Source of the DNA: Utricularia gibba
Taxonomy: Eukaryota > Streptophyta > Magnoliopsida > Lamiales > Lentibulariaceae
Assembly: GCA_002189035.1 (NCBI GenBank)
Contig: NEEC01000018.1
Location: 186,001 to 250,000 of the forward strand
DNA length: 64,000 bases
Direction: 5' to 3'
Positions 1-64,000 of this stretch are shown piece by piece (the stretch's first letter is position 1; the number at the start of each line of letters is the position of its first letter). The position numbers were made by a program, and so were the translations under genes. Under the pieces are notes generated by a model. That model saw nothing but the letters and a program-made list of their open reading frames with translations, did no database searches and had not been told where the DNA came from.

Positions 1-1530
1 TATATTTAATATACAATGTTGATTCTATATGAATAAATTATATTTTTGAAAGTTTTCAGTAAAATAAAATGTATAATTAAAAATAAAATATAATATAAAA
101 CAATTCATTTTGCTTTTTTACATTTAGACTAAAATTTTTGTCAAATTAATTTTGTCATTCAAATTACGTATATTTTATCTTATTAACAAAAATCATTTAT
201 ATTTTACTCTATCAATAAAATTGATCTGCGTTTTACCTTATCATAAATTCAATTTAATTTTTAATTCTTTTATATGATGTAAAATCGAAAAATATAAATT
301 ATAATAAAATAAATATACAACATAAGTATTATATAATGTAGATTTTCTATGAATGAATTATATTTTAAAGATTTTAATATAAGAATATATAATTAAAATC
401 AAAACATTATATTTAAAAGATAACATTTCATCTGTTTTGTGGTCTCAATAGATTTCATTTATTTGACTAATAAAGTATTTTCTTGATGGTTATCTCTCAC
501 CTTTGATTGAAATTTCATTGTCATGCATGATGATGGGAGCATTGCTGAATTTGTATTTGGCAATGAGCCTCGCGCAACAGAGTAATCATTTGCCTCATGA
601 TCCCAATGATTTCCCTCATATGATGAATATCTAAATGTCGAGTCATTTGAAATATAAAAATTCCTTGGTAATAGAATAATATTTCGTCGTGACAGAAGAA
701 TGAATGAAACATTGAAGATTCTTATTCATGAATGATGGATTTATAGAATTCAAATCAATGAGATTTGATTCATATGCCTCATTTTAATGACGTCTATTTC
801 TTTGTTGATGATTTACAGGTCTCTTATGTTTTGCTGTATTATCACCACCAAGTTTAATTTCTACGTTCAAATAGATTAATTGAAAGTCGAAAAGGAACCC
901 ACTCTTGTTTATTTCATACTAGATGAATATGAAATTTGCAAATATTTATCAAGAAATATATTTGATAATAACCATTTACTTTATCTCGTGCATTTATTTA
1001 AAACTTATGACAAATTTTCATATAAAATAATATATTAGTTCAGAATTTAAATCAATATGACTAATTAATTTACCTTTTGTGCATAACTGCATGGATATTG
1101 ATTTATTTGCTAAATTTTGCAATCACATTCCTTTTTGAAATTTAACTATACAAGTTTCTAATGAATTTATAGCTTCTAATGAATTTCAATCCTAAATATC
1201 AAATCCTATTCAAATTTAAATATTAAATTTTAAATTCAAAAAATATTAATGTATTACAAAAAGACATTTTACAATTTTGTTAAGAATATAAATATGAAAA
1301 TCATAAAGCTAAGGTAAAATTGAAAGATCCAATTTTTTGGTAATTAACAAAGCGCTTAAGAAGTTTGAGTAAATTGCAAAGTAAATAAAAACGTTAGGAT
1401 ATTTGCCCCATTTCCCTGGAATTGGCCACATGGATGTCTCCATACCAGAATTCAATATGCGCCCCCATGTTGAACCCCAGTATAGTCGACTCATCTAAAT
1501 TTTTGATTTTATAATAAATAAATAAATAAA

Positions 1531-1561
<31 letters not shown>

Positions 1562-2016
1562 TAGAAATATAAAATTTATTTTAATAGATAGATCGAAATC
1601 AATTTTAAAATATGAATATGGAATTAGATAAGCTTGGGCAAACCCATTCATTCCTTCGTTTGTGTTCTAAATCGCTGCGCTGGTTCAGCATCGGATGGTG
1701 AGCTTCGAACCCCAACTGCTTACCACTTCAACATTATTGAATTACTCAAATTACGCAAATAACTCTTACTGTTGAGTAAAACAAAAGAGATAAGCGTTAT
1801 CTTTTATAATTCTATTGGCCTCCTAATCTTTGTTAATCTGTTCGACTTGTGGGGACCAAACCGCAACTCCCCTCAACCCCAAGTATAATTATAGTCACTG
1901 GTTGCCAAGAGACAGTCAATATGAACATCGGATTATGATGATGGTACAGTCAAGTCCCATTGACAACCTGTCACTAGATCCAGGGGGCCCTCCTACTCCT
2001 AGAGGACAAGCACTCA
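1..2016. other. AT-rich sequence without a recognisable gene
   Basis: Very AT-rich, with stop codons in every frame. Short open frames here have no family signature. The stretch holds the 3' flank of the RING gene that begins at 2017 and a compound microsatellite near 1511-1560. I see no transposon ends. Confidence 0.6.
1511..1560. repeat. Compound microsatellite (AAAT)n then (TA)n
   Basis: About six AAAT units run directly into about 13 TA dinucleotides. This is simple sequence, likely length-variable. Confidence 0.9.
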
Positions 2017-3201
2017 TCAACTTGCTTCATTGAATGCCATAACCTGAAAGAAAACACACAAGGAAAAGTTTGCTGGCTGGACTCTCTTTTTGGACAAATT
2101 GCGACATAATATAGAAAAGGAGGTACCTTGTCACAGACGGGGCACCTGTTGCTTCTTTCCATCCACTCATATATACACCCCAGATGATAATGGTGACCAC
2201 ATTCTGTGATAATTTTGGGGTTCTCCAATGTGTATTCTGAAAGGAAGAAATCCATCAGTGGCGTCTCGGAATCAAAAACTGGTCAAACCATGTACACTCT
2301 TTCATTATGTTTAAGAGATTAAATGATCAAAAGCCGACAACAAGAACAAAACATGTCATATTGCTCATGGTACTTTCTCAGAGCAACAAAGCGACATAAT
2401 TTTGCTTACCATCAAGACATGTGGGGCAGACATCTTCATCTTCTGAAGAAGTATAAATATGGGAGAATCCTTCCGCTGACTTGATCGTGGATAACGCAAA
2501 CGATGATTTCAAATAATCATCCTTTGGATCTTCTTCACATGCAACCTGAGTCCATTTGTTTTTAATACTCAAATGTTCAGGTTGTGCATCAACTTCACTT
2601 GCTGTAAATGCTTCAGCTTCCTCATATGAGTGGCTCGAGCCTTTGTCCCTTCCAGAAACCTGCCCGTCACGCTGCAATCCCAAATATCTTGGATCTGCAT
2701 CATAAGGAAGAGGCTGGGGAGGCGGTCGAAACACATTGACTACTGAATTGTCTAGTGAAACCATAGGGATAACAGATGGTGCCACTGGAGAGGATGATGC
2801 CAACGCATGCTGCTCTCTTCCCTGGAAATATGAACAATATTAAAGAATGCGAAGATAACCATGAAATGGACACAAACTTCATGCGAAACATCTAAGGAAA
2901 GCCATAAACCTTAAAGCTTCAACTTATCATTTTATGACTAGTGACAAAACAACATGCTGTAAATTGGAAGTGTTCATGGACGTCAATGCCTAAATGACAA
3001 AGTGCTAAGGAACCCTTCAGACGGCCTACATAAACTTAGAAAATTCATGAGACGCAAGAAGAATGATTTCAGGTAGCAACATACCATATGAACAAAGTCC
3101 CTAAGGAAGAATCGAAGAAACATGCAATTCCTATAATCTGCACTGTTTTCAGCTGTCAAATCTTCATACTCGTCCCTCATGGAGCAGCAAGAAGCACCCA
3201 T
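2017..3201 (-). CDS. RING-H2 finger E3 ubiquitin-protein ligase (At3g02290-like), 4 exons
   Basis: Predicted exons on the minus strand are 3201-3085, 2821-2410, 2236-2127 and 2043-2017, giving 221 residues; all junctions are GT-AG and phases agree. The start MGASCC aligns with the family N-terminus. Gly2 followed by Cys5-Cys6 could allow N-myristoylation and palmitoylation (inference). The middle is low-complexity and acidic, with a PLPYDADPR motif. The C-terminus is a RING-H2 finger with spacing C-x2-C-x14-C-x-H-x2-H-x2-C-x10-C-x2-C; the ligands start at CPTC in exon 2 and end at CPVC in exon 3. The last exon adds only VMAFNEAS. The RING would recruit an E2 enzyme and transfer ubiquitin; substrates are unknown. 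A pyrimidine-rich stretch near 3770-3890 is a plausible 5' UTR exon. The frame is intact, so the gene looks functional. Confidence 0.9.
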
Positions 3202-4019
3202 TTTCATAAGAGACAACAGTTAAAGAAGAGCCCCTGCAATGTCCTACAAATTGCACTTGATCGTAAGTAGAGCTGATGATCAAGTGAGACAAAGTCCCAA
3301 TTTCTATAACATGAATGGCAGAGAGGTGACAAAAGATCGCATAATGTCGGCCAACAATACGAACCAGCACCCTCTCCCCACAGAAACTAGTCCCAAATAC
3401 TTTTTTCTAGAGAAGCACCAATAAGGTGAACTCTCCTGCAAGATGACAGCGAATAGAAATCAGCATCTCTAACAAGAAACAAATAATTCTCCGGAACGTA
3501 AATCCAATTCGGCTAACCGAGATTAGAACATATAAAAACCGAAAATTTTGAGCAATCATTGCTTCTATTATCAAAACATATGCTTTTAATCGATTGATCA
3601 TCAAAAGCCAAACCCCAAGAAAAAAACTTAGACAGAGAACGTCCCGTCCCACCCAGATTATATAAATCTCAGCAACTGAGGGATATAACCAATACGTATG
3701 TAAAGAAACAGAAAACGAAATCCCAAAGAGGCAGCATGATTCTGAAAACCGAAAGGAATAGGAAGAGGCAAGGGGAGTCACCGGAGAGAACGTATTCAGG
3801 GAAAGACTGAAGGGGTCGTCTTTGAAATCTTCTGGAAAGAAAAGGGAGCAGAGGCGCGTTCCTGGAACTCCACCCACCTCAATAACAAGACTATTGCCTA
3901 TTGGCGTATCTAATCCACATAACAATAATATCTGGGGATTAGTAAAAAGATAAGATAAATCAATATCATCAAGTACGGCACCCACATTCACACGTGCCAG
4001 GGCATCGCATGGAAGTAAA

Positions 4020-5560
4020 TTACATTTATCAGAGATATTTGAAAAGTTTTAAAACTTTTTTTATTATGAAATTATATATAATTTTGTTTTTGTTTGAAAA
4101 ATACTCAAGATTATTATTTTTGAAATAAATAATATAACTCATTCAATAATAATATTAAGAAAATTACATTAATAAAATAAAAATTTAAAAAATTTTACAA
4201 AATGTAAATAATAAATGATATAAATTATTCAAAAAATAAAAGTATAATAACAAATATTAATAAAATATTTTAAAATTTTAAAAGCCTATTAACTATAAAA
4301 ATATATAGAATTTTTAAAAAATTAATCTACAATTCTTTTAGAAGTTAACCAGAATTTTAGTTTACATATTTAGTAAAATTATCTAAATGTAAATTTCCAT
4401 TAATATATAACAATTTCCTATAGTAAATGATTTATTATAGTAAAATTTAAAATTTAAAATATGAAATTTTAAAGTAATATTTTTAAAATATGATGCATGA
4501 AAAAATAATTTAAATGTACATAAAAAAAGAAAATTTACAAATATTTTAAAATACAATAAATCAAATGAAATTTATATTATCACTCTAATCTTATCAATAC
4601 TATTCTCTACTTTTCCAGTATTACTTATCTATTTTCATATGGTCTTTCCTAAATCACCATCACACAACATAAATTATTTTTTTCCCACTTTACATGTTAA
4701 AACGCATTATGATAAACAGAAAATTTTATTATCATTACAATAAAAATAAAATTTTATATTAAATAAATTTATAAACTCTAATTTTCATAAAATATAAATT
4801 AAACACAAGATAATAATGAAATTTCAAGATCGATCACAAGAAACAAATGTTTCCTATGTATCTTAACTCATATAGGATTACATAATGATTTTCATCTTAA
4901 TCGAAGGTTGAACTAATAGGGATACACAAATTTAATAATTAAAGTTGAGTTACAAAGTAGAAAGTAAATAGTGTTGGATTCGGTTTTGATTTTGTTCTTT
5001 AAGTTGAAGAGTCTTCTTTCAGAAAATCGCATTCATCTTCTTGGTGCCCCTTAATCTCCCCTTGTGTATGCTTTGCTCAATCCCCTTTTTTTTCCTTCTC
5101 TCTCCTCTAAAATATCTTCTAATGTCTTCCTTCGGCTAAATTGGCAAAATACACAAGAAAATTTACTTTGCAAAGTAACTAAGTTTACTTTCAACATTTG
5201 CAAAGTAACTAAGTTTTCAAAAAATATTTTTAGCATAACTAATATTATATAACAATTAATTATCAATATTATTTTAATGAATTACTAAATCATTTCAAAA
5301 TTTAAAAATATTATCATAATGCAAGAAAATTTTAAATTAGTATTTTAAATAAACAAATAAATATTTTTGGCATATGATAAAAATATGTAAACTAAACAAA
5401 TAATGCCTATTTATGTAGAATACTTGAAATTATTACTAAATTTTATGAATTTTTTTTGAAATTAAATAAATATTGTAAAAAAATAAAACTCACACTCGAT
5501 TATAATTATAGAATCATAAAGAATGCATTTCATTTGGAACTTTCGGATTAATCCCCTATG
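4020..5560. other. AT-rich intergenic sequence
   Basis: No protein signature, RNA gene or transposon terminus is visible. It separates the RING gene from a clearly GC-richer transposon block that starts near 5.6 kb. Confidence 0.6.
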
Positions 5561-5699
5561 ACTGGTGGTCTTTACACTCGATTAAAATAAAACTCACTCA
5601 ATTTTTGACATAGGCGAAGATTTTCACCTATGATTGATGGTCATCTTTTGTCTGGGTGGCGCCTCCCTCAAGTTCTCGTTGGAACTTTCCAATTAATCC

Positions 5700-7330
5700 C
5701 CTTAGTCCCTTTAGAGTGAAACTCTCCAACATGCATTAGTCCTCATCCGAATCTAGGGAGGCTTTATATGAAAGGATTACCCGAGGCTCCTTTTGATTTG
5801 AAACTCGTGCCCTTATGTTTTCGAGTGAGTCGTTGAAGAGGTCTGGCATTATCGGTCGTTCCCGTGACCTCCACTAGCCAGATATCGTGCCCTCCGAAGG
5901 TACCAGTTTCTCAACTCCTCCCTCTGGCCATCCTCCGAGTCTCCACTCATCCCGGCTTCATCCTCGACTACCCAAATAGCTCAACCCGTGGCCCCCAAGA
6001 AAAAGAAAAGGGTTAAGGCACTTACCCATAAACCCTCTAAGAAGCAAAGAGGTAGTTAGGTTCTACTTCCCGTTTTTCAAACTCGAAACGGGGTCTTATG
6101 GTTTTTCCGCTCTCTACTTGCAGCTGAAGATATGGCCCGCAGAAGTGCCTTGGAAGATTCGGTGATGGCCCGCTTCTCGGCGGAGATGCAGAGGGTACAG
6201 GAGTTTGAAGCGGTTCCTTCTGAGGTCCAACCGAATGTTGATGATCCCCCTGTCGAGGAAGATCGAATAACAGAGGTCTCCGAGGCGCGTGAACCGACTC
6301 CTCCTCTGCCAGCCGAAAAGGGGAGGGAAAAGATCCCGACTTCACCCGATCTTAGCGAAGCCCCGGCTTGCGGCACAGGGCTTCTGTTGGTGGGCACCTC
6401 CACATCGGCTCCCCCGAACGAAGCACAAGGAGGCCCCGCTCCGATAGAGGTTGAAGACGATCCAGCTCTTCCTCCGTCTTTAGTTCCTACTAAATTAAGA
6501 AGGATGCTAGATGAAGCTGTGCCGAGTCTTCCGGATGTTCAGGTGAAAGTTATACTGAAGCGGATTTGGCAGGTATGAGCCCTTTTCCTTCTCGGTACCA
6601 TTCATGGCCGATTCCTAACTTAATAGTCTCCCCCCAGGCACTGACTTTCAGATGGGGAATGGCCAAGAAGATTGGCTCCCAACCGGAGGAAGTTCTTCGC
6701 CTCCAAAGACATGTGGAAGCCCAGGATGCCAAGATGAAGCTGATGGCAGAGGAAGGAAGCTCATTGAGGAGCATTCTCAGTAAGCGCGATTGACGCGAGG
6801 AGGAACTGCAGAATTTAATTGAAGAGATGGGAAAGCGATTGACGACGCCAAATCGGAGAGAGAGGGCTTCCGAGTAAGATTTGAGGAAACGGAAGCCGAA
6901 TTAAATGAGGCCAAAGATCGCATCGCGACTCTAGAGTCCGAATTATTAAATCGAGAGGCGTCTCGACAAGATCTTCTGGAGAACTTCGTCAACTCAGCAT
7001 GCTTTTCGGAGTTATCCGATATCTATGCAGGGGATCTGATCGATTTGCTTCTCTATCGGCAAAGGCGTCAGATCAGCCAAGAATTCGGATTGTCCATTAT
7101 GGATCCACGCTTCGACAGGGTCAATCCTCTGACAAAGGATGAGAATATGCTCGATGTTATTGCATATGCTCATCCTACACTTGAACTCAGATTCGAGGCT
7201 GATCGGGTGCGCTTGATTACCCTTATCCGGGCTAGAATCGGGAGAGAGAACGAGGCCAAGCTGCAGGCAAGGCTTCGAGGGCATGTTGGACCTTCGGTTG
7301 GTCCCGCAATGATCTCCCTCCTCCTCCTGA
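5700..7330 (+). pseudogene. Remnant of a plant retroelement coiled-coil protein (gag-like, 'putative gypsy type transposon' class)
   Basis: An open frame from 6132 begins MARRSALEDSVMARFSAEM and reads a Pro/Glu/Ser-rich linker. A probable intron (about 6573-6637, GTATGAG to CCCCCAG) leads into a heptad-rich coiled coil ending around DLIDLLLYRQRR. Downstream of the intron a TGA interrupts the frame near 6792 and a one-base shift occurs near 6835; reading across both restores a continuous helix. The segment upstream of 6132 is partly readable but full of stops. Base composition is clearly more GC-rich than its flanks. I place it in the plant retroelement family whose proteins have a globular N-terminal domain and a coiled-coil tail; the globular part is not visible here. 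The family name is from memory. Confidence 0.5.
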
Positions 7331-7734
7331 AGTTTAACTTCCTTATCTCTTTTTTTGTTGAACTGATGTTTTTGTCCTTGATTTTGGGGTTTTTGGGTAC
7401 TTTGAGATCCCGGTTCGGGATTTTTCTTTCTAATTTACTTATATTTTGCTTCTATTGCTTTCGTCTTTACTGATATTTACGAGTTGCATGATTCGTCAAC
7501 TCCGGTCCGGGCTTTTCGCTCGAGTACTCTCTTATAATCGCCCGATTTCCGCTAAGGACATGCTCGGAAACCCCTTAGGCTTAAGCCATCTCCCTACTCC
7601 GAATACGTCTTCAGCTGGTTGGATCTATGCTTTCAAGGCATAGCTGGATCGGCTTCGGGCAGGTTTACTCTCCCAATATTCGGCAGCATGCCCTTTATTT
7701 AGAGTTTTTTCGGTGTGTTATACGAACGGTATTT

Positions 7735-8460
7735 AGGGGGGACTGGTGCCTAAGTTGTGTTAGGGCTGGCCCTTGTTATCAGTGTCTGGGTTTTGGGGGG
7801 AGTCCCTATTCGGTTTGTTGTGCCCAGGGCGGGTTTAAGCCTGGGGGCTTACGCAGACGGTTGCAGGGGAAACTGATACCCAAACTATACTAGGGCTTAC
7901 CCTTATCACTGGAGCCTAGGTTTTGGAGATCACCTGTTTAGGAGAGAGCCTCGAGTCGGTTTGTTGTGCTCATAACGAGGCTTAGATTTGGAAAGTTCGC
8001 CAAGGCTTTTGTGACCTGGGGGATAGGTGTCTTTTTGACAACCCTTTGGTTGGACTTTTTGATTTTGGATTACCTTAGTGTTTCCTTACTCGAGCTGAAC
8101 CGCTGCTAGGGAAGTAGACCAAGGCCCCTCATGGGTTGAGTGACTTCCCCAATCCGATTGGGCCCTCTTCTGGCCAAAATCCCATTGTTTTGAACATGGG
8201 TATAGATTTGCTTTGGGTGCTCTTGCCGTCTCGAGGTTCGGCAGTAAGATTTGAACTTAAGGGCTTTTTCGAGGCTTATCCTTATCACTAGGGCCTGGGT
8301 TTTGAAGATTTTACATTTAGGGGGGATCCTGAGTTGATCTGTTGTGCCCGACAGGGGGCGTTGATTAAGAAGGTTTGCCTAGGCTTACATGACTTGGCGA
8401 GGGCTTATGGTTTAGATTTGGAGAGTTTGCTTGGGCTTATGCGATTTGGCTAGAGCTTAT
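7735..8460 (+). repeat. Degenerate tandem repeats downstream of the coiled-coil remnant
   Basis: A phrase containing 'agggcttacccttatcac', a G-rich stretch, 'ggtttgttgtgcc' and 'cttac...ggcttg' recurs at about 7735, 7870 and 8270, with partial copies at 8390-8460. It is noncoding and probably part of the 3' untranslated region of the same element. Confidence 0.55.
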
Positions 8461-8499
8461 GATCTTGCTAACCCATCTCCGCTTTGGAGGAATTTATAA

Positions 8500-8955
8500 C
8501 CATCCATGTGTTTCGACGAAGAATATACCGAATCTAGAAAGGACAATTTTTACGTGGAAACCGCCGTAAGATGGAAAAACCACGGAGCTATCGGAGCTCG
8601 CCGGAGAAGATTTTTTCTAGACCGAGGTGCTGATGAGAATGATATAAGCTGACGATTTCTCCTTGGTCCCCCCTTTCATTATAGTTCCTTCTATTTATAT
8701 AAGAGGACTATCTGGCCAAATCCCCACTTCTGCAAGTGTCGGCTACTTTTACACCTGCTGTGCGATCTCACTTTTCAGATATTGGCCGCCTGTTCTGCCA
8801 TTATTTGGCTGCTTTTCAGACTGTGTCATACGGCCGCCGCTGTCGAATCTATGACACAAATCGGTCTGTTGGCTAACGGTATCCTGCTAGAGTTTCTTTT
8901 TGCAGCCTTTCAGGAGTCAATTGCCCCAGCTGATTTATACCCCATCAACAATGCT
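8500..8955 (+). repeat. LTR-like dispersed repeat, family C (copy 1)
   Basis: Contains 'accacggagctatcggagct' (8570-8590), a TATA-like 'tatttatataag' near 8693-8705, a block starting 'ccacttctgcaagtgtcggc' and an end 'ccccatcaaca'. The same order of motifs occurs in reverse at about 23935-24405, and the distal half again at 38030-38262. Three diverged copies with a TATA-like motif and a CA end suggest an LTR; no paired internal region is visible. Confidence 0.55.
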
Positions 8956-8992
8956 TCTGGATAGGAAGATCAATGTTAAATTTGTGTAAGCT

Positions 8993-9013
8993 TATATATA
9001 TATATATATATAT
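8993..9013. repeat. (TA)n microsatellite
   Basis: About ten TA units with no interruption. Confidence 0.9.
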
Positions 9014-9169
9014 AATATAATGACATTATGAAATATTCTATTGGCTAACAATGGTGTGTATAAGTAAAGCTAATGAAATTCACTACGGAACATGAAAACT
9101 TTTATGATTGAGCTACTATGATATTTAAGAGAGCTTTACATTCAAAACCTAGACACAATCATCATATGT

Positions 9170-10620
9170 CATCATGATGGAGATTGAGATGGAAGGAAAG
9201 TGTTCCAAAATGTGTTATGAGGTTTTGGGTTTGCTATTGAAGGATTTTAATACTGTTAACCTGTGTTTTGTATTGATGCGACTCACTTGTATGGATGATA
9301 CAACTACAAGTTGTTGGTTTGTGTTGGTGTTTGATACTAAAAACTATATTTTCTCAATTGTCTATGCATTCAAATACGGAAAATCAATAGACGGTTGGGA
9401 ATTTTTCCTTCTTAATCTCTCTAATGATGTTATTCATGATTGAAAATATGTTTGTGTCTTCAATATGGTTTTGAGTTAATCGATGTTTACGACATTTACG
9501 CTTTAGCCCTCCCCTCCCCTCCCCCCACCCCTTCTTGTGGCATATGTCGATGGTGCAATTTACATACTAGAAAAAATTGTTATTACATATTAATTTGAAA
9601 TCAAAGTGCTTGAGATAATGAATCAAAAGAGCTTTCTATGATAATACTGAGATTGATTCCAATATGACCATGGATGAGATAGCAATATATTTGATTGATG
9701 CATATTACTATTTAGAAAGAATAAACAAAAAAAATTAGTATTACTATTTAGAAAGAATAAACAAAAAAAAGTAGACATTATTTTATATTAATAGAAATTG
9801 GTAAAAAATTTGTTTTATTATTAGTTTAATTTAATTTAGATAGCTTATTTTCCCAACATACAAGTATACACTTATGACTACAAATCACGTTGAGTTTATG
9901 AACAACATTTTACGATCAACAAGATGTTAACCTTCAATTGCACTTGCAAAGGTTATACGATTTACAATTTAGTTTCACATATTAATAGTTTCTAATGTCA
10001 CCACAACTTTTTAGGTGACCTTCAAAAAGACACGTAAATATTTCAGATGTCACAGATCAGAGACACTATCACAAAAGAGAAAGGGGATTCTATTGTGACA
10101 CAAATCTATATGAAGTATCAGGAAGCATCAAAGCAACTAACAATGCTTAGATGCATATCATATGATGTGAACAAGCAAACATGTAACGTGCAATCTTGGG
10201 GTCAACATTCCATGCGAACATATTGACTTAATGTTTGAGATCAAACTTGTGACTACAGTATATGACATATAAATAGATATCTTTATTCTAGTGTGCAAAT
10301 GATAAGTCCTGTAAAATTAGTTAGTACAATTATTTAAAAATTATCAATTTAATAAATATTTTACTTTACAAGGTTGTCAACAATCTTGATTAAATCCTAT
10401 ATTGTGAAGACAATTGTGTATTACCTGACATCGAACTTAATGAATACATACAAAGGTGAAGTTTCGTCCTATACGTGATGAGAGCTAGTGGGCAGAATCA
10501 ATATTTGAGCTCATTATTGACCCATCAAGAAGAATAAAGTTGGATTACAACTAGGCTTAGAGGATCAGTAGATTTTCATAAAAGAGGAAGAGGAAAGTTT
10601 AGAGTAACATAAATTAACGA
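9170..10620 (+). pseudogene. MULE (Mutator-like) transposase relic, MURA type
   Basis: Translating with frame changes recovers MULE landmarks in the right order. First comes VFQNVL-GFGFAIEGF, then P-V-CIDATHLYG (9265-9297; its D is the first catalytic acid), then GV-DTKNYIFSIVYAF (about 9330-9370) and SIDGWEFFLLNL (9390-9420). After an AT-rich gap there is a degenerate SWIM zinc-finger region reading YEVSGSIKA and then LGVNIPCEHIDLM (about 10195-10235), and finally KFRPIRDES-WAE and RRIKLDYN (10455-10550), which match the C-terminal tail of these transposases. Several stops and at least two frameshifts make it non-functional. Terminal inverted repeats were not identified. Confidence 0.75.
9702..9774. 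repeat. 36-bp tandem duplication
   Basis: A unit starting 'tattactatttagaaagaat' and ending in an A run is present twice head to tail, nearly identical. It lies in the AT-rich interruption of the MULE relic. Confidence 0.85.
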
Positions 10621-11449
10621 AGAAGACACATATGTTAGGCAAGATGACGTTTTTCCAATCAACGCACTATTCTTGCTAACCAACTTATAGACATTTGTCA
10701 TTTGAGAGAGTACAACCCACTCAAGGGCAAATACTTCAGTTATTTGACTATCGTTGTCCTTTTCCCATCCAACTCAATTGTCATTCACTGATGAGACTAT
10801 AGTTAATAATTGAGTGACGCGTCTACATTGTACTTCCTTTTTTAAAAAGGTAAAAAGTATGTTTAAGAAAAAAAAACAGAAATAAATTACAGAATCCATA
10901 AAGTATCTTGTCATATTCTTGTTATTATTTAATTTTATAAAATGCATTGTAAAAAATCCAAAAATATACACTATTATTTCAAAACTCATTTAAATAAACT
11001 ATTTTATATTTTAAGTTCAATGATCAGTAAATTGAAACTTCATAAAAAGTTAGGGATTTATATGAATTTTATGATTTATGAATCATTATTATGCATTTTA
11101 CTAACAAAAAATTTAATGTATTTTATGCATTTTCATAAATTTGATTTATTTTCACATTAATTTATAAATTAATTTTACGTAATAATAATTCATAAATTTA
11201 TGAATTATGAATTTATTCATAATATTAATTTTGTATAATATTAATTCACATTATTCTTTACGTTAACTAATTTACTGTGTATATTATGTAACATTGTTTT
11301 TATATTAATTTAATATTGCATGATATTAATTCATATTATTTTCTATGTATACTTTATGAGTTAATATACATAAATCTTAAATTTACGCATTTAATGGATA
11401 ATTTATTAATTAATTGTATTTTAATATTTTCTTACAGAGTATTGAACCT
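10620..11449. other. AT-rich sequence with short palindromes
   Basis: No gene signature. A perfect 20-nt palindrome, AATTCATAAATTTATGAATT, lies at 11187-11206 within a run of similar TTAAT/ATTAA motifs. These could form cruciforms, but in so AT-rich a stretch they may be chance. Confidence 0.5.
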
Positions 11450-11723
11450 TTATTATAGAAGTATCAGTATTTTGTAAAGTAATTCATAAATCTAACACAT
11501 TTTACGAACAAAAAAAAGTAAGATAATTTAAAATTTAGAAAAAAAATTCAAATAAATGCTAAACAAAAATACTAAGACATATACACCACCGATTATCCCC
11601 ATCCCACCCCAAGGTGACAACCCGCTTCTCGTGTTTCAAAGTAGGCTTTCAACAACAATTACATGACATGTGTATTATCATTTATTAATTTATGCTAACT
11701 GCAAATACCAGTTACCGGTATCC
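11450..11723. repeat. 274-bp direct duplication, left copy
   Basis: Runs from 'ttattatagaagtatc' to 'ccggtatcc' and matches 13013-13287 along its whole length, with roughly 5 percent visible differences. The two copies abut the two ends of the solo LTR at 11724-13008. Sequence outside the pair is unique. Confidence 0.9.
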
Positions 11724-13008
11724 TGTCATAACCCGGGTAGAAGTATGTTGCATTTCGATGATAATTCAGCATGCAGAGGAGCTAAGAGGGACGAATATGG
11801 AGTGGCTACGAGGAACCCCTCTGCCTGGCTGTCCGCGCGCAAAGAGTCGGTCGGATCCGAACACGGCGTGCAACTCTTGTCAGAGGTGTACCGAACTCTT
11901 GGGCGAACCCCGAGAGTGCTTGTGGGAGGGACCCACTCGAGCTACGGGACTCTGTGCGATCGAGCAAGCATGCATGCCCAAGGGATGGTAAGTGACGCAC
12001 TGGATGCTGGGTAGAGAGTGATCGCGAGCCCAAGTGATAGGTGAGACATGGCTGGTGAGGATTGGTCCAATGGGGTGTTGGAGAAGGGCCCAAGGGCCTA
12101 AGAAGAGTAAGAGGGCTGACCTTTCGTATACTGAGCCCGTAAGGTGAAGGGTTGGAAGATGAAAGGGCTCAGAAGCCCAACAGTCAGGAAGTAGTATATA
12201 AGGGCTTGGCATGGTGCCGGGTTAGGGATTGGAAATTAGAGAAGGAGCGCCACCATGCCGAGATATGGAAGGAGAAGGTCACGATTTGGCAGGAGGGGAA
12301 GGAGCCACACGAAGGTAATGGGAAGCATGAGCCGGATCGTACGAACAAGGGCCGAAGGGCCGTAAGTTGATGAGCCTGAAGGGGCGGGGTTGGACCCTTC
12401 GCCGAGGTATCTTCGATGGCAACCCAACGTGAGTTTGGGGGTAGATATCGCCATGAGCTCCAAAGGGAGCAGGGTTGGGACGGATCACCGTGACTGGTAT
12501 CCCTCTCGACGGTAACATGATGTGCCATCCCGGGATGCATGCCCCTTGTGACCAATGGGTCTTTACGATATGTGTGTTTATGTTCTTACGATGATATGTG
12601 TTAATAATATGCTTATGATGATATGTGTCATGCTTATGGTGATGTGTTTATGGTTGGTAGTGTGGTCTACTCTATGCATATGTTGACTCCCTTACGAACT
12701 TATGTGTAGGTGAAGGTTCTGATCGTGCAGAGACTAGCGGAGAGGCGGAAGGGCTGACGGAGTGAACTCGGAGGATTGGGAGACTGGGAAATAGAAGCTG
12801 CTGTTTTGTTCGTGTTTTCCTTTATGTTCTTATGTGATTTCATGGATTATGTTGAACCTTCTTTGCCGTATTTATGAATAAGATATTCCCCAATAATCTC
12901 ATGTCCATGTGGGTTAAACGGATCAAATCAAAGCTACCTAGAAGACAGGCCACGTTTCTGGGTGGAGTAACGACCATGGCTGCCAGGCCCTCTTCTTGGG
13001 TCATTACA
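11724..13008 (+). mobile_element. Solo LTR, family A (Ty3-gypsy-like)
   Basis: Starts TGTCATAACCC and ends GGGTCATTACA: TG...CA termini with near-complementary 11-nt ends, as in gypsy LTRs. A TATA box, TATATAA, is at 12195-12201, followed by GC-rich transcribed-like sequence. An AATAA motif lies near 12877. At 1285 bp with no internal coding region or second LTR it is best read as a solo LTR. The orientation is taken from the TATA box. A diverged partial copy of the same family is at 52849-52984 plus 55751-55792. Confidence 0.75.
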
Positions 13009-13012
13009 CATT

Positions 13013-13287
13013 TTATTATAGAAGTATCATTATTTTGTAAAGTAATTCATAAATCTAACACATTTTACAAAAAAAAAAAGTAAGATAATTTAAAATTTAG
13101 AAAAAAAATTCAAATAAAATGCTAAACAAAAATACTAAGACATATACACCACTGATTATCTCCATCCCACCCCCACGGTGACTACCCGCGTCTCGTGTTT
13201 CAAAGTAGGTTTTGAACAACAATTAAATGACATGTGTATTATCTTTTATTAATTTATGCTAACCCCAAATACAAGTTACCGGTATCC
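13013..13287. repeat. 274-bp direct duplication, right copy
   Basis: Partner of 11450-11723. It begins four bases after the LTR end and stops at the same 'ggtatcc' as the left copy, after which unique sequence resumes. Confidence 0.9.
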
Positions 13288-13908
13288 AGCTGTCGGTTAA
13301 CGAATTGATTTAAAGCACAGCTTTGAAGTAAGAGATTTTTCATGCGAATGAAATAAAAGATACGTTTTTGCTGAAGCAAATGAAATGAGAGGCAGAGATC
13401 TTACGCAAGAGACCAGAAAGACAATGCTTTGCCCTCATTAGAGACTCGCGGAAGGTCTCTCCATCAACATCGCAGAGTATATGCAGTGCACCACAAGAAC
13501 TACAACATCCTTCTTGGATGAGCGCAGGAGAAGGATCCTACAACGCTCATGCCAAGATTTAACTTGGTTCGTCTTTGGGAACCTACTAACGAGGTAGATG
13601 TTGAGATGCTCATGGTGTCAAGTGTGAAGATGAGGCTCGTACTGCTGCAGTTGAGCCCTCCAACCACAAAATTTGTGGAGAAGTAATGATGAATAGTTAA
13701 ACCGGGTAAAAAGGAAGCTGTTTCAGCCATTCCAGGTGTTGGAAATAACTGCAATCAATGCTATCATCAAACTTTAATGTAAAACTGTGCTCGATTTCTA
13801 CTCCTACATGTGAGCAATTCACTCAAAGTTAAATTCTAGAAGCATAGTTTACAAATTACGGCCCTGCACTACTATTTTGTGGATCAACCAACCAAGCAAT
13901 CAATGCTA
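13288..13908. other. MED18 3' flank, no separate gene recognised
   Basis: Probably holds the MED18 3' UTR on the minus strand. Both strands carry short open frames between 13500 and 13755; neither shows a family signature I know. Confidence 0.4.
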
Positions 13909-15359
13909 TCACCACAGTGTGCTTACCCCATCCGACATCAGAGAAGATGCGGCGGCAGCAGCAGTTGAAACAACTCCCGTAGAGACTCCCGGCTTGGATA
14001 GGTGAAGCAGCCTGAAAAATAAGTGATTGATGGCAACTGAAAGAAACAAAAAGAATACTTCGTAATGAAACTTACTCATTACAACTTACGCTGCAAGATA
14101 TTCACAGAAAGAAGACATGGCTAAAGCAACCTCTGAATAGTTTTCAGATGATGCAGGAGCTGTAACTTCAACAAGCTGAATACCGGGTGTCACAGGAACA
14201 GCTTCATCTGTCATGTGCAACTTCGGCATTTTGTTGATCGAAGAAACAGTCACAGTTATCTGAGCACCTCTGTAGAAACAGAAGGAAGATCCCACTCGCA
14301 ACAGCTCATGGTCCAGCTTGTACCCAAGAGCGTAGAACAAACGGAGTGCATTTTTGCTTACTTTGCTTTCCACCATAGTTCTAACAAGCACCGAGATTTG
14401 TTCAGCACCAGACCCTCGCATAGCACCACCAATGTGTCGGACCATCCTGACAAGTTCTCAACATTTTGCATCATACTCTATAAGCGGAAATATGAGACAT
14501 GAAAGAGCCCTCCCTCCTTACCAAGTTGGCTCAGGACGCTCAAGATCACAGAGAAGCCGAACTTCTGATGATACCAATCCTGCAAGACCGAGAAGGTGAA
14601 TCTCATAATCTGCTAAAGTGAGGTACAGTTTTCACAATACTAGTGCTCAATAAACTAAAACCACAAAAATTGTATCTTGCAGCATGATATTACACCTCAC
14701 TTGCACCTGGATTTCACACGGCAGGAGGAAATTACTATATCTTGGAGACATGAGAAATAGTAGTCAAACTTCATGCGTGTTTTATATGATGTTTCGCTGC
14801 AATTTTGTGAAGCATGCAGATGTAATTTCCTAAGCAACATGTTAGGTTTTTCAAAAAAGAAAGTTGCATATGCACTTCTCTTCAACTTCAAAATTTCAGG
14901 GACATACTGAAATGAAATTACACCCAATTTTGAAATAATAAAACAGTAGCTAACACAAAAATATATAAAAAAAGTTCTACAAAAGATAAAATGAAGTTCA
15001 ATACCGAGATTAGGGACACTTTTCAAGCACAATTCATGAGTCCTCAAAATCTCCTTATGAACGCCAGTGAGTCCTAGAAGAAGAATCTCCAGAGCCTCCA
15101 CATGCTGCAGAAAGACATCCAATAGCTAATAAACATTCAAGAAAACGGAACCAGCGAAGCTACAGAAAAAAAACTGACAAAAATCTGAACTTCAAAAATC
15201 GCATTTTGCATCACGTATATAAAAAATAGAGCACCCTTTAAGGTGTGACTTCATTGTTCTGAAAAAGGTGAAAGGTACTCAAATTGCAGATCATTCGCGA
15301 AGACAAATTCAAAAAGCTCTTACTTTGGTCTCGATGATTCCCTGAACCACGCACTCCAT
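13909..15359 (-). CDS. MED18: Mediator of RNA polymerase II transcription subunit 18 (MED18), 5 exons
   Basis: Predicted exons on the minus strand are 15359-15324, 15104-15005, 14579-14522, 14446-14090 and 14011-13909, giving 217 residues; every junction is GT-AG and phases agree. The protein starts MECVVQGIIETK, then HVEALEILLLGLTG, SSEVRLLCDLERPEP, HIGGAMRGSGAEQISVLVR and ALGYKLDHELL, and ends in an Ala-rich tail. It is collinear with Arabidopsis MED18 (At2g22370). MED18 is a head-module subunit of the nuclear Mediator complex and contacts transcription factors and RNA polymerase II. In Arabidopsis it is linked to flowering time, immunity and hormone responses (established knowledge). The frame is intact. 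One uncertainty: the terminal codons GVSTLW-stop include a GTAAGC that could be a splice donor to a further tiny exon. Confidence 0.93.
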
Positions 15360-15879
15360 TTGGAACGTTTGCCCTGTCGGAAATGAATGCTTCGTCAATT
15401 GGGAATAGGGCTTTAGACAGCAACAATTGTAATAAAAAAAGAATTACACAAGCCATTAGTGTCTTTTCTACCACAAAATTTTGCATAAAAATAACGACGG
15501 TAATAGTTACAATTAACAGCTAGAACTGGTTCAGTTTATACTCAATCGCCTGTTTAAAGCTGGAAATTCTCAGTGAGACTCTAAGCAGCCATTGGCGCAT
15601 TAGAGCAATGGATTATCAGCCTGCTTTAATCTTGAAAATGCAATCACTACGATGAAGATACAAAGCAATAGATTCCAGAAACACTAATGCCGTCACAGCA
15701 ATAAATTTATCAATTAAGAAAGAAGCAAAACCGGCTGTCAGCGAATCGCAATAGTGTTTCGTCTCTAAATACTTCAAAATCGACACGGAAAATGGAACCC
15801 GAGACTTGACCTTGACCACTTGGTGCTGCCTATCCGATTCCAATCAGCCGACCAGAAGAAGTACTCTGGGGAACTGAAA

Positions 15880-17900
15880 ACTTGGGGAATGAAGTTAATT
15901 ATTTGAAGTATTTATTTTCTGATTTTTAACTGAATTTTTTTTATAATGAATTGAATTGGATTGAACCCATGAATATATTATAAAAAATAAAATTAATTGT
16001 TTAAGTTTAATATTTCTAAATTTGATAACTTTTTTTCATTTTTTTTATAAAAATTATGAAACTCGAAAACAAAAAATAATGGTTTACATTTAATCAAATT
16101 GAATAGTGAACTCAACATATGATTTTAAATGTAATAAAAATATCAGTATCCAAAATGTCAATTATCATCCTCTTTTGGATTTTGTGGATTTCTCTAGCAC
16201 CTCGTTACAATGACTACGGGTAGGGGTTACTCACCCATATTGAACAAAGAAGACAATGTCAAATATTGAATTCAAAGAAGCTGCGACGATGGCTTCCTTG
16301 GAACAAAAATAGCGTGCTTAATTGTTGGTCACAAAATATTAAGGAATTCCAGCGGGAACCGGGTGTGCTGCCATCGTGATACTCTCCTCTTATGATGGGT
16401 TCATCATGAGCATCTCGACCGCTTAGGTAAAGACAAGTGTAATAAAAGAAAATCGTTTTTTAAGATGTTGGAGATCAGATACCTTCATTATTGCTTTTTC
16501 TAAAACACCCTTTATGTATTGTTGGCATTATGGTCGCCTGGGGTAGAAGTGAAGTTAAAGAGGCAAAAGAAAAACTCAATTGCGAGAAGAGCACAATAGA
16601 AATTGAAAGTAAAAGGTAATAAATTAAAAAATATTTTTAAATACCTTGTGACATATGTAATCAAGTGTGTTTTTGCACTACAAACTCTGTAAAATGCTGC
16701 ATGAAAGTAGTGAATACTCTTTTGAGCTCTTTTTCTTGTGGAAGAGCTTGCCATCAAACTCAACATGATATCAAATCAAACAAGATTGTCTACCAGCAAA
16801 ATCAAGTGTTAAGCTGATAAGTGAAAATTTTGCAAAGTGGGTATAAATTATAATTTTGTATCAAATAAAATTTTGAACGCCTACTCTTCACAAACTACGT
16901 ATCAAATAAAACTCCAATCAAGGAGGTGTGATCTATTGTTTACCCCATATTCAATTGTGAATATACCAGCGACGAAAAGATCTAGAGAAGCAGTGAAATG
17001 CCCCGACAGCCCCGATCAACCAAATGATTTCATGGGAGATGAAAAAAAGAGAGCACCAGGGAAGGAAGCAATAAGGAAGAAACGACAAGAAGCATGTTCA
17101 TTCTTGTAGAAGAACAAGGAAGTCGGCTTCAGGCAAATATTGATTCTGGTTAAGACTAGCAAAGAGTACTCATTTCATTCTCTTTTTTTTTTTCATTTTC
17201 TAACACCCTATTTATGGCTATTTCCTTTAACTTGTGATAGTAGTTATGAACTTGTCTAAGTCTTCGGTTTATGAAGTTGAAAGGCTTGCTTTCCATATGA
17301 ATGGCTTAACTTATGTGTGATTCTTCAGAGATAAAATAGGTGAATGTGGGTTAGCTTAGGTTCTGAAGTTCATGTGAGCTTGGAGTCTTTACCTAATTAA
17401 TTATGAGATAGATCGAGGAAGGAGAAGGAAAAAGCACTGAATTTGAAAAACCAAAGTTGGAGGTACATTAAAAGGTTAGTATGTAAGTTTATAGGTTAAT
17501 TTTCTCAAACGAAGAACAGTCTAACCAGATAAATTTAGTTTTATTTACCTTAAGAGATGATACACTTATATATAAGATAGTTTAAGAAACCTTAGAATGT
17601 TAATAACCAAAAAATCATACAAATTTCTTGGATAGATCTAAATCAGTTTGGATTGAAAGTTTCATTGAAGTTTTAGGATCAAAAGCTAAACTAGAACCCT
17701 TCTAGATTTACTGAAGCATTACCATCTAAATTTGGTTAATTTATTATTTAGTGGTCGGAGAATCGATATATAATTTATATCTTTATTGTTATATTATTAT
17801 TAGTTTTAGGTACAAATTTATTGTACACTTTCTTTTGATTTGTATGGATTAGGTATTATATATTTATTGGAGATGAACATTTATTATTGTGATGACCTTA
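15880..17900. other. AT-rich sequence upstream of MED18, mostly unexplained
   Basis: No intact gene. MED18 5' UTR and promoter presumably lie at 15360-15900. Between 16180 and 16450 there is a less AT-rich patch with no signature. A short transposon-protein-like fragment lies at 16966-17109. Confidence 0.45.
16966..17109 (+). pseudogene. Possible C-terminal fragment of a NAM-associated, transposon-linked protein
   Basis: The open frame ends with ATKRSREAVKCPDSPDQPN, then a Lys/Arg-rich tail containing PGKEAIRKKRQE. This resembles the basic tail of plant proteins with the 'no apical meristem-associated' C-terminal domain that accompany PIF/Harbinger transposons. Only the tail is visible, so the call rests on composition and a few motifs. 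Confidence 0.3.
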
Positions 17901-17904
17901 GAAG

Positions 17905-18324
17905 TTTTCGTTCCAATGTGGAAAGGTAATTTTATGTCCATAATTGAACAAAGGGTCGTTCAAATCATTGCTTGTCATGATGCACAACTAGCATGTGATA
18001 CTACTTATGTTTATCCGGCGATGACTATTAATTGTCACGATTCCTTTATCAAGAAGCTCCGTCGATATGCGATTCTATTTGCGTTTAAATGACACTGCAA
18101 TGGTGACTATTAGTTGTCATTATAATGTTTGATGATGAAGTTTATAACAGCAAGTGCTTTAGCCTTGTTACTCCATATTAAAGTAGCTTATCAAGATGCT
18201 CATAACAATTAATGGTTAGAGCATAGCTGGTATGTATGCCAAAACTGATTGAGTTTGGTACTTAACAAGTGAAAAGAACGATAGTTTGAAAACACAAAAT
18301 TACCTTTCCACATTGGAAGTAAAA
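17905..18324. mobile_element. Foldback / MITE-like element with about 28-bp terminal inverted repeats
   Basis: The left end (17905-17933) and the right end (18297-18324) are inverted copies sharing a perfect 23-nt core that begins TTCCAATGTGG. The 420-bp interior is AT-rich and noncoding, and holds two related 'tgactatta-ttgtca' motifs. Size and structure fit a MITE. No convincing target-site duplication was found, so the family is unassigned. Confidence 0.55.
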
Positions 18325-18521
18325 TAAGAACTATAGGAAAAGGTGGGGATTGTTACTTCTTAAAGCTTCTAGAAGACTAGCGGGCATGCACTTGAAGCAA
18401 GTGCTCTAGCACGAAAAACGGTTGCTCATGTGCTAGAGGTGTTGGCTCATCAGGCAGGATAATGACCTGTTGGTTGGACATGGGCTTCTGCAATTTCTCA
18501 TCCGGTACTGATGTTTGTACA

Positions 18522-18661
18522 TATTAGAAATAGTCATCATTAGCTACTAGTAGACTCTGTAATTAGCTGTTAGTCTATAAGTAGAAATTAGTCGTTACAC
18601 ATTAGATATATAAATACATCTCATATATGTAATAGATATAAGAATTGTTTGTTTTCTAGCA
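18522..18661 (+). repeat. 5' LTR of the copia element
   Basis: About 140 bp, from TATTAGAAATAGTC to CTAGCA, with a TATA-like 'tatataaata' at 18607-18616. Aligns along its whole length with 23144-23277. Confidence 0.88.
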
Positions 18662-18689
18662 TGGTATTTGAAGCATCTTGCCGATAACC

Positions 18690-21600
18690 CATTTGGTGCT
18701 AATATTACCCAGGATCTGTATTACGCCCCTCCTACTCCATCTTCTCTTCTCGTAGACTTCACTTCTCCATACTATGTTGGTCCTGGTGATACTTGAGAAC
18801 TCATTCTCACTCACCCACCACTAGATGCCCACAATTATCCTCAATGGACTCGTCATGTTCACATTGGTCTTTATACTCGAAATAAATTGCCTTTTATTGA
18901 TGGCACCTTATTGGAATCATCTCTGAATGACCCATCTCACTATCATTGGCATAGATGCAACTCTATTCTTTTGGCCTAGTTTAATCGATGCATCGAACCC
19001 TCTATTCTCTCATGCATCTTCTTCAAATGCACTGCCTATGAAATTTGGGTTACTCTTGAGCGGCAATTTTCTCGCCCAAATCATCAATGGGTCTGTCAAA
19101 TTCATATTTCTTTGAGACTCTTAATACAAGGGAGTAGTTTAGTGGGCTCATTTTTTACTCAACTTAGTGCCCTTTGGGAAAAACTCCTTGTTGTGAGACC
19201 TTTGCCTCTTTGTACTTGTGGAAGATGTAACCCAGATTGCTTTGAGATTTTCCACATCTGAATCAAACGGAACCAATGTTACAAATTCCTCAATTTGTTA
19301 AACTCTGAGTTTGACTCTATCCATTCCAACATTCTTCTTCTCGAAACTCTACCATCTATGGGCTCCATTTATGGCATGGTACTCCAAGAAGAAAAGCAGA
19401 TTAGAGATACACAACCACTTCTTTTGCTACCACCTATGTCTGCGCTTGCTATACCACCAAAACCACATCAAGCACAATCAACATCGAAAACACTCACTGT
19501 GGAATGTCCAACCACAAGGAAGAGTACTATAAAATTGTTGGATACCCATCCAAAAATCCCAAAGATAAGGGAAAGCGGCCGAAAGCATCAAAAGAAGAAT
19601 CTTCTTTGTCCAATGCTCATCATATTACATCATAGGAAGGAGATAGCCACAGCCAACAACAAGAGAGTCGTGATAGCTTATCCGTGTTAACTTCAGACCA
19701 AATCAAAGCTATCATGATTCTACTATAGAAACATCTAGAGAGTGCTGATAATCTTCACTCCACCTCTATTGCAGTGAACTCTACCTCCTAGCAAGGTCAT
19801 TTTGTAGGTATTTATTTTTCAAAAAGTATCTTGAATCGTAATCCAAAACATGATACTTGGATAATTGATTCAGGTGCAAACGACCAAATTTGTTTTGATC
19901 TATCTTTATTTTCTAGTTATAACAAGATAAAATAGTATGTTCGTATATCTAATGGGTTGACAATTTCTGTAACACATATAGGCACTGTTAGAAGTTCACC
20001 TACTATAATTTTACGACATGTCTTGCATATTTCAAAATTTACTGTCAATTTAATTTCAGTGCATAAGCTCAACATATAAAATAATGCTCGTGTTATATTT
20101 GAAATTAACATCTATCATATCCAGGAATTGTCTATAAGGACAACGATTTGTATGGGTAAACAAAATGATTCACTCTACTACTTGGACAATATTTTAATTT
20201 GATTCTCTTCTGCTTCAAACGTTGTTATGCCAACTGTTGAGAATTCGATACACTCTATTTCCAATATTCGCTTATGTAGACAATTTGATATTTGGCATTT
20301 TCATTTAAGAGATCCTTTGCATGATGCACTAACATATATCACAAAGTATTCTCCACACATTAGAAGTTCACGTGATAAAATATGTCTTATGTGCCATCTT
20401 GTAAGCATCAAAGACTTCCATTTCATGTTAGTTAAATTGTCTCAAAAGAGAAATTTGAAATTGTTCACATTGATACATGGGGACCATACTCACATTAATC
20501 TTTAGATGGTTTTAATTCTTTTTTAACCATTGTTGATGATTATTCTAGAGTTACTTGAACTTATCTCATGAAAATCAAGGAAGAGGCTCGTGACCTAATT
20601 CCTGCCTTTATATCCATGGTTTGCACACAGTTTGATAAAGTGGTTAGATTATTCGATCAGATAATGCTCCTAAATTCAATTTGAGAGAGTATTATGCATG
20701 CCATGGGATTTTCGTCATAAATCATGTGTTGAAATGCCTCACAAAATGCAGTGATCGAAAGGAAACATCGACATATACTTGTAGTGGCATGAGCTTTGAT
20801 GTTTTAAAGCCATCTACCACTTTATTCTAGGCAAATGCAGTGCTAACACTAACACACCTCATCAATCAAATTCCATGACGATCACTTGGTTACATTACCC
20901 CATATGAAAAACTCACTGATAAAGTACCAATGTTTAGTCACTTACAAGTTTTTGGCTCACATTGTTTCGCCTCAACTCTGAAATCTTCTCACAAAAATTT
21001 GATCCATGTGCACGCACATGCTTTTCATTGGATATCCTCATGGAATCAAAGGATACCAATTATATGATCTTCATACTCACAAAATAATTGTTTCTCAAGA
21101 TGTCATTTTTATGAAAACATTTTTCCTTTCAATCCTAAATATCATCAATTTTTAAATATTCCTCTGTTATGAAATAATTTTCTACTAAATACATAGTTGT
21201 CTACTAATTGTGCTGTAGAGGCACTGTTTCCTTGTACTTCTTCTACAAGAATTTTTGGCACACCTCCACTCTTCCCAACTCCTTTTGATGATATTTCTAT
21301 AGGTAATCATAAGTATGGGGCCGAGACTAGTCACATGGATCACATGGGCCCTCCTTCATTATTTGAACCTTCTTCACATACAAACTCCAATGAAGGTGAC
21401 AACTAGCAAGATAATTATGTGAATCCTGTGAATCATGACTTCTCCTCTCACCATTGACCTCGACGTCGAACTCAGCTACTGAGACGATTTAATAATTATC
21501 ACTCGTCATACACCCCTCATCTCAAGGAAAGCCGTGAAGGGTTTACTACAATTCTCTCACATATTGATGAACCCACCTCTTACAATCAAGCAATTCGATG

Positions 21601-23130
21601 GAAACATTGGCAAGAAGCTATTCAAGTAGAACTTCATGCCCTTTCAGACAATCAAACGTGGACTATTACATATATTCCATGAGGCCAGCTTACAATCAGA
21701 AATCGTTGGATATTTAAGACCAAACTGCAATCTTAAACTGCAATCTGATGGGACTATTGAGTGCCACAAAGCACGTCTTGTCGCTAAGGGATATAAGCAA
21801 ATCAAAGGCTTTGACTATAAGGATACCTTTAGCCCTATCGAAAAACCAGCCACAGTTCGTGTGCTCTTCTCATTTGCAGCTATGCAAGGATGGAATCTCA
21901 AGCAACTAGATATCAACAATGCATTGCTTAATGGTGAGCTTAAAGAAGTGTTATATATGGATATTCCAAAAGGTCTTCAACTCACCAACAAGGAATCATA
22001 ATTGCCAACTCCAGAGAATAAGTTGGTATGCCATCTTCATAAGTCCATTTATGGCTTGAAACAAGCCTCTTGCTCATGGAATTCAAAATTCACTGAAGTG
22101 CTTCTAAGCTATAGGTTTATTTATTCTCCATTCAACCATTCACTTTTTACGAAAGTTGAAACATATAGGAACATCCTCGCACTATTGGTATATGTGGATG
22201 ACATCCTTCTAGGTGGATGGGATTCACATACCATTATTCATTGCACCAAATTTCTTGAGACTAATTTCAAGTTGAAGGATTTGGGGAGGCCTAAATATTT
22301 TTTGGGACTTCAAAATTTCCCAAACACCCTCCAAAATCAGTATTTCGCAATGGAAACATATTTTAGATATGTTCAGTGAGTATGAGATCTCTTGATATAA
22401 ATCGATCGTAACTCCATTGGAAAGTGGCATAATTTTGCATCAAGAAGAAGAAAAACTATTGACAGAACCTCAGCACTATCAAAGTCTAATATGCAAGTTG
22501 ATAAATTTATCATTCACTTAACATGATATTTCTTATACTATTCAAGTTCTATCACAATATATGGAAAAACCCATTCAAACATATATGAGTGCAGGTTGTG
22601 AGTTCTAAGGTATTTAAAAGGTAATCCTGACTTGGGGGGTCTATTTTTATAAGACAAGGGACCTCATGATTTAAGGCTTTTGTGATAGTGATTGGGCAAA
22701 ATGCCTAAATACTCACAGATCAGTTTCTGGGTATACGGACATAATCTTGTAAGTTGAAACTCAAAGAAACAAAACACTATAGCTCGGAGTTCGACTGAAG
22801 CAGAATATCGTGCTATAAGATGGTCAGCTTGTGAAGTTATTTGCTTCAAGGCCTACTTACCAGTTTTAACATCCATATGCCAAAGCCTACTCTATTGTTC
22901 TGCGACAATCAATCTGCAATACAGATTGCAAACAATCTTGTTTTGCATGAAAGGACAAAACACTTCCAAATTGATTGGGATTTTATTCAAGATGAAGTTT
23001 CTAGAGGGACAATTCTCATTGAGCATGTTGGATCAAAGGAACAAATAGCACACATGATGATTAAAGGATTATCATCTCACCAGCATGAATTTCTTGTCTC
23101 AAAAATGGGGATGAAGAACATCCATGCTCA
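18690..23130 (+). pseudogene. Copia Gag-Pol polyprotein, degenerate
   Basis: Gag (18690-19260) reads LILTHPPLDAHNYPQWTRH and a C-terminal PLCTCGRC. A weak zinc-knuckle remnant is near 19500. The protease signature DTWIIDSGAN is near 19855-19885. A pre-integrase segment DIWHF-L-DPLHDALTYITK lies at 20240-20340, and integrase HIDTWGPY and RSDNAP near 20470 and 20660. The RT core begins near 21550 with HWQEAIQVELHALSDNQTW, and the catalytic LLVYVDDILL is at 22180-22210. RNase H has a TEAEYR motif near 22797 and CDNQSAIQIANN near 22900. Many stops and frameshifts scatter through it, so it cannot encode an active polyprotein; the YVDD box itself is preserved. Confidence 0.9.
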
Positions 23131-23143
23131 ACTTGAGGGGAGC

Positions 23144-23277
23144 TATTAGAAATAGTCATCACTAGCTACAAGTAGACTCTATATTTAGCTATTAGTCTAT
23201 AAATAGGAATTAGTCATTGCACATTATCTATATAAATACATCTCATACATGTAATAAACATAAGAATTTCTTCTACA
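23144..23277 (+). repeat. 3' LTR of the copia element
   Basis: About 134 bp, directly after the polypurine tract, ending CTTCTACA. It differs from the 5' LTR at many positions, indicating an old insertion. Confidence 0.88.
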
Positions 23278-23934
23278 ATTTCCATTCGGCTTCTACATTC
23301 TTTGTTTTTAGCTACAAGGGTGGTACTTACATTGTAGATTCCCCCAACCTCCTGATTTTGCTTAATGACTATTTCAAATCATGTATTGGAAAATGGAGCA
23401 AGCAGGAAACAATGGCTATAAATCAAAAGAGGAGTTAGGAAAAAAGTAAGACAATCATAACCTGATAAGGGAAAACTGATCAACTACTTGCTGGAGATAT
23501 CTATAATACTTATATATTAGAGGCATTAAAGGAGAGCATGAGATGTACATCTGCCATGCCAAGTGAGCCTTAGTGATGGTGCCGTCAAGTTTCAAGTTTA
23601 TTGTGAGGCCGATTACCTTGTGGGCGACCCTCCACATCCTCTCTTGAGTGTCCACACAAAGGGACCAGGTTTCCCTTCCGCAACTCCGTGTTATCAGAAT
23701 CCCAAATACCTCCCAAAGTCCTTTCAAATTGAATGATTTATACTTTTAATAGGTAGTAGTCATGAGAAAAAAAGGGCTTCAAAAAGAGTATTGGAAAATA
23801 CCATATGAGTCACCAAAAAATAGAATTTAAGAATATTGGTAGAGCTCGAAATAGGGCAAGAGCCACATGGAGTGGGAAGATGAGAGGCTTACAAATTGGT
23901 GAGTTGGGAAATAAAGAAACTGGCTCATTCTAAA
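23278..23934. other. Unannotated sequence between transposon copies
   Basis: A short minus-strand open frame at 23455-23727 has no recognised signature. No transposon termini seen. Confidence 0.4.
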
Positions 23935-24405
23935 CCAAATCAGTTGACACAAAGACTTTTTAATTGTACTGAAAAATTGCTACATGCCGATAGATCGATA
24001 AGTATCAAAACTCAATAGCGGCAGCCGTTTTTCAGTTTTGAAAAGTAGCCGAATTACAGGGATGTCAGAGTAGTCGATGGTTATTTGTTAGCGGGACACA
24101 GTATGGCTAACAGGCGTAGAAAGTAACAGACACCTGCATAATGTAGAATTCGGACGGATCAGCCTCTTCTATAAATATAAGAATGCTTGAAAAAGAAGGG
24201 GGGAGGGGGAACTCTCGACATTTTGAACTCGTATCCCTCTTTTCCTCCGTTAATGAAATTCTCATTCCCAGCGAGCTCCGATAGCTCTGTGATTTTTCTG
24301 TTCTGTGGTGGTTTCCATATAAAAATCTTTGCATTCCTTTATTTCTTTCGTTCTCAACATCAGCATAAAATTGGAACATCACATATTAGAGTCTATGAAA
24401 CCCCA
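23935..24405 (-). repeat. LTR-like dispersed repeat, family C (copy 2, inverted)
   Basis: On the minus strand it reads a 'tatggaaaccacc' motif, 'cacagagctatcggagctcg', a TATA-like 'tatatttatagaagagg' and a block starting 'cattatgcaggtgtctgtta', in the same order as 8500-8955. The distal half is more diverged. Confidence 0.5.
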
Positions 24406-25432
24406 TTGACGACTCAAAATTCAGTCAAAACCGACAAATATGATTTTCAACCGTAACAAATGTCAAAACATTGAACAAAAGGATTGTCAAAATTTCTAGG
24501 AACTCTCTAAAAATTGAAATTGCAATAAAAAATAATAATACTGAAAAATTTCCCTTTTAAGGGAATTTGTGCCGAAATGCATCAGAAGCCAAAAATGGCA
24601 TCTAGGAAACCAAATGGGACAATCATGATGTGCACAACATGGATTTCATTTGCAATCAAATGAATTTAATTCAAATAACGATTTACCATGTGAAGGTACC
24701 ACAACCCCATGAAAAGGCACTCACCCCTCATCGGGCACCATACAAAAACTTTCCTCTGTAAGAATTGAACCTTTAGCCTATGCTAGCATTTGCCTAAAGC
24801 ACAAGAGGCTTGTGTTACATAGGTTGAAAAATACTTCTTTGTTTCTCCTTTTAAAATTCAGGTTATCCTTACAAGACAGAAATGTTATCAATATGTGATA
24901 AGGGACCTTTACTAAAGACTAGCCTGATAACGGTTTAGATTGGATTAAACACAATAAATAGGCTTCCCATCTTGAATAAGAAGCCTGATAGAGGGTAACT
25001 ACCATAAGCGTTGGGATTGTCATTCCTTTATACTATTCAAGGGCGATCAATGTCTTTTTATTAAAATGGAGTAACATATTGGTGTTTGTAGAGGATGTTG
25101 CTAAAGGGGAAAGTTACAGTCTAATCATATAAAATTTGGGTACGTATATAAGGAAGAAAAAGGAAGAATATAAGGATCAACTTTTGATAGAAAAAGTGCA
25201 ACCTCCAAGTTTGAGATGACATCCTCTGAGCACGTTTAACTTTTTTCAATGAACTTTGCTCATTTTCTTCACTGGGTTTCTGGTTTTTCTGAGTTAGTAG
25301 CGTTGTTTGACTCACTACTTTTCAAATACTTTAAACCATTTAATGTTACGAAAAACAACCAAAAATCACAACATTTCCCTCAACCCTTGTAATAATGTCA
25401 ATTACATATGGAAACCATCTTAACTGCTGAAC
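24406..25432. other. 3' flank of the receptor kinase, no gene recognised
   Basis: AT-rich, no protein signature on either strand. Presumably includes the 3' UTR of the kinase gene near its right edge. Confidence 0.45.
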
Positions 25433-25464
25433 TTATCGACCTCCATACAATTCAAGACTATTAT

Positions 25465-28400
25465 CTAGGGGAGCATTGACTGAAATATCAGTCCTTGATA
25501 TGGAAGACACACTTGTGTCTTGGTAAAACCCACTTGGTATTTGGCCACCGTCACGCAATGGAACTTCCTCCCTTTAATCCCAGTGTCTTTAGTATATTCA
25601 CTGGTGTTGATAGGTAGATCTTTAACTGGTGTCCTCCCTTCCAGAACACTAACAACTGATGACATGGAGGGTCGAAGAGTTGGTGATGGACTTGTGCACA
25701 AAAGAGCCAACTCTAGCATTCGCATGGCTTCTTCTTTTGAGTAGTTTGAGCCAAGAGTTGGGTCCATAAGATACAGCAAAGTCCCTTGCTCATGCAACGC
25801 ATTTGCCTGAACATGCTGCTGAATGTAAAATAATTGAAGAGAAGAAAAGCTGATACACGCACTTCACTTACCCAATCAAGTAGAAAAATGGACTCGTTTG
25901 GCCTAGAGTTAAAAATGCTTTTTCCACTGACAATTTCCAGCGCAACAACTCCAAAGCTATAGACATCGGCTTTATCTGTCAAATGGCCTCTCATGGCATA
26001 TTCTGGAGCCATATATCCTCTACAGGGGCAGAAGCAAAACATAAAACGGTTTTCTATTGCATCTCATGTAGTGTAAGGAAAATGACGGTACCTAGTTCCA
26101 GCAATTCTTGTGCTGATATGAGTATTTTCTTCTTCATCAAACTTAGCCAAGCCAAAATCCGATATCTTGGCATTCAAATCCTTGTCCAGAAGAACGTTTG
26201 TACCCTTAATGTCTCTGTGGATGATTTTAAACCTGGACTCTTCATGGAGATAAGCAAGACCTCTAGCTATTCCAATGCATATCTTCATTCTTGTTGGCCA
26301 GTCGAGGTGTAACCTATCTTCCTCGCTACCTGTTACGAAGAAAAAGACACATGAGGGAAACGCCATCATTAAAAAGGATATTCTTGGATGGATATAAGTT
26401 GCTTATTTACCAAACAAGGCCCGAGCAAGACTGTTGTTTTCCATGTATTCATATACCAAGAGCAACTGGTTTACTTCTATACAACAACCGTAAAGCCTAA
26501 CAAGATTAGGATGCTTTATGGTAGAGATCATGCTGATCTCGTTCAAAAATTCTCGGTTCCCTTGCTTGGACTTTGAGGAAAGCTGTTTGACTGCAATCAA
26601 AGTGCCATCAGACAAAATGCCCTGAAAGAATCAATCGTGATTCAGAAAAAGAGTTTCAAATCTAAAAATCCATACTTAACTAAGTGAAAGCAATGCTCAT
26701 AACTGTACCTTATATACTGGTCCAAATCCACCCTCACCAACTTTGTTGGCAACATCAAAATTATTTGTGGCAGCTCTAATATGTGCCAGTGGGATATTTC
26801 CTATCGGTAAGTCGGGTGCTCGATTTGCTATATTATGCAGTTTAAAAAATGAGATTTCTATCATTATCAGCATAAAGTTATGAAACAAAAGAAAATTAAT
26901 CATTACCAGACTTTTTTCCAAGAAGTCCTTTTCTCCAGAGAATCAGAACCAGTAATACAAAGAAGATGAACACACAGGCAGAAACTACAATTCCTGCGAT
27001 GACTCTGGCAGGAAGCTGTGGGGACTCTAGAAAGTACCAGAAAAATCTTTTAGTTAGAAATAAAAGGAAAGCTAACAAAAATAGAAATTAAAGAAATGCT
27101 GCTGCATGTACTTGACGTTACTGCAATGGCAGAAATCAATGGTCCATAGACTCCTTTATACGGAATGTTTGATGTCCCTTTACCCCTCCAGTATAAATGG
27201 ATCTGGAGTGTGCTGTCATTGACAAAAGCATCAAATTCCTTGTATATGCCTCTACGTACACCGTTGGCTTCTTTTGCAATGTCAAAGTTCGTCAAAACTA
27301 CATTCCCCTGTCATGTAATTTTAGTGAAGTGTTTTTTCAACATGGGAAACTGATAACTGTCAACTTACTTGGATTTTCACATCAAAAACCCTTCTCCCAA
27401 GGCTTCCAAAACCGGGGGCATCAGCAATCATTATTTCTGCAAAATACAGGCGAACTTTGTATCTACCTTTGCGCAGGCAATAACCATAATACCGAAGCGA
27501 AGAAGGGGATTGACGTCCGGTTTGGTAAAGGTCAGAATTCCCAGATATCAATGGTGAGCTCGTGTATGGAGTAAACGTCATACTCCGATTCCCCATGAAC
27601 GCACCCGTGCTTGTAAAAAACCATCTATTTGCATTATTATATTCAACGTGTGATATACCATCACCATTCGTGTTCTCATCGTATGTATTCTTTTCAACGA
27701 CTGCTTTAGGTCCTCCACAGTTAATGAAAAATGAAGATCCTGAAACACAGAAATCAACACACATGTTTCACATTTATCAATTAAAAAATTCTTTAATTTG
27801 ACCTGTGAAAATCCATTACTCCTTTGTTTTCCTGGGCACTGGAGGGCTTGAGTCTGGCACCAATCGTTTCTACATATAATATCTACAATATCTAAAACAC
27901 GCCAAAAAAAAAAGGAACAGTGCGTAGGGTTTCAAAAAACCTACTTGTTTCCTGATGAATTCGAAAGACTAGCCACAAAGTTTCTGCACAGTTTAGCAAT
28001 CCCCTTTAGTAAGGACATCTTGATCATTACAAACGATTATAAGAACTTACAAACTAGAAGCCTCGGAGCAACTTATCGGTTTTTGTGGTGGCATCGTGAA
28101 GTTATTGTATGAGAGATCCCTGTGGTTTGTCATAGAATTCCAAGTTAAAAAAGATATTTCAGCCCCAATTATATGAAATTCTTACATGTAATTATTTCTA
28201 GCAGAGATCCACTCAGGTATTTTTCCAGTTAGTGAATTTTGGGACAAGAACCTGTAGAGAATTAAAACCAACCAGTTAAGAAAAATCATTAGACTCAGCT
28301 TTGGGGATAATCAAAAAATAAACAACCAGAGGCATTGATCTTATCAAATTGATGCCGACTTACATGGTCAAATCCTTTGTCTTAGGGATGACTTCGAAAG

Positions 28401-31400
28401 TGTTGGGAATTTCACCAGACAAGTTGTTGAAACTCAAGTCCCTAAAGATTAATAAAAGAAGAAAATGATCACAAACCTCTATTTTTCTTTAATAGAAAAA
28501 TGATAAACCTCTATTAAAGAAGAAAATGTTGAACCAACATTTGCACACCAAGTACATCAAAAGTTCATTTTCTGATGTGGTATTTTAATACAAAATATTC
28601 ATACAATGTCGTGAGGTTTATCATTTTTCCCACGTATGCAGGAATCGAACCAGTAATTGAGCAATTTTTTAATCCCCTGCATCGATGATAAGCAAAAATG
28701 AAATTATTACGAAGATACTAAGACAGTGGAGATTAGTTAAGAAAATGCCTCTTACAGATATTGAATCTCTGCGGTATTTTCAAGATTGGGGAAACCTTGG
28801 CTTGGTCCTGCGAGATCTGAAATCCTCCTAAAAATCAAAACCATCAGACAGTTAATGCTGTTTATGAAGTTGAGTTTAGAGAAACACAAACTTAGGTGAA
28901 GCGTTATTGGAAGATGATTAGAGCATTCAATACTCTTACAATTCTTTTAACTTTGTTAATAGAGCAATTGTGTCAGGAATAGGACCCTCCATGGACGTGC
29001 CTTGCATGTAACTGGGATATATAAATCAACCCACACCCCATATGAGTTTCATTCCATGAAAATTTCCAAAGACTTAATAAATGAGATGCCTCAAACTCAC
29101 AACAGTTGAAGTTGACTCCAGTTGCCAATGAAGTCAGGAATTCTTCCAGTGATCTGCATCCCATCCATCCGGCTGCATACACATCAAGCATTACTCATCC
29201 TGGCGGACTACTTAGACATATCATGTTATGGATCCCAAAATGTTGTGCCATTCTTACAAATCTGTCAAGTTCCTCAGATTGGCATAAGAAGTTGGTATTG
29301 GGCCAGTCAGATTATTTGAGGAGAGCAATCTGCAAACATTTTCAATTTATTTGAGCACTCTCTTAACTACAAACCTTGCATTTATTCATGGAAACAAGTA
29401 TAATGGACCGCAGCGCACCAAGTATCAAGTTAGAAGAGGTAAATGTTCTTCAAATGAAATGAGCAATGAGGGAAAATAGCTATCTTACAGTCTCCTTAAA
29501 TTCCTCAAATTTCCTAGGCTGTTTGGAAGATTTCCTTCAAGAAAATTACCATCCAAAACCCTGCAAGTTGTGTAGCGAATAGAAACCAGATGTTATATTT
29601 TCCAAGATGCGAGTTCCATAAATCTCATCCATAAATACCCATTTAATTTCATTTACACAACAAAGGCAAGACAACCCACACTTTTGAATCATTAAATGTT
29701 CATCACTCACAGCTCTTCAAGATCAGCAATTTCACCAATCTCGTCTGGGATTCTACCACTAATACGGTTTCCAAGCAAAGCACTGAAAAATAAATTGCAA
29801 ATCAATTAATTTTCTAGAAAAGCTGTCGATGGTCCTAGGCTTGAAAACAGAGCTTACAATATTTTGACACGAAGCTGTCCATACGCACTAGGAATTGTTC
29901 CATTCAAGAAATTCCGGGAGAGATCACTGCATGATGAAAAAAAAGGTCATAATTTTGCAACTTAGAATCTCATGGCACAAACGTATCTAGCTCTTACTTA
30001 CATCTCCTGTAAATATGTAAGATTAAGAAACTCCAAAGGCAACGTTCCCCCAAATCAAGACCCTTCAACACGCTGAGCATTGCAAAATAATGACCAAAAA
30101 AACACAAGGGCTCAGGAATAACATATTAGAGTTGAAGAAAGGAAAGGGCATGGTGCGTACATGTTAGTGACATGACAAACAGTAGAGTTCTGGAAGGTGC
30201 AGTTACACGTTACATCGCTCAGTATCTGAGGGTCTCTTTGGATGCTAAGATCAAATCCACTAGCTCTCCTGTCGACGCAAGCATGCCGTGTAACATTCCA
30301 GTACTTGTTTTGCAGCGTCGAGGAAATCGTTCGAAGAGCACCAACTGTTTGATAAAATAAATATGGATGGATATGTTTGATAGATAGCTTAAGATTGGTT
30401 TTGAGAGATATTTTATTTCATAAGAAATTACAAATTGATTTAAGATAATTTTAAATCTGTTAATAAAAAATATGAGAAACCATATGCTTTATATTGAAGT
30501 ATGTATTTATTTTCATTTTGTCTCTTTTTAAATCCAATTAGGTTTTTCCGTTTGTTCAAAGCTCTATTATCTTTAGAAAATGATCCCATACCATGTAATG
30601 AAATGAAATTTGTATCTTTCTTTTTGTGCTTCCAGAGATGACACACTTTACACAAATCAAGTGTTATTTTAAAAAAATAATCGCCATAGTTGTCTTCTTA
30701 ACTATTATCTAGAAATACATGATTTTATTTACATTTAGATTTTTTTATCTTAATTTCTAACATAAATTAAGATAACTTATTTTATTCAAGATGTATAAAA
30801 AAATTGAGATAAATGACTTAATCTCTATACTATAAATAAAAAGTATAATTCAAATATCTTTTCAGTACTAAATATATTTTAAATATAAGTTTAGAGATTG
30901 TATTTTATTTTAAGTTATGTAACTAAAATGTTGAACATATATGAGGTAATTCAGTCGAGCAGGGCATGCTTCATGCTCAATGCTCATTATCATTTCGACA
31001 TCAACTGGGCCTACACTATTTTGCAAACTTTTTCAATGGATTTGTTTGAAATGAAGATTCCCATTTTTTAGAATCTGGATATGTGCATCCGGGGGAATCC
31101 TCTATATTTCAATTTACTTGTATTTTACAATTGGAATATTATTATCATTGACAAAGTTTCAAATCCTGAAGATCTATAATTTGTAAAGTCTACTCTAATA
31201 TTTTATTTTTTGTATAAATAATTCATCTTTATGTTCAATTTTTGAGGTGATGATACATACCACCTGCATTATTTTTTAATTTTATAAAATGTATTTTGTT
31301 ATAAATTGTTCAATTAATAAATAGTAATTAAAAATATTGTGATGTATGGGTATACTTTGAATTCATGTATCCACGAATCCGAGTATACATCTCCGGATTC

Positions 31401-31620
31401 TAATCTGGAAAGAAGTTAATTATGTAAAAATTATATTGCAACCCATGCAGAAGGCAGATATCTAAAGAAACCGGGCGAGAGCGCGGCGGCAGTAGAGTTG
31501 GGATAGCGTACCTTCTTCTTCAGACAGAAGCTGCGCGGCGCAGGAGCAGGAGCATAGCAGCAGCGCCAAAGCACCCGCAAGAGCAACTCTTTGGATCAGC
31601 CAAAGACGAGAGTTCTCCAT
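25465..31620 (-). CDS. LRR-malectin receptor-like Ser/Thr kinase (LRR-VIII-2; At1g53430/At3g14840-like), 24 exons, frame broken in exon 3
   Basis: Predicted exons (minus): 31620-31512, 30344-30161, 30072-30002, 29926-29858, 29782-29711, 29560-29489, 29329-29258, 29172-29101, 29011-28940, 28827-28756, 28676-28605, 28441-28364, 28251-28186, 28119-28051, 27983-27945, 27869-27820, 27739-27369, 27307-27112, 27026-26907, 26827-26709, 26621-26411, 26329-26092, 26019-25872, 25806-25465. All are GT-AG with consistent phases, totalling about 994 residues once exon 3 is corrected. Order: signal peptide, N-cap ([15 protein letters not shown]), LRRs mostly one per 72-bp exon, WC...CPGK linker, malectin domain (FFINCGGP), a membrane span, and kinase. 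The kinase keeps [29 protein letters not shown] and GYMAPEYA. It would sit in the plasma membrane. Exon 3 is 71 bp instead of 72: five Gs at 30047-30051 where six are needed. As written, translation stops near residue 128. Confidence 0.92.
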
Positions 31621-32825
31621 TACCTCCAGGATCTGAGAGTCCGGATGATGAGAGACTTCTGTACTAATGATTTGTTGTATTCAAAACTACGACAAATGTG
31701 GCTGCCATTCAGAAGCTCGTCAAACGTCGTGGGAGAGACCCACCGATGTGTTATTTTAATAGGCAATCATTCACATTATTTTAAGAAACATTCAACGACA
31801 AACATCATGCCTTAACAACCGATGTTGACTCTCAAACAGAAGAAATGAAGCTCCCAAAGAAAGAAGATGAAGAAGCAGAAGAAGTAGATATTAGAAAGAG
31901 CTAATAGACGCACTGTTTATGTTTCGAAAAGTAATAACGCACGTCATTCACAATCGCTAATACTGTCATAATTTTTTATTTGTTTACATATTTTGGTACT
32001 TTTTAATATTTTAATTGAAAATTTATACCATTATTTTTAATTTACTCAAAAAGTAATTTTTTTTAAGATGAAAATACATTAGACTTGAAAAACCTCTACT
32101 CAGTTTTGTTACTTTATCTCATATGTATGGTATTAGGATATGACTAATGGCAAAGCGTATGGTGATCCCTTGCTAAGGTATATTCCATCATCCAAGGCTA
32201 TAGAAATTTTGACAAAATGTATAATGGGGCATGTGGTGTACACTTTAGAGCATTCACATTGGTATTCAAAATTAAGTGATATGATAATAGTGGACCCACC
32301 TTGAAAAGTATGTAAGAGGATGTGAAATCTATCAATATTATGGAAAATTGAAAATTGCTGTCATTGTAACCCTATAGTTCACACTCCCATCCTATCCCTT
32401 TGTAAGACCTTTCACTTTGATTCTAGGATAGCGACATTAAAGGAAAGAAAATTATTTTCTCCAACCTGACGGGGTGAGAACCCAACTCCTAATGACCTCA
32501 TAACCCAATGGCAAGATATATGAGGGGCTTCAGTTGAGAATGATGTCCCAACTTCAAGGATCCTTGTTTTGGCTGATAGAAGATTGAGGTTATTTAAGAG
32601 AATTTCGTTGGATACCTGATGGATCTATTAATAGCATGTAATTATTAGTTATCTTGGTAAGATAAATATATCTATTTTTCTCACACCACACTCTCACCTT
32701 ATATGATATTTTTCGTTTTGGATACTCAATTTTCATGATTTTATGTTCTTTTTCGAAAAAAAGGCCTCATGTAAGATTGTGAGTATTTCTCTATTTAAGT
32801 GTGTCCCTTCCTCCGCCCGTAACTG
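31621..32825. other. Receptor kinase upstream region; no further gene seen
   Basis: Promoter and 5' UTR of the kinase should lie here. A purine-rich stretch at 31840-31910 could encode only a very short peptide on the plus strand. A motif 'ttagagcattcacattgg' at 32244-32261 resembles MITE ends, but no partner end was found. Confidence 0.45.
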
Positions 32826-33749
32826 TTAATTGCCATTTTCTAGTTATTTATTAGATGTTATTATGTATTAATCTAGTGTTTAGTTGTCCAATTTAGGATT
32901 TATATTGATAAATATTGTATTTCCTTAGAAAAATTCTATTTTCCTATTTTGTATATATTTTTTGTTTTTTTTTCGTGTGTTTTGACCGAGACATGTCAAG
33001 AGACTGTCGTAGAGTGTTGCAGGAGTATTGCAGGTGGCTAGACTCTGACTTTTCATGCCTTGTACGCGACTTGGAACGATTGTGAGCTGAAGACTTACAT
33101 TAGTCAAGGCCGTGACTTACGACATGTCAGAGTCTGCAGCAATGATTAGGTGCTAACTTGCATGCAAAGGAAAGCTGATGGTGTACGCAAGACAGAAGGA
33201 ATGATGGAAAGGAGACCCAAAGGAGTTAATGCACATGGGGAGTGAGATAAAAACCCACTTGGAATACTTGTTTGAGAACTTTTTGAACCTTTGTTTCTAG
33301 ACTTAGAACTTTTGAGTTCTTCCTTTCTTCAAGGAGGAAGAACACTTAGTTTCCAATTTCATTTCTGTTTTCATGGCTCTTTGTGGCTAAAACCCTTTAA
33401 TTTCTGGGAGAAGATGAAGTTTCCTTCCAAGTCTTGAGCAATACACTCGGTTCTTCACAGAATTCACTTCGGATTCTGCATACTTCCCCGCATCTTGTTG
33501 CAGTCTTTCTGTAATGACTCTTAGTCAAGGTCCATGAATAGCAGGCCTCTCCTCACGGATTTTGGTGAAGATCAAGGTGAAGAGCACCAACTCCAACACT
33601 GTGTTCAAGGGAAGTAGCAGATTGTTTGTGGCCTAGGTATTGCGACAGTGGACAGGTTGTGACCTCGTACCTGCCACTGGCTATTGGCAACAGCTGGGCA
33701 CACGTGTGCAATTCGGTTTTGAAGGCAATCAAAGGCAATCCTCTTGATA
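32826..33749 (+). mobile_element. Ty3-gypsy LTR, family E (plus orientation)
   Basis: Starts TGTTAATTGCC and is alignable in order with 41038-40125 and with 52848-52477 read on the minus strand. Shared blocks include 'ggatttatattgata', 'agagactg', 'gacatgtcagagtctgcagc', 'aattgcacacgtgtgc' and 'ggtacgaggtca' (the last two in the reverse of 33660-33720). The right limit is set near 'gatatca' at 33749, where similarity to the 40-kb copy fades. It is a 5' LTR or solo LTR; the following 150 bp weakly resemble the gag start seen at 52470. Confidence 0.7.
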
Positions 33750-34069
33750 TCAGAGTGTAAGGGAGAGTAGGCTATTCTTTGCTCCTATAGCCAGCTATTA
33801 GGAAGAAATCAATGAAAACCGAGGGAAGGATCGACAAAGGAAGGAGACGAAATCTTATTCCTAGGAATTGCGTCCCGTAGTCAAGGTCCATCACTTAAGT
33901 TGTAACTTTTATTTCTACATTACACAAACCCCCTTTTACAAAACCGTGACATTTTGTAAAAGTTTCTTACAAAACACTTTTCACGAAAAACAATTCCCTG
34001 AGATCGATACTTGTACTATGCTTTTTGGTGTTTTACGTTTTAAATATTTAAAATTTGTTGAAGAAACTA

Positions 34070-34675
34070 TTTATATTTCCATTGTTTTTTATGTTCTTTC
34101 TTCTATCAAATTGCGACTTGAGCATGTTTTAGATTATGTTTGATGTACTAGTTGCACTTCTCTTCCACAACAATAGCTAAGTACCATGTGGTGCTTTGGG
34201 ATGAAAAGAATAATTATATTCATTGTTCATTAGACTAACTTAATTGTATAATCACATTGTCTTCTGAACAAATCAGAATAGATTCAGGAGAGTGGGTTGT
34301 GATATTCATTTTAAAACAACTCTAATTAGAGAAATATCAAAGATTAGGGGAAGACAAATGTTTAGGTAGACTTGAATTTTTGATATATTAGATGAATGAT
34401 TTTTGGTTTGAGATGGGATAAATAATAGAAAATTTTTATTGTTTTTACTGCATTTTATTGTAGACTATATTAGTCCAAGATTAGCCTTAACCTTTATCAT
34501 AACAAAAACAGATTATGTCAATCTCCACACAACAAGCACAATGCTTATTGTATTCTTTCTTAATTCACTATGTTTGTATTTTTCATATGATTGATTGTAA
34601 ATTAGGCTTATAAATTTATTTGATATGTGGAATTATATATTTACGATGTGTGCAAATTTTCTATTTATTAGTAGG
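34070..34675 (+). repeat. Athila/Tat-type LTR fragment, family B (copy 1)
   Basis: Matches the distal part of the LTRs at 61659-62489 and 62807-63958. Shared blocks include 'gatagattcaggag'-like, 'taattagag', 'accaaagatta', 'ttttattgtagac' and 'aggcttataaatttatttga'. It is 5'-truncated and strongly diverged. Confidence 0.55.
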
Positions 34676-35600
34676 CATTATTACCTCATTACTATGTTAT
34701 TTAATTTGTTTATGTAACATTTTACATTCTGTTGCATATAATGACTATGCAAACATAAGTTTAGCCAAACATTGAATAATATGGATTGTGGTACTTGGTT
34801 GTTACCCCATTGTTTTCTTGCATCTCCAAAGATCCATAACATCAAGCATACACTATAATGCACACTATTCGGTGTTTGCTTAAACATGTAAAGATCCACA
34901 AGTTCAAGCAAGCATTACAATTAGCACTATACTTTGTCCAAAAATACATCATTAACTTCTCTCAATTGAAAATAGAATTGAAGGTAGATAGTGTAGTCTA
35001 CTACTATGTCAAAATATCTAAGAAAAATCATAATATGCTCTTTGGAATCCCACATTATTCTCTAGAAAATGGAGTATGTTCAATCATGGTGATCAGTAAT
35101 GATTGAAGCTGAATTCTTCATATCTTGATTGATGGTAATGCAATTGAACCAAGTTTTCTTACATGTCTAAAATTTTCTTCCAAGTGGAGGTCATCATAGG
35201 AACTTATTGTAGTTATTTTAGTATTAGCCTATTTATGAATATACTTGATTCTTGATTCTTCCTCGCGAAATAGTTCATTAATTTATCAATTTCTACTATA
35301 TATCTACATTTATCTTTTATGGTGTTCTCAATCAAAATCTTTTGTGACTTCAAATCTATCCCTTCAAATCTATCAATCTGCATTCATGTGTTGGCTTGTT
35401 TCTCAAAAACCCCATCGGTCTCCTTACAATGTTGGAGGTGAGTTTTCACCTTACTTTGTAGATTGAGGATTGCACATGTCATAAATCATACTCTTGTTGT
35501 ACGATATTTTTGGTGTTGAGCATCTAACATTTACAATTTCACATTCTCTACTTTCGGAAGAAAGGCCTCATATAAGATTAGAAAAAATCACTCTATTTAA
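34676..35600. other. AT-rich sequence, nothing recognised
   Basis: Open frames here lack family motifs. The downstream copia integrase scrap may extend into its right part in a form too decayed to read. Confidence 0.4.
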
Positions 35601-35639
35601 ACATGTTCCTTCCCCTATTCATAACCAATTTGTGATACC

Positions 35640-35910
35640 ATCATTAGGCTCATACCCTTACAACAAATCCTCTTTCAACATTCTATATCATTTGTACAAA
35701 GAATTTGGGTTTTTCTCCTACTTCTTGAGGGTGATCTTCAAAAGTTTTGTTTTCTTGGCATCCTTGCATAAGTACAGATGATGGACATGTTTCATTAGCA
35801 CGTGGTTGCTTGTGCATTCATAGATTATTTTCGAACTTTCTGTTTGTTTTTCTTGGATCTGATAATGCACCTATATTTCCTCCCGAGAACTCCAAACCTC
35901 AATTTGATTA
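35640..35910 (+). pseudogene. Copia integrase C-terminal remnant
   Basis: The frame reads NKSSFNILYHLYKEFGFF and then FKSFVFLASLHKYR. This fits the post-catalytic copia integrase pattern 'NKTPFELLYGK...YSHLRVFGCLCF', followed by a decayed 'ACVFLGY'-like segment. Short and degraded; supported only by pattern order. Confidence 0.4.
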
Positions 35911-38029
35911 TAACTTTAGGCTTGATCAGTCTTGTATAAGCTCTTGATAAGATCGAATACTATGCCTTTCGTACGAGGCTACCCATTCACACAAGTGAAG
36001 ATTTGCTTATCCATATTCTTCTTTCATATAAGTTAGTAAAGTTGAATTAGTAGCCCTCCTTTGATATTTTCTTAAAGTCTATTCTAGTAGACTCTCATAT
36101 TCATGTATGACCAAATGGTTATCCTCTTATCTAAAATGCTTTATGTATATGTTTTCCTTTTATTCTCGTACATTTATCGACTTACCAACATAATAATCCA
36201 ATAAATCCTATCAATTTCCAAATCCAATGAATACAATTGGATTGAATTCGTATGCTTATACATGTTACATAAATTAAGAGTATTTTCTTGTGCAAACACA
36301 TAAAATAGAAAACATTCAGAAAAGAAAATTAAAAGAAATAAAATTCTTTACAAATGGGCTCAAAAACATGATGATAATTATACAAGTGTACAATAACCGT
36401 TGATGAAATAAATAAAAATTTCTCCACAAGGAATTGTGAATGTTCTTAAAGTGGACTCAAAATAGTGAAAAATAAGAAAAAAATGGGTTTAAAAAACAAG
36501 TTGAAGCTTACCCCAATGTATATGTGTTTATAGCTAAAAGAGTAACTTGTTTGTATAAGTTTTATGGATGTTATTTCAAAAGTAGTGTTATTTGTTGACT
36601 TATTATAGCACTATTTCTTATTTAGTAAAATTATAGAATCAATTATATTATTACTGTTATTTTACTTATCCTGGTAATCAAGTTTTTCTCACATTCGATC
36701 ATAACATCTACATCTCACACATCATAGATAGTTTACACTAAATGTGTTTTTATATTGATATCCAATTGATCCATTGTTATTAGCTATGCTAGGTCAATCT
36801 TTGATTTTTTTCATATGATCTATTTGTTTGTGATAATGAATAGCACGTTAATAAGGAAAATATTATGTAAAATAAAATTAAATCTTTGTTGGTGATCACA
36901 TCTTTTCATACAATGAAAGATGTGAATCTTTTGTTAAGTTTTCTTCATGAATTTGAATTAAATATACTATACAAAAATTAACTCTAAATCTTCGTTTAAA
37001 TCTCAAATCTTGGGTTTAATCTTCATCTTTAGATGCCTTAATCATCTTAATTTCACCCTCACGTAGATCATTATAATTTTTTTCTAACTTAAGCTGAAAT
37101 CATCTTACAAAATGCATTTTACATAAAAAAAGATCAAATTAATACAAAACATTTAAAATCATTTAAAAATATAGGAATGCTAACTAAAAGATATATAAAA
37201 CGATTTAAAAGAATTGGGTGTTTTTAATAAAATATCTGTGTCGGACAAATTTTTTTACTATTATCAAAATATGTGTAGTTTATAAATTTCTTGCTAAAAT
37301 ACCTATATTTTTTTACTATTAGCAGGGTGTTTGCTCAACAAACTTTATCGAATAGTACCTATTAATGAGAGATATGAACGAAAAGCTTATAGAAAACTCA
37401 TTTTTTCTGATTTATATGAAGCCGGTAAACAAACTGCGAATTAATGGGTAATTGAACCTATATATACAGAAAACAATAATTGATCCAAATTTTTGAAATG
37501 GAGATTTTAATTTTATTTTTGTAATTTCAGATTTTCGGCAATCTATTAAGTTAATATTTAAATTATGTATTGCTATGTTTATGGGAAAATACATTTTGAG
37601 AAATAATTTAATAAAATAGAAGTTAAAATTTTCTATTTCTTAAAAATGAAATACTATTCAAATCAATAAAATAGAATTCAATTATATTTGAAAAAAAAAC
37701 TCTTCAAAATGTATCTTTATTAATATTTTGAATTTTTGGCATTAAAATATATTATATTTTTTTGATCTCTCTAAAATTTCTATTTCTGAATCCAATTCGG
37801 AATCTGAAATTTTCCAAATTTCCAATTAAAAAATCATGAAGACTTTTGAAAGCTTTTTTAGTAATAAAATATTTGATTAAAAATAAAATTAAAAGATATA
37901 ATCAAACTACAGGTATTTTGATGAATAAAAAAACAATAGGCATTTTAGAAAAAACATTCTAACATAGGCAATATATTAAATTCATCATAAGAATTGTGAA
38001 AATTTAGAAATATTTGTGATAAAATGCCA
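35911..38029. other. AT-rich sequence, no gene recognised
   Basis: Very high AT content with homopolymer runs and no protein motif, repeat pair or transposon terminus that I could match elsewhere in the window. Confidence 0.5.
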
Positions 38030-38262
38030 TTTATCACTAATCGATACCCCAACATCTGCAGGTGTTGGTTACTTTTGTGCCTGCTATGCGACCTTGCTTT
38101 TCAATGCTCCTTTTCACAGTCCGATATGTGTCAAACTTCTGATACATATCGGACTGTCGACTGACGTTAACCTATCAAGACTCCTTTTGGCAGTCTTTCA
38201 AAATCCGATCATCCCCAACCGATTTACACTCCATCACAACCTATCTCATAGCATGAAAGACA
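38030..38262 (+). repeat. LTR-like dispersed repeat, family C (copy 3, partial)
   Basis: Aligns with 8710-8955: 'ccaacatctgcaggtgttgg', 'tacttttgtgcctgctatgcga', 'atcggactgtcgactgacg', 'cttttggcagtctttcaaaa' and an end 'gatttacactccatcacaa'. The proximal half with the TATA-like motif is missing. Confidence 0.6.
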
Positions 38263-40120
38263 GCTGAATTTTATGCACATCAATCTTATCATTAAGCATT
38301 CACGAACACTTCAACAAAAGTTTTCAAGAACCATTTGCAACTTAGGAACAAATAACGACTAGCATTCTCTAAATAGTCCATGCTAATCCATTCATGCATA
38401 GACACTATTTGTTGAATGACTATCGTTATATCCACACTAGGATTGCAAATAGTCAATAGCTAAGGCTTGTGCTTTCTTACCAATGTCTAAAAACTAGACT
38501 ACAATGTCATAGTGCTTCATGCACCACTGCATGATTTCTCTACGCACCAAGTGCGATGCCCTATATACCAAATGAAGAGTAGTGAGGATTTCTTTTGCGT
38601 TGCACATAGACAAGCACTGCAAAAAAAAAAAAAAAAAAATACCCAGAGTTCTACCAGTACATCCTTCACTCCGAAAATCTGCAAGAACACCAAGACGTGA
38701 GCCATACACAATGGCGAAAAGTGTGATAGTGGCATAGTGAAGCTAAGATCTTTATAAGGAATGGGGTGGAGGCAGCTTCAACCTATAATGAAAATGCTCG
38801 GTGCTCACACAAAAGATGGTGGTGCCAACTCTTTGCGGAGGTTCGGAATCAGAAGAATGTCCTGGTAATTTATCCCACATCACATAGGTTTTTGGAATTG
38901 AAAAACATGCTTGCAACTAATCTGCATAAATACCTGAACTCAACCTTGGAAATGTCATTTTCAGTGTGTCGTTGATTCAAGGTACACCATAGATGATGAA
39001 GAAGTGAAGTGGTAGATTATGTGCGGTATTGGGTGTTTGCTGTCGAGTGGTTTTTGCGGTGCTTCATCAGGAGAGTATGATGGAAGAGGAGGATGAAATA
39101 CTCATTGGAAATAATGCATTGTCATTAAGAATAATGAAGTGCCAAATGCAATTAATGTGCACAAAGAGGAATTGAATTCACATTGTGTAACTTCCAAGTC
39201 CTAATAAGTGGTGGTTACTTTTTCTTAATGATAATAATAATTTTATAGTGAGTTTTAATTGGAAAAAATGTATTATTTTATAGGAATTAGCATCTTACCA
39301 GGAATTTCGACATTTTAGTAGTAATCTAAGCTTTATTTTTACTGAAAAATTTGGAGTAAGTCAATAATTTAGTTTAAATCTTGTTCTTATTTTATTATTC
39401 TAAGTTAGCAGCATACACAAGTATTTCACATCTCAGGAGTCTATGACGAGTCATGCCTACTCTAAGAAATGAGACAGCAAATGGAAGTCTATGATAACAT
39501 AAAAAAGAGGGAAAGAAAGGAAGGTATACATGAATCAAAAAAACGGAAGGAATAAAAGAGGAAAGAGAGGATGAAAAAAAAGATGGGGATGATGAAAAAA
39601 AGGAGATGCACTAATTAAAAGTAGACTGCTTAGCATTTTATTTGGATTTAACTCTCCTATCATTTATTATTTATTTCTTGCTTGCAAGACTGACTATGAA
39701 GATATTTTTAATTTAGTTTTATGCAACTATTATATTTATTTTTAGCATGAGTGGTTAAATTAGGTTGAAAATGAGGATTTGCTCATTGCTTTCAATCCAA
39801 TGTGATCGAGTTTGTTTATTATTTTTGTAGGAAAGTTGGATAAATCCAAGAGGATAACTACCTAACTTAAAGGTAGACTAAAGAGTTAGATAGTAGAAAA
39901 GGTATGGGCAGACTTAGGCTCTCGTGTGGTAATTAATCTGTTAGGAGATATAGAATAAAAATATTGGTGAGTATACTATCACTAGAACTTTGAGGTGTTT
40001 CATTTTTTTTGTATGGATTAAAATTTAAGTTACAACATCTCTTTGTCCTTATCATTACTATTGCTATTTAAGTTTCACTTTTTTTTTTCCGAATAACCTC
40101 ATATGATTACCCTTTAGACG
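38263..40120. other. Unidentified sequence with a 19-nt A run
   Basis: No gene recognised. An A19 tract is at 38621-38639. On the minus strand it forms a T tract placed between a GT and a CAG that separate two short coding-like pieces (38500-38710), so it could be a relic intron, but neither piece matches a family I know. The rest is AT-rich with no signature. Confidence 0.35.
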
Positions 40121-40124
40121 ATTA

Positions 40125-41038
40125 AGAAGATAAGAAGATTGACATTGATTGTTCTCAAAACTGAATTCCACAAGTGTGCTCAACTATTGTCAATGAGCAA
40201 CGATGGGTACGAGGTCATTATCTATCTATTAATGAAGTATTCTGATCACAAACAATTCTTTATTAGTAGGGTTAGAGATGATGCTTTTTACCTTGCTCTT
40301 CATCAAAATTCGTGAGAAATGGTCAGCTATTTATCAATCATGACTAACAGACGTTATAGAAAGACTGTAATATGATATATGAAAATATGCCAAATGTGAA
40401 AAAAATTCAGAGAATAATTGAGATTTATGCTCTTGAATTTGAAGGAAACTTCTCAGACATTAAGATAGTTCAGCCACAAATGGCCATAATAAACATGAAC
40501 GAAATTGCAAAAAAGAAAAGTATTTTTCCTTCCTATGGTGGAGAGTAAGAACAAAAGTGATAGTGCCAAAAGTTCAAAAAAGGTCCGATCTAAGGTGTTC
40601 TAAGTTTACTTTAATTCACATCCCATGTTCTTTTGCTTCCTCTATTTCATTTCCATCATTCTTTCTATTTTGCTTGTACAGCCGGATTTTTTTATTCGTG
40701 CAAGTTAGCATCTAATTATTACAGTAACCTTCTGACATGTCATAAGATATGAGTCCTGAACACTATAAGTCTTTCACCCACAATGGATCCAAGTCACATA
40801 CAGGTAATGAAATATTAGTGTTTTATCTCTTGCAAATCTCCTTCCACGCTTCAGCATTGTTTCCTGCTACTTTGAATGAAAGTACATGAAAAATAACATA
40901 AAAATATATAGAAATAATAATAATTGAATATTTCTAATAAAATATAATAGTTATTAATAAAACTCCTAAGTAGGTGATGTAATCCTAAATTAACATAAAA
41001 TAATATATAATAAATATATTAAAAATGACACTTAATAG
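40125..41038 (-). mobile_element. Ty3-gypsy LTR, family E; probable 3' LTR of the nested element
   Basis: Reads as the reverse complement of 32826-33749 along its length, with the TG end at about 41038 facing the gypsy interior. For a minus-strand element this is the position and polarity of the 3' LTR. The left edge is approximate. Confidence 0.7.
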
Positions 41039-41049
41039 TCCATCCCATT

Positions 41050-41160
41050 ATTTTGTGATAATAAATCAGCCATTCATATTACACAAAATCCAATGTTTCA
41101 TGAACGAACTAAACATATTGAGATTGATTTCCACATTTTATGTGAAAATTTTGATAAAGC
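41050..41160 (+). pseudogene. Copia RNase H fragment
   Basis: The plus-strand frame reads [20 protein letters not shown] and then HIEIDFHI, the copia RNase H signature. Only about 110 bp remain. It lies just inside the gypsy 3' LTR, in the opposite orientation to the gypsy genes. Confidence 0.75.
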
Positions 41161-41994
41161 ATTCCTAGTTCCAAAGGATGTGCCTTCAACATCATGTTCT
41201 CCAAGAAGAAACTCTAGGCATGGTCCTTTCGTAACAGCACGTTGTATTTCAGAAATCCAAAGATCCATCTCTTCGTCGATAGTGATCTTCTCAGGGGCAT
41301 CTTCTTCCTATACTGGAGAAGGGATGAATGTAAATCAGGGATTGCCTTGTCCTTACCCTCTTCTCCAGCAATTTCCATCGGTTGTGGGGTGCTGTGGGCT
41401 CTCGAGAGCAGAAATTGCTGCTGGGGAGTTTGGCACTGAAGGTTTCAGCTCGTCAATAGCAATAGTAGCAGCAGCAGTAGTTGGGTACCACTCCAGGTAC
41501 AACACTAGAGACACAATAATCACAGGTGTGGCCTCAATAAGTGCATATTCCGGTGCAGCGCCTAGAGATGGTTCATGCTCAGGGGAACGGAAGCTTCTAC
41601 TGGGTCACTGGTGCAGCGACTCTAGGTTCCATGGGATGGTACAGCAGCAATAGTTTTGTGCTTCGGATTCGCTGCCTTAGCAGCACTTGTGCTTGGGTAA
41701 CTAGAGATGTGGAGTGGCCAGTCATGGTGAGAAAGAAAATTGGAGAATTTCAGGCGACAAGAGGAGGAATTGAGGCATAGGTTACAGCGTGAAGTGGGAT
41801 AATAGTCGGTAAAATGGGATTTCAAAAATAATGGAGTGGGAGATTGAGTGTGGAACCATTAAAAGAGGAAGTGGATGTGTGGGGTAGGTGAAATTAAAGT
41901 AACCTGAGGTAGTGGGTGATAAAAATGAAGAGAGAGTCATGGGTTACCTCTCATGCAGTGCCAATTTATAATCTTTGACTGATTGTAACACCTG
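41160..41994 (-). other. Coding-looking block of unknown identity
   Basis: Less AT-rich than its surroundings. On the minus strand, 41283-41160 reads [20 protein letters not shown] and continues [19 protein letters not shown] without a stop. Further upstream on that strand, short pieces such as [20 protein letters not shown] and [19 protein letters not shown] appear in other frames. A competing plus-strand open frame of 186 codons (41093-41653) starts in the copia scrap and looks like a shadow. I do not recognise the protein. It could be extra 3' sequence of the gypsy element or a captured host gene fragment. Confidence 0.35.
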
Positions 41995-44900
41995 TTAAAG
42001 GGCCTCAACTAGCAGTAAGCTGCACACACTATACGGCTGAAATTTCTCATAAAATGGCTTCAGTCGATGTCTATTAAATTTAATGTTTTTCCCTGTCTCA
42101 AATGAACGAATGACAACAACACCAAATGGGAAAACATTCACAAATTCACAAGGTCCAAGCCACTTAGAATGCAATTTTCCCGGAAAGAGTTTCAAAAGAG
42201 TATCAAATAAGAGAACTCTTTGACTAACAAAAAATTGTTTTTCATGCAACTTACTGTGGAAGCCTTTTACCTTTTCTTTGCTAGTCAGTTTGCATGACTT
42301 GACGGCCTAGTATGCCCCGTGATGAAGTTCAAAAGGAAGATTGCCTTACCATAGATCATTTGATATGGAGACATTTCTATGGGATTCTTGTAAGCAGTAC
42401 GGTATGCCCATAATGCATCATTGAGCCTTAAGCTCCAATCTCACCTATTTGGATTCACGATACACTCCAAGATACTTTTCACTTCTCTATTTGATACTTC
42501 CACCATGCCATTTGTTTGAGGATATCTAGCTGTGGATAGGCAGTAGTTGACTCCATACTTAGTCAATGTACCCTTGATGGTATGATTCACGAAATGATTC
42601 TATACTTAGCCAATGCGCTCTAAAATAATAATCTTGGGATATCCAAACCTTGGGATTAAAATGTTAGTCAAGAAGTGACCCACAGTTTTTGCATCATCCC
42701 TTTCACAAGCAATGGCTTCCATCCATTTAGAAACATAATCTACCGCAAGAAGGATGTAGAGGTTCCCATAAAGTCATAGAGGTTCCCATAAAGTCAATGC
42801 CTGATGCATCAAAGATCTCGCACATGATAATGGGTTGAAGGGGCATTCAATTTTTGTATCCAAAATTTCCTCTTCTTTGATAATTTGGGCATGTTTTGCA
42901 ATGAAGGTAGGCATCCTGGAATATTGTAGGCCAATAAAAGCTAGCCTCCAAAACCTTCTTTGCAGTAACTTTTGCATAAAAATATCCACCACAAGATAGC
43001 TCATGAGAATATGAAAGAATAAAGTACACTTCATCTTGGGGGATGTATCTCCTAATAACTTGATCGACATCAATTTTCTAAAGATATGGGTCGTCTCAAA
43101 TGAAATTCAGGCTATCAATCCTCAGTTTCTCCTTCTGGTAGCGCTGGAAATTTGCAGGAAATTGTCCAGTCATTAAATAATTTACGATTTCAGCGTACTA
43201 GAGACTCTTGTCATGGATCCTAAATAAGCATTTGTTAGGGAAGCTGTCATTGATAAGACTTCACTTTTCTTCAGAAGTGATGTAGATAAGATGATCTACA
43301 ACTAGATTCTCGCATCCTTTCTTGTCCTTGATTTCCAAGTCGAATTCTTGAAGCAATAAAATCCATCTAATGAGTCTAGGCTTTGAATCCTTCTTGGTGA
43401 GGAGGTATCTCACTCAAATAAGATCGAATAGACTCTGACTTTAGCTCCTAGCAAATAAGATCGAAATTTGTCCAGGGCAAACACAATGGCCAATAGCTCC
43501 TTTTTTATAATAGTATAGCTTTTTTGAGCATCATCAAGGCACTTGGACGCACAATGAATCACATGAGATTGTTTCTCCATCTTTTGTCCCAAAACTGCAC
43601 CTAGGCCAACCACTTCATAATCTCCTTCTTGACCACTTCAATCATTGAGGGGTTCAATCTCCTCTAGACCTGACGAATTGGCTTTGTTCCCACCTCCAAA
43701 TAAATGTGTTGACTACATATAGATGAGGTTATTCTTTTGATATCTGCCAATGTCCAGTCAATTGTCTGTTTGTGCTCCTGGAGCATACTCCTGAGTTTTT
43801 CCTCCTGTTCTAGGGTTAGTGTATTAGAGATAATAATAGCTAAAGTCTCATTTTCGCTAAGAAATAAATATTCTAAGTGATCAGGCCGGGTTTTTAACTC
43901 TAGTAATGGGGCATGAATAACATAAGGAATCAACTGTTTCTCAGACATTTCCAATCTTAGAAAAGCAACATCAGAAAAATGAGATTTTTCAGGCAAATAA
44001 TCAAGATAACTCAAAAGTTCAAATGAGAAAAAAGAAATACTATTAGAATGAAAGTTTTCTGTAAAGCATGTGAGCAAGGGATCTTGCTTATGAACCATCG
44101 TTAAGTATTCTACATCTGTGTCAGATGTAGATACTGAATACATCTCATTAATCTGGTGCGAGTACTACATGGCTTTGTCCAGAATGAAGTGTAGCACCTG
44201 TCCATTGAACACTAGAGAGATTTCGTTGTCTTGTACATCAATTTTGGGGCCTGTAGTAGCCATAAACGGTCGTCCCAAAATGATGGGCTCTAAAATCATG
44301 GGATTTTCACTCTCCATGGGACTAAAAAGTTAGTAGGAAAAATCAAATATTTAACATGAACAAACACATCATCAACTCTACCATCAGGCTTCACATGTGA
44401 TCTATCAGCTAATTGACAAACAACACTACTAGCCTCAAATTTACCTAGCTTAGATGCAAGGGAAAGATAAAGAGACCTAGGCATAACATTAATCGATGCT
44501 CCTAAATCACACATGGCAACTGAAAATTTTGTCTCACCAATAGTCACATGTATGGAAAACATACTTGGATCCTTAGACTTTCGTAGAATTCTCCTTTGAA
44601 TAGTTGATGAAATATTTTCAGTCAAGGGTATCACCTCTTTCACTTTTGTCTTCTTCTTGGGGTCACACAATTCTTTTAACATTTTTTCATACTTGGGCAC
44701 TTCCTCTATCATATCCATCAAGGGGATGTTCACATTGACCTTCTTCATCATCTCCATGAATGCGTTCAATCCACGTTTGTCTTTGCTCTTCCTTCGAAGT
44801 CTCATAAGAGAAGGAGTTGGAATGACCAAAGACTTGGATTGATCAACTTATTGTGTCTCCTTCTCCTTTGGATTTTCGAGTGGCACCGGTGCAGTAGTTT

Positions 44901-46049
44901 CCTAGACTGGAGAACCATCAAGATTCTCTAAAACGATTTCCTCATCCACATCATCATCATTGTCCAAGAGTTCTAATTTTTTTTCTTTAGGTGTCCTCCT
45001 TAGTCATGGACCCTAGGTAAGAGTCCGGAAGATCCTTCCTGCTTCTCAAAGATATTGCTTTGATGTGCTTTGGGTTCTTCACTAGCTAGGATGGCAGTCC
45101 TCCTTGCGTCTCTAGATGGTTCATGGCTTGCACCAATTGGGTGATTTGAGTTTGCATGCTTGTGATTCGTCCATCAATGTCTTATTGTGCAGCATGCATT
45201 TTCGTGGTGCTCTTGGCAAGAGACTTCACCATAAACTCCAGATTATGATTCGAATGATAAGGAACAAGAGGTTGATCGAGAACTCCAATGATCTGTAAAG
45301 GTTGACACGAAATGGTGATAGTTTTCTGAGGGACATCAGAAGGATTCCCTAGTAATGGGGCTTGACCAGGAGGTACTGATTGTCTCCAACGGAAACTAGG
45401 GTAATCTCTTCTTAGCATCTGGTTGTTTCCATAATTGTAGGTTCCTCCATGATTCTAGTAGAATGTATTAACCTCTTCTACTGGCATCTCATGTATCATA
45501 GGCCCTTGATCTGAATGAGAAGAAGTTAAAAATCCTTGATAAATTCCTTGTTGTTGGAGAAGTGAGTGAAAACCAAGCTTCAAGATATCACTCATAGCAG
45601 CAAATTAAGCTAAAACTTTAGAATTGTCCAACTTGTGTACTGATTTGATTGGCTGTGAAATTCCTTTGGGTGATTAATATGAATGGTCATATCAACTGGA
45701 ATTAAAATAAGAATTAGCAGCCATTTTTTCTATCAATCTTTGGGCGTTAGCACTGTGGTGGTTCTCTAGTAATGACCCATTACAAACGGCATTCGATCAT
45801 GGGGGTCAATCCTTGGTAAAAATGCTGTAATATTTGACCTTCAATAAGTCCATGCTGTGTATAAGTATTACAGATCCGGTTGAATCTATCATATTACTCT
45901 TGCAAATTCTCTCCTTCACTTTGTAGCATGGTGGCTAAAGCTCTTCTTCCTACAGAGGCTCTTCCTAGGTACGCATATCGATCAATAACTTTCTAAACCA
46001 TTTATTGCCAAGTTGTAACACAGAGCAGTGGTAGTCCAGTCCGTACAAC
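41995..46049 (-). pseudogene. Ty3-gypsy (Tat/Athila-like) gag-pol, degenerate, RT core deleted
   Basis: Read on the minus strand. The gag middle (46049-45700) contains VIDRYAYLGRASVGRRALAT and ILQHFYQGLTPM. The gag C-terminus (about 45110-45000) contains KNPKHIKAISLRSRKDLP. The protease region (44829-44296) has CDLGASINVMP near 44511-44479. The pol N-terminus (44143-43640) has ELKTRPDHLEYLFLSENETL, DWTLADIKRI and LNPSMIEVVKKEIMK. It then jumps directly to RNase H (43613-43410; GAVLGQKMEKQSHVIHCASK). Integrase (about 43080-42350) has the HHCC-type zinc region and FDASGIDFMG. The integrase C-terminus (42249-41995) has HSKWLGPCEFVNVFPFGVV. The reverse transcriptase palm, with its DD box, is absent. 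Stops are frequent. Confidence 0.85.
42757..42798. repeat. 21-bp tandem duplication within integrase
   Basis: 'agaggttcccataaagtca' occurs twice in direct succession in the integrase relic; a small slippage or repair duplication. Confidence 0.8.
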
Positions 46050-47289
46050 TGTTGGGTTTCTCGTAGACATCGTATGTCTCAAAAGCAGCGGAATTTTAAA
46101 ATTTTGAGAAACCTCAAACGCAGATCTTGGAATACGATATACATCAGATGAAGGGATGTTCAAAATACCTTTCAAATGACTCCGTTGTTCACCAACTGCC
46201 AATAGCAGACGGCCTCTATGGTATCCACACGTGGAGCACTCCGTCGATAACCTTCTCAAGGCTCTTGAATGATGGTCGAATTCCTCAGGTACTAGTAGAT
46301 AAGAACGCCTCCTTGTGGATCAGTCTCAGAGAGCACGGAGACCTTGGAGCAAATCTCAAAATCTAAATCTTTTTTATAGATATTTTGTGACATATCAAAT
46401 CATATCTCTATAAGATCTTTTATTTTGAGTTTAATCAATATTAATCTCAAAATAGCTATCTATTTAATTTATCCACTTTACCAATTACATCTCATGTAAT
46501 TGTGTCATTCTATTTTATATCGATGAGTGAACCCACTATTGTGTGTGACCCTATAGGCTTCTTCAATCAAGGCTGTAATAATAGATTTATTAATTAACTC
46601 TTAATTAATCAAATCCATCATTATCAATCATGAGTGATGTCTAGCAACATATCATTATTCCCAAGATTAAAGAATAATTAGGTGAACTGATTGAGCCTTT
46701 TCATGACCAGCCACCATGCAATGAACAGATTTCATCATATTTATATCTCATTCGATACCAGAACATGAGTTTGTGTCTTTCTAATGTATCGAACTTATAA
46801 TTGCATTCAAGCACTAACACTCAATGACCTACTCAAACAATTTGAGTGTCATTACCCTTGGCCCAGGACTTACTGTTAGGCTTTGATGCAATTACTTGAG
46901 ATATGATCTCATAGCTAACATGAGTGATGTATCCTTTATTGATCAATCAACTATCTCCAATCTTAAGGAGTCACATCCCTAGTCATCCATACTAGGGAAG
47001 CCATGGTTAGGCTCCCATTAGTAATGAGCGAAAATGTGAGCTTAAGATCAAGATAACTTTGTTGACCTCAAGTCTAAGTTTACTTGCACGGCTATCATAT
47101 TCGAGATCTTGCTACTGACACTTGGTTAGCTTCCCATAGTAGCATCTCGAAGATGAGTCATCTAGTGAATTGATTCTCTAATCGACACCCATACATAAGT
47201 TCTAGTAATCTCATTACATCAATTGTGAGAAGCATTGCCTAAACAATTTAGGGAACTCAATGTGTGAAATGTGATATCCTCATTTCACA
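46050..47289 (-). repeat. 1.24-kb LTR-like dispersed repeat, family D (copy 1)
   Basis: Read on the minus strand it runs from TGTGAAATGAGG to CGAGAAACCCAACA and matches 59331-60578 along nearly the whole length with high similarity. TG...CA ends and size suggest a solo LTR. It separates the gypsy gag (left) from the PIF/Harbinger transposase gene (right). No target duplication was found. Confidence 0.75.
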
Positions 47290-47366
47290 AATACTTGCAA
47301 TTTTAGAATACGTGGTGCTGTGTCAATTAACTTATGTTGCCCGATTTTGGTGACTGTTGAGGGGAC

Positions 47367-48711
47367 ATGGATTTTTTCACAGAGGGTCATGTCATCTTGA
47401 GTGTGGCAGCAGTAGTTTTGTCTGAATACTTGGTGCAGATGAATGTGTTAGTATACTTACATTGGAAGAAATACCGTAGGGGATATAGGGTGCAACGCAA
47501 GTATTCGCTTACACACAAGATTCCTAGACAAGTTGAGTTTATTAGTAGGTTTGCGAGTGATGTGAATAGCGCATCCATTGAGAATTTGAGAATCAGCCGA
47601 GATGCGTTGGGTATTTTATGTAGCCTATTAGAAAATCATTCTAACTTAAAGGCTGGAAAATATGTAACGGTTCCAGAGATGGTTTGTATTTTTTTAGGAA
47701 TATTAGGTCATCATAAAAAAATGCGGGTGCAGAAGCATGTCTATGGGAGGAGCACCGAGACTGTGTCTAGATGCTTCCAAAAGGTGCTACACGCGGTGCT
47801 TTGCCTCCATGAGGTGTTGTTAGAGACCCCTGTAGTTGCTGCAGAATGTGCATCCAAAGGGAAGTTTAAACACTTCCAGGTAGACACATCTTTCATGCTT
47901 CATTTTACGAATGTGTATCCTAAAAATGATTATGCATCTGTAGGGTTGTGTTGGAGCCATAGATGGTACATACATCAGTATACGAGTTAACAACTGTGAT
48001 GCTGCAAGGTAAAGAAATCGAAAGGGGGTGATATCCACCAACGTGTTGGGTGTATGTGATGAACACATGAAATTTATATATGTGCTTGCTAGGTGGGAGG
48101 GGTCTGCTGCAGATAGTCGGGTGCTAAACGATGCACTCGCACGATCTGACGGCTTCCGTGTATGTCCAGGTATTTCACTTGTTTAGCCCTTGCACATGTG
48201 ATTCCGATGATTTTAGGCACCATGTATACGTGATGACACAGGAACATATTACCTATGTGACAATGGATACGCCAATAGGGAGGGCTTTTTGGCACCATAC
48301 CGTGGGGTCCGTTGCCACTTGAAGGAGTGGGGTCAGGGAAGTGGTGCGCCACAGAATGCAAAGGAGCTATTCAACATGCGGCATGCATCAGCAAGAAATG
48401 TGATCGAACGAGCTTGGGGCTTGATGAAGATGCGGTGAGGTATACTACGGACGGCTAGCTACTATTTCGTAGACACACAGAAACACATTGTATTAGCATG
48501 TGCTTTACTGCATAACCTCATTCGAAAGGAGATGGTGGTCGATCCCCTGGAGGATCAGGTTCCATTGGACTTCCAGGATGAAGCTGGGGATAAGAGTGAT
48601 TCAGAAGACGTCACGACATCTGCCGGAGGCAGTCAGGCATGGAATAGGTGGCGTGACCAGCAAGCCGAGAGGATGTACACCGAGTGGCTGGCATCCCGCA
48701 GACGCCGCTAG
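47367..48711 (+). pseudogene. PIF/Harbinger DDE transposase (HARBI1-like nuclease), two nonsense mutations
   Basis: Predicted exons 47367-47879, 47944-48169 and 48242-48711 with GT-AG introns of 64 and 72 bp give 402 residues. The N-terminal part ends with VPEMVCIFLGILGHHKKMR and RSTETVSRCFQKVLHAVL. The catalytic domain has VGAIDGTYI (D178), LCDNGYANREGFLAPYRG (D253) and ARNVIERAWGLMK (E302), so all three DDE acids are present, with D2 and E separated by 48 residues. It should cut and paste the element in the nucleus with help from the Myb-like partner (family knowledge). Stops: TAA at 48010 (expected Tyr in AARYRNRKG) and TGA at 48436 (expected Trp before GILR). Each needs a single base change, so inactivation looks recent. 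Confidence 0.9.
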
Positions 48712-48948
48712 TGTAGCACTGTATTAGTAATTGTCGTGCTAGTGGTTTTCTTGAATTCCCGTTCAAGACCTATCGTGTCGTTTTGTACTGTATTGCTAAG
48801 CACAACTATGTGCTTAGCAAAGCCATGTCCCAAAATCCCGTTTGTACTCCAACTTGAACTTGAAATTGCCGAGTATTTGGTAGTTGCTGCACAAATTGTT
48901 GGGATTGTACCATACTGTCATGTCTTAACATGATGGATCATTGGAGCC

Positions 48949-49400
48949 AACACCGCGATCTTCAGTTGAGGTGCTACAGAGACTTGATGGACACCACATT
49001 TGTTGGTAGCACCACATGTTTCATCGTATCCGGTGCTGATAAAAATTAGATATTAGATGAGTGGGAAGCTGGTGCATAGTAGGAGGGTAGTTGGCAGAAC
49101 AGGAATGCGCCTTTTCACCAAACACCGTGATCTGTAAACTCTGGTGCTTCGGAACGCCTGGGCTATGCCCCGTTTAGTGCTGCACCGCATGCTTCCTCAT
49201 ATCCGGTGCTGACAAGATTTAGTAGTACATGCGTATGCACTTGGAGCATATTATCGTGGGTGATTAGTAGTACAATAATACTCCTTGTAATTAAACACTG
49301 CGAAAACATAATCCAGTGTTTATAAATACCTGAGCTACGCTACGCATTCTGCAGCACCGCGAAATGTGTATCCGGTGTTCTGAGTTCCATAAACAAATCG
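48949..49400. repeat. About 172-bp degenerate tandem repeat, 2.5-3 copies
   Basis: Anchor motifs recur in register: 'aacaccgcgatc' at 48949, 'aacaccgtgatc' at 49121, 'aacactgcgaa' at 49294, and 'tatccggtg' at 49027, 49200 and 49369. The spacing is 169-173 bp. It lies between the PIF/Harbinger transposase gene and the third open frame. Confidence 0.75.
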
Positions 49401-49679
49401 GCAAAAAATATTGCAGTTATCTAGCATTAAATGAGAAGGGCGGTTGACAACCGCCCAGTGCTATTAATATCCCCACTGCGCACAATAAAGGCGCTTGACA
49501 TTGTGCACTTTCTAAAACAACTTCATTAACTCCTCCCATCCAACTCCACCCTTTCGGCAAACGTGCAGCAGCACCGTGAAAACCGATCCTCGAAAAATTC
49601 TCAAGAACAGCGTCGCGACTAACACGTGTTTCAAATTCTTCGTTGCCATCGTTGACTAACACGCTCCTTGTTTTCCAGA

Positions 49680-50536
49680 TGTTGAAGTGTGAGAAACTAC
49701 ATATTCGCTTCTCAATTCATGACAGTTACACGATATGGGATAAACAGCCGGGTGAAACGTCGGACGGCGAACCGTCATCCAGAGGTGGAACATCGGGATT
49801 CACTGTCACCACCGAGCACTTTCGGTGTGGATTGCGACTCCCCCGCCCCTTTCTTGGTGCAGATACTTGCTGCACTCCAGATCCCATTCTCCCACCTCAC
49901 ACCACGTTCTGTGGCGCACATTCTCACATTTCTGCAGATCTGTGAAGAAGAGGACATACCCCTGGAAATGCGTGTCATCTTTGCGGTTTCTGTTTGTGTC
50001 CAACACAAGGGGAGTCCGCACTACTCGCTTCATGGAAAACCTGGTGTGGTTCTTGTTATAGACGTGAGAAAGGCATATGATGATTGGTGGACCAGTTTTG
50101 TATGGGTATGCCCACCCACCGCTATAGAATGGTCAACAACGTTGATAGTGTCAGAGAGTGTAGGACACCCATCCGGTAACCATACAGAATAATTTCGGTG
50201 TTGCACACATCTTGTGCAACAGTACTCATGTTTGTTGATGTTTTTGTTGTAGGCATAGAGGTGTTGCCGAAACGTGCGGCAAGGAGGTTCGTGAATTTGT
50301 TCTCTTGCAGAACAAAGTCCTTTGGAGGACGTCTTGCCCCCTTCGTCAATGCCCCTAAGACACAGCATCTGTGGTGCGGAACCCCTCGACACCGTCGACA
50401 ATGTACGAGTACAAATGATGATCCTGAGGAGGTGACCCATGAAGAGCAAGAAGATGTGCAGCCAGAAGTCAGGGGCAATACGGATGGGCCAACACCGATC
50501 TGGAATCACGATGACGGGTGTGGTGCTATCCTTTGA
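49680..50536 (+). CDS. Third open frame inside the PIF/Harbinger element, resembling the globular domain of plant retroelement gag-like proteins
   Basis: An open frame spans 49689-50192, with its first in-frame ATG at 49719, after a possible splice acceptor at 49678. It reads FGVDCDSPAPFLVQILAALQ, then HLTPRSVAHILTFLQICEEE, HYSLHGKPGVVLV and DDWWTSFVWV. This order resembles the plant retroelement proteins called 'putative gypsy type transposon' (PF04195-like), recalled from memory. A second open stretch from about 50249 to 50536 (LPKRAARRFVNLFSC, then acidic DDPEEVTHEEQEDVQ) follows a possible acceptor and could be its next exon. Known two-gene PIF elements do not need such a protein, so it may be a captured fragment or an accessory gene. 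A shadow frame on the minus strand (50030-50545) looks less protein-like. Confidence 0.4.
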
Positions 50537-50624
50537 AGTGCTCATATCAGTTTAAAAGATGATTAGAAGACGAAATACATCTAGTCCATGACTCCAACAT
50601 AAGGCGGAGCACCACACAACAGAT

Positions 50625-51675
50625 TTAAGATCTACTTTCGGATACTAAACCATGCACAATAAGCTCTCTCTCATAGTCGCTAGAGGCAAGGAAATAGCGC
50701 AACCTCGCAGGGTTGGAACTAATCGTCTCTGCTATGGTAAAATGTTCGATGGCAGTTAATTGCACCGGCATACCTCTAATGATCTCCCTTGCCTGATGCT
50801 GATTATCCACCAACTCCCGTGCTTGCTGCACCACTATTAATCCCAAGTGACGTAGCTCTTTGCATGTGCGCACGTTAAGCTCCTTGATTTCTGTGATAAA
50901 CTGCACATCATCATCGATTCCCCTTGGTCCCATGCCGCTTTGTCCAGTGCGCCGCGTCAAGTCGGTGGTATTGTGTGATTCAGAGTCCCTACTAGGCGTG
51001 ACGTTCACACCCTCTGCAGCGCAACCAATTGGGGCACAAGGTGTGTCAGCATACGATAAGTTCATATCATGTCTAGTGCTATCCGGGTCCAGAGGGCAAT
51101 CCGAAGATACTTTCAGATTCTCCCCCACATCTTCCATGAATTTCCTCTTCTTGGTCATGGCTACATAGCTCATCGTTTCTTCTCCTGTAGCCTGATCCTT
51201 TCCAAAGATTTCTTGCCACTCCATGTAATACGGCCACGCCTTGTGTCTTAGGGCGCACAGTCTGGGTGCATGCTGACATAATAACACGGTCAGCACCGGA
51301 TATAACACAGCAACAACAGGGCATACATACCTGATCAATCTCCTTCCAAACCTCATCGTCTGCGTCTACGGTGTAGGTCAGCTCACTAAGACCGGTGCTT
51401 GACCATGATAAAAAATCTACAAGGAGGTAGTAGTCTTTTTTCCAGGTGTGAACCTTGCTAGATATATGGGGGTGTGCGTGGATGTCGGTTCTAGGTCGGA
51501 GTTTCAAAAACTCTATCTCTAACGCTCGATGATACCCACCCCTAAAACCATTCTCAATTTTCTAGACTTCTTTCACTATCTGCTTCAAAGCGTGTAACAA
51601 GTCTTTCTCTTCATCTGGCTTCCAGGCGCGTTTCGTTTTTTTGTGAGACTCTTCCACCACGTTTGGGCTATGCAT
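50625..51675 (-). pseudogene. PIF/Harbinger Myb/SANT-like accessory protein (ORF1), one nonsense mutation
   Basis: Predicted exons 51675-51331 and 51272-50625 with a 58-bp GT-AG intron give 330 residues. The N-terminus reads RAWKPDEEKDLLHAL, then KIENGFRGGYHRALEIEFLK, DADDEVWKEIDQ and PYYMEWQEIFGKDQATGEE, the order seen in plant Myb/SANT-like DNA-binding domains. The C-terminal half is acidic and helical and ends ESRS. In PIF/Harbinger elements this protein binds DNA and brings transposase to the nucleus and element ends (family knowledge). One TAG at 51564-51562 (residue 38) interrupts it. The start is the ATG at 51675; an upstream in-frame start is possible. Confidence 0.8.
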
Positions 51676-51900
51676 ACCTGCAATCTGTGCTGGAGGAAAG
51701 AAAACAGCAAGAACAAAGCACCTACACCGAACACTTACCACAAGTAAACCGTAAAATTCACTCAAAATTCAACGGATTTCAAACGAGAAACTCTGTGCAA
51801 CGAAGGGAGTATACAAACTAGATGTAACCCATGGCTCTTCAGTCTCAATTACTTGTGAAAACGAGAGACTCGTCAACCGACAGCACCGTGACAACGCACT

Positions 51901-52047
51901 GTGAAAGTCGGTGGACGAAGAGGGTAATGGTAATAAAGAGGAATATGTCTGAATGAGTAAAGTGGGTGTGAAAGTCGGTGGACGAAGAGGGTAATGGTAA
52001 TAAAGAGGAATATGTCTGAATGAGTAAAGTGGGTGTGAAAGTCGGTG
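51901..52047. repeat. 67-bp tandem duplication in the PIF/Harbinger subterminal region
   Basis: A unit beginning 'gtgaaagtcggtggacgaag' starts at 51901, 51968 and (partial) 52035. The first two copies are almost identical. Confidence 0.9.
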
Positions 52048-52199
52048 CACAAGTGTGAAATTCTATATTAGTAAATTCCCATGAAAATTATGTATAAACC
52101 CAATTTTATATCCACCTACCAAACGTGGGTTTATTTAAACCCAAATAATGTAAACTCATCAACCAAACATGATTCATAGAGACTAAATCCACAAAACCG

Positions 52200-52264
52200 G
52201 GTTCCCTAAACTCAAATATACTAAACCTGGGTTTAGTCCAAACCCAGCAACCAAACGCGCCCTA
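52200..52264 (-). repeat. Right terminal inverted repeat and subterminal region of the PIF/Harbinger element
   Basis: On the minus strand it begins GGGCGCGTTTGGTTGC, followed by internally palindromic GGGTTTGGACTAAACCC. It borders a TTA trinucleotide, the usual PIF/Harbinger target site. Confidence 0.75.
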
Positions 52265-52476
52265 ATGGTTCTTAGTAGTGAGCCATGATTAATGATCAAT
52301 AGAACTAGAAAATTTACAGGATGAAGTTGCTCATGTTCTCCGTGAACCATAGGGACTCCAGTAGGTTGTTGAGCGGTCATTTCTTTGTCAGTAGATGAAC
52401 TGGAAATTAATTCTTGCTTTTTCACCAGAAATGTGCGCTCAATCTCTGAATCTAAGGGGCACAAGATTTCCTGCAA
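52265..52476 (-). pseudogene. N-terminal gag fragment of the gypsy element
   Basis: Reads LCPLDSEIERTFLVKKQEL and then MVHGEHEQL, the start of Tat/Athila gag proteins. It is cut by the PIF/Harbinger end; the next recognisable gag sequence lies at 46049, more than 6 kb away. Confidence 0.65.
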
Positions 52477-52848
52477 GCTTTACCAACCATTTCTATCTTG
52501 TGTGCGCCACCAGTTTTCCCATGTGTGCAAGTAAGCTCTCAATCATTGATGTAGACTCTGACATGCTATAAGTCAATGGCCCTGACTAGTGTCAGTCTTC
52601 TACCCACAATTGATCGAAGTCGCATGAAAGGCACGAAACGTTAGTGTCTGGTCTCTTGCAAGTCTCTTGTAACACTTCATTTTGGGTGAAAGTGCACGAA
52701 AAAAGACAACAAAATATGTGCAAAATACAAAAATGAGATTTTTCTAAGAAAATAGAATAACTATCAATATAAATCCTACATTGAGTGACTTAACACTTAA
52801 TTAATATGTAATAATATATAATAAACACTTAGAAAATGACACTTAACA
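52477..52848 (-). repeat. Truncated 5' LTR of the gypsy element, family E
   Basis: On the minus strand it starts TGTTAAGTGTC at 52848 and aligns with the first 370 or so bases of 32826-33749 and 41038-40125. The rest of the LTR and the leader are missing; the gag start follows directly, so a deletion removed the interval. Confidence 0.7.
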
Positions 52849-52984
52849 AACTCCAAAGGGAGTGGGGTTGGGACGAGTCACCTTGGCCACCTTCTTACAG
52901 CAATATGACGTGACGTCATGGGACAAACGGATTGAGATCAAAGCCACCCAAAATATTGATAACATTCCTGAGTGGGGTAATGAA
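52849..52984 (+). repeat. Family A LTR fragment left of the hAT insertion
   Basis: Matches parts of the solo LTR at 11724-13008, for example 'ctccaaagggag' followed by 'gggttgggac' (12459 there) and 'aaacggat...atcaaagc' (about 12918). Internal deletions are evident. It continues at 55751-55792. Confidence 0.7.
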
Positions 52985-55750
52985 TAGTCCTGAGCATGGA
53001 TACGGGTCAACTGGGGTGAGCCCCAAGTCGAGTCGTTGAACCTGACAAGTTACCTAGGTAACTTGTGAAAAAACGAATGATTTATAGCTCAAATTGTTCC
53101 CAGCCCAATGATTGCTCCAAGACTAATGACTGTTTCTTAATTGCTAATATGGCTTTTGTTTTTATTTAACATATAGTCTTCCAAGTTAACTTTTTGTACA
53201 CTCACGCCCTTGTTTCTCCATAAATCATAAAATTCAATGTTCTTCAATCCTTCATATTCTATTCAAAGTTCCAATCATTTTTTCTACAAGTTAACTTTCT
53301 GTACACTTCCCATATCTTAAATCTGTTTGTTTCCCCCTTTTTTTGAAACCCTAGTTGAGAATCAAAGAGTTGTTCATATTTTGTGTTTTAACCTTTCATC
53401 TCACCTTTTTACTTTGATTTAATGCAAAAGATCCATTGAACCAGTCAATTCCATTTGCTTTTCTTGACGTGAATGAATCTGAAATTCATGGAAAAAGCTA
53501 GACAACATCAACGAAAAGAAAGGGCGGCAATGTGTAGCATAAGCATTTCGAGCATGATACAGTAAAAAAAGGGTAATTTGTAAAATTTTCGTAAGGGATA
53601 TGAGCATGGTAAGGGTAGTTTAACTATGAATTATAATTATCATATTATGAATAAGCATCCTGATAGATGGGTGGGAAAGGACGGGGAGGAAAATCGTAGA
53701 CATAATACTTTGAATGTTAAAGGTAGTAATCTTTATGTTTCTAAAAAGTTTTTTTTATTTGTATAAAACTCAAATTGATTATATGCTTACTTTAATTGTT
53801 AGTGAACATTCTTTTTGTGAAATAGAAAATCCAATCATGCAACATTCTTTTAAAGCACACATGCCGCAACAATATTTTCCATTTTCCAGAAGAAAAGTCA
53901 TTAGAATTGTGTTTCAACAATTTTAGGAGAAAACGACTTGTTTAATTTCTTTATTTCAGTTTGAAATGTAAATTTGGATTAACAATGGATTGTTGGCATG
54001 ATGGGAATGGGGAGGATTATATAGTAGTTAAGGCTAATTGGATTGATGATAAGTGGCTTATGCAAAAAAGATATTTGGCATTTAGAGAATTTGATACTCC
54101 TCATTCAGGTGCTAGGATTGCTAAGTTAATTATAGATCATGGAATATTGTATCATTGATCGTATTTTTTCAGTGGCTCTTGATAATACTTCTAGCAATTC
54201 TTCTGCAATTTCAGCCTTGAAAACGTCAATGAATCCCATTCTAAAAAGTTCTTTTTTCTGTACTCACTGTGCTTGCCATATATTGAATTTATGTATTTCG
54301 GTGCTTTTATGGTAAATGATTTTTTTCATGTTCTTGGGACCTTTTAAAATTCAATTAAGTTGATGAAAAAATGTAATCCTAAGAGAGCTATATTTAAGTG
54401 AGTTTGTGAAGCTCGTATGATTGCTCAATTAGGTGGAATTCTATTCTTCATATGATTAATTCTTTGCTACCTTAGAAGCATATTATTCCATCTTTTATAT
54501 CAATACATGTTGATCCTATGATTGAGCTAGATTCCATGAATTTTACTAAACTTGAATGTTTCTGTGATTTGTTATCTACCTATGAAAAATTTATGTATTC
54601 ACTTAGTGGATTAGACTATACTATCACTCATTTAGTGTTGCTTGCTTTAGTTGGTATCTCTAAAGATTTTAAAAAATGTCTTGATAAAGGATTTCTTACG
54701 GAAGTTGTTCATAATATGGTTGACAAATTTGCAAAATATTTTCAAAATATTCATGTTCTATTTCTTGTGTCTAGCATTCTTGATCCAAGGGTGAAGGCTT
54801 CCGGTTTGCAGGCAGGTTTAAAAATGTATTGTGATTATGCTATTTTTCTTAGAATTCCAAATATTGAGTCTAATGCTTTGGTTATGTATGATTTAGCTAT
54901 TAATGCTTTGAATCATTTATATGATTTATTTGAGATTGAGTCAGTAGCTCAAGCACTAGAGCAGAGATGGATGCATGTGCTTGAAATGGGTTGGAGGACT
55001 TCTATGCCATGGTGTTTGGTTCTCCGTGCACTCTTTTAAAAGATAGTGAAGCTGCATCATATAATGCAATTCACTAGGAAAAACATAAAGGAGATGAACT
55101 AGATATATTAGGATGGTGAAAGAGTCAAACGTCTATTTATCCTACATTGGCTACAATAGCAAAAGTTATTTTTACACCACTATTGCTAGTGGGAGTGCCT
55201 TCAATTTACGTGGCTGCATCCTAATTCCCCACCGTGAGAGCTTGGCAGATAGCATATTGGAGGTGTGCGTTTGCTTAAATAATTGGGTGATTGCTAATTT
55301 GAGATTAAATAATATCACAATAGATAAATGAGATGATAATGACGATGCCTCAGAGAGTTCTGAAATTGATTAATTTTTTTAATTTAATTTTTATGTTTTT
55401 TTATTTAATATTTATAATTTGATATTAATAAAAATAAATTTTTTTAACTTCGCATGTATTATACATAGCCAGTCCTTAGCCTAATAAAAGAAGAAGGAAA
55501 ACTTTATTATATTTTTAAATAGATCATATATGAATAAAAATAGAACAATATTTTTTAAAAAATAAGACGAAAATACAGGTTGGTGATTTCATACCCAGGA
55601 TAGCTCAATGAGTCGACAAGTAACAAGTCAATCTAGGTACAATATGAGTTGGGGGTCAAAACTCGTTAACCCATCGTCTCATGAACCGATGATATGGCCA
55701 TGACTCATTTGACTCAATACCTCATGAGTCCTGACCCATGCCCAAGTCTA
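52985..55750 (+). mobile_element. hAT transposon, degenerate
   Basis: Inverted ends TAGTCCTGAGCATGG (left) and, on the minus strand, TAGACTTGGGCATGG (right) enclose a hAT transposase relic. The 8 bp outside each end (gtaatgaa and gttacaac) both correspond to 'gtaacgac' in the uninterrupted family A LTR at 12967-12974, as an 8-bp hAT target-site duplication would. Length is 2766 bp. Confidence 0.8.
53630..55335 (+). pseudogene. hAT transposase, degenerate
   Basis: Landmarks in order: SEHSFCEIENPIMQHSFKAH near 53805-53865, FGLTMDCWHDGNGEDYIVV near 53967-54022, PHSGARIAKLIIDHG, then IDRIFSVALDNTSSNSSAIS near 54150-54210, CACHILNLC, RWNSILHMINSLLP near 54430, LDPRVKASGL near 54783, DILGW near 55100, and the C-terminal dimerisation region with SGSAFNLRGCIL and CVCLNNWVIANLRL (55185-55310). 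The acids of MDCW and LDN are retained. Stops and frameshifts are spread along it, so it is inactive. Confidence 0.85.
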
Positions 55751-55792
55751 GTTACAACTATGGTGGCTAGACCTCATTCTAGAGTCGTTGCA
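55751..55792 (+). repeat. Family A LTR fragment right of the hAT insertion
   Basis: Reads 'gttacaactatggtggctag' to 'gagtcgttgca', the counterpart of 12967-13008 in the solo LTR, including the CA end. Confidence 0.75.
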
Positions 55793-58645
55793 TCATGAGG
55801 GTGCACGAATTCTCAGCATATCCCATGTTAGCAATAGCTTAGTCACCAAAGCCACATCATCAATGGACCCAACAACACTCCACTTCCAGCCTGCTTTGAT
55901 ACCCACTTCTAATGGTAGGTTTATTTCCTTGCAATGCAGACACTCTTAGCCTGTGGCCTTCATTTCTATATTTCTTATAATATTGGGGATCCTTATTTAC
56001 ACTCTGCATAATCACATCTTTTGCCACTTTGATATCATATTTAGTTCTGTCTGATCGATAGAACATCCCCCATCTTGGACTATGCTTATTTTATATGACT
56101 TACAGAGGATACATATCCAAATATCCAAAGAAAATGACTGGAGATCCCAATCATCCTAACTCTCTTCCCATCAAGTTAGGATTGCTCTTTGGCGATGCAT
56201 ACCACTATGGGCCCATGGTGGTGGTGCTTGGTTTAGTGCTTTTTTCTTGATTTTTGGAGTGAACTCCCGATAGATCTTGATTTAGTCCGATAATTTTCCA
56301 TAGATAGGCAAAAGTTCCCAATTCTTGTATCTGATATAGGGTTACAATCTATCATACATTTTTAAAGTTAGAAAACTTGATCAAGATCTACAATCAGACC
56401 TGAACAGCCTTTTATAACTTATACAACAAAATATTTTTGTAGAGACTTCAAACCAAACCCCCCCCCCCCCCTCCCGAAGGGGTACGAAGATGAACAAGAG
56501 TGAAGTAAATGAAAGAATGTCAACCTAATTGAATAAATAGATTTAGTTACATAATTTTCTTTCATTTAACATTTTTAGGATTAGACTTTACTTTTCATGT
56601 TTGCTTAGTTTCTCGTTTCAGCAATGTGACTATGAAATACAATTATCTTGATTTTCTGAAATTAGTTTGCTTAATTTTGACATAAGTGGATAGATATTGT
56701 GTGCTGTAGCTGAGGGATAGAAGGGATGTATGGTGCGTTAGTTTGAGAACTGTAACTTGAGAATGTTGCTTGTATTTATTCAATATTTAAAGATACATCT
56801 TAGAGGTGAAAAAGGAAAAGGACTCCTAACATAGGAAACTTAATTTAGAGGGAAATCAAAGGTGTACATAGATACACCTAGATTATCTAGAGTTAGAAAA
56901 TATATTAAAGCTTGATAGAAAAAAACTAAGTCAATACATCCCCCTTGAAATCCTTAAGCCATCTATGTTTTAATTTTATTGAATTAAAGATTTAGTATTT
57001 TCTTTATTACTTTCTATTATTTCATATCGCTGTGTTTATGTATTGTTATTTTAGCTAAGAGGTACAATTGATTGTGAAATCGGAATGCATGAACTTTCAC
57101 ATAATATGTACTAGTTTACTTGAGTTTTTACCAACCCATGATAATTTTTTTATTTGTAGATTTTTACGCATTATAATGTTTTAAAATTGATATAATTCAA
57201 AAAGTCCATTTATTCTGAGATGAATTGGATTTTTCATTTTTCAATATCGAAAATCCTCATCTGTTATCAACCACATGCTTTTCCTATTGCAATCCAAAAA
57301 CAAGTTGCGTTGTTTGCTTCCTTTTATTTTATTTTCTTTCAATAAATTTCTGTTTGTGAGTATTTGTAAAATAGATTTTAATAGAATAAATCTTGATGTT
57401 TTACATTATGATGTAATCGAAAAATAAGTATGAGAAAGCGACAGCTAACATCTCCTTCATTGTTTCAACAAATTGACCAAAAATATCGTGCTAATTGACC
57501 AAACAAATTGACTTTGTCTCCAACTCCAATTCGGGTTATGTTCGTTGTCAATTTGAAAATTCACAAAGCTTTGCTCTCATTTTCATCTTCATAATCCCTT
57601 TTAGTCTCTTCTTTCTTTGAATGAAACAATGAAAAAGATTGATATTTGGTGCATGGCTGTTTTCATGGTCTCACATTTTTCTTTAATAATCAAAACATTG
57701 ATCATTGTTGTAAGAGAACACTTCTCTTCCGCAATGATAATTCACCCATCTGTTGTCATTATTATGATTGTAATGAGACTTGTTGTCAATCATTTCTCTA
57801 TACAATGTTGTTTTATTGGTGAAAATGGTCCACATAAGTGCCATGGTTTTACATTCGACACTTGCACAAGCTTGCTTCGATTGATCAGTGAAATATTTGC
57901 ATGAAGCTCTAAATTCTAGACGAGTTATCAAATAATTACCTGATGTTTATATAATTCGCAGTCAGTCATTGTTCTTCATGTTTGCAATTCCAGACACTTG
58001 ATTCTTTAGGATAAAGAACTCCTTCCCTCTCCTAGAGTCTTATTCCAGAATGTTTCTCCCGATGCCTACTTGTTGAAACCTATTTTCTTCTACACAATGT
58101 TATTAAAAAAGAAAGCACATTTGAAAAATTCAATTTTGGTAATGAAGAAAATGGTATTGTCCAAATCTTCCAAATTAGAAGGCGAGTGAGCTACAGTGGA
58201 ATAGATCCGAACAGGAGTCATTTCTCACAACATCTAATAGTTTGATTGCCCAAACAGGCTTTCATACAGATCGACATTTTGATTTATTTCGCCCATAAAT
58301 TCTCTCGACTTAAGGACTAAAGATTACATCTTGATTAATTTTCCGACCTCTCTGCATAAATATATAGGGAAGAAAATTGAATATAAAATGAAGAGATAAC
58401 TTTTCGAAAATAAAACTAAAATAAAAGAAAAAATGAATAGAAGCCCCAAAAGTAAAACGATTCTCGATAACATAACCATAAACTTAGATCATAAATCTGT
58501 AAATACACATTCAGTATCAACATAATAAAAAAAGATCATCTAGGTATATAATATATTATTTTTAAATTTTTCTAGAAATAAACTACATTAAACTGAAAAA
58601 AAAATTATAGAATTATAGAAAAAGAGTGTATTTGGAACAAGGTGA
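55793..58645. other. Mostly AT-rich sequence, no gene recognised
   Basis: A C14 run is at 56458-56471. Sequence near 56760-56950, with 'catcccccttgaaatcct', has the look of an LTR end but no partner. Short open frames such as 57617-57904 show no family motif. Confidence 0.4.
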
Positions 58646-59107
58646 CATATGATAACACATATTATTGAGTGATTGAATATAGGAAAATGACTCATGTTAT
58701 ACTACAAAAATTAAGTTTTCTTACCTAGTTCTATATTTTTGCACATAATATCGTAGTTGTGTTATTTTAATTTTAGTTGGAACTAAATCTATGATTTAGT
58801 CCCAACCTTCTAATAGTCTTCCTTGAGCAATGCAGCACATGTCGACAACACAAATCCCAAAGAGCCGAATATGAACAATGTAGTAGCAAAGAATGAGGTA
58901 GAAGTCTGAACAAACCAGGATAGATAAAGGAGGAGAAAGTAGTGAAACCAAGCTTAACAACCCTAATTAGAGGTAGACCAAAGATTAGGAGGAAAACAAG
59001 AGTTTGGGTAGACCTAGACCTTGTGAGTTAGTTGTTTGATTTATGGTTGTATGAGCTTGTTTAGTGATGAGCATACATCTCCCAGGAGTCCCAAGGCATC
59101 ACCCATT
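58646..59107 (+). repeat. Athila/Tat-type LTR fragment, family B (copy 2)
   Basis: Starts with 'tgataacacatatt' and aligns with 61659-62215, including 'aattagaggtagaccaaag', 'gtgagttagttgtttgattt' and 'gcatcacccatt'. It is internally deleted and ends abruptly at the RT fragment. Confidence 0.75.
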
Positions 59108-59108
59108 G

Positions 59109-59215
59109 GTGAGGATTTCATTGAAATTTTTATGGACGATTTTATAGTATATGGGGACGATTATGAGTCATGTTTAGACCATTTGATATTTACTTTGAAT
59201 TGTCATCAAATTAAT
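59109..59215 (+). pseudogene. Gypsy reverse transcriptase fragment with FMDD box
   Basis: Reads EDFIEIFMDDFIVYGDDYES and then CLDHLIF, the catalytic palm of Tat/Athila-type gypsy RT. Only about 35 residues remain, joined directly to the middle of a family B LTR. Confidence 0.8.
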
Positions 59216-59330
59216 ATCATTGATAAAATCCTCTATTTGATCTATATGCTATAGAAATTATGATGAGATCATAATGTGAGATTCTTCAAAGCATTTATAT
59301 TCAAGTTAAAAACTCCCTAGCTAGAGTGTT

Positions 59331-60578
59331 TGTGAAATGAGTATATTATAAATACGGATAAGCTAGCACACATTGAGTTCCCTAAACTGTTTAGGCAATA
59401 GTTCTCACAATTGATGTAATGAGATTACTAGAATCTATGTGTGGGTGTCGATTAGAGAATCGATTCACTGGATGACTCATCTTCAAGATGCTACTATGGG
59501 AAGCTAACCAAGTGTCATTAGCAAGATCTCGAATATGACAGCCATGCATGTAAGCTTAAACTTGAGGCCAACAAAGTTATCTTGATCTTAAGCTCACATT
59601 TTCGCTCATTACTAATGAGAGCCTAACCATGGCTTGCCTAGTATGGATGAGTAGGGATGTGACTCCTTAAGGTTGGAGATAGTTGATTGATCAATAAAGA
59701 ATTCATCACTCATGTTAGCGATGAGATCATATCTCAAGTAATTGCATCAAAGCCTAACCGTAAGTCCTGGGCCTAGGGTAATGACACTTGAATTGTTTGA
59801 GTAGGTCATTGAGTATTAGTGCTTGAATGCAATTATAAGTTCGATACATCACACACCCATGTTCTGGTATCGAATGAGATATAAGTATGATGAAAGCCAT
59901 TCATTACATGGTGACTGGTCATGGAAGGGCTCAATTAGTTCACCTGATTATTCTTTAATCTTGGGGATCATGATATGTTGCTAGACATCACTCATGATCG
60001 ATAATGATGGATTTAATTAATTAAGAGTTAATTAATAAATCCATCATTACGGCCTTGATTGAAGAAGCCTATAGGGTCACACACAACAGTGGAGTTACTC
60101 ATCGATATAAAATAGAATGACACAATTACATAAGATGTAATTGGTAAGGTGGATAAATTAAATAGAGAGTTATTTTGAGATTAATATTGATTAAACTCAA
60201 AATAAAAGATCTCATATAGATATGATTTGATATGTCACAAAAATATCTACAAAAAAAATTTAGATCTTGAGATCTGCTCAAAAGGTCTTCGTGCTCTCTG
60301 AGACTGATCCACAAGGAGGCGTTTTTCTCTACTAGCACCTGAGAAATTCGACCAGCATTCAAGAGCCTTGAGAAGGTTATCGACGCAGTGCTCCACGTGT
60401 AGATATCATAGAGGCTGTCTGCTATTGGCAGTTGGTGAACAATGGAGTCCTCTGAAAGGTATTTTCAGCATCCATTTGTCTGATTTATACCGTATTCCAA
60501 GATCTGCGTTGGGGGTTTCTCAAAATTTTTAAAATTCCGCTGCTTTTGAGACATACAATGTCTACGAGAAACCCATCA
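59331..60578 (+). repeat. 1.24-kb LTR-like dispersed repeat, family D (copy 2)
   Basis: Inverted relative to 46050-47289 and collinear with it from TGTGAAATGAG to AACCCATCA. High similarity over the whole length, including 'gaagaagcctatagggtcac' and 'tttaaaattccgctgctttt'. Confidence 0.8.
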
Positions 60579-61658
60579 GAAACCTCTGCTCAAACACTCA
60601 CAAACCGAAGGAATGAAAAAGGCTACTGCTGCAAGGAGCGAATTAACATGGTTTATGAAAGGCTTGGGCATTTGTTAAAGGAAGTGAAGGAACTGAAACA
60701 GGGAGTGAAGGACTCCTCAGTGATCAAGTAACATCATTCCATTGCCTCATCTTTATTTTTATTTTTATTTTTATTTCTATTTTTATTTTGATTTTTATGG
60801 TGTTAGTCTAAGTTAGGAGTAATTTAGTAGTGCAATGTTATGATCAAGAGAATTTTGTGAATGGTTGAGGAATTTTCTTACAAGTATGAGATGTTTCTCA
60901 TGATGCACGAAATGCATGAATTTCGTTATGGCCATTTATGAACCAGTGAGCATGTTTTCCCTTGCTTATTTTCATGAGGTAGCAGCATGCTCAATGTAGT
61001 CAGATTGGTGAATTCAAGATTTTTTTTAAGCAAATTGGCATGTGTTAATCTTTCTTGGAGGATTGGTTATCGCAAAATCCGTAGACAGCAAAAATAAACG
61101 GGTCAGAAAAGCATCATGACCAGAAAAGCGATGAGACCCACGTCTTGAAAAGCAACACTCAACAAAAGAGCGTGTGTGGACGGCAGAGTAAAGAGCATAG
61201 GGAGGTTATGAGAACAACTTAGAGGTGTAGAAGGGACCCCCGACGAATAAGGTGGAGAGTGCATTGCCCACACTCACATACAAAGAGGGGAAGCAAAAAT
61301 TACCTGAGTTGAACTCTAAATTCTCCCTGGTCTCGATCTCTGTAGAAAAAAAAAAGAGAAAGAAAGAGAATGAAAAAACAAAAGAGAGGAAGAGAAAAAA
61401 ATAGTAGTGACAACCACCATCCTTTGAAGGTAAGCATATGTTATTCTTGCTCATTTAATCTTCGAATGCACCTTTTAGGATGAAACTGTCATGTATGCTT
61501 GAGTGACACCCTCACATGCACACTGGCACCCCTTCAATTCATGCATTTTGAGCTGAATGTTAAGCATCCAGATCAATGTGTATGAGATTCATTAACTATT
61601 TGCCTCCTATTAGTCTTAGTTAGTACTTGAGGACAAGTATAGTGTCGTTGTAACATAA
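60579..61658 (+). other. 3' internal region of an Athila/Tat-like gypsy element
   Basis: A short frame ends RLGHLLKEVKELKQGVKD at 60731. It is followed by a (TTTTTA)n-like tract (60749-60797) of the kind found after coding regions of these elements, then a long noncoding part. Just before the LTR at 61659 comes 'acttgaggacaag' (about 61625), a motif typical of the 3' end of Athila/Tat internal regions. No intact gene. Confidence 0.5.
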
Positions 61659-62489
61659 TGTGATAACACATATTTTTAAGTGATTAAGTACATGAAAAAG
61701 ATTCATACTATGCTACAAAAATTAAGTTTTACTGCCTAATTTTATATTTTTGCGCATAAGTACCGTAATTGTGTTATTTTAGTCTTAGTTGGGTCTAAAT
61801 CACAGATTTACTACGTGAACAATTTGTCTTTTCTACTTCTGTTATGCATTGCTTGTTGTTTAACTTTGAAACTTGAATGTTGCTTAGGATATGCGATGAA
61901 AACGTTTTCCTTTCCCCTATCATGAGTGGCTAAGCACTTAGGGAGTGCCTTAGGGTGAAAGGGGGATAGATGTGCTAATCAATCTTTAGACCTAATCAAC
62001 CATAATTCATGTCACTTCCTTAACAAACTAAGATAGATTCAGGAGGGGGAAGCAATGAAACCTAGCTTAACAACCCTAATTAGAGGTAGACCAAAGATTA
62101 GGGGGAAAACAAGAGTCCGAATAAACCTAGACATTGTGAGTTAGTTGTTTGATTTATTGTTTGCATGAACTTGTTTAGTTATGAGCATACATCCCCCAAG
62201 AGTTCCAAGACATCACCCATTTCATTCCAGGAACAACCGAGTTCATAAAGTTCTTACTTTTCTTTACTATATTTTATCGCAACTCTACCTTAGTCCTAGT
62301 TAAGACCAAATCTACTAACATGACATTGATTGCATGCATGGACTAATCACATGATAAGCACCTGCTCTTCGTGTTCAACCCTAATCACTATGCTCATAAT
62401 TTTTTTATGCTTGAATGTGTGTTAGGTTATAAATTTATTTGATAGGAAGAATTGCAATTTAACGATGTTTCTAAATTTTTCGTTTATCA
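61659..62489 (+). mobile_element. Athila/Tat-type LTR, family B (copy 3), likely a 3' LTR
   Basis: Starts TGTGATAACACAT after the 'acttgaggacaag' motif and ends CGTTTATCA. It aligns with 62807-63958 in order and ends at the equivalent point. At 831 bp it is shorter than copy 4. Confidence 0.7.
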
Positions 62490-62806
62490 ACATATTGTTT
62501 CCTTTTTTTTATATAAATCTTAAAAATTGGCTCACTTGATCAAATTCTTAGCATGTTAATCTAAAGTATTATTATTATAGCATTATTCTTTATTTTTTTT
62601 AAAATTATAGAATAAATCATACTAACAAAATCATTTCATCTTTTATAGTAACTCATATTTTTTTCATATTCGTTCCAAATCTCTACAGCTTACACTCTAA
62701 CAAATAAATTAAGCCAAATATATCTTGACAATAATATCAATTTGAATCATTTTATTTAGATACTTGAGCACAATCTTAGATTCATTCATACGACTTTAGA
62801 AATTGT
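62490..62806. other. Spacer between two family B LTRs
   Basis: AT-rich, no motif recognised. Confidence 0.5.
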
Positions 62807-63958
62807 TGGTGATAGCACATTTTTTTTCAGTAATTTTAAGTTAGGAAAATGACTGTTATCACTATGTAAAACTAAGATTTTGTTAAATATTTGACATTTT
62901 CATGATTAACTGTTTGATTAGGTATTTTATTCTTGATTGGAACTACATCCTACATTTAGCCCCAATCTTTATTCTAATCACTTTCTTTCAACAATGCAAA
63001 TCCAATGAACCTAAAGTATACAGTGGAATCAGCATGAAAAGAGGACAAACGAAAAGAAATAGAAACACCAAATCCCAAAGTTGTAAACAATAGATTTTTG
63101 GAATGGTGGGAGACATAAGAAGGACATACCACTTAGAACAACACAACAATTCTAGAGAGGGGAGTTTTTTGGAAAAAAATCTCAAAAGAAGAACCAGGAA
63201 GAAGGAATGAAGAACGAATTTTACCTTTAAAGCTCACCTTTGGTTAGCGGGAACACAATTCCTAACTTGGAATAGTTTTAGCATTTCGTGTGAACTATTT
63301 ACGATTTCAGTTATTGTTTATTTTGTTGTTTTCAAGTTATAATATAAACATGTTGTGGATTATGTTTTATGTGTTAGTTTTATTTCCTTTCGATATGAGT
63401 GGCTAAATACATGTGATGCCTTGAGGGAGAAAGGAGTGTACATGATTATTGCTTATTAGATTACATTAACTCGATAATCACTTTAATTTCTTATCAAACC
63501 AAAATAGATCTAGAAGTGAAAAGTAGTGATATTGATCATAAGCTACTCTAATTAAATATAGACCAAAGATTATAGGAAAACAAGAGTTTAGGTACACTTG
63601 AACTTTTACTTGTTAGATTAGTGATTGTTAAATTGGATGGGAAAAGTGTAATAATGATCATACCACTCCTAGAAGCCTCAAGGCATTGCATTATCTTATT
63701 TTAGTTAGTAGTCAAATTTACATGTTTATTACTTTGTTGTATTTTATAGTAGACTTGCATTGGTCTTAGCTTTGAGTACATCTTTAACTGTGACAAAATA
63801 CTAAATGCATTCACTTTCACATAGTAAGCATCTTTGTGTTCAACTTTAATCCATTATGCTCGTATTTGTTTCATGATTAAATGTGCATTAGGTTTATAAA
63901 TTTATTTGATAAGAAAAATGTGCATTTTACTGTCGTTTGTAAAATTTTCCATTTATCA
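62807..63958 (+). mobile_element. Athila/Tat-type 5' LTR, family B (copy 4)
   Basis: Starts TGGTGATAGCAC and ends CATTTATCA, directly before a primer binding site-like sequence. The internal region would lie beyond the window edge. Confidence 0.7.
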
Positions 63959-63959
63959 A

Positions 63960-63978
63960 ATTGGCACCATTGACAAGG
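63960..63978 (+). other. Primer binding site-like sequence
   Basis: 'attggcaccattgacaagg' resembles the conserved Athila/Tat primer binding site TTGGCGCCGTTGCCGGGG with several transitions, and sits two bases after the LTR end. Confidence 0.6.
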
Positions 63979-64000
63979 AGCGATATTTGATTATCGTATG

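Follow-up and report, generated by a model that had tools for sequence, protein, structure and literature searches.

The plus-strand frame at 49686-50192 of the window (the whole 64,000-nt stretch of Utricularia gibba DNA analysed here, G000:C409:186001-250000) is very probably what truncation has left of a genuine third gene that belongs to a PIF/Harbinger lineage; we give this reading a probability of roughly 0.83. As we read it, the full gene encodes a TRP28 domain (PF04195), a putative coiled coil and an FCP1/NIF-type HAD domain with a DxN motif. Its anatomy, recurrence, coding constraint and placement show that this is a conserved accessory gene within two superfamilies of DNA transposons, PIF/Harbinger and hAT. 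One accessory gene thus connects elements of class I with those of class II, since TRP28 is also carried by Retand retrotransposons. Our search of the open-access literature found no description of TRP28 in DNA transposons or of a TRP28-NIF fusion.

The third gene and its carrier in the window

The gene is flanked by a broken DDE_Tnp_4 transposase on one side and a minus-strand Myb-like gene on the other. The features of this part of the window are as follows.

46050..47295, no strand assigned: solo-LTR-like repeat; the same genome has 39 or more further copies that share its ends and are 91-93% identical
47296..52262, plus strand: left-truncated Harbinger body, aligned with the TIR- and TSD-bounded copies L024, L026, L027, L028 and L031
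47361..48708, plus strand: Harbinger transposase gene with broken frames; PF13359 scores 28.5 bits for 48217-48435
49679..49841, plus strand: third gene, N-terminal part of exon 1, with its ATG at 49679; in the window copy its frame differs from that of the rest
49842..50175, plus strand: TRP28 (PF04195) core of exon 1, a profile match with 84% identity to L024
50176..50252, plus strand: GT-AG intron of 77 bp, with splice sites conserved among family copies
50253..50526, plus strand: exon 2, truncated at the deletion junction 50526/50527
50628..51768, minus strand: Myb/SANT-like gene, of which 50628-51365 has about 150 relatives in the same genome
52222..52262, minus strand: right terminal inverted repeat (GGGCGCGTTTGGTTGCTGGGTTT...), with TAA next to it at 52263-52265

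The initial annotation had described a third frame of 168 codons or more between the two PIF/Harbinger genes, with borders resembling splice sites. The frame is present, is 168 codons long and belongs to a real gene, but it is not one single reading frame of that gene. Its first ~50 codons are in the wrong frame because the window copy carries a frameshift in the C-rich stretch around 49840. Here the relatives read the plus-strand frame 49580-49945, which runs MLKCEKLHIRF...GLRLPRPFL, matches the open N-terminus of L024, L027 and L028, and in the relatives stays open through GLRLPPPPFLVQ. The borders proved to be those of a genuine intron, with the donor G/GTAACC at 50175/50176 and the acceptor TTGTAG/GC at 50252/50253. 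Of 13 family copies tested, the window among them, 10 have both sites, with introns of 77-79 bp; in one of these ten, L032, the acceptor reads AA instead of AG.

A second frame, 50180-50536, follows the 168-codon frame. Its stop at 50534-50536 is accidental, as a deletion cuts the gene off at 50526/50527. At this junction the other copies carry an additional ~0.9-2.1 kb (~1.3 kb in L026, L027, L031 and L032) before their homology to the window copy resumes, and this sequence, lost from the window copy, encodes the remainder of exon 2 together with the exons for NIF/HAD. We looked for a HAD exon at the third-gene locus in the window and found none.

The assignment to PF04195 is upheld by the profile. 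The window frame scores 23.5 bits (E=6.5e-5), just below the curated cut-off of 26.2, while its relatives score 34 to 46 bits, above the cut-off, with a maximum of 45.7 bits in sister copies. The domain was matched in all 11 of the members sampled, each with an E-value below 0.01. A PDB profile search with TRP28 gave no match up to E=1, and a single-sequence AlphaFold2 model of the window TRP28 core had a mean pLDDT of 48, too poor for use.

Five copies (L024, L026, L027, L028 and L031) enclose the third gene between terminal inverted repeats that start GGGCG... and matching 3-bp target site duplications (TTA, TAA, TTA, TTA and TAG). The elements are PIF/Harbinger. In the window only the right end remains, followed by TAA; the solo-LTR-like repeat stands where ~400 bp of the left end, with the left TIR, would be expected, and homology with other Harbinger copies begins exactly at their junction, 47295. 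The transposase locus of the window (C409:233959-234516) matches PF13359 at 62.1 bits, and this transposase has over 100 relatives in its own genome. The Myb gene is best recognised through its equivalent in L027, with 28.2 bits for PF12776; the window piece is a weak match of 14.8 bits. All copies inspected in full were broken, and no working element was seen among them.

These elements resemble canonical PIF/Harbinger elements (PHIS) in their DDE_Tnp_4 transposase, their Myb/SANT-like second gene, their short TIRs starting GGG and their 3-bp TTA/TAA duplications, but differ in carrying a third gene between the usual two. Most PHIS groups surveyed have two ORFs, and Spy has one (PMC4482050). 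To the left of the right TIR, the window holds a perfect 67-bp tandem duplication (51900-52033). Pieces of a hAT transposase (53946-55039, plus strand) lie immediately to the right of the Harbinger element.

Recurrence, gene order and coding constraint

A protein search of the same genome returned 151 matches, which after merging correspond to at least 120 related loci; a capture confined to the window copy is thereby ruled out. This also disposes of the earlier suggestion of a capture event, made for the case that the frame was unique to this copy, as many copies are accompanied by both the transposase and the Myb gene. In 50 of 56 cases a transposase match within 8 kb of a TRP28-like locus is upstream and in the same orientation, and in 48 of 56 a Myb match is downstream and in the opposite orientation, where about 2% per locus would be expected by chance for either arrangement. 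The gene order is kept even in families (L033-L038) with a transposase only about 40% identical to that of the window. In some Harbinger families of the same genome the third gene was undetectable. The recurrence, tree and selection results presented here all concern this one genome.

Coding constraint is seen in comparisons between families, in which differences concentrate at third codon positions (for TRP28, eight pairs, p from 9e-3 to 2e-6). Within families dN/dS is 0.42 for TRP28 (0.29-0.62), 0.44 for exon 2 and 0.52 for HAD exon 4, the last with a confidence interval reaching 1.02, and none of these values is separated from a shifted-frame control. Because this control is not clean, our claim of constraint relies on the between-family codon positions. 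Singletons of family A are evenly spread over the three codon positions (26, 30 and 32). These patterns fit a coding constraint that acted over the long term and a subsequent decay of the recent copies.

The NIF-like half and its possible role

In full genes the TRP28 domain is followed by a stretch that by eye resembles a coiled coil, and then by the FCP1/NIF-type HAD domain, whose blocks read KLLIFDVNGVLADI, RPGARELIQFC and LNTLLIDDAPYKS. The HAD exons are present in nearly all of the copies that we fetched, including families that are just ~35-57% identical, and PF03031 was matched in 7 of the 7 joined HADs sampled (best E 1.1e-9).

A NIF-like locus elsewhere in the genome, L067, is 30-38% identical to the HAD half of the transposon gene. 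Its motif I is DLNGL, so that DxN is common to L067 and the transposon HADs, and its exon layout is similar. No TRP28 match was found near L067, and on this absence and its sequence we take the locus to be a host gene and a candidate relative. Given the likeness in DxN, exon layout and identity, the HAD half is likely to have come from a host gene family by capture, the probable source being the plant NIF-like DLNG family. The transposon version thus shares with the FCP1/SCP/NIF-type phosphatases (PF03031), L067 among them, the domain match and, with L067, the DxN and exon layout; it differs in being fused to TRP28 and carried by a transposon.

What this gene does for its carrier can be proposed from its domains. 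TRP28 would bind DNA, as is predicted for the Retand TRP28 (PMC11963269). The NIF-like domain would act on, or bind, phosphorylated nuclear proteins, such as the RNA polymerase II tail, a silencing factor or the transposase. The protein might in this way favour expression or mobility of the element, and the element may benefit by being expressed in the face of silencing or by having its transposase controlled. We offer this accessory regulator tentatively, at rather less than even odds; it suggests a testable function, nuclear phospho-regulation.

Motif I complicates this proposal. Active phosphatases have a second Asp in this motif, where the TRP28-NIF HAD has Asn: most copies read DVN (DVNGV) instead of the catalytic DxD, and catalysis by the NIF-like domain is therefore uncertain. 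The same gene may then have a different action, as a pseudophosphatase scaffold or a repressor of transposition and not an activator. The loss of the second catalytic Asp, seen also in the DLNGL of L067, speaks for such an action, while the first Asp and the DDxP motif, retained in most copies, speak against it; we consider it possible, but would not bet on it.

TRP28 in Harbinger, hAT and Retand-type elements

The TRP28-NIF gene is not confined to PIF/Harbinger. A hAT element (C213) combines a hAT transposase (PF05699, 53.6 bits; PF14372, 38 bits) with two TRP28 genes, of which one is TRP28-NIF, and is bounded on both sides by a perfect 8-bp duplication, CGTTAAGG. A related copy without transposase (C142) has its own perfect 8-bp duplication on both sides, ATTGTGTT. 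In 14 of about 19 close hAT relatives, TRP28 or HAD is kept downstream on the same strand.

The second TRP28 gene of hAT elements is free of NIF and was found in L039 (5191-5634), L046 (288-683, 44.8 bits), L065 and L066; these domains form a clade of their own. About 30 TRP28-HAD loci (e.g. C402:1731165, C414:355914 and C510:328645) have neither the Harbinger genes nor an upstream hAT gene. At least five of them have a convergent hAT gene, which suggests a further hAT lineage.

As the fusion occurs in both Harbinger and hAT, transposon groups seem to exchange accessory genes. We propose that the TRP28-NIF gene was put together long ago, with its HAD half probably taken from a plant NIF-like gene family, and that it was later shared between the PIF/Harbinger and hAT transposons of Utricularia gibba. 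Two DNA-transposon superfamilies carry TRP28, joined there to a NIF-like domain of probable host origin. This sharing parallels that of TET/JBP in fungi. Third genes on Harbingers are known there, and in oomycetes, where the gene is SET (PMC12730594). In those systems too, an extra enzyme gene is common to unrelated DNA-transposon lineages (PMC12730594); here the enzyme is another one, the host is a plant and the domain is fused to TRP28.

When 43 TRP28 domains were placed in a tree, the Retand, second hAT, hAT-1 and Harbinger family A, B and C domains formed separate groups, with one unassigned copy inside hAT-1. The tree is unrooted and resolves these groups but not their deeper order. Monophyly of the Harbinger TRP28s is not rejected (p-AU 0.21), so that transfers between superfamilies may have been one or several.

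The frame had initially been likened to a gag-like retroelement family, with PF04195 as the profile to search. Membership of PF04195 stands; gag identity does not. In a Retand-type element of this genome (L041 and L044) PF04195 is in antisense orientation downstream of the integrase, a position that rules out gag and is the one described for the PF04195/TRP28 ORF of Retand (PMC11963269). According to a 2025 survey, TRP28 is a feature of almost every Retand cluster with recent activity, its function and origin are unknown, it is reported only from TEs and no similarity to other known TEs was found (PMC11963269). The antisense ORF of Retand shares the PF04195 domain with the transposon gene, at 25-26% identity over the domain, but has a retrotransposon context and belongs to a separate clade. 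The NIF-like HAD is present in the DNA-transposon copies and was not seen in the retrotransposon copy that we examined.

An accessory gene acquired from a retrotransposon had also been suggested, for the case that other copies carried the frame. The gene is indeed accessory and recurrent; acquisition from a retrotransposon is not borne out, because of the additional NIF-like HAD, the same fusion in hAT and the unrooted tree. A specific form of this idea is that the antisense TRP28 ORF of a Retand-type retrotransposon was left behind in one Harbinger ancestor, where the frame has since been a passenger. In its favour, Retand is the best-known carrier of PF04195 (PMC11963269), and in this genome too it lies antisense downstream of the integrase. 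Against this, no LTR, gag or pol remains stand beside the third gene in the copies that we read, the gene has introns and a NIF domain, the Retand TRP28s form a separate, distant clade, and there is coding constraint between families. We judge this origin improbable.

Pack-type capture, in which a host gene fragment sits in non-autonomous elements without function for them, could appeal to the likeness of the HAD half to L067 and to its introns, but is highly improbable given that the gene order with transposase and Myb recurs in families ~35-57% identical, that TRP28 is reported solely from TEs (PMC11963269) and that the coding signature extends across long divergence.

The direction of transfer might also be the reverse: TRP28 could have arisen or diversified in plant DNA transposons, as part of a TRP28-NIF gene that Harbinger and hAT elements passed to each other, and Retand could have gained its antisense TRP28 from such an element. 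We hold this to be somewhat unlikely; if true, a DNA-transposon source would answer the question of origin posed for the Retand TRP28 (PMC11963269).

The window itself holds one further remnant of this domain and possibly a trace of another. A second, badly decayed TRP28(-NIF) remnant, nearest to the type of Harbinger family A, lies at 38497-38925 on the minus strand, and a short, weak trace at 5632-5685 on the plus strand (D*WSSFVWVAPP) may be the end of a TRP28.
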